NCBI RefSeq assembly: GCF_042242105.1
Contig: NC_092029.1
Location: 13,223,885 to 13,287,884 of the forward strand
Reading direction: 5' to 3'
DNA length: 64,000 nucleotides
Origin: Pempheris klunzingeri
Taxonomy: Eukaryota; Chordata; Actinopteri; Acropomatiformes; Pempheridae
In this document: one piece after another, positions 1 to 64,000 of the stretch
Layout of the letters: each line of letters begins with the position of its first letter
How positions within the stretch are numbered: the stretch's first letter is position 1
Translations under genes and position numbers: made by a program
Notes under the pieces: generated by a model
Told to the model about the DNA's origin: nothing
Database searches by the model: none
The model's input: only the letters and a program-made list of their open reading frames with translations

Positions 1-448
1 CTCATTGTAAAAGTCAGTTATGAACTCAGCCTGCTGAGCCTTGTGATTATGTCATTCTTCTGGCACACGGATAGGTCATGCATAAACGTAAGACACTCTG
101 CAGGGGGAACTGAGAGGCCAGTGTGAAGGAGTTCAAAAATCATCATCATCTTCTCAGATTATCAGAAGTTATACTTTTGTTATCTCTATTTAAAGAGGTT
201 AAAGAGATTTAAAGGTTACCCAGAAGTAGTGAAAGGCTGAAATATGAACCTCGCTGTCTCCTTTACTATTGCAAGAGATGCAAGAGTTAAAGGGCAGACG
301 CGATACGGTGACAGGGAGCTTAGAAATTAAGAGACGTACCATTCATGTCATGAAATACTGTGGAAGTTTTTCAGCTCCTGTTGCCTGGGAAATGTGGCCA
401 ACATTCATTCAACTTGACTTAAAAAAGCAAATACACTCTATAGAATGA

Positions 449-537
<89 letters not shown>

Positions 538-3500
538 GTACCACAATCTAAGGCAGTAAAATAAAGATATATTTTTTTTAAGGCAAATGAATTTCCAGGT
601 AATCAGGTCAAGACTGAGAGAAAGTGCTGCAGCGTATCCCAGTTCTGTCAACGGCTAAACTCATTTAATGACACAGATGTCTAAAATTACTTCATGTGAT
701 GGAAACAAACCTGGAAAAACAGAAGATTTTAGACATGGTTAACTCAGAGAAAACATGGTATTTTCTCACACTGAAGCAGTGACATTGACTGCTACTGACC
801 TTCCTATGCGGCTGCGTGTGAGGTCTGACGTGCATTTAACATCTCCCACGAGTCATTATATGCACCGGCAGCGACACATACCAACACATGCATGCTGCTC
901 ATAAACAACCACACTTGTGTCAATACACACCACACCTTCATGGCACTTTATTTTACTTGATTATTTGAGCAAAGCCATCCTAATCCAGCAGCTTCTAGAT
1001 AATATTCTTCTTTATTGGCTCATAAACCACAAAGATAGGATTTAGGATTATGAGTAATTGTTCCCATGGCTTTGCTTTCTTGGCGAACTAAACCACTATG
1101 TCATCCTATCTTACACGGTCGGCTTGGAGCCGATAAAGAGGCAGCGAAAGAACTTGACTGAGTTGCGGTGTCTTTACAGGCCTTGTTAAACCCCTAATGA
1201 AGTCGGTTTTAGATACTATGATCGATTAATGGGGCTCCAAACCTCCTGACTGCCAGGACAGAGCGGCACAAAGCAGTTTCTCTGAACGTTCTTCCGTCTT
1301 GAACTCTTTGGAAATCCACTTTGATGCATTTTGTCCGCAGGGTTTGCACCTTCAGTGCAAGCAGATAATGAGAGAGTTAAAGTCTTGTAAAAAAACCAGC
1401 GGTGTGAGGTGATGTATTGAGAAACTGAAAGCACTAAAAAGGAAACTTTATTTTAGTAATTAAAAGAAGGGGAGAAAGGGGAACTAGGAATTAAGTTACT
1501 AATACCCCAACTCTTTGAGAAAGGGAACATTAAGTTGAATTAATGAATAATTTTTCATTGCTTGACACCCCCCAAAAACATCTGAGGCCCATGTTTATAC
1601 CTCAGTGACAAAAACAATAAAGACAAGAAAGCAGGAAAATTTCAGTTTCAATAAAACTTATCTTATTTTCAGATTTGTGTCCATCCCTGCGATGGGTACT
1701 TGCCGGCTATATTTGCTGAGATCTGGGAGTATGGCACCAGTCATACAGTTTATACTCAGTCTATGGTCAGATGTGGCAAGAGACACGAGCAGTCAGAAGA
1801 TCAGAAACAAACTATATGGAAGAGAAAACCGACTTCAGATGGTAAAAATCTTGGCCAAACTCCATCACAGTTAACAGACCCACAACCTTGACTTACCATA
1901 CTTTCATACAGTTGTGTGCACACCAGGTTTTACTGTTTTTGGTTTTGTTTACTTTCAGTTTGACCTCTAAATAGAGTGATTTAGATTGCCTGGCTAAACC
2001 AGCCAACCAATATGATTGTCAGTCTCTGATTTTCCTGCCCTGTTTCACATTGTTGCAGCAGTGTATTTTTACATCCAGGTAGTTTCTTTACAACCTTTAC
2101 CTGTACTATCAAAACCAGTAGAAAAGAAGAACCACATTGTGATAAAGCAGAATCCATCAGGGGTTCTGTTTTTTTATTTAAAAAGAAAAAATATTTTTTG
2201 TGTATTTCATATACATAATGTGACAATTTGTTTCTTCTGCCAGCTTTACTTTAGAGATCATGAACAAAAAAAGATGCGTAGATTTAAAGAGTAGTGTGAC
2301 ATTTTGGTACATTCACTTTTGCTTTCGTGCCAAGCATTAGATGGGAAACTTGATACCACTCAAATCTGTCTGTTAATCGAGGAAAACAGCTAACCTGGCA
2401 CTGTCAAATGTAAAAAAATTAATTAACACATTATATCTCATTTGTTAAATTGGTACAAAAACAAATTGTAAAAGGGATAAACATGTAAATATGTACCTTT
2501 TTGTGAATGAGCATGAGCGAACATGACAGCATACCCGCCTATCTGATACTTAGCCCATCTGACACTGTGTTCCAGACCTTGGGCATGCTACAAAACTTTG
2601 GATTAAGACTCATTAAATCACCTCCACTGCTCTTGTCAAGTGCCAAGTTGCTCAAATTTTCTATTACTTCATTATTATCCTCCACATCAGCGGCAGACAC
2701 AAATACGTCATCGGAAAAGTCCATGCCAGTGCAAGCCAGGAGGCCAGAAGCGGCTTTTCTTGATAATCAAAACACAACGTTGGCAGGGGTATCCACCTTT
2801 GACAAGTTTATTGTTTTGGATGTCGTTTTTCTCCACGTTAACTTTCCAACATGGTTGCCTCTATTGTTGAGTTCAAAGATATGATTTCATCGTAATCAGT
2901 AAGGGTAGTTTAATATTTACACTGCTCTAATATGACTTTATCGCTCCAAAACACCCCATTATGATTGTGTGCAGAAAGCACCACACAGAGGAAAGTTTAA
3001 ATATGCCGCTGAAATCTCTTGGAGCTAAAGTGAATTCATTCCTTTCAATGTGTTTCTCTACGTTTCAGCAGTGGTCCATATTCACATATTCACACTAGAT
3101 ATAGATCATCATTTTGGGACAATGTGGGGAACATATTGGTCACCGCTGGACTGAACCAAATGCTGATCCATCTTAATTTTCATTTCCTGTTATGTAAAAT
3201 AAAGGTTGCACGTCAATGGTGCAAACAGCCGGGTTATCATTTGGTTTCCTTGTTCTCCCTTTCTCTGCCGGACAGAAAACTTAGATGCCAACTCTTCAGG
3301 TGTTCGACTGACTGACTGAAAATAACAAAGCATCAAACAAAAAAGATGCTGTGCTGGTGTGTTGCTACAAAGAAGAGAAGATAAAATACGAAGCAGGAAT
3401 CTCAGATGCCAAGACACTGGACGGCAGTCTGTACTCATTCAAAGCAGGCGTTTGGTGCTCTGGATAGTTATCAAGACCGTTACTGTATGACTTTCTCTTC

Positions 3501-4735
3501 CATCTGGAGACAGTAGAATCAAGGTGCCAGTATGCTCCAACAACAGCGCTCATTTCCTCTCTGGTACAAACCCACCCCACTGCCCCAGCACACTGCTGTC
3601 ATTGAAATGATGCAGTAGCAATGACTCATGTCTAAGCCAAAGACTGTAAGTCACTATTGAATTACTGCTAAAACTTCTCTCACATTAGGTAATTTGATGG
3701 GATGTTACAGCAAATACTGTGCATACAGTAAGACAGTGTGAAGTCAAGAGACCCGGTCAAATTGTAAGCACATAATAAAATAAAGCGTGGCTAGCAGATG
3801 CATAACATAAAGCAGACAAGCCTCTGCATGTGAGTATAGTATGGAAACTGTTTTGGTTTATGATGTCTCTCTCCCTCTTAGTTCATTTATTGACCTGAGA
3901 AAATCTGACAAGTTGACTTATTCCTCCTTGCCATGTGTTAGATGAAGGTGGAATATGTGCGTTACTCTGTTGGAATTTATCCCCATATGTCTCTGGGCTA
4001 TTGAATAGTGCTTCTCAGCTGCTGTGATCCCTCAAAGTCAATCAGCCTTGGGGCGACATGTGGGGGAAAACAGTTGTTGCAAATAATGATTAGCATTTGT
4101 TTAATCTTGCAAGAGCGCCACACAGGTAGACTGGGACAGCTCAGATGGTGTCAGGTAAGTCAACTGCCAAAAGGCATGCTGAACTGACGCACTCATGGCA
4201 CAATGTATTGTCCTACATGTCAAAACTCATCTGGTGCTTCACACAAGTTGAAACAAATGTGGAGAATTGTTTGCAAATGCTGGTAGGCCCAGGCTGAGCA
4301 CCTCTTGCCTTGGGGTTAGTGAATTTTACATTTTGCTCTCCTTTTTCCTCTGAAACTCTCCTTCATTTCTATGAGGCTTTTATAGTCATTCCCACCCTGT
4401 CTGACTTTTTGAGGTTGTAAATGTTACACCCTTCTGCCAGTGGCTGAGGAAACAGACACAGAGCAAAACAACACATCAACAATCTGGATTTACAGGCGGT
4501 AACTTTGAGCAAAGACGTAATCAGTCTGCTCCTTGCGCTCATGATAGACGTTGTTACTTATCGTTTAACTGCCATTTGAAAGCACTTCAGGGACAAGATT
4601 TATTTATACACAGAGGGACACTAACAGATGTGGAATAAAGAGAAACTCGAGTACTTCCGTGTGTGGAGGCAAACGCTGTCCACACGTCTGCAAACGGGTG
4701 AAAGACAAGCAGTATGGACAGAAAAACAATACATA
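1..4735. other. gene-free stretch downstream of SOD2, part 1
   Basis: I see no exon chain on either strand. All open frames are short, lack splice context and show no family resemblance. The stretch holds a long CA microsatellite near its start and otherwise AT-rich DNA that looks unique. A 61-codon acidic frame on the minus strand (2539-2724) was considered and is listed under rejected items. Confidence 0.6.
450..534. repeat. (CA)n microsatellite, about 42 units
   Basis: An uninterrupted CA dinucleotide run of 85 bases. Open frames across it are artefacts of the repeat. It is likely to vary in length between individuals. Confidence 0.98.
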
Positions 4736-4739
4736 ATAC

Positions 4740-4976
4740 TAGTTTGTCAATGTTTGACTTCTCCGAATCGCCAAAAACTTTAATTCAATCCAAAATGGCT
4801 GACTTCCTCTTGGATTTAGGTCATGGCACCAAGAGACTTTCTTGTGTGTCTAGAGATGATAGATCAGTGTCCCAACAACATGTGCAACGTTTCATGAGTT
4901 TTCGAGCATGTTTGGGTCCTCAAAAAGACAATTATTTGGTGCTAAAGCACTGCGTGGTGCTCGGGCCCTAATAAAC
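4740..4976 (+). mobile_element. dispersed teleost repeat, family not named
   Basis: The block contains the phrases CAAAATGGCTGACTTCCT, GATTTAGGTCATGGCACCAA and, at its end, GTGCTCGGGCCCTAATAA. I recognise this arrangement as a high-copy interspersed repeat of fish genomes that often ends in an ATA/ATAA-rich tail. It carries an 85-codon frame (4714-4971) that is not a real gene. The class (LINE fragment, SINE or DNA element) cannot be settled by eye. Confidence 0.6.
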
Positions 4977-7900
4977 AAATACAAACATGATTCCACACAA
5001 CTCAACGAAAGGAAGTGATGCTTGATCCAAACATAGTCGTCGAGTGTCTTATAAATCTGTAACTAAGGATTGAAGATATGCGTGCTTTCTTCCCTTCTTG
5101 GCAGTTGCATTGCATCAAGAAAATAGAGATTTAGAAAAAGAGAAACTTTACATCTTGAAAAGCCATTTGATACCAAAGGGAAGTGATACATGGAAAATTT
5201 AGAATGTAGTTTCCCAAAGTGGCTTCCAAGGCAATATTTTACTAAATGTATTATTAATCACACTGCATTAAAAAACATCCTCGATGGGGGAGCCAGGACA
5301 TGTTGTGAAAGAGCGGACCCTGCTCTTCTCAGGCTGAGTCCCACAGCTCTGGATGGAAAAGTCACATCACAACGGGAGCTGCCTGGCTGGCTGGCTGGCG
5401 GGCTGAGGCGAGGCGAGGCGACGGCCAACAAACGGAAGCACATGGGACGGACAAAAGGAGCACAGCATAGGATGTTTATGGAGGTTGTGGGCGCAGCTTC
5501 ACAGTGACAAGGCTCATGCTTAGTGTATGTTTGAATGTATGCATTAACAATTGGGGAGACATCTTCGACAATGTAAATTAATTTAAAACTGCTTTGATCG
5601 AATCAAGCATGCATTTGTGATACAAAAGGGGGAACAAACCAGCAGAGAATTATCGGCCAACTGAAGGTCTCCTTGGATCTATGGAGCGTTTAAGTATCTT
5701 TCATCTCATTGTATTGTTTTTATGGCCTTCAGTTTTACTATTTTTGGTTGACTGTCAGTGCTTTCAACCATGTTTCCAGCTGTTTTCAGCAACAAAAAGA
5801 AATCTCTAAAAGCCCACTGTATAGTACACTGACAAAGTTAGGAACTAGTTGATGAACAGAGCAGAGCATTTCACAGTTTAATAGCCTGATATTTCCCTCA
5901 TGAGACGGTAGAGACCAAGATTGAGCTAAAAGGAGAGAAATAATGTAGTAATATCTCAACACTGACAACAACACAAAAATTAATATTCACAGATGTTTCA
6001 CAGACATCAATATTCCTCAGAGGATGAATCCTCCTGATTTTGGTGATCCTGTGACTTTTTGTGCAGAGCAAGCGGCAGGTCAAATCTTTCCCTTAACTAG
6101 TGAGATATCTCTACATCTACAAAATGGATTGGCACGAGATTTGGTTCAGAAATTCATGATCCCCTGGGGATGCCTCTAGCAGGTAAAAAATCAGAGTAAA
6201 TTGTCTCAACAACAACTAGAACGACATGAAATTCTGAACTTTTTGTCTCTCATCATCATCCATATGCCATCTGTCCAAATCATCTTGGCATCTTATCTCT
6301 CAAAAATTCCTAACAAAGAGCATTACAGCCTCACAGAGAGGTTTATCTATAGTGCTCTAATCAAGCTCCTTCAGTTTTCAATTATTAACCGTGATATTAA
6401 CAAATATTTCATGCCTAAATTATTTCATCATTACCGCAAACACATTGTTATCCTGTTTGAAGTGTAGCTCAGTCCATAGCAAGGTGTGTGTGTGTGTGTG
6501 TGTATTGCTTGCAAACTTGCACATACTGTATGTGATATGCGTTTTCAAATGGGCTTCGTTCCTGTGTCTGAATGGATGAATGTGCATAATTCAGTCGCCA
6601 CGAGGTATGTGTTTGCATGTGTGTGTGCATGTGTTGATCATAACCCCTGCAGAGTGCTGAGGCCCTCCGTGGTGCCCTGGTTGGTTAAACTCTGCGGCAG
6701 ATGTGTGAGGATGAGGTCACTCACATGCTGCCTTAAAGACTTCCACTGATGCCCAATCAGCTCACATGGACAGAGAGCAGCAGAGAGAGGAGGGGAGAGG
6801 ACTAGAGAGAGGAGCAGGCAGCGCATAGCATGGACGAGAGAAGGCGAGTGAATTACTTGTTAGTGAAATCTGTCCTGCGTTAATGACGGACTGTCATCAA
6901 AGTGGAAGGAAATGAAAAATGTGCAAGAGATCTGCCTCTAAAATACTGACATTAATCAGTATGTTTGTTTTGAAACAAGCATCTGCTGTGAAGGCAAAAG
7001 TTTACCCAGAATCCTTAAAGACAAAGTGAAATAAATGAGAAGGGAAACTGGCCCAACTGCGGAGTAAAGTAGAGCGGTGGGAGCAAAACGAACAAGAGGA
7101 ATCAGTCTAGTCAAGGAGGCCGTATTAAAGGAGGGAACGGCAGTGAGAAAGTGGGTGAGTGTGAAATTAGCTGGGACAGCAGGAAGAATGCTTTGAGGGC
7201 TTATTTTTCTAAGACTTTCTACCCGACCATTGGTCTGACTGCCAATATTGCATCTGTTTCTGAATATAGCAATGACTATGGAAAATCCCCTGGCAGAGAG
7301 ACTCTCCATCACACACACACACACACACATAGACACACACAAACATGGACATCAAACCTGCGACTCTTCCCTCACCATATGTACATTTTGATCTCATATA
7401 TGAGTGACTCTAACTTTGACCTCTGCACCCCCCTCCAGACTTGCCCCTTCATGTCGCTTGATTTAATCCAGACCTCATCTCCTGCCACATCCTCTCTGGC
7501 CTCACATGCCTTTTTCTTTCCTTCCCCACAAGCAACCAACACTTCATGCCACATTCAAGGGTTTTACACTGATCGACAATCAAAAGGCTGGTTCTTGTTA
7601 CAGCGCTGTGGTCTAGACGTGCTAACTACTTTTGGACACTTTTCTCTGTTGTGCACTCACCATTTTAAACAGGATTCAGACATGTGAGGGCCTATGGCAG
7701 GTGAAACAAGACAAGAAGAGGAAATAAGTTAAAAAGCCCCCCAATGGTCTCATTTTAGACTGAAGACTTCCATAGATGCTTTTATGGGAAACCTATCTTT
7801 TCTATTCTTTTGTCAAACTCTGGGAAGAAGAGGTGAAAAATCTACCATTGTAACATTTGAGGTAGCTTTTGACCTGTTTTGGGGGGGTTCTCTTTACAAA

Positions 7901-10900
7901 ATATCCTCTGTTGTGACCCAGTCATTTTTTCCATACTGGTTTCTGCTCCTAGTTTTCCACATGGAGATGTGTTTAGACAGACAATGAAATATAGCAGACC
8001 AGAATGATGAATGGATTCTGATGGATTTTTGCAAAAATACAGACGACCGTCTCTTCTATCCAGCATGATCTCATTATGTATGACATATGAAGTCAGCTGA
8101 AAGCAGTTTTCAGATTAAAATAGCTTTCTATGATTATTGAGTCCCACTATACAGCAGTTTTTCAGATAATGAGTTGATAGTTAATGTTTTTTTTTTTTAA
8201 TCGAAGATTCTCACTCATCAGTGACATGGGATGTCAAAGGCAACTGGACGTCCTGTTTGATGTCACCAATCGGCACTCATCTGGTTACTTAAACTACCAT
8301 TTTAACATCACTTTCCAGGCACATTGAAGGGTTATGCTTTAAAATGATTGCTTTGTAAGATGTACATGGGAAAAGTAGCCACACTCGAGGGTGAGATGAA
8401 AAGCCAGCCATTATAAAGAGGGTTGAGAGGGGATGAATCATACAAAGGGGGACAACAGTGCTCACTGATGGACAGTAAAGTCCATTAGTAAATATCACCA
8501 GTATCAAAATGAAAAAAACATACTATTATATTGACTGATATGATGGACAATCACTCATACATTATGAGGACAAAGGCCCGTGATTACATACACACACAGT
8601 AACTGTTTACCTACTTACAGAAAGCCTCAACTCACTTTATAATCTTATTTCTCCTGCATGCACATCTGTTAAAGGTTCTGTTTCCAGCATGTGTAAAAAG
8701 GAGATTCTCCTTCATTGCACCCCCCAGAAAAAAAAGTCTGTTGCCGCTGCTGCTGCTGCTGCTGCTGCTAACACAGCCAGTTTTCCACAGAGCACTGGTA
8801 AAGGTTAAGAGGGAAAAATTGCAGACACAGCTCAATGCGTTGGCATATATGGGACTGCTAATAGAATTTATGTCTTGTTCAACCTCATATGCACTCAGGA
8901 ACATGCAACTTTGATCTGGAGACCGTTGGTCAGGGTCACAACTTTTTTTTATTTATTTATTGAAGTACAGGATAGCCGGTCAGTCTGGAATAAGTTCTTT
9001 TGTTGTTTAACTTAACTAGCTGCAGGACATCGACATTTTCTTACTTGGATGGGATCAAAACAGCATGTCTATATTTATAGTTAGAAATATTTTTAAAAAA
9101 TAACATTTGAGCTCACATTCAATACGTTTTTGAGATCTACATTCTCTGGATATATTACTTTTAGATTCAATTTGTTGTATTGTTCAACATGAATTAGAGC
9201 TAGACTAAAGCGCAGAAAGCTTTGTGGACCATTCTCTGATCTGGCCACTTTAACACTGATATACAATGAGGTGTGTGCTTCCTTCAGTGTCTGAGTGTGA
9301 GCCCATGTTTTGAATTTAAAAGTTAAATTTCGCCTCTCCGTATCCACACTCCCCACATGTAGACAAATCATTCCTCTGATCCTGAATCACATCGTGTCAA
9401 CACGTTGTCAGAGCTGTTACTCGATATTCAATCACCGTGTAAAGGGAGTCTTCCTGCTCAGATAAGCTCTTTTGTTCTATCATCTTGCAGCTCTCTCTCC
9501 CTCACACTTTACTGGACTGGTATCAAAGATACCATAAACATCAGATAATTTCTAAGAGGTCAACATGTGTGACTAAATGATATCAATACTATTGGAGCCA
9601 CAACTACATCAGGATTGCTCTATACATACTAGAAATAGAAACAGACGAATGTAGCAGAGAGCAAAAGAGGAGGAACAAGAAAAATAAACTCAAGTCTGCC
9701 TCTGAATATACTCCATGCGTGTATATATTTCAGTAAATCAGCGGTCAATCCCTCAGGCAAATGATGATTAATAACAAGTTTGGCTCTTTCCTGGCTTCCT
9801 TAGAGAGAAACCTAAGAAGCTGCCTCTTTTGCTTCTGTCCGTCACCTTCAGCCACTTTTGTGGATACCTGGAAATGGAGGAAGAGGACGTCCTTTATGTG
9901 TTTGTGGAAGTTCTCTGTTGTAAGGGGCCACCTGGAGGGGCTGATGTGATTTTAAATTTGGCCACTTGGTTTTCCAGCTCAACCCGGTGGGAGCACTGTG
10001 ATGCAGGCGCGGCTCCATCCCAGACAGGAAGTCAAGTCTGTTCACGAGGGCACCTTATTGCATTATAATTCTCAGGCTTTGGGTATGCTCCAGATAACTC
10101 TCTCTCTCTAAGTCTCTTCCCCTCTGACATCCTGAGCGCTGAGCCAAGGAGGACCTGCTGAGTGCTGAGTCTCAGCGAAGGATGAGAGGAGACGGCCAGA
10201 TTTTGACAGAAAAACTTCTTGATTAAATCCAGTGGGATTCTTGATCCAAAATCCAACAGGCGTAATTGCCAAGATGAATAATACAGAACTGGAGATTCAA
10301 AAATGATGGATATGGAGAGAGAAAATCCAGGCAAAGGGAAACACCCTCAAACAGCTTTTAAACAAGGTGCTGGTGTTATAAAGATTTTCACTTTTTCGCT
10401 TCAAAGGCGGCTCCACTGTCTCTGATTTGCGAGCCTGTAAAGTGATCCATAAACCAATGCAGAGGTGAGGCTTTATGAGCATAAATATGTGCAATTGTTG
10501 TTCATTTTATGGATACAAGGATCTCAAGTCTCCAATTTTTGTCCCTGTATGAGCTACAGTTGGCAGCAAGGAGAGCGTTTCACATCTTTAAAAGAAAAGC
10601 CAGTGATCTCCATGTGGATCTTTCAAGCTTGGATCAATCCCACATAAACCGAAATGACCCCGGGCCTGTAGTGATTTATCACACTCTGCTGCCTAAACGA
10701 TGTCCGCAAGCCTTGAGACTCACTGGTGAAAGTGACGGTTACATAACTGGGAAGATTTAACCAGACACAGTCACACCCTCTCGCTAAAACACTCTTTTTG
10801 TTTCTTTCCTTTAAAGACTTTTTCAGAGAGAGATTTGTAAGTGAAGAAATGTTAATGCTCAGATGAAACGCTAACAGACCAAGTCACGGAGAGCTGATGA

Positions 10901-13900
10901 AATATACTGTATACACCTACACTTAATTCAAGCTCTTGAGGATGCTTTTCTGTCTGCCTGGTCTTTTCAGCGGCCGTGATAAATCAATCACCCTGTCGTG
11001 CTGAGGGATCAAAGTTTTCCACAAAACCCTGCAGCCTCAGACCTACTGAAATGTCTGGTTGTTGGCTGTCAGTGGCTGGTGGAGAGCTCCTACTCAAAAC
11101 CACTCAGACTCGGGCTAAGACCCAAACGGGTGCCCTGAATTTAGCTCCGTCGCCCTCTCTGCCAGGAACAACGGAGGGCGAACGCTGGAAAGTTTTACCT
11201 CCTCAATGTTGACACTTTTTCTAATGGCGTTCCAAAGTCCAAATGGGACAAGGACAGCTTGTGTAGGGCAAACAGCCACAATGTGGGGCAGCTTTGCAGG
11301 AGAGACAACGGTCTGCAGCCTAGAAATGTGATGACAAAGCTGCAAGGGTTGGTGAGACAGAGAAGAGATTGAAGATGTTGACCTCCATTAAGGAAGGAGT
11401 CAGATGACAAGTATGCATAGTTTGGATATCAGATTTGCTTGGAGGGAAATGACAAGTAATGATCTTTAACAGCAGGTGTGAAGGCTGTAGAGCACCTGGT
11501 AATCGCCCTCTCCCATCATGTCCCAAATGTGTTCATTTGAAACCATTTTTAACTGGATGCTATTTAACACTATTGATTATACAAAAAGGATTTGCTACAA
11601 TAACTTTTCATTCAGAACTGTAAATATTTGATCACACCATTTCAACCATTCACCCAATACTTTAAGCTAATTATTTCAACTGTTTACTCATTGCTTTAGC
11701 AAATGTCTCTGCATTACTTTCTATTGGAACTACTTATCCACTGCAGTACCCATTTCAAATTATTTGACCTATTCTATGATTTATGTATCCCCTGGTAACT
11801 GCAGAGCCTAACCCTAACCCTGGAGTACCCCTGGCTGGTAATATGCTGCAGTATGTATGTATGTAGTATTGCACCCATTCATACATCTGTCAGTACCTCT
11901 ACACTGTTCGTGTTAAAATACCCAACAAAAGGCTAAAGAAAACTGTTATACATCTGGAAAAAGTAATATGATTGTATTTTTGAAGGTTTCTATGGTTTCC
12001 TCTCTCTCTTGGCCACCCAACATATATCTTTGAAATGTCACATCAACAGTGTTATGTATTAAGAAAAATGATGTGTGTGTGTGGTAATTGGAATCAGTAA
12101 AGAACACAGTGTGGGATGGGATGGACACGCACTTCCACCATTTATGCTCCAACAACATGAATATAAATCCAAAGGCACTAACAGTGGAGCTCGGATTTCC
12201 CAAAATGATTGTGTTTAAAGAAAGCTAAACCAAACTGCTCTTTCTGGCAGTTAAGAGCTCTTTTTAACACTGACAAGCAAGCCTTAAAACACAATCTAGG
12301 TTATCTACAGATGTACCAAAGCTGCTATTGGATGGGCATTCCTTTAGTGCCTGATGGAGACTGAGAGTGAGATGAGCCACAAAGTTGAAGGCGTGTGTGT
12401 ACAGTTCACTTTTTGGCATGAAAAGAGGTTTTAGTGGCAGTTTTTAGGAAAGATCACCACAGAGTGAACCGAGGAGAAGGGAGAAAGGAGAAAGACAGAT
12501 TTTAGAGGAATTAAACTCAGTGACTGAGACATTTCCCCAGTATTTTCCTCTCTTCCCTTCCAGAGGTTAAAAAAACTCTATCCTGAGTGAATTCCATCTT
12601 TTTTATGAGTTGTGGAAGAGGGAAATAATTTTTGGCACACCCAAACTTTTACACAGCAAAAGTAGGCCACATTTAGACAAACCATCATCTTATAAATGGG
12701 GAGACTCTTCTGTTTTCAAACGCTGGCAATGTCTCCCAAATGAAACTACTCAAGTTTGTGTGCTTGCATTTATGGCTCTGATGGATTTGAAGCAGTTGTT
12801 TGTCGTTCGGTCCAAAAGCAGTCCGAAGTTGTCATTAGTTTGTCTGGCTTCCTGCTGCAACTGGTTTCTGCCACATCAGTAGTATTTTGATATGTTTAAG
12901 TCCCAGAAGGCTTGTAGGTTAGATTAAACAATCATTATCCATGTAATAGTACAGTCAAACTATGCCAATATGTAATACTCCACCGATGCATTAGCCAAGT
13001 ATTTCAATCACAGTAACTTAAATGACATTTTTCATTTTTATTGATTCATTCACTTTAATTCAGTCACTTCAATCCCAACAAAAAGGGTGCATCACTCAAC
13101 ACAACCAAAATGAAGCTGATTGCAACCTCGAGAGTGAAGTCTGGAGACCATGTGCTTGAACTCAATGTCCATTGAAAACCAGTTCACCTCTACGTCCTGA
13201 CACCACCTCCAGGAAAAGGGAGAGACCTCTGGAATGTGATATTCCCGCCGGCAAACCAGTCAGTCCTAATCAGTAACGGGAAGTAACGGGGCCACATGGA
13301 TGACCGCAGATAAACCAGCTGGAAGCCATTGAAGAGGTTAATTAACTGACATTAACATAACAAGTCTATCTGACCCAGTTACATAGATGTGTAACTCCCA
13401 TCATTTAAATACACTTGATAAGAGTTTCTTGGAAAGAAAAATGAGTTCATACACCTCAGTGATCCAAAGCATGAATTCTTGGGAAACACTGCCCTCTTTT
13501 GGTGATCCTGTGAATAAGCAGAGCATTTCACACTGCACACAGCCTACTACATGACTGAGAACTATTTTAAGTCCAACTTTGCAGCTCAGACTGTACTGGA
13601 CAGACAAGTATATGCCTTAGATAGTATTTAATGTCCGCAGCAAGGCTACAGTTTCCCAGCAAGCACCATTTTTTAACTAAAATTTTAATCTTTTTACAGG
13701 ACTCAAGCCAATTGGCTGCGCTTTCGAAAAGAAAATTATAAAAACAAGTTGCAGAAAAACGCTGATAGCTATCATGTATTGCCATATGAGATGAAAGCTG
13801 AGTATTAGAGCCAGGGAGAGCTCTTTGAAGGTTCCTTACAATCTAAATATCTTGCATGCCTCTCCAAATTTGGTAAAAGAATGTCTCCAAAAGCTGTGAG

Positions 13901-14150
13901 CCACGTTCATCTTTATGGTCCTCTGCTGGGATAATAAAAATCTGAAGTGAATATAAAAAGTTAGATCTGTGGCACTGGTCACCACTGTGACAACAATCTC
14001 CATGTTTTTGTTTTCTCCGTCATCCTTCTAAAACATAAATAACTCTTTAATAATATCTTTTAAAAGTACTTTATATACAGTATCTATAACAGCACATAGA
14101 CATAGAAGAATAAAGCACCAACCATAAAGCTTTTACAATCAAAATCCTAT
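4977..14150. other. gene-free stretch downstream of SOD2, part 2
   Basis: No supported coding exon was found here. The stretch contains a short CA run (about 7309-7330), a short TG run (6485-6503), a TGC trinucleotide run, GGCTG and AGGCG short tandem repeats near 5385-5420, and a two-unit CCCTAA motif at 11811-11822. The longest open frame (7151-7687, plus) crosses a microsatellite and lacks any domain or splice support. Confidence 0.55.
8745..8769. repeat. (TGC)n trinucleotide repeat, about 8 units
   Basis: A perfect TGC/GCA run of about eight units. It is not in any supported exon. On the minus strand it would encode serine in an unsupported frame. Confidence 0.9.
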
Positions 14151-14153
14151 AAT

Positions 14154-14159
14154 TTTATT
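14154..14159 (-). other. candidate SOD2 polyadenylation signal
   Basis: TTTATT on the plus strand reads AATAAA on the minus strand, about 420 bases past the SOD2 stop codon. It is a plausible end of the SOD2 3' UTR, but other AT-rich signals could be used. Confidence 0.4.
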
Positions 14160-14581
14160 ATAATACATCAAAAACACAGACTGTAATAATGTTGCCTGAT
14201 TTTAGTGTGACTCATTCTGACAAGACAAAGCTCACTGAATTTGCACTCTGGTTATCTGACACCTAGTTTACACGTATGACAGCCAATATTTGGGCGTGAT
14301 TCACAAAGTCAGCCAAGATGTGAAAAGTGGCCAATGTGTGCGCTTGAAAAAAGTCTGGGAGTTAGGAGTAGACCCCAGGTAAAGAACACTTGCAAATAAT
14401 TTTTGAAGTTGTGCGTTTGCAGGGAGGTAACGACAATGTAATCTGCACCAATACAGCTAACTAACGTACTCAGCTTTGATCTGAACCCTTCATGCAAGGT
14501 AAAACTGAACATTGTTTGGAACTATTGTTTGATCCAGGTCCAGGTCAGGGTGAAAAGGGTTGTATATCTGAGGAATAAATT

Positions 14582-16859
14582 CTACTTTTTGGCAGTCTGG
14601 AGACGCTCGCTCACATTCTCCCAGTTAATGACGTTCCAGATAGCCTTAACATAGTCCGGCCGCACATTTTTGTACTGCAGGTAGTAGGCATGCTCCCATA
14701 CATCGATACCGAGGAGGGGGACGAGGCCTGAGGGTCAGAGACAAGACACATTTGCCCTGATGGCTCTGTTTCATATGTGCAATTTGACAAAGGACAGTAT
14801 GAGGGGAAAATATGAAGAACATACTGTAGAAAAAGAGTTTTATCTGTACTTAAAAAGCTGTTTTTCAACTGACCTGTAGTTCCCTGCAGGGGATCCTGGT
14901 TAGCACAGGCAGCAATGCGAAGTCTTCCATTCTCCTTGTCGTAGCCCAGCCAGCCCCAGCCCGAGCCCTGCACTGCCACTGTAGCAGCAGACATCTTCTC
15001 CTTCATCTTCTGGAAGGAGCCAAAGTCCCGCTTAATGGCCTCCATCAGCTCCCCTACAGGAAGTGACACAGACAGGTGCTACTTCAGGGAAGTACCAGAC
15101 ATCAAAACCAAGAAACAAAACCAAAAAGCATTTTGACTAAACTTAATCTGCATGTCAACTAGTTTATATTTTCTGCAAGACAGCTGCTCTGTCAGCCTCA
15201 TAGTAACTAATAATTTCTCCTAAGTCTTTTGCTGTGGAAACTCTCACATTATGTATATGCTGAATTTAACCCCTTTGACCACTAGGAGGCAGAAATCAAC
15301 CTTAGTGTAACACAATGCTGAGACGCCACTGGCTTTTCAGGTTACTGTGGAAAACATGGGGGTCATGTTTCTGCCCACCTGATGGATTTGAGTCCAATAT
15401 TAACTCACGTTTTAGTTCTAGTTTGGTATTCAAAATCCTTAAAAAACATATTGGACTTAAGCTCACTGGATGCATCATAAACCACTCATTTGCTTTTTTT
15501 ACTTTGACTGGCCAGCTACATGTTCTGTTTGTGGCTGCAGAAGGTGGTAAGATTAAAAAATCCAGTCTGTTTGAGGGCCAGTAACATCCCAGAAACAATA
15601 AGATGAGTCATATGTTGCTTAATGCAGGAGCAAGTTAACTACAAAACAAAGCAGAGTGTGAAAAATAACTGAAGACAAGTTGTTGGAAGTGTTTCTGCCT
15701 CACCCTGTGGCTCGCCTCCACCATTTGGAGAGAGGTTTGTCCAGAAAATGCTGTGGTTAATGTGGCCTCCTCCATTAAACTTCAGGGCAAGCTGGAGGCT
15801 AACTTGGGCGGTCACATCTCCTAAAATACATGTCAAACACATGCAGGTGAGTACGAAGACATCAGGCATGCAAGGAAAAGTTACAAAAAAACTTAAATAG
15901 ATGTTAGGGATGACACATAAAAATGTTTCCCAGACATAAATATTAAAAAATGTATCCTGAGTCCCTCATTTTTAACAAATCCAGATTTACATCTCCACGT
16001 ACAGGAACAATTCTGCTGCTTGGTTCACGTGAGTTTGTGTTTGTACCTTTTGCTAGTGCCTCCTGATATTTCTCCTCTGTGACGTTCAGGTTGTTGACAT
16101 ATGTGGCATGGTGCTTGCTGTGGTGCAGCTGCATTATCTCTGCGCAGATGTGGGGCTCCAGGGCGCCATAGTCATAGGTCAAGTCAGGGAGCGTGTGCTT
16201 CTGCCTTGACGCAGCTACCTGGCTTATAGTTTGGCTGACGCTGGCTGCACACCTAAAACAAAGCAGAGGAAAAACTTATCACAACACTTTAATAGAAATA
16301 ATATGTAGAATATAAGAAGTTAGTGAGATTTTGGTTCCCACTTGTCTAGAAATACAAGAATAACAAAGATTAAAGACTACCTGTGTGACTAAATTACACA
16401 GTCTTGGTCCAAGATAGCCTGTCCTGTATTAGTTTAAGTTACAGCAGTTTGATAATCCTTGAGAGACTAGCTTAAAAGGAACTTAATATCTAGTATTGAT
16501 TATGGATCAACATACAGCAAGTCAGGTTAGGTGGTTAGATATGGCTGGTTGAGCTAGTGGTACCGGGTTAGCTAGGTGTAAACAAGTATGGCCGAATAAA
16601 TTCGGGTTACTTTAGGACTACCTGTTGTGTGATAATTACAAACAAACTAAACCCTTTTGGTGCGCCACATGCTAGACTAAGTTAGCATCCTGTCTAGCTA
16701 ACGGTTAGCTCAACAACAACAACTGTCTCAAGTTCATGAGCAGTCGCTGCTGGCAGAAGTCAGCTGTCCTAATTCCTTATGCACTCTGAACACGCGAATG
16801 ACACTAAATGTTAAGCTGATATCAGATTACCTGCGTATTTGAGCAACTCTGACAAGCAT
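14582..16859 (-). CDS. sod2: superoxide dismutase [Mn], mitochondrial
   Basis: Converts superoxide to hydrogen peroxide and oxygen in the mitochondrial matrix, as a manganese enzyme that is tetrameric in vertebrates. Five coding exons, in transcript order: 16831-16859, 16047-16252, 15704-15820, 14874-15053, 14582-14727. All introns are GT-AG, the joins are in phase, and the total is 225 aa against 222 in human. Residues 1 to about 28 form a basic, serine-rich mitochondrial presequence; the mature part begins near [18 protein letters not shown]. The four metal ligands are present: H53, H101, D186 and H190 (DVWEHAYY signature at 186-193). I chose the start [10 protein letters not shown] because it matches the length and start of other fish SOD2 proteins. 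Two further in-frame ATGs lie just upstream, at 16865 and 16877. The gene is head to head with WTAP. Confidence 0.97.
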
Positions 16860-18186
16860 GGTCATGGTTATGCTCATAGAGTGGGCACCAGAGTACACAC
16901 ACACTGCCCTTGAAATGTGCAAGTGCACCGTGACAGCGCAGGCGACCGTACCATTATCATCCTGTGGGGGTGTTCATGGGAGTGTATAGGAATTAGATAA
17001 ACCTCAGCTGCGACAATTAAAGTCACTACTCCTCTTAGAAATATTTAAAATTTCTATAGATTGATATAATGATATGTGTGATGAAAACTGCAGTAGTGAA
17101 ATCTATTTAAAATATTACACATTTTTGTTTACCCCTCCCTGTTCTACAGCACCTTTCAACGCTCCCTTCTGGTTGGTTTTCATAAAAGTGCAAAAAAGCG
17201 CTGCTGAAGTGTCATTACATATTTCGTTATAGAGATAATGGGCACGTGTGTGTGAAATATACTATATTATATTTCCGTATTGACGCACATGTTGGGGTAG
17301 ATGATACATAATAAAATATAATGTAGCCACGAGGATTGGAAATAATTTGTACAAATAGGCTGCACAGTTTTGCATAATTATCAAAACTAACAGCAAAGTA
17401 AAGAATCACGTGAACGCCTCTTCTACCACATATGAATAAGTGCCAGAGATCGTCTATGTACAGGAAAATGAATCACTCAGTAATAAAACAAAAAAAAAAA
17501 ACAATCAAACTGCTATAGTAAGTGTTATTCTTAGTGGGTTCAAAGTCTCGCGTCTCATTTAAGAAAATTCTCTTGAAAAAGCAAAGCAAAACAAAACAAA
17601 ATAAGTGTAACTATCCATCATGTGTATGTATGTGAACACCAGGAATTGTGAAGCCTCAAATCAAAACTGATGATGCACCAAAACTGATGTGGCCTGCTGA
17701 GGCTTCATGAAGTTAAAGTTGGATAACAGAGCAAAAGCTCTGTAATGGTCACAGCACAGCACTGTTGTCACTGCCACAATAAGCAAAACTACACTAAGGC
17801 TACAATTAATGATTATCATTGTGGAATTTATCCGCAGATTGTTTGTATATACATACTAATGTATTTATATCAGTACATAGTAGTTAATTGTTTATATTGA
17901 CCTTGGTTCTGTTTTGTTGTGCTTGTTTTGGGCTGTGTGCTGTATGTCTATTTCTAGTTCTATCTTTGCCATATTTTAAAACTTGTTTGCGTATTGTCTT
18001 TTTAATTCTATGTAAGTGCTTTATAACTAGTTTTAAAAAGCGCCAAATAAATAGAGATATTATTATTGTTATTATTATAGAAGAATATCTAATCGAAATA
18101 AACAATGACGAATCATTTACATGTACTGTTATTTGAGCTGAAATATTAATTAACAAGGACCATTCTTTTCCATCTCGTGTGCGTCT
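16860..18186. promoter_or_regulatory. SOD2-WTAP head-to-head intergenic region
   Basis: About 1.3 kb separates the SOD2 start from the first noncoding exon of WTAP, and the two genes are transcribed away from each other. The promoters of both must lie in or at the edges of this stretch. No coding exon is seen. Its WTAP-side third contains a retroposon-like tail (listed separately), so the two core promoters are probably separate rather than one shared core. Confidence 0.6.
17885..18075 (+). mobile_element. 3' end of a LINE/SINE-type retroposon
   Basis: The stretch ends in AAGCGCCAAATAAATAGAG followed by a TATTATTATTG-type tail. A CTTTATAA...AAGCGC...AAATAAA block with an ATT tail is a common 3' end of fish LINEs and the SINEs that share their tails. 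No reverse-transcriptase frame remains. The upstream limit is uncertain. Confidence 0.5.
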
Positions 18187-18196
18187 CCGCCATGTT
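18187..18196 (+). promoter_or_regulatory. YY1-like motif at the WTAP start region
   Basis: CCGCCATGTT fits the YY1 core (CCGCCATNTT). A second copy, CCGCCATTTT, is at 18560-18569 just inside intron 1. YY1 sites commonly sit at or just after transcription starts of housekeeping genes, which would fit a start near here. Confidence 0.5.
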
Positions 18197-18464
18197 TTAG
18201 GGTGCTGAACTCTCGGCGGAGTGAGAGGTCTGTGTTTTGCTCCCATCTCTGGCTGTACTCTGCAGTAAGGCAGCAGCAGCAGCGGCAGCAGCGGCCAGAG
18301 CCATTCTGTCCTGCCTTCACTGACGAAGATGATGGTGATTACACCGAAGCGAGTCAACAACATATAAACCCACAGCTAGATTTTTTAACGTAGTTGCAGT
18401 TTTGCGGCCCGTGAAGGATCAGCGAAGCCGAGAGGATCCAGAAACATCGAAAGAAACGGGTCTG
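18187..18464 (+). other. wtap: WTAP noncoding first exon (5' UTR), start approximate
   Basis: This GC-rich, CpG-rich stretch ends at TCTG followed by the consensus donor GTGAGT at 18465. The WTAP start codon is in the next exon (19041-19078), whose acceptor TTACTTCCAG is clear. The 5' edge is a guess placed at a YY1-like CCGCCATGTT. A short ATG-TTT-TAG upstream frame and a CAG/CGG run (18271-18297) lie inside. Confidence 0.5.
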
Positions 18465-19048
18465 GTGAGTGCTCTTTGACGGCTGAAGGCCCGATATCTG
18501 CAGCCAAGAGCCCGCTAGTTTCAGGAAAAGGAGCGCAAGGGAGGGAGTCATTTCCTTCACCGCCATTTTGTGATAACAAGGAGCCGAAAACAGAGCCAAG
18601 AATCGCATGCTGCCAGGCGGAACAGAAAGAAAACGTCGTGTCTTGTCGCTGTAGTTTCACAGCGTCTAGTTATTTTGATAGCGGACGCTAAACCTTATTA
18701 GCACCGGAGAGTTATCTTTAGTTAGCTTATTTCTTTTCCTTGCTATCCATCGCTGCTGCCTGCCAGACCAGCTAACGTTAGGACCGACAGCTCTTATTAC
18801 CTGGTAATGTTAACTCTTATTCCGTCGCCCAGCTAGTTATCTTAGCCGCCACGCGCATTTTGCTTCATGTATTAGCCGGAAACAACAGCATTTATAGCAA
18901 ATTAGCAAAGTTGTCAAAGAAGTCTTATTTTACTGCGTGTGGACATGCCAGCGCGTTACAGCTAAAGATGATGCAGTGGCTTTATAACACACGACATCAC
19001 GGTGTGATTATTGATGATTTTCTTTCACATTTACTTCCAGAGTTCACA

Positions 19049-21184
19049 ATGACCAACGAGGAGCCTCTACCCAAGAAGGTGAGTGTCTTTTCTAGCTGAG
19101 GTGTTTTTATTCATCACATGCTGTTGGCCCAGTCAATTAATGGGCTTCTTTATCTAACCAGTCACCGTGTTTTTCTACTCCACAGGTTCGCCTTAGTGAA
19201 TCTGACTTGAAGACCCTAACCAGAGAGGAGTTGTGCACAAGGTAGGCATCAGCTCTACAAGTGGAGATTGATTACTTTGTGGGGACACTTGATCTGTTAA
19301 GGTTGAGCTGTGAATGTTTACACATGTCCTGCTCTTTCTCAGGTGGAAACAGCATGAAGCATATGTGCAGGTCCTGGAGGCAAAATATGCAGAGCTATGT
19401 TGTAAGTACATCTGTCGCTACCTAAACTTAATCCAATGCGACAAGAACATGATCTTTTATGGCAATGAAAAGCACTGTAATATGGGGATGTGTCTTCTGA
19501 TGCACTTCTTTTTTTTTTTTGGCCTCCTCTCTCTTCGCGTCTTAGCCAATGATGTAACAGGGCTGAAGGAGTCGGAGGAAAAGCTCAAGCAGCAGCAGCA
19601 GGAGTCTGCACGCAGGGAGAACATCCTGGTCATGCGACTTGCCACCAAGGAACAGGAGATGCAAGAGTGCACAGTATGTATCTATCTTTTTTTAAATGCC
19701 TTGTATATGATTATGGCAAACTGTTTTTATTTGCCTTTAGGGGAGAGCATGAGAAACTCTTCTGTTCTCTTTAGCCTACTTACTGATGCCCAGTTAGCTA
19801 TAGCCCCCTTTAGTTTAAGTAATAACATATTATGCTGTGCTGTAATTGCTTATCTCTCATCTGACTACGCTGTGGCTGCAGGTACCGATTACTTTCGTTA
19901 TTGATTAACTGCTGCTTATTGTAAAATAAATTGATCATGGGTAACATGTCTACATGGTATATAATGACACAAGACCGCAAAAAGCAAGCAGCATTTCTAT
20001 TTTCTAAGTTCAAATCAGCAAATATTTTGTCATGAGCAATCATTTATTTAAACTGCAATCTTCCATTTTTTTTTCCAGAATTGACTTAATTTTAGCACTA
20101 CATTCACTCTTTATCATGGTATGTAGAGTAGGCTAAAGGTAAATGGTGTCGAGGACGGCATCCTTTGCTCTTATCAGATTGATAGCTCAGTGGATCACCC
20201 AGTGGCTTTATGGCTCCACATGCCATTCTTGTAGAGCAGCTGAGGGGAACACAGCAGTCACACAGCACTGCCAGGTAGAGGTGAGAAAGCATTTAAACTT
20301 GGTGCCCTGTTCTCACTGTCTTTTTTAAAAAAAGAAAAGAATGTAACCTCTGACCACTAAAGGGTAGAAGAGCATTTTCTACAAAAATTCTTAGCTGGTT
20401 GTTGTGTTTTGAGACGTATTAGTTACGTCATTTGCCGTTCATGTAAATATATTCAGATAAGCTTTGTGGAAATTTGAGGTCATCGTAGCTTTTGACATTG
20501 ACAGGTGAGTGTTTGTTTTGAACTTGTCTGGTTTTCCTTGAATGAAAATGTTATTTAGGTGTGTCCATATCTAAGAATAGCTTTTATTTTGGAATTTAAA
20601 CAGCTTGACATAATGTAAGATTAATCTCAGTAGGTCAGACTGATTACTGACTACTGATTCATTATTTTGCAGTTATCTGAATTTAGAAACAATTTAAAAA
20701 CGATTATATTCTTTGAAAAGGCAATGTGCAGAACTGACTTAAGTCCTCATCTTAAGTAAATTTTGTGGCCCAGTTGGAGGTGAATGCAGAATTAAAAAGA
20801 CATCTGATAACCTTAAAAGGATTTTAGAACCAGAATATTTAAGTTCAGGTGTGTTTTTGTTTTTTCTGCTGATGTAGCCTCCATGGAGTGGAAATTGGGC
20901 AAACTAAAGCACCTGTACTCATCACAATTAAAAGTTCTTCATTAGTAGAGAGAAAGTACACTTTACTGGTGTGTGTGACACCTGTTTGTTTTACCCTGCA
21001 GACTCAGATCCAGTACCTCAAGCAAGTCCAGCAGCCGAGTGCGGCCCAACTGCGGTCATCCATGGTGGACCCAGCCATCAACTTGTTTTTCCTCAAAATG
21101 AAGGCTGAACTAGAACAGACTAAAGACAAACTGGAGCAGGCCCAAAATGAACTGAGTGCCTGGAAATTTACACCTGATAGGTAA
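19049..21184 (+). CDS. wtap: WTAP short form ending in intron 6 (151 aa)
   Basis: If the donor at 21181 is not used, translation runs from exon 6 into the intron as GAT AGG TAA. This gives a protein of exactly 151 aa ending ...AWKFTPDR. Human WTAP has an annotated short isoform that also ends with an arginine at codon 151 after the same exon. The short form keeps the start of the coiled coil but lacks most of it and the Ser-rich tail. I found no canonical AATAAA in intron 6, so the poly(A) site that would end this message is not identified. Confidence 0.55.
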
Positions 21185-24100
21185 AGACAATCAAAATAAC
21201 CCCCCTCCCCCCCAAAAAGTCAAGACTTCCTCATGCCCCCCACCCTCACTCTCACTGCAGGCATGCAGGAACAATGGTGGGGGGGAAGGCTGACAAATGC
21301 TGTACTCACCACAAGACTCAGACTTTACAGAAAGCCAGTCACTGCAAAACAAAACTGTTTTTGTACTCTTGCACTGTGCCAGCTACATATCACATAACCT
21401 AAAGTGAAAAGACAGTATGGTCAGGTGACACTTGTGTTTCAGCTCTTTCCCCTCGTATCCCCTCACCGTCCAAGGGCCTGAAGGAGTCCGGACTGTTCCT
21501 GAAGAGGTGGTCACTCACTTCCCAACATGGATATGCCCTCCCCGCACCCTCAGCTCAAACCAGACAGTTCACATATTAAGTAGGGGGGTTATGGTGGAGG
21601 GTGAGTCAGGCAGGGAGCATCCCTAGCCTAAAACAGCAATTGAACATTTTACAGACAATTCCCATACTTGGTTTATAAAGACATTTAACTGTGGATTACA
21701 CCACACACATACCTGAGAAATGTAAAGACTTTTTGGACAGTCTAGATACATTGCAGTAACATGAGTACAGTTTCTAGGATTTAAAAAGTAAGACTGTGGG
21801 GGGAAGAGCCACTAGAAACGCTGTTAAGACTGTGAGCGGAGCCAGATCCTCGGTCCACAGAGGACTGTGGTTAAGGCATGAGGGTCCAGTCGCCTGTGTC
21901 TTTGAACATGGGCCCACTCACGGTAGAGTGTATTTACATGTTTTATTTTGTGACTTGTTTCTTTTTATTGGCATTTCATTTGATCTTTCTCTTATTTCTC
22001 TGAAACAAACACTTACTGCAGTGTGTGTGAACCCGAAAGCTTGATTGGCTCTGATTGTTTACACTCGTGTAAACATTTGCACTTCTAGGATGAGTTAAGC
22101 TTTGCTTGATTCTTCAGATGCATACTGAAACACACTGCTGTAGGTGCACTGAGTTCTGTTCTCAAGTTGTGAATGCAAATGTCTTCAACAAGTCATGTTA
22201 TGAGTTGATGAGAATGTATTTATTGTATTTCTGTGTATTTTTGTTATTGACCTCACAATCTCTCCCCAGCCATTGACACTAATAGCTGATTAGACTTTTC
22301 TGTCTCACCTGTGTGGCACAGACCTTTAGCCACTGTTTGAATGAAACGCACATGGAATCTGTCATGTCTTTTTCTGTCTTTAAAAACAAATTTTTCCTCA
22401 GGTCTCTCACACTAAGTGAGACAGTGAGATTTGAGCTGGCAGTGTATACACAGCCTTTTGAGAGCTAAAAGCAAGACTAATGGTTATGGTAACTTCTAAA
22501 CTACTGAGAAAAAGCGCAGTTAATGTCTTAAACTGTATAATGTGCAGTGCTATTTTTTTTTTTACGACAAGTAAGAATAACATGGTTTTCTGAGCTGTTA
22601 CCACTTAAATGACTGCTGCTGCATTTATAGGGTACAGTTGCTGAGCTATTTGCCATTACTTTTAATATCTAATTTTCCATTGGCTAGATAATTTTCATAG
22701 GCATTTATAGACAGAAGAGATAGCAGTTTATCATGGTTTTAAATAACATGTATGCCTGTCATTTGTTTGCAAATTTGGCTTCTTGATTAGGGCTTTTGTA
22801 AAGCACAATAACTGCTAATGTAAAAACAACAGGTGTGCTGGACTGTTGGAGTATTCTTTAACCTGTTGAGAAAGCAGCATCTTAAGCTATTTGATTTCAC
22901 TGTTGAAACACTTGCTCCTGTGTATTTAAAGTGATGACGACACAAAACCAGCGCCTGGTTCGGCACTGTACCTTTCCTTTCTTGCTACTCTGAGTTAAGG
23001 ATCGATGTTTAGATTGTAGGTTTTCTTGTAGGGTGTCATTCTAATATCACTGTTACACTCTTTACTCTGCCTTTTCATCACACACAGTCATGTAGTGCGT
23101 GAGCTTGAATCATAGAACTTGGAGAGCAGAATTGCTTGTTATTTTTCAAGTGTTTAATGTGCAACATGGTGAATTAAGTTACCGTTTAAGAATGGATGCT
23201 GTAGAAATGTGGGTCTAAGTAGCTTGTTTTGGGTTTCAGCCACAGTGCAGGTCTCTGATTATTAATATATATTCATAATTCAGTTTTTAATGTAGTTAGA
23301 GAATGAAATGTGAGTTTGCACTTTGGATCTTTTTACAAGAAAATTAATTATTAATAATTTATTTGCACAGAACAGATTTGTATCAGAGGGTCCCTGATAA
23401 GTTTGCATTGGAATTTAATAGATCTGATTGTGACTAGAGGGTCATGTAGGGACGGCCAGGCTGTAAAGTTTCTCTTGACCCTCAGTGGCGTCTCTTAGCC
23501 TGTCATGTTTGTCTCCTGGTTCACTGTGTGATGTGAGACTTGTTTCCCTTACAGCCAAACGGGGAAGAAACTGATGGCCAAGTGTCGCATGCTGATTCAG
23601 GAAAACCAGGAGCTGGGTAGGCAGCTGTCGCAGGGACGCATCGCCCAGCTGGAGGCTGAGTTGGCCCTGCAGAAGAAGTACAGTGAGGAGCTCAAGAGCA
23701 GCCAAGACGGTGAGAACACGAGCAGCATCCACATCTCAGCCCACAAGCCAGGCCATTTTCACTTGACCACTGCTTTTCATGTTTGCATCTTATAACATGC
23801 TGCTGTTGGTTTGAGTTTCGACTTTGTTCTTTGTTCCTGATCTCCGTCTCTTCTAGAGTTGAATGACTTCATCATCCAGCTAGATGAGGAGGTAGAGGGG
23901 ATGCAGAGCACCATCCTCGTCCTGCAGCAGCAGTTGAAAGACTCACGTCAGCAGCTGTCTCAAAATCCGGGGACAATGGCCGGAGCAGGACCCAGCAGGA
24001 CTTCACCCACTGCCTCCAGCTCGTCTGCTGAACCGTCCGCCCAGCCTGAGCAGGCCAGCGCACCCTCTGAGCCGATGAGCAAAGACTACGGGAGGGTCTC

Positions 24101-24515
24101 CAATGGACCAAGCAACGGCAACTCATCCCAGAGGAGTGAGACCACTACACCCAGCCTGTATCGGGAGGTCAGCAGCACTGAGGAAGACTTTCCCATGTCC
24201 CCCATGGTCTCCAGCCCCGGTGAAGCTGAGACCAAACTGTCCAACCACTCGGAGGAGGCTTCAGGGAGTCAGACTGCTGCTGGGAGAGTTGGCGGACCTG
24301 TGGGTTTCGGGAGCCAGCTGAGTGCAGGGTACGAGAGCGTGGACTCTCCGACGGGCAGCGAGACATCATTGACTCAGCACTCGAATGACACAGACTCCAC
24401 CACCGACCCCCACGAGGACAAGGCTGCCCTGGTGACCAAGGGCACCAGGACTGCAGGGTCACGGCACGCTCAGAACGGCCTAGACTCCAGCACGAGCGAC
24501 AGCGCAGTTTTGTAA
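19049..24515 (+). CDS. wtap: WTAP, regulatory subunit of the m6A RNA methyltransferase complex (full-length form)
   Basis: WTAP brings the METTL3-METTL14 writer to nuclear speckles and belongs to the MACOM subcomplex; it also affects splicing. Coding exons: 19049-19078, 19186-19241, 19343-19401, 19546-19673, 21002-21180, 23555-23709 and 23857-24515. All joins are in phase, giving 421 aa (human 396). Residues 1-14 carry the basic PLPKKVRLS nuclear-localisation stretch. Residues from about 55 to 240 are a long coiled coil (KEQEMQECTTQIQYLKQVQQ, ENQELGRQLSQGRIAQLEAE, ELNDFIIQLDEEVEGMQS), almost unchanged from human. The remainder is a low-complexity Ser/Thr/Pro tail encoded by the last exon, still ending with the family motifs QLSAGYESVDSPTGSE and QNGLDSS. 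The tail is longer than in human. Intron 6 is by far the longest (2.4 kb) and supports a short form. Confidence 0.97.
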
Positions 24516-25057
24516 TGTACTTTGACATGTACTATCTTTTCTTTTGTTTTTTACACAATATACAAATAAGGCAACAAATGCATAGTCTGTAACGCAGCAC
24601 TGCTGTCCAAGACGTTTTATTTTCACCCTCCTCCCCATGCCTATCGTGATGCCTCTGTCACATTTGTGTTGCTAAACAGGGATATAACAGGTATGGGTTA
24701 ATGCTAGATTTGAATTGATTGGATGTATGATTTAAAACTAGTACGTTTCATTCTGCTGTTAATTTGAGCACGTCTATGCTGTTCTTGTTTGAGCTCTTGA
24801 CACTGAAATCAGGCATCTGGTGTTGTAACTCATCGTCGAAAGTCAGTAAAATCACTGAATTACAGTAGCTTCGCAATATTCAAGGTCATTTTTTAGATGT
24901 TGGCCTGTGTTTGTTTTTTTTTTTGTTTTTTTTAGGCAATTTTAATTTTTCATTGACAAAAAATTCAGTTCAAAAGATTCTGTTGACTTGTGAGTAGTTT
25001 ATATGCGATGTTCATATTATTCTGACTTCAGTCCTTTTCATGTACTGACCAAATACC

Positions 25058-25063
25058 AATAAA
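25058..25063 (+). other. wtap: WTAP polyadenylation signal
   Basis: AATAAA about 540 bases after the WTAP stop codon, in CCAATAAAGATTTTT, a typical vertebrate signal context. It closes a 3' UTR of about 560 bases. Confidence 0.75.
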
Positions 25064-25898
25064 GATTTTTAATACTACAGAGTAAAAGCCATTATTATAA
25101 TACATGAGTATATTATTATGGAAACCCATTACTTATATGGGTCAGTTAATGGTCTCGTCATAGATCTCTACCCCGCTGGATCTAAAAGACAGCTCAGTAT
25201 TTGACCTTTGCCTTAAATTTTAAAAATGACTATGATGACAGAATGAATATTCATAAAAAACAAAATCAGTGGTTTTCTTTACTGTGCTGATCATTTTGAA
25301 TCTTAAACATAAATCTCAGATGAACAGGTGACATGAAATAAGATCAAACTATCAATTCCAGAAGGGAAATTAAGCATCACAGTAGCACAATAGGACTGCA
25401 GAGGTAGAAAAAACAGGATACAGTCAAATACAAGACGAATGCTCAACATATGTACTGATAAAGTTAGAAAGTTATATGAGAGTTTTATACAATATGTCAC
25501 AAACTATAAATGTATGGGAAAGCAACAGTGTGATCACCCAAGTGAAACTGGCACAGTTAATACACTGCATTTGTAAAACATACTGTGGAAAATAATATAG
25601 ATATAAAATGAACAATATACTGTATCCTGGACGTCATTAAATATGTGGTTGGGAACCTGGGAAAGTTAAAGTTAATACCAGTGGCATGTGGCCTTCTATT
25701 GAATAAACACCTCTCCTCCACACCGCACGGTGTCGCTGCGGCGCATTTAACCCTCCAGTCACACATCCTCCTCAGTGCAGGTCTGACCGGTCTGACAGCA
25801 GCACGCAGGCGGCACCAACCATTGGTATCAACAGAGTGGACAAACAGGAACAACACTGAAGAGCAAGAACTCCCAACTACAACCAGCCGTCTGTCAAA

Positions 25899-29730
<3,832 letters not shown>

Positions 29731-30435
29731 GGTGAATTCCCAATGATGCTTCAGAAACTGTACTCAGTTTTATGTTAATGGATAAGGGATACTGAAACTC
29801 ATTGTTTACACTGCTGGAGATTGCATAAATCCGTTTACCTGCGTTCTTCCTATCACTGTAATTGAGGCGAAAGTGATAAAACGCTAAGTTGACAACAATA
29901 ACTTAACATACTGACTGTGAAACTCGCTTAAATTTACCCGTCCTCAGGTTCTAGCTGTGTCTTATTGTTAGAGGATTTGGGATGTCTAGATGTCTAGTTA
30001 ACACTGACAGCTTAAAAACAAACCAGTAGCAAGTAAAACTGTTCTTAAGACCTGGTAGTAGGTGTGCTTAATAAGCACCATACTGCAGTTAGTTGTTGGC
30101 AAGCAATCAGTGAGGATTAATCATTTTCCCTTAAAATGACCTGCTTTGTTATCTGTACAGCTAAAAAAAAAGGGAAACACCGTAACTGCAATGTTGAGGC
30201 TTTATTCATGCTCTGTGTGGACAAGCTGTAGAGGACATGGTACCTTCTCTGTAGAGCATGACTTGTGTAATTTATTTGATGTCTCAATACATTTAGGTTG
30301 CTTTACAATACTAACACTGAACATTCCTCTTTCTGTAAATGTCTTAAAAGCAGCCTTGAAACACAGTTAAGTGCCATGAAGTATGCTAGCTGTCTCTAAC
30401 CTTGTGCTTCCTGTAATCTAGCTGTTTAACATATC

Positions 30436-30441
30436 AATAAA
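30436..30441 (+). other. acat2: ACAT2 polyadenylation signal
   Basis: AATAAA in ATATCAATAAAGAATT, about 705 bases after the ACAT2 stop codon. It is the only canonical signal near the end of the gene on this strand. It lies about 120 bases before the TCP1 signal on the opposite strand. Confidence 0.7.
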
Positions 30442-30557
30442 GAATTATAAGCCATAGAGTTAAACGTATTTGTAACTCATTTATCAAAACCTACACAATA
30501 ACCACAGCTAGCCGAATCTGAATTAACAAATCAACGGTCCTTTACAACCATTGGAGC

Positions 30558-30563
30558 TTTATT
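30558..30563 (-). other. tcp1: TCP1 polyadenylation signal
   Basis: TTTATT on the plus strand reads AATAAA on the minus strand, about 160 bases past the TCP1 stop codon. Cleavage some 15-25 bases further on would end TCP1 near 30,535-30,545, short of the ACAT2 end near 30,455-30,465. Confidence 0.65.
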
Positions 30564-30721
30564 AAGTGTCCAAAAAAAAAACAAACACTTACAGATCCTC
30601 CAGAAGCGAAAGCCCAGAGGGAGTGGGAGAACAGTAAACAGGCAAAGTGTACAGCCTACACTAGAGCAACAGCCATGAAGAGCTCCTAATGTATAAATAG
30701 ACGATGACCAATTGCAGCCTT

Positions 30722-33700
30722 TTAACCCTCGAGAGATCCTGACTGGACTGCATCCTGGTACGACTGCCCGCCCTCCTTCTGCTCTGGGAACAGTTTGATG
30801 AGGTCGTCAATACGGAGGATGGTGATGGCGGCCTCTGTGGCGAACTTGAGGCTCTTTGTTTTAACCATGGTGGGTTCGTACACGCCAGCCTGACGGTTGT
30901 CTCTAGGCTTGCCGTTCAGCAGGTCCAGACCAATCCTGCAAGACAAAAGAAAAGTATCCAAATACTGCACGTTCAACATAATAAGGTAACTTGGCGCCTG
31001 AGAGAAAGACAAACTTCAGAATGACAAGTGAGCGTCATCTCAGCCTAAACATTTCAGACCAGATGACTAAATCTATGGTAATAATTAACAGATGCAACCA
31101 CTCACCACTTGAGATTCTTGCGCTCAGGATTAACCTGAGCCTCGTTGTGGAAGGCCCGAAGCTTGGCCACCAGATCGGTGGAGTCCTGTGCTGCGTTCAC
31201 AGCCAGCGTCTTGGGGATGACGAGGAGAGACCGAGCAAACTCAGCAATGGCCAGCTGCTCTCGGGAACCCTGAAGAAAAAGCAACGAGGACGATTTCATC
31301 GTTGGGGTAACTGTGCGACCACAACATGCTCCGTTGTCTCAACAGCTGCATGCTTGACAATGAAGACGTTTTTCATAGGATGTTGCTCACCATGCTGGTA
31401 GCGTAATTCTCAAGGTAGATGGACAGAGCCGCCTCCACAGCGCCTCCTCCTGGAACCACAGACTTGGACTCCAGCACCCTCTTGACCACACAGAGGGCAT
31501 CATGCAGTGAACGCTCCATCTCGTCACACATGAAGTCATTGGCCCCGCGCAAAATGATGGATGCTGATGTGCGTGCTTTGGTACTGTGGGGATTAACAGT
31601 AAGGAGACAACAGAACCAGTACAGTTAATGTGTCATACTGTAGAACACTTACACAAATACTCTTATTGTACCAGTTTATACGACTCCTGCCAGAACTACA
31701 GATGAAGTACGATTGCAGGCACTGAAATGTTCCGTCAAACTCTTTTCTAGGTAAAGTTCACAGCATAAGTCATTGTTGTATATAGTTGCTTTTCTTACTT
31801 CTTGACAAGGATGAGCTCGTCGTCACAGACTCGTTCCTGCACAACTTCCTCAGCATTGCCAAGCATAGTGGCCTCAAACGTCTCCTCACCCTCCAGATTG
31901 GTCAGGGAGGGGCAGAGGGTGGCTGTGAATCAACAAAACACAACTAACGTCATCACGATATTTGAGTTTAAACCACCGATTAACATTAAACCATGTGCAC
32001 AGATGTAAAAAGCAGTTACACAAAACCCCATCAGCACAAACTTAAGCGTACTTCCGTCCTACCTCCTGTGGCCTTGGCGATGCGTTTGAGGTCCCTCTTG
32101 AGAACCCTTCTCACTGCCATGGCTCCAACATCCACAAAGTACTTAAGACACATGTCATCAATGCCACCAGTGGTCAGGATAACGTTGGCGCCTGCTGCCA
32201 GAATCTTCTGGATCCTCTCCTTGGTGATATCCGATTCTCTGTAGCAACAAAGTCCATTATTATTTCAGTTTCACCAATAACGTTAACATGCAAAACGATT
32301 CTAACACAAAATTGTCCAGCCCACAGTACTTGTACAACAGCTCAGTTAGAAGCTGCTGCCTCGAATCAGGCTGCTTATATTTTCTCCCACGCGTATCACT
32401 GTGTAAACTACTGATTCAGCATCACAGCAAATTTAAATGGGATAATTCTTAAGGGTGCATTTGTGACATCACAAGGAGGAGAAAAACAGTATCTACCTTT
32501 GTCTGATCTGGTCAAGCTTCTCTGGGTCGTTGATAATGACTTGGACTCCCATCTTCATCTTGGTCTTCTGCAGGCTGAAGTCCAGGCAAGCAATCTTGGC
32601 GTTAACAATACGCTTTACCATCCCTGTGGGAAAACAAAAGAAACTACATCTTCAACAGAGAAACATCCGGAAAATAATTAAAATCGACTACACCTTACAG
32701 CAGTATATATAATAGTATAAAAAAAGATGCTAAAAACATGTCATTTTATTTTGGAGTATTATTCCAGTGTCTGGCTAAAAAAGTGGTGCCACAGTTTACA
32801 CACTACTGTGTCGACATTCCTTTCAAAGCCAGTGTACTCTCTCCCACGCGTATCACTGCTCACGCCATCAGGTGAGACATGGCAGCAAATTTAAATGGGA
32901 GTTTAATCGGGTGCAGTAGTTACATTTCCGATTCTGGAATTTCAGACTTTGCAACCAACACACCTTGTGAGCCAACTGTGCAGTTCAGTGCGTATCCATT
33001 CACCAAGAAGCTCTCTTTCTGGCTGCGGCCGTGGGCTTTCAGCACATTGACAGAGTTGATGGGATATTTGGCCACCCCTTTGCTGTCCACAAACTTCACA
33101 GCCAGGGCAGCCTCCACCACCATGTTTGCAAAGAAGTCAGCATCACTGAAGGATCAGGGTTAAGGCAGACAAGGGCTTTGCTCGTATGTAAGTACAAATT
33201 GAGCTATACAAAAAAAAAAGGCACAGATTTTGTCAGTTGGATCCAAACAGAACATTTTACGCACTGTACAAAAAAAAAGGATACACTCCAATGATTTTGG
33301 AAGACATGGAGGTCTTGGCTGCATTTACTAAGCACTCTCTACCCAGGTCATCTGTCCCGATAGTGAGATTCTCACTAATGTAGCGAACTGCCTCCCTGGA
33401 GGATGGAAAAGGTTTGCATGTCAAAAAAATAAAATCTGTACACAGCTTAAGCCCCCAAAGATCATCAGTGTCTATTTCTAAAAACACTTCTGAACTCAAC
33501 ATTTAGCATCTTACTTGCAAGCAAGACGATATCCACTGATGACTGATGTGGGGTGAATCTTTTGCTTCACCAGCTCATCTGCACTCTTCAGCAATTCTGC
33601 CGCAAGAATTACCTAAAAACGGTGTAACGAGACACACATTATAAGTAAAAATTAAGTTTAGTATTCCAACCGAGAACACATTGTTACACTACAACTTAAA

Positions 33701-34868
33701 CATTGTACCATCATTTCATTAGGGGCGGCAGAAATGAAGCTGCTCAACCCCTTCAGATACTGACGGGCAGTTTCTCTCTCCTGTTAGCATAGCCACACAT
33801 CCGTATTAAAAGGCAGATGCATGGTACTAAAACAGGACATTAAAGATCACCTTTACAGTAAACTGACCACTTTTGCCTACCAGGCACAGTCCTATCTCAC
33901 TGTGACAACACATGAAGCTTGTATCGCTCAACTCATACGCCATGACACCATATAGGAGCAGCAGTTTGACCATACTCACCACAGATGTGGTCCCATCTCC
34001 GACCTCTTTGTCCTGCAGGTCAGCCAGCTCACACAGGACCTTGGCTGCTGGGTGCTCCACTTCCAGCAGCTTCAGGATGGTTGCTCCATCGTTGGTGATG
34101 GTCACGTCCTGTCAACACGTCCATGAGACAGATGAGCAACTCACGCCACAATGTTCATTACAGAGTAAACAAGAATGATAAATGGAGCTGGTATTGTTGG
34201 ATGTGACACAGACCCCAATGTCGTCCACCAACATCTTATCGAGACCAACAGGTCCGAGGGAGCTCTTGACGATGTTGGCGATGGAAGCTGCGGCCATAAC
34301 TGCAAAGACAAGGAGGAGGCTGCTACTAGCGAACAAGTACTCAAATGGTGTTTTCTCTCCAGCTGCTGCATCCTTTAGCACGTCTGATTTCACTTATAAC
34401 AGTTCCTCTGTACTTGACATATTCTGCCACTTTATTTGGTGAGGCTCACGGTGAGTTAGCCACACCCTCAGATCATGACAGTGTTTTTCTGTCCCATTAG
34501 CATAGCCGTCCATTCATGGTGATGCGAGTGGAAGGTACTGAAATGGGATTACAACTTCATAATTACTTAGGTTGGGTGTGTAGTGCACATCGTGTGTCGC
34601 TACCAGTCTTGTCTGTGCTCTGAAGAATCTCAGCAGAGACGCAGTACAGTTAACATAAAAGTTAGCTAGCATTAGCATTAGCCACACGTGTGTTAACACG
34701 CAGTGGATTAAATCATTCTCCCTTCGAACATTCGTGACGCACGGAAAATACATGAAGTGTGCATGAAACATAAAGAAATAAGCACCGCAACTCACCATTT
34801 TGAGTACGAACCGATTCGCCAGTTGTTCTCTGGCCGAGCACATTTAACGGACCCTCTAGTAGCGACAT
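30722..34868 (-). CDS. tcp1: T-complex protein 1 subunit alpha (CCT1)
   Basis: One of the eight subunits of the cytosolic CCT/TRiC chaperonin, which folds actin, tubulin and other proteins with ATP. Twelve coding exons, in transcript order: 34796-34868, 34214-34299, 33980-34108, 33515-33612, 33285-33395, 32964-33145, 32497-32623, 32063-32238, 31799-31922, 31391-31583, 31106-31269, 30722-30935. All joins are in phase, giving 558 aa (human 556). Group II chaperonin ATP-site motifs are intact: TNDGATIL near residues 58-65, GDGTTS at 90-95 and VVPGGGAVE near 411-419. Exon 5 must end at 33285 (GGAGT|GTATCC): the other donor two bases earlier breaks the frame. Four introns carry H/ACA snoRNA folds, so the gene also acts as a snoRNA host. 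The promoter has a heat-shock element. Confidence 0.97.
32310..32443 (-). ncRNA. H/ACA box snoRNA in TCP1 intron 7 (SNORA20-like)
   Basis: Two hairpins can be folded by eye. The 5' hairpin has a lower stem TCCCA/TGGGA, an open pocket with strands TTTAAAT and TACGCG, and an upper stem TTGCTGTG/CACAGTGA. The hinge carries an H box (AAAATA or AGAAAA). The 3' hairpin has a CAGCC/GGCTG lower stem and an inner CAGCT/AGCTG stem. It ends GGACAATT, placing an ACA box three bases from the end. The length of 134 nt is normal for the class. Human TCP1 introns host SNORA20 and SNORA29. The 5' pocket fits the 18S rRNA sequence GCGUA-U-A-UUAAA, which points to SNORA20; the assignment is inferred. Confidence 0.8.
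32765..32900 (-). ncRNA. second H/ACA snoRNA of the same family, in TCP1 intron 6
   Basis: It shares the 5' pocket and stem with the intron 7 copy base for base: TCCCATTTAAATTTGCTG on the 5' side and CAGTGATACGCGTGGGAG on the 3' side. The hinge is AGAGTA, a good ANANNA H box. The 3' hairpin has a CTGGCT/AGCCAG lower stem and ends AGACACTG, with ACA three bases from the end. The 3' half has diverged strongly from the intron 7 copy, so the two are paralogues rather than an assembly duplicate. The length is about 136 nt. Confidence 0.78.
33701..33838 (-). ncRNA. H/ACA snoRNA in TCP1 intron 3 (SNORA29-like, inferred)
   Basis: The 5' hairpin has a seven-base-pair lower stem, TCCTGTT/AACAGGA, a pocket with strands TTAGTA and CTATGCT, and an upper stem GCATC/GATGT. 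The hinge AGAGAA matches the H box. The 3' hairpin pairs TGCC(C)GTCA with TGATGGTA and contains a strong inner hairpin GGGG...GCAG/CTGC...CCCC. It ends TACAATG, giving an ACA box three bases from the end. The 3' half also happens to read as an open frame flanked by AG and GT. I take that to be a coincidence. Confidence 0.7.
34417..34548 (-). ncRNA. second H/ACA snoRNA of that family, in TCP1 intron 1
   Basis: The 5' hairpin has a TCCCATT/AATGGGA lower stem. The pocket-flanking blocks TTCAGTACC and GGCTATGCTAA match the intron 3 copy (TTTAGTACC and GGCTATGCTAA). The hinge has AGAAAA (H box). The 3' hairpin pairs CTGTCA with TGGCAG around an inner GAGG/CCTC stem. The terminal box appears to be ATA (AATATGT) rather than ACA, a known functional variant. 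The covarying lower stem (TCCTGTT/AACAGGA against TCCCATT/AATGGGA) supports a real RNA fold. Confidence 0.65.
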
Positions 34869-34904
34869 TTTGGACCACCACACCACCGAGAAGAAAGGAA
34901 GTGG

Positions 34905-34922
34905 CGCAATGCACTATGGGTA
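34905..34922 (-). promoter_or_regulatory. ZNF143 (Staf)-type site at the TCP1 promoter
   Basis: Read on the minus strand the sequence is TACCCATAGTGCATTGCG, one base from the ZNF143 consensus TWCCCAYAATGCATTGCG. It lies about 37-54 bases upstream of the TCP1 start codon, next to an ETS-like AGGAAGTG (34896-34903 region), so it is at or near the transcription start. Confidence 0.65.
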
Positions 34923-34936
34923 TACCGGCATTAAGC

Positions 34937-34951
34937 AGAAGCTTCGAGAAG
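34937..34951. promoter_or_regulatory. three-unit heat-shock element upstream of TCP1
   Basis: AGAAG-CTTCG-AGAAG is a perfect alternating nGAAn/nTTCn/nGAAn array, the HSF1 binding element. It is about 70 bases upstream of the TCP1 start codon. CCT subunit genes are known HSF targets, so heat-shock control of TCP1 is a direct inference. Confidence 0.7.
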
Positions 34952-35100
34952 AAAGTTTTTATTAAAAAAAACAGAAATTACTTGATGAAGTATTTTGATT
35001 ATGTCAAGAATCTTAACTTTTGATTCTTAATTAGGCTTCACGTCAACGAGAACGTCAAGAAATTTGTAAAAATAACGTTTTGTGACGTTATTTCTTATAA

Positions 35101-35119
35101 ACTACATTTCCCAGCATGC
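35101..35119 (+). promoter_or_regulatory. second ZNF143/SBS-type site, about 230 bases upstream of TCP1
   Basis: ACTACATTTCCCAGCATGC is the extended ZNF143/Notch-associated motif (ACTACAATTCCCAGAATGC type). It sits next to a CRE-like TGACGTTA (35083-35090). Its position between TCP1 and a gene-free stretch suggests a bidirectional promoter. Confidence 0.65.
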
Positions 35120-36014
35120 CTCACCCTTTTCTTCTCCGTTCTTGCAATGAAGTCTAGTTTATTGTGGGCTGCCAGTGTGCCCTCTGCTGTTGAATCGATA
35201 GATGTGTCGGCCAACGTTTTCATCCTCTTTATTTTTTTCCTCCATTTTATTTTGAGAGGTTTATTCGGGGTTGTCTTTTTTGGAGGAATTGTAAGCGCAC
35301 TGAACTGTGTTTTATTCATCTGCTTCTCACACACGGCTATAAGTAGAGAAGTTGTGGTGCAGAAATGTCAAAGATCGCGTATGTTTTAGATAATTTTGAA
35401 ACTATGTCACCATTACAAGTTTATTTCACAGCCATAAAGCGTCCTCCTCAGTAAATCTCTTCACAAATCCCTATAAAACAAATTAAGGCATGCTTATCAG
35501 AAAATGATTAAATTATACATTATAAAATATTGATCAGATTTTTGAAACTCTTATTTTTGGCCTCTACTACCTATTACCCTATCAGGCTTTATACTCTACA
35601 ATCATTGAGGACACATGTTTTTCCCTTCTTTTTTTTGTCTGTGATCATCATTTCTCAATTTCTTTTTAGTTCAACCAAAATGTGAGAACCAATATCATTC
35701 TGTTGTAGTGTGATGCAATCCATATATTCTGCTCAAGAATGTAAATTGATGTCCTTATGATGTGATAAAACAAAGACATCAACACGCTACATTAAAAAAA
35801 AAGTATTTGTATCCCCCACTTAGCGCCTTATTATCTGAAATGAATATCAAACAAAATGATCGTCTTAATTCAGTCATAATTTCAGCTGTTCTGCTTGTAT
35901 TGGATGTCTCATAATTCTCCTAGAGAGCATCAGTAATAAATACTTCATACTGATGAACATAACCACTGAATGGTAATCAGCTGCTGTTCATTCAGCGATA
36001 ACCACAAAGACACA

Positions 36015-38033
36015 GAGATTAGTTTAATCTGAATTTATTACCTCCAATACATTGTTTTGTTGAGCAATGACAACTAGGCAGTTAAAAAAATACAGTACAC
36101 TTAACTTAAACATTAAAGCATTATAAAGCATACCTATGGCATACAAGAATAACTTTACTAAAATGTACATCTTTACAAAGTGTTTACAAATAAAATGTAA
36201 AAAAGACAGAAAAGTGCAAAACAGGGTCAATGAAGACTGACGATCCCCACCAGTGAAACTCAGAACAAAAATGTACAATGAAAAAAACAAAAACAAAAAC
36301 ATACTTCATATTCCTATCTTGCTTTTGATGCATATTTCCTGATATGAACAGCAGGCCATGATATTGTGCTTTTCAACTTTTCATGTGTTATTGTGATTTG
36401 GAACTCATATTATATTATGAACAATGCGTGATAGAGAGCCCACTTCTGAAAATATTCACAGTATCTGAACCCAATTATGTCTGCGCCCCCTAAATCTGAA
36501 TAAAACCATCTTTCAATAAATACACTTTATTTTACAACTTGTCCGTGGCTTGAAGTAATAGTGATGAGGGCCAAAATAAATAGGATACATTTAGTGATTT
36601 CTTTTTAAAAAGAAAGTGTGTGGTTTGCCTCAACACTGGGCTTGCCTCACAGGGGAGAGAAAACTATTGTGTTGTGTGAATCTTACCGAAGTGACTCTCT
36701 TTCTGTGACTGTGGATGCGATATCAGTAGTGTGACAGTGTCCATCAACGTAAACCAAGTAAACAAACCGCTGACTATCCATTTGAGAAAAAAATATACAC
36801 CAAATACAGTACTGTAGTCTTTAAACCATCTCTCCTTAATATGCTCCTTCGTGGTCCCTCTTAAAAACAAAAGGTTAAAATTAGTATGATAAAAAAAAAA
36901 CAACCTCATTTCACTTGTTGAGATGCACATTTCACTCCACAAGATGGATGCCCCCAGACCATAACACGTAAAACATATCTGATTTACTTACAGTCAAAAT
37001 AAATATGAAGTCCTGTGGTATCTTATAGATTATCTAAAATATGAGCATCCTCTCTTGATTTTAAAGCGTGATACCCTATTGATGACAAAAGGTGGCAGGT
37101 AGAGTGAAATACATTAACCTCAAATAGACTTACAGCTCTGAGTCTAGTTATACTTAACCTATTGGATCTTGCAATAGCCAACATGTTTTCTTTGCGGTTG
37201 CGCCCTTTTTGTTACAATTATTGCTAAAAAGCTGTTAAACGTGACAATCTAGTCTGAGTAGCAAATCTGAAGATTGCAAATTTCTGCTTGTTCAGAACTG
37301 TTTGATAGTGTAAGCACAATTTTAACCGCTCCTCTACGGGTTAAGATTAACTAGTGCTGAAAGTGCAGTTAAAATAACCTTAACGGCAAATTAAAAGAAA
37401 GAGCTTGAAGAGGTACTCCTGACACGGTGAGATCATCAGACTTTTTTGCTTGTACTTCGGTTTGAGATGTCGAGCACAGAGGAGATTCTATTTCATACAG
37501 ATGAACTACTGTACTGTACAACAGTTTATTGGCACAAGTCCTCCACGAGAATCAGTTCCTACTCCTCCAATTACCTCAACAAGGCTCACTCGCAAAGCAA
37601 TAAAAGAGTCTGAATTCCTTTCAGTACTAAAACCCATTCAGTCACACTGAATGCCTTTATAAACGACTGAGAACATTTTTGCTAACTTTTTCCCCACCAT
37701 ATCTCTTTGAAACATACACAAAAGGAACCTGGAAGTGCTAAGGCAGCTCACATGCAGGCTTTGATGTGGCATTTTAACTATTAATAGTAACCTATCGCAT
37801 ATTTGACATTGAAGCCCTGTAACAGAGAGTTTAGGTGTTCACATATATGTCTGCAATCAAAGAAATGGCTCCTGATCTATGCTGAGAGATGTGATATGTC
37901 GGTAATATTTTTCACTGCATTCATGGACTATGATGTTGACTGATGTCGGGCATTCAAGGCAAAGCAGCAGTGTCCGTTTTGTTGCTATATGCTGTATGTT
38001 TATGTATATTTGGCTTTTAGTTGTCATAGAGAC
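36015..38033 (-). other. plekhg1: PLEKHG1 3' UTR with polyadenylation signal at 36034-36039
   Basis: Downstream of the PLEKHG1 stop there is about 2 kb of AT-rich, exon-free sequence. It ends near a minus-strand AATAAA (TTTATT at 36034-36039). Long 3' UTRs are normal for this gene. The exact cleavage site is inferred. Confidence 0.55.
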
Positions 38034-41000
38034 TCAGGCGAAGCTACTGGAGCTCAGACACTGAAACTTCTCCCTCAGAGACTGGACGATCTTGGGTTGG
38101 CTTTGCTGCGGCTCGTTCCACAGGTACTTCTCCAGCTGCTCATGGTGCAGAGACCTCAGCGGATCGCAGGAGTGCACCGGCGTGCATGGCAGACTCTGGG
38201 AGTGGACAAGACCCCGGTTCTGATTGGAGAGGACCCCCGAGCTGCCGTTTCGCTGAGCCAACCTGTCCTGCTCCTGCTCGGTCTCATCCTCTGAGCGGAT
38301 CTCTACATAGTCATCGTCGTCTTCCCCATTGTCCTTAAAATTAGCCAGGTAGTTCTGGGTGGCGTTGAGTATGCTCAGTGCAGAAGCCCGGTTCAAGACC
38401 ACCACCTGTTGACCGTCGTGTAAAGTGAGGTCTGAGTGTCCATGGGTTGAGCGCTCTGGGAGGCTACTCTGCCGACCAGTGCGACCCAGACTGGGCCCAT
38501 GGACTCTGTCCGTGGATCGATCCACAGTGGGTCCATTGCATTTGAGTACAGACTGGTTCTTCTCCTGCTGCTGGCTGCCCAGAGAGCTGACTGACTGACA
38601 GTGACCGGGTGGAGCAGACATTGAGGGCAAAGACGGAGTGTTAAAAGAAGGATGTCTCTTAATGGAACTGTACACATGCTCCTCTTTTTCACTTGGTGCC
38701 GACATGCACGAGCTCCACCTCTGGGACGGTGGGGTGGTTGGAGAAGGAGGGGAGGTCATGAGAGAAGGGATGGAGCAGGAGGAGGTCAGCTTGCGATGCG
38801 GGGTAGAAGACACTCGAGCAGCCTCCACCTCGCTGGATGAGCAGACGAAGCTGGCCAGCTCTCCGTTGCTGTAAGTGGAGTGGAGCCAGTCCTCCTCCAC
38901 TGAGGTCTCAGGCATGGAAGGAGAAGACAGCAGCCCTGGATGGGAGTGATGCTGGGTTGCGGAGGTCTGAGCAGCTGGACCAGTAGGATCCTTAAACATG
39001 ACCTGGTCATACAGCTGGGAGTACTCCGCTATCCTTGCACCTGAAGAGGAAACACAGAGGATGCGAAGACAATGTGAATAGATTGTATTTTTTTTGTATT
39101 CTTAAACCTGCAATATCTGTTTTTGGCCATTTGGCCAAAGCTGCAGAAACAAGCTGTAACAAACTATAAACCATTTAAGTTGATAAGTTGAATGTTCTTG
39201 ATCTTTAAATTATCTCACAAAAGAACAACCCTAATTAGTTCCAAGAAGTGAGTTACACAGATTTTAAACTTAGGTGAAAAGTTATCGGTATTGGCCTGAG
39301 TTTAGGTAGTGGTCTTGGGAGAGAGGGTCAGAGTTAAAGTTAGCCAGATCACAAATATCAACAATACAGGAGTCATTCTGTGAGCTAAATGTTTTGCGTT
39401 ACCTATGGCAGCGCCCCCTTGTTTCTTCTCTTCTAAGATAGCTGCTAGATCTTTCTGTTTCTTCTCAGCCCTGGCCCGAGTACAAGAGTCTCCAGGGTCC
39501 ATGCTCCTCATGCGCAGCAGCTGGTTGGCTTTCTTGATCTTCTGGCTATACTGCCGTGCCATCAGGAACACCCGGCTCTTTGATTTATCCATCAATTCCA
39601 GGTCCACAGAATCGCCCAGCAAGAAAGAGGAGGTGGCCAGGGGTGTGTCCAGACCTGCCAGCTCCCCTGGAAACAAGCTATGAATGTCCTTGAGGGCATT
39701 ATCACCCTGATGGATGTTTCGTTGAGGGAGCTCCACCAGGTCATCGTCCTCCAGACGGAAGCTGCCGCTACTGAGGCGAGCCAGTCTTTTACGAATGTTC
39801 TTCACTGTGCCTGGGAGGGGCTCTGGAGTGATAGGAAGGGGGCGTGATGTAGGAGCAGGGCTGTGGTTTTCCTCTGCAGTGGTGCCTTCACTTGGTACGT
39901 CAGGGAGGTGGATGATTGGGATGGTGAATGATGGCGTGGAGGTAACAGGTTGAGGTTTAGACTGATGTGTTGGGGGACTCTTGGGTGGAGGGCTGGCTGC
40001 TTGAGGACTAATTACAGGAGGGCTCTTTGTAGGGCTGTTTTTGACTGAGGAAGCCTTCTTAGGAGACTCACTAGCACTAACAGGGAAGGCAGCAGGGAGT
40101 CTATCAGCTTTCTTCTCATTGTTTTTGATGTAGTTTTCGAGGTCGTTCCAGATCTCATCGACCTGCTCTGACATCTTGTCCCCTTTCTGTGAGCGCTGAG
40201 AGAAAGTCTCAGAGGCCGAGGAGGAGGAATAATCTGGCTCAGAGGAACATGGGACAGGATGGGAGGTGTCTGGTCCGTCATCTTCCCCAAAGTGGAGGCT
40301 CTCTTCAGATACAAACCCTCCAAGGCTTTCAGTCAGTTCTTGCTCAGAGGCTGGCAGACTGTCCCTCTCTTGTTTCAGTGTGTTGCCTTTATTCATTGTT
40401 TTAAGCTCTACTGATGGAGGCTCCCTGAAACAGATGGTGTCATAGATGTTCTCCTCAACTATATTGAGATCACATGACCCAAGTGGCTTTCCCTCCTGTG
40501 TTGAAGACCGGTTGCTATCCGAGAAACTGTCCTGTTCAATCATAGGCTCAATGACCCCTTGAACCTGTGGAGCATTTAGTACCCTTGCTACCTGGCCCTG
40601 TGAACCCTGAGCATCTGTAGAAGTTTCCTTCCGTGACTGGCTTTCCTCTGGGTCTCTTCTGACGAGGCCCATGCTCTTTAGGTCCTCATAGCTAATGTTG
40701 TCATACACATTTTCAATATCATCCAGCGTCAACTGCTCGGCTGAGGACGATCCAGATATGTCATTGCTGGATGATTCAGTGAGGATCACTTCCAAGTTGC
40801 TGTGACCAGGCTGGTCATCATCAGGACTCTGTCGGGCCTCTGTGGCCTTCTCCCCCGCGCTGCTCGCCCTCCGCAGGACTCTGCTACCATTGGGTGGAGG
40901 GTCAATCTGCACAGTAGGCACCTGTTCGACGTGCCAGCTGCAGGGCCGAGCTGTCTTGGGTGAGGAGGTGGCCTCTGACCTTTCTGGAGGCACCTCTGGC

Positions 41001-44000
41001 TCTTGTCCGCTAGGCTCTGTTGGGACAAACATCTGGTAGATGTCCTCATCCTCGTCATCCGGCTGCATGGTTCGCTGGCGGGTGGGGAACATGGCCCTGC
41101 GAGCACGGTGGTCTGCCCAGATGTTTCTCACAGAATGGTCAGTTTCTGTGACTATTACAGAGGGAATGGGGGTGTCTGGAGGTTCCTCTGTCACGTGAGG
41201 TGTCCTGAGAAGCGGCGGGTGGTGACTTCCTTCCCTCACTAGGGTTTCTCTGGCTCTCTGTGGGAAAGGACAGCAGACAATGTTGTGTTACATGTCTAAA
41301 AACATCAAGATTGAAGTAGTTAAATTACCATGGTGTCTTTGTGATAAGTACCTGTATTGTATTATTATTAGTAGTAGTGGTATTATTTGTATCATTATTT
41401 TTATTATTATTATTATTACTTCTGTGTTTGAAGTTTATTCTTATTCTTTTGGAGCTGTGTGTAACAAAAAGCAATTTCCCCCTGGGAATTATTAAAGGAA
41501 TTCTGATTCTGATGGTGTCTTTGTGATAAGTACCTGTAGGTCTGAAGGGCTCATGTTGAAGGTTTTCCACTGTTCTATACTATCAACAGAAGCCTGAGGG
41601 TTTAGCCTCTTCCTGCTGCTTTTGCCAGGGACTCGCAGCCGCTTCCCGCCTCCCTGAATGCAGAGTTTCAGTATTAACAACATGCTTGAAGGACTATGGA
41701 ATGAAGGGATGAATCATGAAAATTGAAGTGTAGAAGTAATGAGAATCAGTAGGCAGCTTTAGGAAGCTTTGAGCTTTAAACTCACCACGCCACTGTCATC
41801 TTCATCATCAGCGTCTTGCTGATGATGCTCCTCTTCTCTGTCACTGTGGTCATAGTGATCACCGGGGTCCAGGGACTCCTGTGACTGGTTGATGAGGCTT
41901 CGGCTGCGACCGATAGTTCCCAAAGCTAGCTGGGACACTGGCGAGAGCAGGGTGGCACCCAGACTTGTTCGCTGAAAAGGATCAAGAGTTTCAAAAGTCA
42001 GCAATTTCGGTGTGAGTGTGCGCACTCCTGCTTCTCAACATAAAACTGTTCATCATCTCTGGTTATCACTCACCTTTTCACCATCTGTGTTGGCAGCATT
42101 TTGTTTGGCATTCTTCAATAATTTGGATAAAGGTTCTGGAAAGTTAAACAAATGAATTATTGATTAATTATTCATTAATTTCAGCCGTACAAGGTGTGCC
42201 ATTTAAAAAAAAGAAAAGAAAAAAGAATATATTTCTTTAATTTCTTGCCTTTCCTGCGTCCTCTACGAGGTGTAGGACCCTCCTTGGTCTGAGTGGAATC
42301 CTTCTTATCCCCATCAGGACTGTAATGAAAGCCGGGATGATCTGGAGAAATGACAGAACAGATATCACACGGTTAATGCTTAATGATGATTTAAGTGCAT
42401 TAAATATGGTTATATCTGTGGAAAAATAGCATAACATTAAAACATACAGTAGAGTGTAATTGTAATGAATTATACTTCATTTTCAGCATAAAAGTTTTGT
42501 AAAAATTTCACTTACGTATTGCATCCATCTCCAAGATTGCTTGCTTGGCCTGTAATTCAAGTGATAAAAAGGAGGATGAGTTCAATAGGTTATAAATGAA
42601 TGTTTTGGCACTAGGTGGCGCCATATAACAATCCTGCCTCAACAATTTTTCTCAGGTTTGACACTTAACAAGCAGCCCCTTTATGTAATCACAGTGAACT
42701 TTCTCAATGACCTTCACCTCTGGAGAAGAATCTTTAGTTTCCACTCGCACATGGCCAAAGGCCGATGAAGACACAGGAAAGTGATTGTTTTCAAAGGAAA
42801 ATAAATGAGTGGAAGAAATCAGCACACATGAAAGGAGAACAAGGATAAAAAACAGGGAAAGAAAGATGGAGATGGAGAAAGGAAGTGGGCGAGAGGGAGT
42901 GACATTTCCAATACATCCCACTCAAAGTCTGTGTTTACGCCAGCAGTGAACAGAGAGAGAGCTGTCAGGAGACAAGCTGCTTTTACCTTGGCGGGGATTT
43001 TGGCAGGATGGTTTTCAAGTATAAGTCTCTTGAGGTGTAAGATCCACATGCGCTTGTCTTGCTGTGATTTGGCCTGAGGGCAGAGCATGAAACATCACAG
43101 AGAAGATAATATCAGACATGCACTTTAAAAGGCAGCTGGGAGGGTTGGGATAAACCTTGAAACATTTGGAACATGGCTTTCTTACGTCACACAGATTAGC
43201 TTATATCTTCTCAGCGCTTGTCCAAAACACAGTGGTTAGGAAACAACAATGGCCGGCATTAGCCTCTAAGCACTCAACATGTCTGAGCAACTCACTGAGG
43301 TGAGCCTGGATGCTCTATGAAACAATCAGACACCTGCAAGTAATCGTCACACTTTCTGATGGCACTCCTGCTCAATGCTGCTGGTAGCTGCACAGTCCAA
43401 ACTAAACATGTAATTATATTCACGACAACTTTGAGCTCTGTTATGATGTGCGCTATCTTATGTAATGTTGCAATACCTGGACTGTGTGCTGAAGTTTGGG
43501 ATTCTTGTAGTGAAACACACTGAAACTCAGTGGTTCTTTAGGGATAACTTCCACCAGCATCAGGTTACAGCACTGCAAAAGACAGGTAGGAAGTCGGTTT
43601 AAAAATACTGTTACTGAACAGAAATGTTTGTGTATTTAGTGTCTCTTTGGGATCATGCTACTGGAAGCATGACTGACCAGTATGTGGGCCTTGTACGTGT
43701 AGGTTTCTTCTCGTTTCTTGGTAATGAGCAGAAGCTTGTCAAACAGGAAGAGAGTTCGCTCATTTTTGGCTCGCTGCAGACGAAATGTTCCTTCAAGAAC
43801 CAACTCTCCGTAGCCGATCAGATCAGGGCCCTTCCAGTTAGTCAGCAGGCTCTGGATTTCCTGCAGAAAGCACCAAAATACAGAGAGAGAGAGGAGTCAA
43901 ATAATTTTGTTTATTCCAACAGAGCATGAAAAACAATTGTGCAATAGCAATAAAAAAAAAATATGTTTGAAAAATCATATTTAAAAACCTAGCACATGTA

Positions 44001-46465
44001 AAAGTAAAGCTAAGCATGTCTAGTTTAGCAAAAAACTAAAAGAAAATATGGAGAAAAATGCAGAAAATGAGTGTAAAAGTGTAAAAATCGTGGGTTTTTA
44101 AAGATAGTGTGAAATAGGTGGATAAAGGGATGTCTGATGCTCTACTGTATAGAGGGAGAAACAGATTAAAGATGGAAAAAACAGAGAGAAGGAGTCAAAG
44201 GAAAAGTAAAAAAAAACCTTCACCTCTCAGTGAGGGTATGAAAAAAATACTAATAATGAAGAGAACAAAACAACAAAATCTGAACATTTCTATCTGGCCA
44301 ATCCGTTCTCTAGACACTAAGAGTAAATGCTTCCAGACGTATTTATGCATTTATTTGACCTTTCTGGCTCCCAGCTGATAAAAGAAACAAGCTTCCCTTT
44401 TATGTGTTCTCCTTATGCAAGCCCATCATTAGGCCAGTGGGAAACGCAGTGACTTGCATAAGACGTAGGGAGGATCAGAGCCTTGGCCGGTTCAGACCTA
44501 GAGTTCACATAACTGTTCTGCAGGACAATAAAAGAATCGGCTCCTTGAGAGGCTCGAAATTACCGTGTCTGTTTTAGTTATAGGAATAATGAGAGACATG
44601 GAACGTGTGCAGCATACGTCATGGAGGAGATCAAACGCTCAACATCTACTGGATTCAGGTTTTGAGGTTTTGAGCAAGTGGGACAACACTGACCGTTCCA
44701 ACCATCTTACTTATTTTGTGTGTTTGTGCTTGTCATACCTGCAACCTAACGGCGTGCTCATGTTTCCTCTTCATGTCGTTGATGTGCCAGGCCACTCTCT
44801 GCATGGTGTCTATGGCTTCCTGCACAACCTCGTAGGTCTCTGTGTCCTTCTCCATGTGATTGGCTATCTCCTGCACGGATGAGAGACACACACACACCAG
44901 TGAGACTCAGCACTTGCACATACAGCATGCACGTAGGCTCGCACACGCATGTTCATGAAGACATGCAAAAGGGGTGCAAACACCCATGTGTGTGTTTCTG
45001 CACATAAACACACACTCATGCATGCACTCTAATGCAAACGCATACATGGCTTACATACGCAGGAACAAACAAACTGAGCACCATATGGCAAAACATTTGG
45101 CCTCTCCAGTGGAGATGGAAATGAGTCAGAAATGCTATTATTTCACTATATACATCCATCCATTTGCGTTGGTATAAATAAAAACATTAGTGTGTCCTGA
45201 GCACTTACAACTGTGCCCCAGTGCTTGTATTTCTGTGGGTAAAGGGTGATTGTGTGTGTGTAAGTGTGTGTAGGAGTGAGACAGATGACATACGTGCAGC
45301 AGTAGGTGGTACTTCAGGATCCTCTGCACTGGCTTGAGCAGGTAGGAGCCCAGGGGCAAGGAGTGCCTCAGAGATTCTTGGCGCTCGCGGAAAAACTTGG
45401 CCAACGCCTTGTTCCTCATGCACTCTGTTAGCACAGCCACCGACCTGTGGAGACAAAACTCAGCAAATAAGACATCAGTAGAAAACCAGAATTTAACAGC
45501 GATGACAAGCAAGAGCTGTAATGTAGGTCCTGACCGACAATAATAAATAAGGAAAATGGACACAAATCATTAAAAACACATTTGAAGGAGTTCGAGAGAG
45601 ATTTTAGCATGCTAAGTGTCTCCATCCATCTATCTGTCTTTTGTTGAAATTTTACCTCATAGTGGCTTCAGCTAAATTTTTGAGTACATTTTTTTTAGAA
45701 TGAGAGATCATGTAATGGCCACAATGAACAGGAAGTGTGACAACAAACAAAACCTATTTCAGTGTTCATATGGGCATCCAACTATTGTTCTAACACACAT
45801 GTTCAACGTTGCAATGTTTGTATTACATCAGATCAAACTCTTTAAATGTGTAAATACAAATATAATTTCATTTATTCTCAATTAGAATTTGCTTGTAATT
45901 TTTCATGCTACTGATTGATAAATGATAATAGTATAAATTATCATTCAGTTCGGTTTCAGCCTCAGACCTCAATCTCAAATTATCTACTGTCTTCCTAGAC
46001 AGCATTCATTGATTCTTGGTACATATTCTACTAAAACAGCATTACCAGAGCTAGTTTGCTGTGAGACACACTGAGGAAGAAAGAGCCTTTTTTCATGACC
46101 GAATGTAGGTTTTTATGTGTGTGTGTGTGTGTGTGTGTACACATACACATGCACAGTGAAAAAGACAGAGAGAGACAGTTGTGAATTGCCCAAAATGTGC
46201 CTTTCGTCTGTGTCTGTGTCTTTGTGCATGTCTGCATGCCTAAATTCCAGTGAAGCTCCACACAGGCCTCACATTGTTCTGGAGGAAACCCGACCTTAGA
46301 GCTCAGCATGACCATGATACATCTGCAGCCTCTGTGTGTGTGCGTGTGTGTGTGTGCGTGTGTGTGTGTCTGTCGTGTGTGACCTTGATTGGGGGTCACC
46401 AGCTGTGGTGTGGATGTGGGAGAAGGTCTATGTCAAACAGCTGACAATACCCCCTTCACACACAA

Positions 46466-46558
<93 letters not shown>

Positions 46559-49500
46559 CAGCATTCAATTAGTCATTATTAGCTCTTAAATTGTTTGTTC
46601 CCCACGTGCCTTTCTCATCATACACTGTGAAAGAAAAATGGTAGCCGGAGGACAAGGTGTGTTTGGTAGGTAGTGTATGTCTTGGCCTCACGTTTCAGCC
46701 TATTTTACCACACACAATATGCACACTGTCACAAAAAAACCTCCACATTAACCTCCCAAGCTATCCATACAGGTGCCCCATGGAACCAGACTCACACAAA
46801 GCTTAATAAAACATTAACAGCGTTAGGTATGATAAGGTGACAACTATAATACCCCATCTGTCAGTGTGTGAGCTGTAACTCTGTCAATAGGCAGTGAATA
46901 AAAGAATGGTGGAAGAAAATGGAGCACGGAGGGAGGGAGGGAGACCCTGAGGCACAACTGAAGGTAGACACTTTGACTCCTGCGGAGGTGGCCTCTATGA
47001 AGCGTGTCAGTTTGTCAGGGAGGGGAAAAAAAGGTAACGCATTGAGCGACATACACAATGGAGCTATGTGAGACGCTGGGAAGACGGCATGTGGAGGTGA
47101 GATCAAGATAGGATGACAATGACAACAAGAAGATGGGTTTTGTACTGTAGACTGAATAAGCACAGTCTCAGACATAAACACACACACATAATGCATCCCC
47201 CAGCCTCTCACCCTTACCTTAACCATCACAACTAAATGCCTTACCCTAACCTAAACCTAATTCAACCATAATCATAAAACCAAGTCTTAACCCTCAAACG
47301 GCCCATTGAAGTAAAACAACCCAAAATGTCCTCACTCTGCACTAAAATGCCGGTTCTGGTCCTCATTATGTATCAAGCACAAGAACAAACACACACACAC
47401 TTTGGGTGCAGTCTTACCGTGGGTAGTTGGTGCAGTACTGAGTATAAATGTGGAATTCTTCACTCTGTAAAACACAACAAAGGGAAATTAGTTGATGCAT
47501 TTAAGGGACAGGAAACAGGAGATGTAGGGATGTCATGTGATGTTTATGGTTGTTGAACATGCCCTTTTAGGGTCGAGATTTATCATCCATCTTTGCCTCT
47601 TCATCACTACTTGTAGGTTGGTGCAGTTTTGATGACTGGCCAGTTGTTTCATGTTTATGTCTCTGCACACTCTGAGCCCACAGACAAGGCATCCTCTCTC
47701 CTTCGTTCACTGCTACTAATTGAAAGTCAACCCCGTAGCTTATGATTAGCCTGTGTCCTGGCCTTTAAGTCTCTGTTGATCCCGCCACCCCTGAGCGCTC
47801 AGATTAAATATCCCCTCATACTTCATTGCCGCCCCTTTAATTGAGACTTTTCCCACCTTGCATGCCTCTCTGAACATCAAAGACACCGGAGATGGCAAGA
47901 CTTTTCAAAGCTAAGCTTTCAAAGCTGTCTCCGTATTACTGATCCTTTCTCCTGATTTCAGTTGCCATTGCTCCATCAATATTTATGGATTTATTGCCCT
48001 TCACTTTCATAATATTGCATTCTTTTCTCCCTCTCCCTCTCGTTGTGGTCTCTTGGAGGCCTGGAGATGAACCCCTCACTGTTGCATAACTTGAGAGTCT
48101 AATTGAACTCTATTTGTGTCCATAAACACTTGGGGGTCGCAGGATACAGACAGCAATCAGGAAGCGACATCATAAACACACAGGGCAGATGGCCGAAGAC
48201 CATCATGGTTCATAATGTACAAACACACACATGCACGTATAGATAAATGTGGACATTCACACACACTTTCCAACATGTGATTCATCGTAAACTTACAGGA
48301 TGCATAGACCGAATGTATGTGGATGTTGTGTTTCTTGCTATATGTAAATATACATTCCTATTCAAGCCACAGCAAACCATTCAACCTACCTACACTAACA
48401 CAAACCCACCAAAATATACTGAACATAACAAAACACACGCACACAAATGCACACAGACAGACTCTCGTAATTTGTTCGCCTGAGGTGCTCCGTGGGAACT
48501 GTCCTAAATTGAAGAGCAGAGCTCTCCTCATCGTCTCCAGCAGTCTGTCGCCACAGACCAAGCCTAAACGCAACCAGATGTGCCACCATCGATTTCTGAC
48601 AACACACTAGCACACACTCCTAATACACACTCTTAATATCCCTCTGGACTGAGCACAAGACCACAAGATACATAAATGCTTCAATGGAGTACAAATTTGT
48701 GCAGAGCATGCAAGTCTGCACACACTCTTTGAACTCAACCAGGAAACCAGCAGACCCTGAAATAGCTCAGATCTATAATATAATTCCCCTCTAGAAATAT
48801 ATGCAAGCCATTCTAAATCATATAATCATCGTGTAAAGACGCTGTATGTAAGAGCCTTGAACTCGAGACACAAATTAAATGGAAAGATTTGTACTATTTT
48901 GAGCTGTGGCTACTAATAACTACACAGCGAAACAAAAAAAAGGCTTTGGAAGACTTTAATCAGCACCCAGTGATCATTTTAATGACAAAGTCAAAATCTG
49001 AAGTTTTTGTTATGATACTAATTTGTTGAGACTGGGAGACTGGACTGGGTCACATTGAGTCATCAGGTAAGGACTGAGCATGACAGATCACAAAGGGCAA
49101 AAAGAAGCTTAAGCTGTTGTTGTAATTGTGCCCTCTGTGCTTCAGCATGTAGCAACCCATAAAACGCTTTAAAGGCTTAGTCAACACATAGTGCAGTTAG
49201 GATTCAGCGGAATACAGAGGAACATGAGGATAGATGGCCAATTATCTGAGAGAGAGGCAGAGATTTACAACTAGATCTGTCTCTTCTTCAAACACTGTGC
49301 TGGATTGTGATTCTTGGCTGCTCAGACTAGAAAAGTATTAGCTGTGAGTGTGTTTAGTGGGCGTGTGTCTGTGCACGAGTGTGTGTCTGTGTGTGTCAGA
49401 AGTCAGTCTGTGCATTTGACAGCAGATAGTGAAAGAGAGTTTTGTGGTTTTTCTTGGTCTTAGCAACCATGACTAACCTTCAGCATTACAAAAGAGTTCT

Positions 49501-51912
49501 GGTTACTATTCTGGTTACGACTCTTTTACCAGAAGTCAGCCTGTGAAATGATAAAACACACACAGACACACTCACACACACATGGATGTTAGTCCTTGGA
49601 TGTCTCAATGTAAAGGGGGGGCGTGATGGACAGTGGTGACTAAATATTTCCAGGCAGTAGTCTGGCTGCAGCACTCATTAAACCTACTCAGTGAAAAATT
49701 CTTTTAAATGCTCAGAACATCTAAACTTCCAGGAGAATCAGGTAAACTTGATCTGATGAAGAAAGAACAGCTACTGATGGACTTTGTGGGAGAGATTATT
49801 TTGCAAACAGGGTCAAGAATGAACTTTCAATCTCAGTGGAAACATTTACATTTTTTAAGTAAACTTCTTGTTGTGCAATACTGGTTTGGTTAACTCTTTG
49901 TAGACTATGATAATTGTTTTAGGCTAAATCTGACAAAGCAAATCGACTAAGGAGTAATATTTAGGACTGTTTTGGGTTAAATCATGGCCACTATGTACGC
50001 AGCAGATTTGACCAGTGAACTGTAACTTAACTAGTGAACTGTAGCATAGCTGTATTTATGTATATTAATTAACTGGGTTTAACTCGATATTTCACCTTCC
50101 CAAATGGTGATGTTTTGTGCTGTTTTTAAGAGTTTAGGTGCTGAGTGCTGAACACAGCTGATTGTGATAGGACCTGGAGCAGCAACTCAGGTCAAAAACA
50201 AGGGATATTTTTCATGCTTTTAATGGACATTTACAGCATAAGTACCAGTCTTGTGAAACAGAAGTTATCAGACGCAGGAGACTCAAGGCAGGATGTGATT
50301 TGGATTTCAAGAGGTGGAGCCTCGCTTTCAGCTGGCTTTGACCCAATGAAACCTCTGGCTAAACTGCACAGTAAGGGATGTTATACTGTTTATGTAATAT
50401 TACTTAATTAGCTCATATTATCTCTGATCAGTTCACCACAAAAAAACTTAATTTTCCATTGAGACATTGTTAAAAGTGTGACATTCATCAGTCGGTTACA
50501 AGATGCCATCACGCTGGTTTGTTTATGGATCCCAGCTAATTATGCAGAGTGGTGCTGCGGGCTGCTATAAAACGGGTTTGTCTCAACAACAGCTGCTGTA
50601 TTTAAGGAGTCCGTGACGCTGACTTTTTTTTATACATGGTCGGACAGTTGCTCTGTGGTATTGGGTGTAATTGCAGTAGGGTAAGGAGGGAATGTAAAGT
50701 GTTTTAGAGGAAGTGCTGGAATGCAGCACATTATCATGGGACATAATCACGCAATAATTTTAACCCTATGGACAGGCGAGGAGCAGGAGTGGAATAAAAG
50801 CTGAAATACACAGACAGGGGGACCAATGAAACCAGAGTTGCTGAGTACAGTTTTTGTTGATGAAGCACTGCTATTATCCCTTCCAGTAAAAAGGTGATTA
50901 TATATTTGGACGACCCTTAAAATTCCTCTGGAGTCCTTCCTCCCTGCCCTCCTGCTGCACTTAAAACTGACATTCCAACCAAAATAATGCTTCAAGCCTC
51001 AATAAACTTAACTGACTTCATGCAGCGTCTTCACCTGATTTTGCCGAACTCATCTCTAATAATAGCGCATTGTCTGTTTCTCATTTTCTGTCCTGTGTTT
51101 GTCTGTGTGCCAAGTGTGTATGTGTGAACCAGCTGTTTGGACAAGTTTGAACAAGAGGAGGAGGAGAGTGTCTGTGGACAGAGAGACAAACCGTGGTAGA
51201 AGAACTTCTCAGAACCTTTACATATGTAAAAGCACCAATACAACAATGTAAAAAATACCCCAGAAAATGGCTGCGGTGAATGATATGATATATTATGATA
51301 TACGACTAGATTTTTAATATGTCTGGGAGGTTACCTTGGATACGAAGCACTCAGCGATGGCCACAGGGTCAGCGTTGCACTTCTCAAGATCATGAAGAAG
51401 GTCCCTGAAACAAACACAGCGCTCTAAGACATCAGCATTTGAAAAAGTGTGTCCATAATTTTACTTTATTTCTTTATCACACATATTTAGTCTCTTTCTC
51501 TTCTTCCCACGAAACGTGAATATAATCTGCTCTCCCATGATTCATTGTTCCAAATTGTTTGTGAATTTCAGGAGCAAGGGTCACCCTGGCTACAGAAATT
51601 AGGTCTTCGGGCACTTGGCTCTGAACAAATGAGAAACTTCCATGAATTCAAACAGGCATCTCCCGTGTGTCCCTGTGTATGTATGTATGTGTGTGTGTGT
51701 GCAAGTGCAAACGGGGGGAAAAATGGACACTGATGGAGTTATTGTTTCATGGCTGAAGCATGAGGTCATTGTGACCGCTTTAAACTACTTTAATGCTTCC
51801 TTTTACTGGCCAGTCTGCGCGTGACAGCTGAGAAATGAATAGGTGGGAGACAGAGTGTGCATATTTGTGTCTCCAGACCACCATGGCTGACGCTCAACTA
51901 GCCATCTCGTCA

Positions 51913-51956
<44 letters not shown>

Positions 51957-54900
51957 ATACAAACACACAGTTTAGAGCGGTGCCGGAGGGGACAAATATG
52001 CAGACGTGGACTTATTACACACACACAAACACAGACACACCTGACTGCCCCAACAACGCCCTTCCCAGAAATCAACAGGTGGCTCGGCCCAGTTTCACTG
52101 TTTGCAGGAGGCTGCGTGTTGAGCCCAAGAGACACAAGAGCTTACTGGTTTATTTATATGTAGCAACAATTGTTTTCAGGCCTTTTTAGGCAAGTTAAAG
52201 AAAACTGAAAGTCAAGGTTTGTGCTTTTCACTAAACATATGAGTTTAAATCAAGTCCCGAGAAGGCCTAATAATGAAATACTGAACCTCTGACCTCTTAT
52301 GAGGGCAAAATTCTACACTTAAATTAAAAATATGTTTTTTCTTTATATATTTGTATCTAACTTACAGCCACTATCTTCTATCTAAGTTGTCTTGTGATAT
52401 GAATGCTCACCCGTCGAAAAGAGAGGAATTTCTTTTCCCTTTCTGATGTGAATGTGAGATTAAGTCTGACAGGTCCAAGTGTCAGGTCTCGAGTCTACAG
52501 CTGTGTGTGTGTGTGTTGTACCTGTTAAAGTGGTAGATGTCCTGAATGTTTCCAAACAGAGAGCCTTTATCCTCAGAGCTCAAGGCCAGCCGAGACTGAT
52601 TACTGATGCACTCCAGGTAGTCCTGCAGAGAGACGGAAAGAAAGCAGTCATGTTAGAGTCGCATGGCTGACACTTTGATTGGCACCGGCCCTGGCATACA
52701 CACACATGCACCCACACACACTTGATTTTGACGGACCACTCTCAAAGCGACTCCTACAGACTTCACCACAGAAGTTTTCAAAACCCACCACTCTCTTGGG
52801 CCACTTGACTCTACTTTGCACCACTTTGGTCTTTGACAGCCTTGTGACGAAGCCTCATAATCTCCCATAATTACACTCTGTGACTAATGTGCATGTTGAT
52901 GTATGAATAGTTGATTTTTAGAGCTGCTTTTCTTTTGTTTCTCTGTGTGGGTCTTAGGGGCTTTCAGAAAGGTCTTTCATCGTTTTTACTTTCCTTATGC
53001 ACAGAAAGAATTCAGTCATCAGAGCCTTCATGCATACTTTCATTTATTTGGATTGTATCACCCAGCAATTTATGAAAATAAAAACTCATCCTCCTCATCA
53101 AAAAACACAAACTAAAATGTTTATGATTTCAGTTTTAATTAGATTCAGAGTGGGAGAGACAAAATTAAACATCTGTGTAACTGTCAGAGCCAGTAGCAAC
53201 TCAGATAACGGCAGCCCATTCGTGTTACGCGCTGGCTGATGCCTGTAATGATGTTTTGTGTTAACAGCTCAGTAACACAGGTTATCTGGTTTATCCCAGA
53301 GTCAGACGAGTGCTGGGAAGCACAGGTTTAACACGGCTCCCTGTTGAAAAACAGGTATCAGTCTAATCAAGAGGATTTTACTCCCCGGCTCTTATCACTG
53401 CGTCCATCACTGCCGTTAGTGAGGAGTGCTGATACGACCCTGGGTAATTAAACACCAGCCTCGGTTCTCTGTCTGCCCTGCGGGTAGAAAGCGAGAGGTG
53501 GAGAGAGAACAGATAGACCAGTAGCCAGTAGTAGAGCTACTGACCGCTCTTATGCACGCCAGCTTCTTCTGTCCTTGCAGGAAGCATGCTGAATACGCTT
53601 GTTGGATATTCTGCAACTCTACTAATGTGAGATCAGTAAAGTAGTAAAACCAGACGGCTATCAGATCTACAGCTGCAAGTTGCTGGCAATTTCTGTTGCC
53701 CATCATCCCCTCTAGGTACCATTATTTTGTTGTGTATGTTGTTTGCACTTTATAGCATATTATCAGTCTCCAGTCAATAAAAATCTGACGACATACAGGA
53801 GACATTAACGTCTCTGCATCTGTCTCTCCTCTTCCCTGCAAAGCGTCTCTTTCCTGACTGTCTCCCTGACAGATGCTTCTAGTTGCCAACTTGAATCCCA
53901 AAACACAGTTACACGGTTTGAAGAACGGGTGTGGGTGTGGGTTGAGAGGGAAGGAGCGCCTTGGTGGCACCACAGTAACGATTTCCAAACCAGGCCACAA
54001 CCTGCAACTGGGCAGGACAGACATTACAACAACAAAAAAGTTAAAAAGCTCCCCTGAACATGCACAAACACACACCCACAGATCACTTCAGTACACACAT
54101 AGCATTTGTGTGTTTTTAAGAGACCAAAGAGGAGAGAAAGAGAGTCTCTGTTTGCCTGATTTCTGTGGTGGTTTCTGTTCCTGGTAATGTTTTATGTATT
54201 TAGCCATTATCATCATTATTATTGTAATAGCTGAGCCTGAGCAGTACACCAAATTGTGTTTGGTTAGGCAAAGAAAGATGTAAAAGGAGAAAGGGACTAA
54301 ATGATCTCAGCTAAAACAAAGACTAGAGAGTTCATTCAAACTATAGAGTGAATGGCAGCCATCTTGGAAGAGCAAGGCAAGATCTTGGTTTTGAAGATTT
54401 GAGCTCCACAATAAGACTAACAGGCAGGTTGGCGGTTATGTCGGGGGTCAAAGGGGTCAAAGGGTCATGTTTAAATTTTGTTGACTATCAGAGGTAATGT
54501 GTAATGTGATGCTTTATTAGCCACGGGGTCACAGATCTGACCTGGCCTGACCCATTCACTCATCACACTCAGCCAAAGCCTGACTGAGCTTGACAATGGG
54601 CAGCGTTCAGACCCACACACACACACACACACCTAAAGGTACGCTCCCTGCTAAGCATCAGACATAACATGTACAAACTTGATACTTTCTCGTGTTAACC
54701 ATTAACCTCCTCAAGTACACACTCTTTTCCTACACACCAAACATATCCCTCATCCTGAACCGCAAGTAGGAAGTCATTCCTCAAGACAATGCTGAGAGCA
54801 AATCTCATTGCTTTGAATGTTTCTGCAGTCCAAGTGATGTTCCTAGTTTATTTCCAAATTCCTGGTCTACTTCAAATGGCCTGGTGATGCGTTCTAAGTC

Positions 54901-57793
54901 TCAGAACGGAAAAAAGGGGGAAAATAGAGAAGGAGGAGGGAAAGAAAGATAAGAGCTTTGTCTTTGAGCTTGTTTGAGGATAATGGATTGGCCTCATTAC
55001 ACACACTGATCATTGCCAAGCAGGGGGGATCACTCCAAACTAACAAACACCAAAGTGGTGAAGATCTTTTCTTCATTTTCTAATGTTTTTACACTTCAGT
55101 CTATTCGCACACGCCTTCTTGAGTCGCAGTGCATTGAGCTTTCAGGGCCACTGCAGAAATGCTTTCATTCTTGCACTACACGATGAATCATGTGATATCT
55201 ACACGTGTACTGTGAGTAATCTCAATCTACACATACATTTCACACGCAGGCAGGCAGAGAACGAGTGTGTGTGTGTGTGTGTGTGTGTGTGGAGACCACT
55301 GCTGACAGATGAAACACAGGTGAGCCCAGGGGAGTCTGGGTAAATATTTGTGCTAAGGCTGTCACACCCTCTTCCCTTGCAGGAAACAGCATGGGCAAAG
55401 GGATTACTGAAATGGGGGTTCCAGGACCAGCTCATAAAAGACTGATAACAAATGAATCGCTGCTGTGCTGGTGCTGTCCAGCGTCTGTCCACGTTATAGG
55501 TACACTGTCATGTTAAAAGCTCTATTCACACAGATACAATCAGTGCAATCCATCCTCTGTGCACTCACTGGAACTGTCATTGAAGAGGTGAAGAAAGGCT
55601 AAATGCACGTCTCTTTTCCAAAGTTGTGGTGAAGAATTAGCTGTCCTGCCAAATAAGTATGAGTGTGGTCTTTCAGGGCTGGGTGGTCTGCCTCTCTAAT
55701 GGCAATAGGTGGTCTGTAGAGGCAGCAGAGGGTTATTAAGTACAGCTCCTAAGCTCTGTTCAGTGTCTCCCTAACCTACTTTGGACATTGTTATCTCAGT
55801 GCAAAATCCCTCCACCTACCTTTCTGTCTCTCTCCCATTTTCTTCACCTCCATGTCCTGAGGAGGGGAGGAAAGGAAGGAGGCACAGGAGAGGGAGGGGC
55901 ACCGATCGGGGGTGACAGGCCAAAACCACAAACCCTAAACCTTGCTGACCTTACTTATCCCTTCTTTTGGGAATATGAGTTTCCTGCTTTTTTGACAATA
56001 GCTATTCTCTGAATGAACGTTTTTAACCCCAAATAACAGCACACACACACATACACAGGCCCATGAGCCAACAGCCTTGACTGGGATAGGAAGCACTGTT
56101 AAGAGGGAGGATATAGGAAAAGGTGGGCAAAGCTCCAACACATGCATGGTAATACATACATGCAAAATACAACAATTTCCACACACACATTTAGTCCATT
56201 CACACCCAATCGATTCAGATTACGCTGCAGGATGTAAATGCAAAACACACATCACATATGGGCGCCACATTTGAGCACAGACGATATTCATTTTAGGTTT
56301 CACGGAGATCCAAAAAAAGCTGAATAGAGAAACAAAGAGGAGAAAAGGAGAAAGGAGAACAACCTTTGATACAAACCACTACACCCAATATTTAACAAAG
56401 CCACTAAAGCACTGACTACAGGCAATGTGTATCCTTGCAGTTCAAAGCCAACCTCACAAAAAGAGTGTGTTTATCCGAGTATGTGCGTACAGTATTGTGT
56501 GTGTGCTTAAAAATGTCTAAAGTTTTCAATATGTGCCTGTGCCTGCAGCACAAAGGCACCGGTGTCGTGTAACTCAGCCAAACCCCGCCTGCGAGCGCAG
56601 GTGACCTTATTGTATTGGAGGTTCCCAGCAGGCAACGAGCTGTGTGTGTCACGTGTGGGAGGAAAAGCCACAAAGACCCTAAGGATGTGTGTTATCTGGT
56701 GATTTAAAGCCCCATATTCCTCCTGAAAAGACCAAGGTCGAGCACTTGACTAAATTTATGACTGTCTGATTGCTGACCTCAACTGGGTCAGCAGGGAAAT
56801 ATTTTAGTTCAATCTGTTTATTTTTTGCCCGAGAAAGATGGGAAAGGTTTAAAAGTCTTCTATTCCATTTTCTGCCTCTATATACTGACTTAGTACAATG
56901 GTTCTTAACCTGGGGGTCTCAGGTTGACAGATTATTAACAGAAAGGAATAGTATGAAAAGATATATTCATGCTACACAAAATTATTTTTATTTTTTCAGA
57001 CTTTACTCTGATGTTTGTTTTTATCTCTTTGAATTATACTGAATTAGTTTGTCACTGTATAATGGATTATTTTTACACTGCTGATTTGGTACTTTCTTCT
57101 ACCACTGTTTAACTGTTAAACAAAGTCAACGTTGTTAACATAAGTTAAGTATTCTGGAACAAATCAGGACTATTTCTCATTAAATGTTTTAATTTCACAC
57201 ACATGTCCTGAGAGGTCACATTTGGAGCTGATATAATCGGCAAAACCACAAATTTGTTCAAGGCCTCGCTCTACATTTGAAGTCTTGCCCAAATGTAGGA
57301 TCCGTCTGCTTCTAATTTCTTAGCCAGGTTGTGTTTAGTTAACATGTTATTGTGGTTGAGTGCTCCTCACCTCTACAATGCTACGCAGATCCTGGACGTA
57401 GGTTCTTTCTGTGTCCAGTATCTCCTGCACCACCCGGTCCACATATGTCCTGGGTCCTTGCACCTGACCTGTCCGCTCTCCTCCATCGGGGCCCCGCTTG
57501 GGCTCTGAATGTTCTGTCAGAGTCTGTCCACTGCCCTGTCTCCCATGTCCCCTCCCTGAGTCCATCCCTCCATCATTTCTGTCATCTTCCTCACGGCATC
57601 CCAGCTGCCGGGCTGGGACCAGTTCCAACCTGATGGCCCCAGAGTCCTGATCTGAGGTCACAGGGTTACAGTGAGGGGCAGGAACAAGGGTGGAGCGGCT
57701 GCCCAGCGAACAGTGACTGTCCCGGGAGGAAGCGGAGGAAGAGGTGGAGCTGTAGCTGATCGGCCTTTCGACGCTGTCGGGTGATGAGTCCAT
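38034..57793 (-). CDS. plekhg1: pleckstrin homology and RhoGEF domain-containing protein G1 (5' end uncertain)
   Basis: A Dbl-family exchange factor for Rho GTPases. Coding exons in transcript order: 57371-57793 (exon runs to 57942), 52522-52622, 51335-51404, 47418-47464, 45294-45444, 44739-44870, 43678-43860, 43477-43572, 42987-43073, 42516-42549, 42249-42341, 42074-42135, 41786-41971, 41534-41653, 39403-41257, 38034-39040. All phases agree, giving 1548 aa from this ATG (human 1385). The DH domain covers about residues 116-305 ([20 protein letters not shown] to [14 protein letters not shown]), and the PH domain about 310-430 ([20 protein letters not shown] to [16 protein letters not shown]). 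The long disordered C-terminal part keeps family blocks [57 protein letters not shown] and [11 protein letters not shown]. The start [20 protein letters not shown] matches the human N-terminus. The frame stays open upstream to the exon edge, so a longer N-terminus is possible. Confidence 0.95.
41330..41538 (+). mobile_element. short retroposon with 27-bp target-site duplication at a PLEKHG1 exon edge
   Basis: Identical 27-base copies at 41330-41356 and 41512-41538 flank a 155-base insert. The insert holds ATT-rich simple sequence and ends with CAATTTCCCCCTGGGAATT, ATTAAAGGA and an ATTCTGATTCTG tail, the usual form of fish LINE/SINE 3' ends, read on the plus strand. The duplicated target contains the 5' splice site of the PLEKHG1 exon 41534-41653 (CAG|GTACTTATC on the minus strand), so the donor now exists twice, 182 bases apart. 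Confidence 0.75.
46466..46554. repeat. (CA)n microsatellite, about 44 units
   Basis: An uninterrupted CA run inside a PLEKHG1 intron, about 930 bases upstream (in plus coordinates) of exon 47418-47464. Confidence 0.97.
47195..47400. repeat. dispersed repeat with CCTAA-rich part and AAATGTCCTCAC phrases
   Basis: CTTACCCTAACCTAAACCTAATTC is followed by AAACCAAGTCTTAACCCTCAA and AAAATGTCCTCACTCTGCAC, then GTATCAAGCACAAGAACAAACACACACAC. I recognise this order as a repeated block seen often in fish and other vertebrate introns. The CCCTAA units are degenerate, so it is not a telomere remnant. It ends 18 bases before a PLEKHG1 exon. Confidence 0.5.
47465..51334. other. PLEKHG1 intron, 3.9 kb, nothing else seen
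   Basis: Lies between exons 47418-47464 and 51335-51404. I found short CA runs only and no further exon or RNA gene. Confidence 0.6.
51914..51954. repeat. (CA)n microsatellite, about 20 units
   Basis: A perfect CA run in the PLEKHG1 intron between exons 51335-51404 and 52522-52622. Confidence 0.96.
52623..57370. other. PLEKHG1 intron, 4.7 kb
   Basis: Separates the first mapped coding exon from the one that begins [12 protein letters not shown]. It contains a TG run at 55264-55291 and a short CA run at 54617-54632. Near 56897 a CAATGGTTCTTAACCTGGGG phrase resembles the terminal repeat of hAT-type DNA elements. No extra exon was found. Confidence 0.6.
55264..55291. repeat. (GT)n microsatellite, about 14 units
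   Basis: A perfect GT run within the 4.7 kb PLEKHG1 intron. Confidence 0.93.
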
Positions 57794-60700
57794 GCTGAGT
57801 GCGGAGCAGTAGCGTGAAGAGGTGTGACGGTAGGCCGGGTTGCGGAGGCAGCGGGCCGGTATGTCAACGGAGCTCAGGACTGAACCGGAGTCCGGGACTT
57901 CTGGAAGAGGAGGCAACACATCAGGCAGGTAGTTGTAATCGTCTGGAGAGGAAATCAGAGAACAAAAGAGATTCAAAGTCAATAGTGTTTAAATTCTACT
58001 TCTTGAATTTCAAGGTCATGCTTGATATTTAAACGTCTATTCAGACCAAGACATACACACACTAGCTTCCCCATTTATTCCAATGAAACAAAATGCAAAC
58101 TGATCCACCATAACATGGTGTAAAGCAAAGAAGCTGTTCATGGTTCAAGTTGTCCAGTGCAGTGTCAACTGCAAACACAGAGGTGACCATGGCAAGTATT
58201 GCCTGCTCCAGAGTTACACAGTCTGGGCTCAAAGTTACATAAATAGCTGTATTGTGTTTTGGTGTGCAATATATTTGCAAACTGGACTTCCTGGTCTGTA
58301 TTTCCTCTACTGTCTGTACTGACCTGTAACAACATGCCCAGCCCCTGGTGCTGCAGTGTTATTGTTGGTGTGAATGTGCCCTAAGCAATGGCTCTGCCTA
58401 TTGCGTTTTTAAATATATGGTTGTCATATTAATCATGATGCCCAGTTACTATTACTGCTAACAAACAAGACCACGGTCTAGACAAACCATATCACACATC
58501 ACTCCAATATGTGTCAGCAGAATTGCTGTCCTGGTCTTTCTAAATAAATGGTTGCATATCCAATACATGTTGTTGCTGCCAATCACAATGATGTTGCTAT
58601 TTGTTTTGGGCCTCTTTGAATGAAAATATCAGTTTTCTTCCTCGTGAGATCAAGAAAACCTAGATATATTTTGAGCTATCAAGGAAAATGCACGAAATCT
58701 GGCACAAAATGTAAAATGTGATGTCAGTCATATGAGTCAAATCAGGTCAACTGTTTTGCACTAATGATTCACTGATGCTGGAGAGTCTCACACTGAGCTG
58801 TTAAAATTCAAATTAAATTCACACATTCGACAAGCACTGGCTGTATTTCCCTCTCTGAAACTAAGCGGTAAAAAGACTCACTGTATGTTACTTCTAACAC
58901 TTACAATACCACTTTCATATTCTTACAGGCTCTATCTGTTCAGCATCCCAATTCCTGACATTCCAGCTGACCACAAGCTGACTGACCACCCGCCATACGT
59001 AGAGCACTAGCCCTCCCAGAATTGGCCTCAGTTCCACCCGAAGAAACATTTTACATATGCATGGAGCTGAACAGTGAGGGAGAACACACACAGAAAAACA
59101 GACAAATAAATTAGAAATCACACATTTCTGTTTCCTAAGTGGTAAATGACCATTTTTGCAGTAAATCAGAGAAAGAGATCGAGTTAAATAACAAGATTAA
59201 GTGTAATACTGAGAACACTCTGCTCTGAAGCAATGAATGAGAGCCCTATTTCCATGGAGGAGGGACAAGTTTGTGTGTGCGCAACTACAGGAGTCTACTT
59301 TGCATCCAGCCGGTGCCAAACTGGCTCACAACCTTGTGTCTGTGGAGAGATCCGTGAAGATATGATTACCAACTCCCAGGGCCCCACAGCCAGGCCAGCA
59401 AAGTGAAACCACACAAGCAGCGCATCACACAGAAGCGTTCCAAGTTTCCCTAAATGTTTTCCAAGGTTTTGCTTCAAGGGAAGGCCAGCTTTGACGAGAA
59501 GAGCGAATAAACACAACAAACAAGCGAGGGAAGGTTAACATGCAAGAGCCTCTTACTGGCTCATTGGCAGTTTGACACTGGTCTTTATCATCAAAGCTCG
59601 ATACGCCAGTGACCCCGCAGCTCGGGTGTTGTGGCAACACTGAGATCCAGCGCCCTATAGGACAGCGTCGCTCTCTCGCTGCCAGCAGCACCGGCTCAGC
59701 CTAAACCCGTCTCACTTCAAAGCATCAAAGATCACAGACTCACGTTCAAAAACATGAAACGTGAAACTGGGAACAAGCACAAAGAATACCACTTGCTCAT
59801 CTTTCAAATAGGTACCTTGAAGGTCTTTTTGCTATGGTGACACCTCTTTTGAGGGCACTTTAGCAGCAGGCATGCTTGTTAGACTGGTCTGTGACTGAAA
59901 AAAGATCACAGGTTCGATTCTGGCAGCCAAGACTAATACCGAGTTAAGAAACTGAACCTACAGGTTCCTGCTCAGGCTGGGTCTGCATTTACAAAAGCTT
60001 AGATTGACATGTGAACGAGCATATTTCCCAAAATATTGAATTATTCTTTTAAGTATAATATTGAATCTGCTCATTGATTCCGTTCTTCATCAACTCCAGA
60101 AAGAAATATCTGGCTTCTTAGCGGGTAATTGCTCATTTTTCTTCACTAGCTAGTTGTTAACGTTGTCTGTGCTTTGTTTGTTGCTGGGCATGGAGCACAC
60201 AGTAAGTTCATCACACTGTTCATCACTGAAAACAGTTCCCTGCTGCGTCTGGAAACAAGGTTGATGAGGAGTTTGTAGGCCAACCAAAACCATCAGCTAA
60301 ACCAGGTACAAATGCTCAGCAAAACAGCAAAGTTAGGTGATAATTCCTTGCATTGTTTGTCACTACGATTGATACGTTTCAAAGATGCTGATTTAATCCA
60401 TTGACAATATAACAAATATTGAGCCAAAAATCACCTATAGCAGGTGAGTCAAGTCTGTCCCGCTTCACTGAACCATCATGCAAGTTTTTCACAGCAGTAT
60501 GAAATGAAGTGAATTCCTCGTTACATTGTTCCTAGGAGGAGAACTTGAGTGTTTTGAAATCCACCTCTCAAAAACAACTGTGAAGGGGAGAGTCTGATGC
60601 GCTGAATCACGGCTTTCTCTAGTTTTAATTTTGCTGCGCTGCCGTGCCAAGAAAAGCAGGAAGGAATTGGAGCGTCCAAAAACTGAAGTGGCATGAAACT

Positions 60701-61172
60701 GTATTTTCCTCAGACAAGTTTGGAACTGATTTACCGTGTGTGTGTGTGTCCATCCAAATGTTTGCACTCCCAGGCCTGACCCACTTTTTAACAATTACAG
60801 ATCAGAAAGGAGAAAGAATCTAGTGGGTGAAAACAACCACACACATAAACCAGCAGCCTTGGCTTTTCGATAAGCAACACACTGCTTTCAAGTTACCGAA
60901 GACAATGCACAAAGGGTTATGTTATATTGCATACCATGACATTAATAGGTAACTGACCATTTGACAAATCTATGATATATGCTTCCTTATCACAGCAGGC
61001 GATGTATGTAAATCTGTGGTGTGTGTGTATATTTCACACAAAATGCATTTCGTTTATCACTCAAAAGATAACACTAACTGAGCTAATAACTTAATGGTCC
61101 TCACACCAGCTATTGCGGCTAGATATGGGCAGGCAGAGTGTGCACACCTGCAACCTGCACACACAGACAGAC

Positions 61173-61209
61173 ACACGCACACATGCACACACACACACAC
61201 ACACACACA
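61173..61209. repeat. interrupted (CA)n microsatellite
   Basis: CA units broken by G and T substitutions, with a perfect core of about 22 bases at the 3' end. Upstream of the first mapped PLEKHG1 exon. Confidence 0.85.
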
Positions 61210-61549
61210 TACAAGGAGAGCAAATACATGGAGAGAATCCATGTGTTTCCGTTTGCAGTGAAACCCAAACATCACAGAGAGAGATTGCTCCATCTTGTGT
61301 TTGCCCAGCCCCTCCTTCCCACCTTCAAGCCTCATGTTTGGGGCACACCCTGACCGTTTCCTGGGTGAACTGGCTCTTGTACACACACGAACATGCAGAC
61401 AACCAGCACCATCCCCTCCTCAACACACACACAGACAGAGAGCAAAGATGGCCAAGCTTTAGTTACCTCCTGTCCAGATTATGTTCAACCTGATCCTTGT
61501 AAATGATCTCTAATTATAGTCCTAAACATGCAGGTTGGGACTGTTTCTC

Positions 61550-61552
<3 letters not shown>

Positions 61553-61585
<33 letters not shown>
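61553..61585. repeat. (TG)n microsatellite, about 16 units
   Basis: A near-perfect TG run upstream of the first mapped PLEKHG1 exon. Confidence 0.93.
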
Positions 61586-61589
<4 letters not shown>

Positions 61590-62298
61590 GTGTTGCACGT
61601 CCGTGCATGGGGGGATTAGGATAGTGTGTGAGGGCAGCATTTCCTGCCAGACTAGAGAGGGAGTGATTCAGCGAGTGCCTGAACAACCTGGCTTCAATCT
61701 CTGGCTTTCATTTTAGTTGAAAAAGACAAAGAGCTGGGGCGCTTCTCTGTTCAGCCAAGTTTAATATGTAGGACATCAGGCCTGTCTGGAAGGCAAACAG
61801 TGAGAACCAGGAGGAACCAGACTGAAGACTGAGCAGACAATGTACCCAGAAGGTGCAAAACACTGGCAGGCAAATGTGGTGTTGTACTCTTGGGAGAGTG
61901 TGGTGGTTCTAAAAAGTAAACACAACTCTTCAGATTCATTTTTAGATTATAAAAAATATGTGTGAACGTTTTTGTTCATTTTGACCATTAATAAATAGGA
62001 GAAAAATTATAAAACCATCTTAAGTACAAACACTTTAATACTCAACAACTTTCACAGACTGTGGTGCTTATTCAGCAGCTTATCTGGAAAACATATTTTA
62101 CATTTTACACTTTTGAATTGAAGCATTTTCAGAGCTGAGGTTTTACAGTCAAATGCAGTGATCTTGCAATAGGAAACAACAATCTCTGGAAGGGTTAGGG
62201 TTAAGTTGCTCAGCTGTTTTTCCATCTGCTGTGATACACTTAAAAGCTCCAGAACAGGCACTAAATGGACCTTGGGGTGAGATTGTTGTGTGTCAAAT

Positions 62299-62316
62299 GG
62301 GGGGGGGGGGGGGGGG
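62299..62316 (+). repeat. 18-base G homopolymer
   Basis: Eighteen consecutive G residues. Such runs can form G-quadruplexes and are also prone to length errors in sequencing, so the true length is uncertain. Confidence 0.9.
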
Positions 62317-64000
62317 TCAAGAGATACATTATACCTCTTATACTGCCTGAATAATGAAAGCAAAAGACACTTGAACTGCCCAGTTAACTAATAAAGATGA
62401 GACACTGTGTCAGAGCTGCTGACTTCCCCCCATCGATGCAGTCGGCCTCGCTACCTGTCCAGCCAGGTTTAATGACTCATGCTACACTTAACCCGACCAC
62501 TTCAGTCGCACACTTTATGGTCATCTGAAGTACTCCTTACTCTGGAGTGGTCAGCAAACAGCTGTGAGCACCCTCACCTCTTCACGGCCCTGATGATCCT
62601 CACAAGTAGCTCAAACAGCTCTGTGAGTATTTTGTAATGGGTATGTGAACATCCTATGTAGACAAGTTTAGAAAATATTTCAAAGTGAGATGTCATATGT
62701 AGATATTGGATACAGAAAAAAATTCCCTGTGTTTATTTTGAGTTGTGTGGTGTCTCTAATCATTGGGTTGAAAACAAGCGTAATAAACTGACAATGTCTA
62801 CGATGCCGGTTCCAACAGCAAAGCCTACAGCAAGGGAGTATCCCTCAGTAATAAAACACAGCCCCGGGAAAATCAAAGAGGGGATTTCGTACTGAAAAGA
62901 CCAACTTTGGAAAATACCCACTAGCTCCAAAGGCTCACATTAGATTTGGCTGAACTTTGAAAGGCATTTGTGCAGAGAGTGGGGACTGTGCCATGCAAGG
63001 CAGACAACGGATCAGGGTCAGTTTAGAGAGGAGGAATGACTGCAGTGACCATTGAAAGGGGCAGACACACTGATACAGACCGCACAGACTTGCATGTAGT
63101 TCTACCTCGGCTACTTTGGGTGCCTGCATCTGGGTGCACAGTCCATGTAGTCAGCTCGAATGTGGAAAGTAAAAATTGGCTTTAACTCGTTGGGTAGTGA
63201 GTTTTACATTAATATCTACTTCCTTTAAGCCTTTAATGAACCTTTAGTGTACCTATTGCTAACTGTGTTGCTACTGCTGGGGCAAAAGAAAGAACCGGGG
63301 GATCCAAATTGAAGGAAGCTGTCACATTAGCTGCTTAATTATCCAATTGACCTTCAATCCGCATAACTTTACTGTGGTAAGTAAGAAGCAATGTCAGTGG
63401 AGCAGTCCTCTTCACATGCATTTTGCCATGAACAAAACTAACCACAACCAAAGGTATCAGCTGCACAATCCACAAGTAGTCACAACATTTCCAAGCCTAC
63501 AAGCCATTTATCTTATGAGGATCAATGAAATTCACATCAACATAATCATTAACAACATGACATCAGCAAGCAGAGACCAGGACAACGGTGCATGTTGATT
63601 AGCTGTAAGTGTTTATCTTCCTTCTTTCCATCTGTTCCACTCTTGCTTCCACTTCCTCACTCACTCCTTTTTCATTAAAGTCAGTAACATCAAATTCTCA
63701 CGACATTACCGCCTCCATTCCATTGCCATTCCTATTATACATTCAAGCTCAGTATATGTTTGGTAGATCATAAAGTACCTCCAAGATTGCTGTGTGCATA
63801 TGAGCTCCGCAGAACATTCCTATGGGCTCAGACCATCCCTCTCCAAGCATATACTTTACTATGTAAAAATACACATTGACCGGCCTGTGTATGTGGCTAC
63901 AGACCACCAGGGCTCACATTTGCATTTGGAGCACATGTGTTCATAGCACTCCCTATTCACACTCAGATTACTGAGTCTCTTCTGACTGGACCATCAAGGA

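Follow-up and report, generated by a model that had tools for sequence, protein, structure and literature searches.

TCP1 and its intronic elements

The window analysed here is a stretch of 64,000 nt from Pempheris klunzingeri (NC_092029.1, positions 13,223,885-13,287,884 of the forward strand; assembly GCF_042242105.1). Its minus strand carries TCP1 (CCT1; 30722..34868), modelled as 12 coding exons, with limits placed by eye, that encode 558 aa. All 11 introns begin with GT and end with AG, and splicing gives an intact protein without an internal stop. The closest PDB matches of this protein are T-complex protein 1 subunit alpha, with scores of up to 1062.8 bits, and the host gene is therefore identified as TCP1. 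A Pfam scan of 10 of the 35 stop-to-stop frames of at least 110 aa in the window gave a single match above the cut-off, to the C-terminal domain of superoxide dismutase (14611-15078). Its presence in the window agrees with the SOD2-TCP1 neighbourhood of human chromosome 6.

Four of the introns, namely intron 1 (34795-34300), intron 3 (33979-33613), intron 6 (32963-32624) and intron 7 (32496-32239), each hold an element with the architecture of a box H/ACA snoRNA on the strand of the host gene. We are highly confident that these are four intron-encoded snoRNAs that arose from two duplications within the gene, SNORA29 being present in introns 1 and 3 and SNORA20 in introns 6 and 7. The anatomy of the elements, their orientation on the host strand and the homology of the copies are established. 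By analogy with other members of their families, the four snoRNAs would come from the TCP1 introns once these have been spliced out, associate with the dyskerin complex and accommodate a target uridine in a pocket lying 14 nt away from the H box.

The initial annotation had placed H/ACA-type elements in these four introns and had proposed a covariance-model search of the gene as a check; Rfam models matched at all four intervals, which upholds the strand and the coordinates given there. At gathering thresholds, the whole window gave two matches, both to SNORA29 (RF00429) on the minus strand. The intron 1 copy (34413..34550) scored 54.2 bits and the intron 3 copy (33697..33839) 51.1 bits, and both thus pass the gathering score of 50. 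A permissive scan of 30600-34900 gave eight matches up to E 10: the two SNORA29 copies, two to SNORA20 (RF00401) and four weak others, with E values that refer to all 4227 Rfam families. The SNORA20 matches lie in intron 6 (32765..32902, 28.8 bits, E 0.1) and intron 7 (32310..32444, 34.8 bits, E 0.0051), also on the minus strand. Their alignments span the full model and their scores fall below the gathering score of 60. The assignment to families made at the outset is therefore upheld for SNORA29, and for SNORA20 it is backed by full-length matches of sub-threshold score; for this reason, we refer to the copies in introns 6 and 7 as SNORA20-like. The SNORA20 name rests on the first hairpin and the host gene that they have in common with that family. 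Since SNORA20 was foreseen in TCP1, the fitting number of families for these two matches is 1 and not 4227, which would make a chance match much less likely.

A SNORA74 match over the intron 6 element was rejected (18.8 bits against a threshold of 71). In the permissive scan up to E 10, the remaining seven TCP1 introns gave no match to any snoRNA model. A scan of the whole window at E up to 0.5 returned 14 matches; it recovered the intron 7 element (E 0.075) and not the one in intron 6. The remaining matches of that scan were microRNA and scaRNA models piled near 46.1-46.6 kb, where a simple repeat presumably accounts for them, and weak single hits.

Folds, boxes and likeness of the copies

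Box H/ACA snoRNAs are expected to have 14-16 nt between the first pocket and the H box (ANANNA) that follows it, and likewise between the second pocket and the tail box. As had been described in the initial annotation, all four elements fold into two hairpins with H and ACA or AUA boxes. The minimum-energy structures follow the order hairpin-hinge-hairpin-tail in every case, and those of introns 1, 3 and 6 also contain a few extra pairs linking the hinge with the tail. In each element, an ANANNA match begins 14 nt past the first hairpin's upper stem: AGAAAA in intron 1 (34485..34490), AGAGAA in intron 3 (33772..33777), AGAGTA in intron 6 (32835..32840) and AAAATA in intron 7 (32378..32383), all on the minus strand. 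This pattern is loose, because the elements of introns 1 and 7 also match ANANNA at spacings of 12 and 17 nt. As their tail box, introns 3 (33704..33706), 6 (32768..32770) and 7 (32313..32315) carry ACA and intron 1 carries AUA (34420..34422), again on the minus strand. The mature 3' ends of the SNORA29 copies are expected three nt past these boxes, near 34417 in intron 1 and near 33701 in intron 3. The second pocket lies 15 nt from the tail box in both SNORA29 copies; the spacing of 6 nt obtained for the second hairpin of the intron 6 copy follows from the anchor chosen and is not a proper measure.

Fold energies were compared with those of 200 shuffled sequences for each element. The z-scores were -2.82 for intron 1 (34413-34551), -4.20 for intron 3 (33697-33840), and -2.72 (32315-32445) and -2.33 (32310-32447) for two versions of the intron 7 element. 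The full-length intron 6 element folds at z -4.11 and none of the 200 shuffles was as good; trimmed of its lower stem, it gave z -1.27, with 24 shuffles as good.

The copies of each pair resemble each other far beyond base composition. In 300 base shuffles, the alignment score of the SNORA29 pair (100) stood 10.4 SD above the mean (41.5, SD 5.6), with 86 of 137 aligned bases identical, and that of the SNORA20-like pair (98) stood 9.4 SD above the mean (44.3, SD 5.7), with 87 of 128 identical. Scores 9 to 10 SD above shuffles bear out the pairing of intron 1 with 3 and of intron 6 with 7 that had been put forward originally. Two cross-pair alignments were run: introns 1 and 6 scored 62 (shuffle mean 41.7, maximum 61; 80/121 identical) and introns 3 and 7 scored 54 (mean 45.3, maximum 62; 69/113 identical), both with many gaps. 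It is the alignment score, and not the fraction of identical bases, that tells within-pair from cross-pair comparisons. In flanks of up to 100 nt, three of four comparisons were no better than shuffles. Only the sequences upstream of the intron 6 and 7 elements stood out (score 31; shuffle mean 17.7, SD 3.7), which weakly hints that flanking sequence was duplicated as well.

Paired positions have also been retained. Four of 20 stem pairs differ on both sides between the SNORA29 copies and still pair. Over both copies, 39 of 40 cells are paired, and the Rfam consensus pairs at 17 of 20; because the pairs were drawn from the intron 1 fold, only the intron 3 copy (19/20) constitutes a test between the two. 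In the first hairpin of the SNORA20-like copies, one compensatory change was found among 12 pairs, and one pair is broken in intron 6. The lower stem of their second hairpin is paired at 4/7 positions in intron 7 and 1/7 in intron 6 as aligned. These counts say little, since MAFFT did not align the two stems with each other; taken singly, each copy does fold a second hairpin.

The low SNORA20 scores are the only point in favour of regarding the elements as chance intronic hairpins and not snoRNAs. Such a reading would have to accommodate two gathering-level matches in the very gene in which they were expected, together with the clear likeness within both pairs, and we consider it extremely improbable.

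Both SNORA20-like copies read GAUACGC where the Rfam consensus reads UAUACGC, so that AUACGC is kept and a G replaces the U beside the pocket. In 18S rRNA, this base would face an A next to the target uridine, a mismatch, and guiding there by the copies in introns 6 and 7 may therefore be weaker; a sequence search with one pattern matched no eukaryotic 18S. An alternative is that the intron 6 and 7 elements have diverged or are decaying and have lost any guiding role, the SNORA29 pair alone being functional. It is in line with the sub-threshold scores of both copies, with the G for U common to both and with fold z-scores of just -2.3 to -2.7 in intron 7 and -1.3 in trimmed intron 6. However, both copies retain the first-hairpin blocks of the Rfam consensus, an H-box motif at 14 nt and an ACA three nt from the aligned end, and the full-length intron 6 element folds at z -4.1, a value that no shuffle reached. 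Retention of the same parts would be surprising in two copies undergoing decay. We regard decay as unlikely and retain the reading of four snoRNAs.

A candidate target of SNORA29 at the 5' end of 28S rRNA

The first pocket of SNORA29 can base-pair with the start of 28S rRNA. Its right guide arm, UAUGCU, is identical in both Pempheris copies and in the Rfam consensus and forms the complement of AGCAUA, found at the 28S 5' end. In the left arm, neither copy agrees fully with the consensus. In the predicted interaction, the first pocket would bind the 28S 5' end at AAGCAUA-UU-A, placing the first of the two U residues in the pocket. Judged from complementarity, we hold this binding to be conceivable, at somewhat less than an even chance. 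No pseudouridine is known to occur at this site.

The 28S sequences compared are those of human and of L001, an animal-like rDNA filed under a bacterium; the human one is, by our assumption, represented by the sequence of a published probe. After AAGCAUAUU, the probe reads AGUCAG (PMC10174586), and L001 reads ACUAAG. L001 was the one 28S stretch obtained from the genome contigs; in the viral contigs, two 28S patterns had no match. A search for printed rDNA primers turned up the human-type sequence and primers for nematodes or wasps; judged by title, none of those listed was for fish rDNA.

Contiguous pairing was scored with G-U counted as a pair and with the arms extended into the stem. The Rfam consensus pairs 8+6 with human 28S and 8+1 with L001. 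The intron 3 copy shows the reverse preference, 6+6 with L001 and 6+1 with human: its right arm (33786..33791, minus strand) forms six contiguous pairs with 28S, and its left arm (33826..33830, minus strand) forms six with the start of the L001 28S, the sixth being a G-U pair that extends into the stem. The intron 1 copy pairs 6+3 with L001 and 6+1 with human. Because the consensus fits human 28S and the intron 3 copy fits L001, the guide seems to follow its target.

One tentative reading is that SNORA29 serves the uridine of AAGCAUA-U-U, near the 28S 5' end, as its guide or chaperone and that guide and target have coevolved. Under coevolution, two bases of the left arm would have changed jointly with two bases of 28S between the Rfam/human form and the Pempheris genome, and the two Pempheris copies would now differ in their fit to the target. 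We likewise give this reading a little less than even odds.

The opposing explanation is that SNORA29 does not guide at the 28S 5' end: the match of the pocket may be due to chance, or the snoRNA may act elsewhere or serve as a chaperone. We give this an even chance. In random 7.2 kb sequences, scores as high as those of the fish copies are common. Of 200 sequences for each GC content, 40 (GC 0.5) and 21 (GC 0.6) gave the intron 3 arms a score of at least 12, and 126 and 110, respectively, gave the intron 1 arms at least 9. Both copies also have a 7+5 match elsewhere in L001, at a place read as outside its 5.8S and 28S; this score of 12 ties with the proposed site for the intron 3 copy and beats the 6+3 of the intron 1 copy. 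SNORA29 is listed as an orphan in a chicken survey (PMC2653536), a bovine study predicted other sites for it, 18S-1329 and 28S-4262 (PMC12427106), and snoRNAs complementary to rRNA positions at which modification was never found have been described (PMC8522698). On the other hand, the Rfam arms reached their score of 14 in just 4 of 200 (GC 0.5) and 2 of 200 (GC 0.6) random sequences, and the positions at which the guide changes between the Rfam/human and intron 3/L001 combinations correspond to those at which 28S changes, which favours the 28S site.

For the second hairpin of SNORA29, the left arm by eye resembles 28S and the right arm misfits the pocket there, and no target is claimed. The locus is of interest mainly because the target proposed for this orphan guide lends itself to a cheap test. 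If SNORA29 binds as proposed, Pempheris 28S should have ACUAA after AAGCAUAUU and not AGUCA.

Comparison with known snoRNAs and snoRNA duplications

The doubling of both snoRNAs in TCP1 that the initial annotation proposed presupposes an ancestor with one copy of each; loss in other lineages, in place of gain in this one, may be the alternative. According to the chicken survey, about 90% of chicken H/ACA snoRNAs are single copy, and almost all snoRNA paralogues stem from duplication within a gene (PMC2653536). Copies of the C/D snoRNA SNORD87 are reported to be more numerous in frog and zebrafish than in human (PMC3349704). Within-gene duplication being documented in chicken and extra SNORD87 copies in frog and zebrafish, the arrangement in Pempheris TCP1 is ordinary in kind. 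In literature that mostly excluded subscription papers and genome-browser annotation, paired copies of SNORA20 or SNORA29 in a fish TCP1 were not found; automatic annotation of the four loci may well exist already. The analysis adds two snoRNA pairs that annotation from proteins would overlook.

SNORA29 (ACA29, RF00429) is matched at full length and above gathering by both Pempheris copies, one of which lies in TCP1 intron 1, where the survey places the single, orphan ACA29 of chicken (PMC2653536). Unlike this arrangement, Pempheris has a second copy in intron 3; the left guide arm of both copies departs from the Rfam consensus, and the intron 1 copy ends in an AUA tail. SNORA29 expression fell in the human lineage according to a review (PMC11758842).

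The elements of introns 6 and 7 resemble SNORA20 (ACA20, RF00401) in their full-length match, in the host gene TCP1 and in the first-hairpin blocks TCCCATT, AATTTGCTG, CAGT, ATACGC and TGGGA, which they have in common with the Rfam consensus. They differ from it in scoring under gathering, in a diverged second hairpin and in the pocket-adjacent G for U. Chicken has one copy of ACA20, located in TCP1 intron 9 by the numbering of the survey, in contrast to introns 6 and 7 here, and the survey gives it a predicted 18S site with 3+7 nt in the first pocket (PMC2653536).

Compared with the cis-duplicated snoRNAs of chicken and platypus, the two Pempheris pairs are alike in that the paralogues occupy separate introns of one host and their guiding parts are kept; they are unlike in that chicken TCP1 is listed with a single ACA29 and a single ACA20 (PMC2653536).

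Second hairpin of the intron 1 SNORA29 copy

The left arm of the second hairpin in the SNORA29 copy within TCP1 intron 1 (34413-34550, minus strand) reads UGAUCUGAGG, which by eye resembles the complement of the extreme 5' end of vertebrate 28S rRNA. No target is proposed for this hairpin, because the right arm, also judged by eye, does not fit a pocket there. Animal-like ribosomal DNA with 5.8S, spacers, and the 28S start is present in L001, a contig assigned to a Phycisphaerales bacterium, and is probably contamination.

Neighboring features

A superoxide dismutase C-terminal domain match at 14611-15078 (minus strand) probably represents SOD2. MicroRNA and scaRNA model matches, all below the Rfam gathering score, are piled up on both strands at 46103-46584, presumably reflecting a simple repeat.

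TCP1 intron 5

TCP1 intron 5 (33146-33284, minus strand) starts with GTATCCTTTT at its 5' end and carries CCTTAAC approximately 14 nt upstream of its terminal AG, a combination that matches the pattern of minor U12-type introns.
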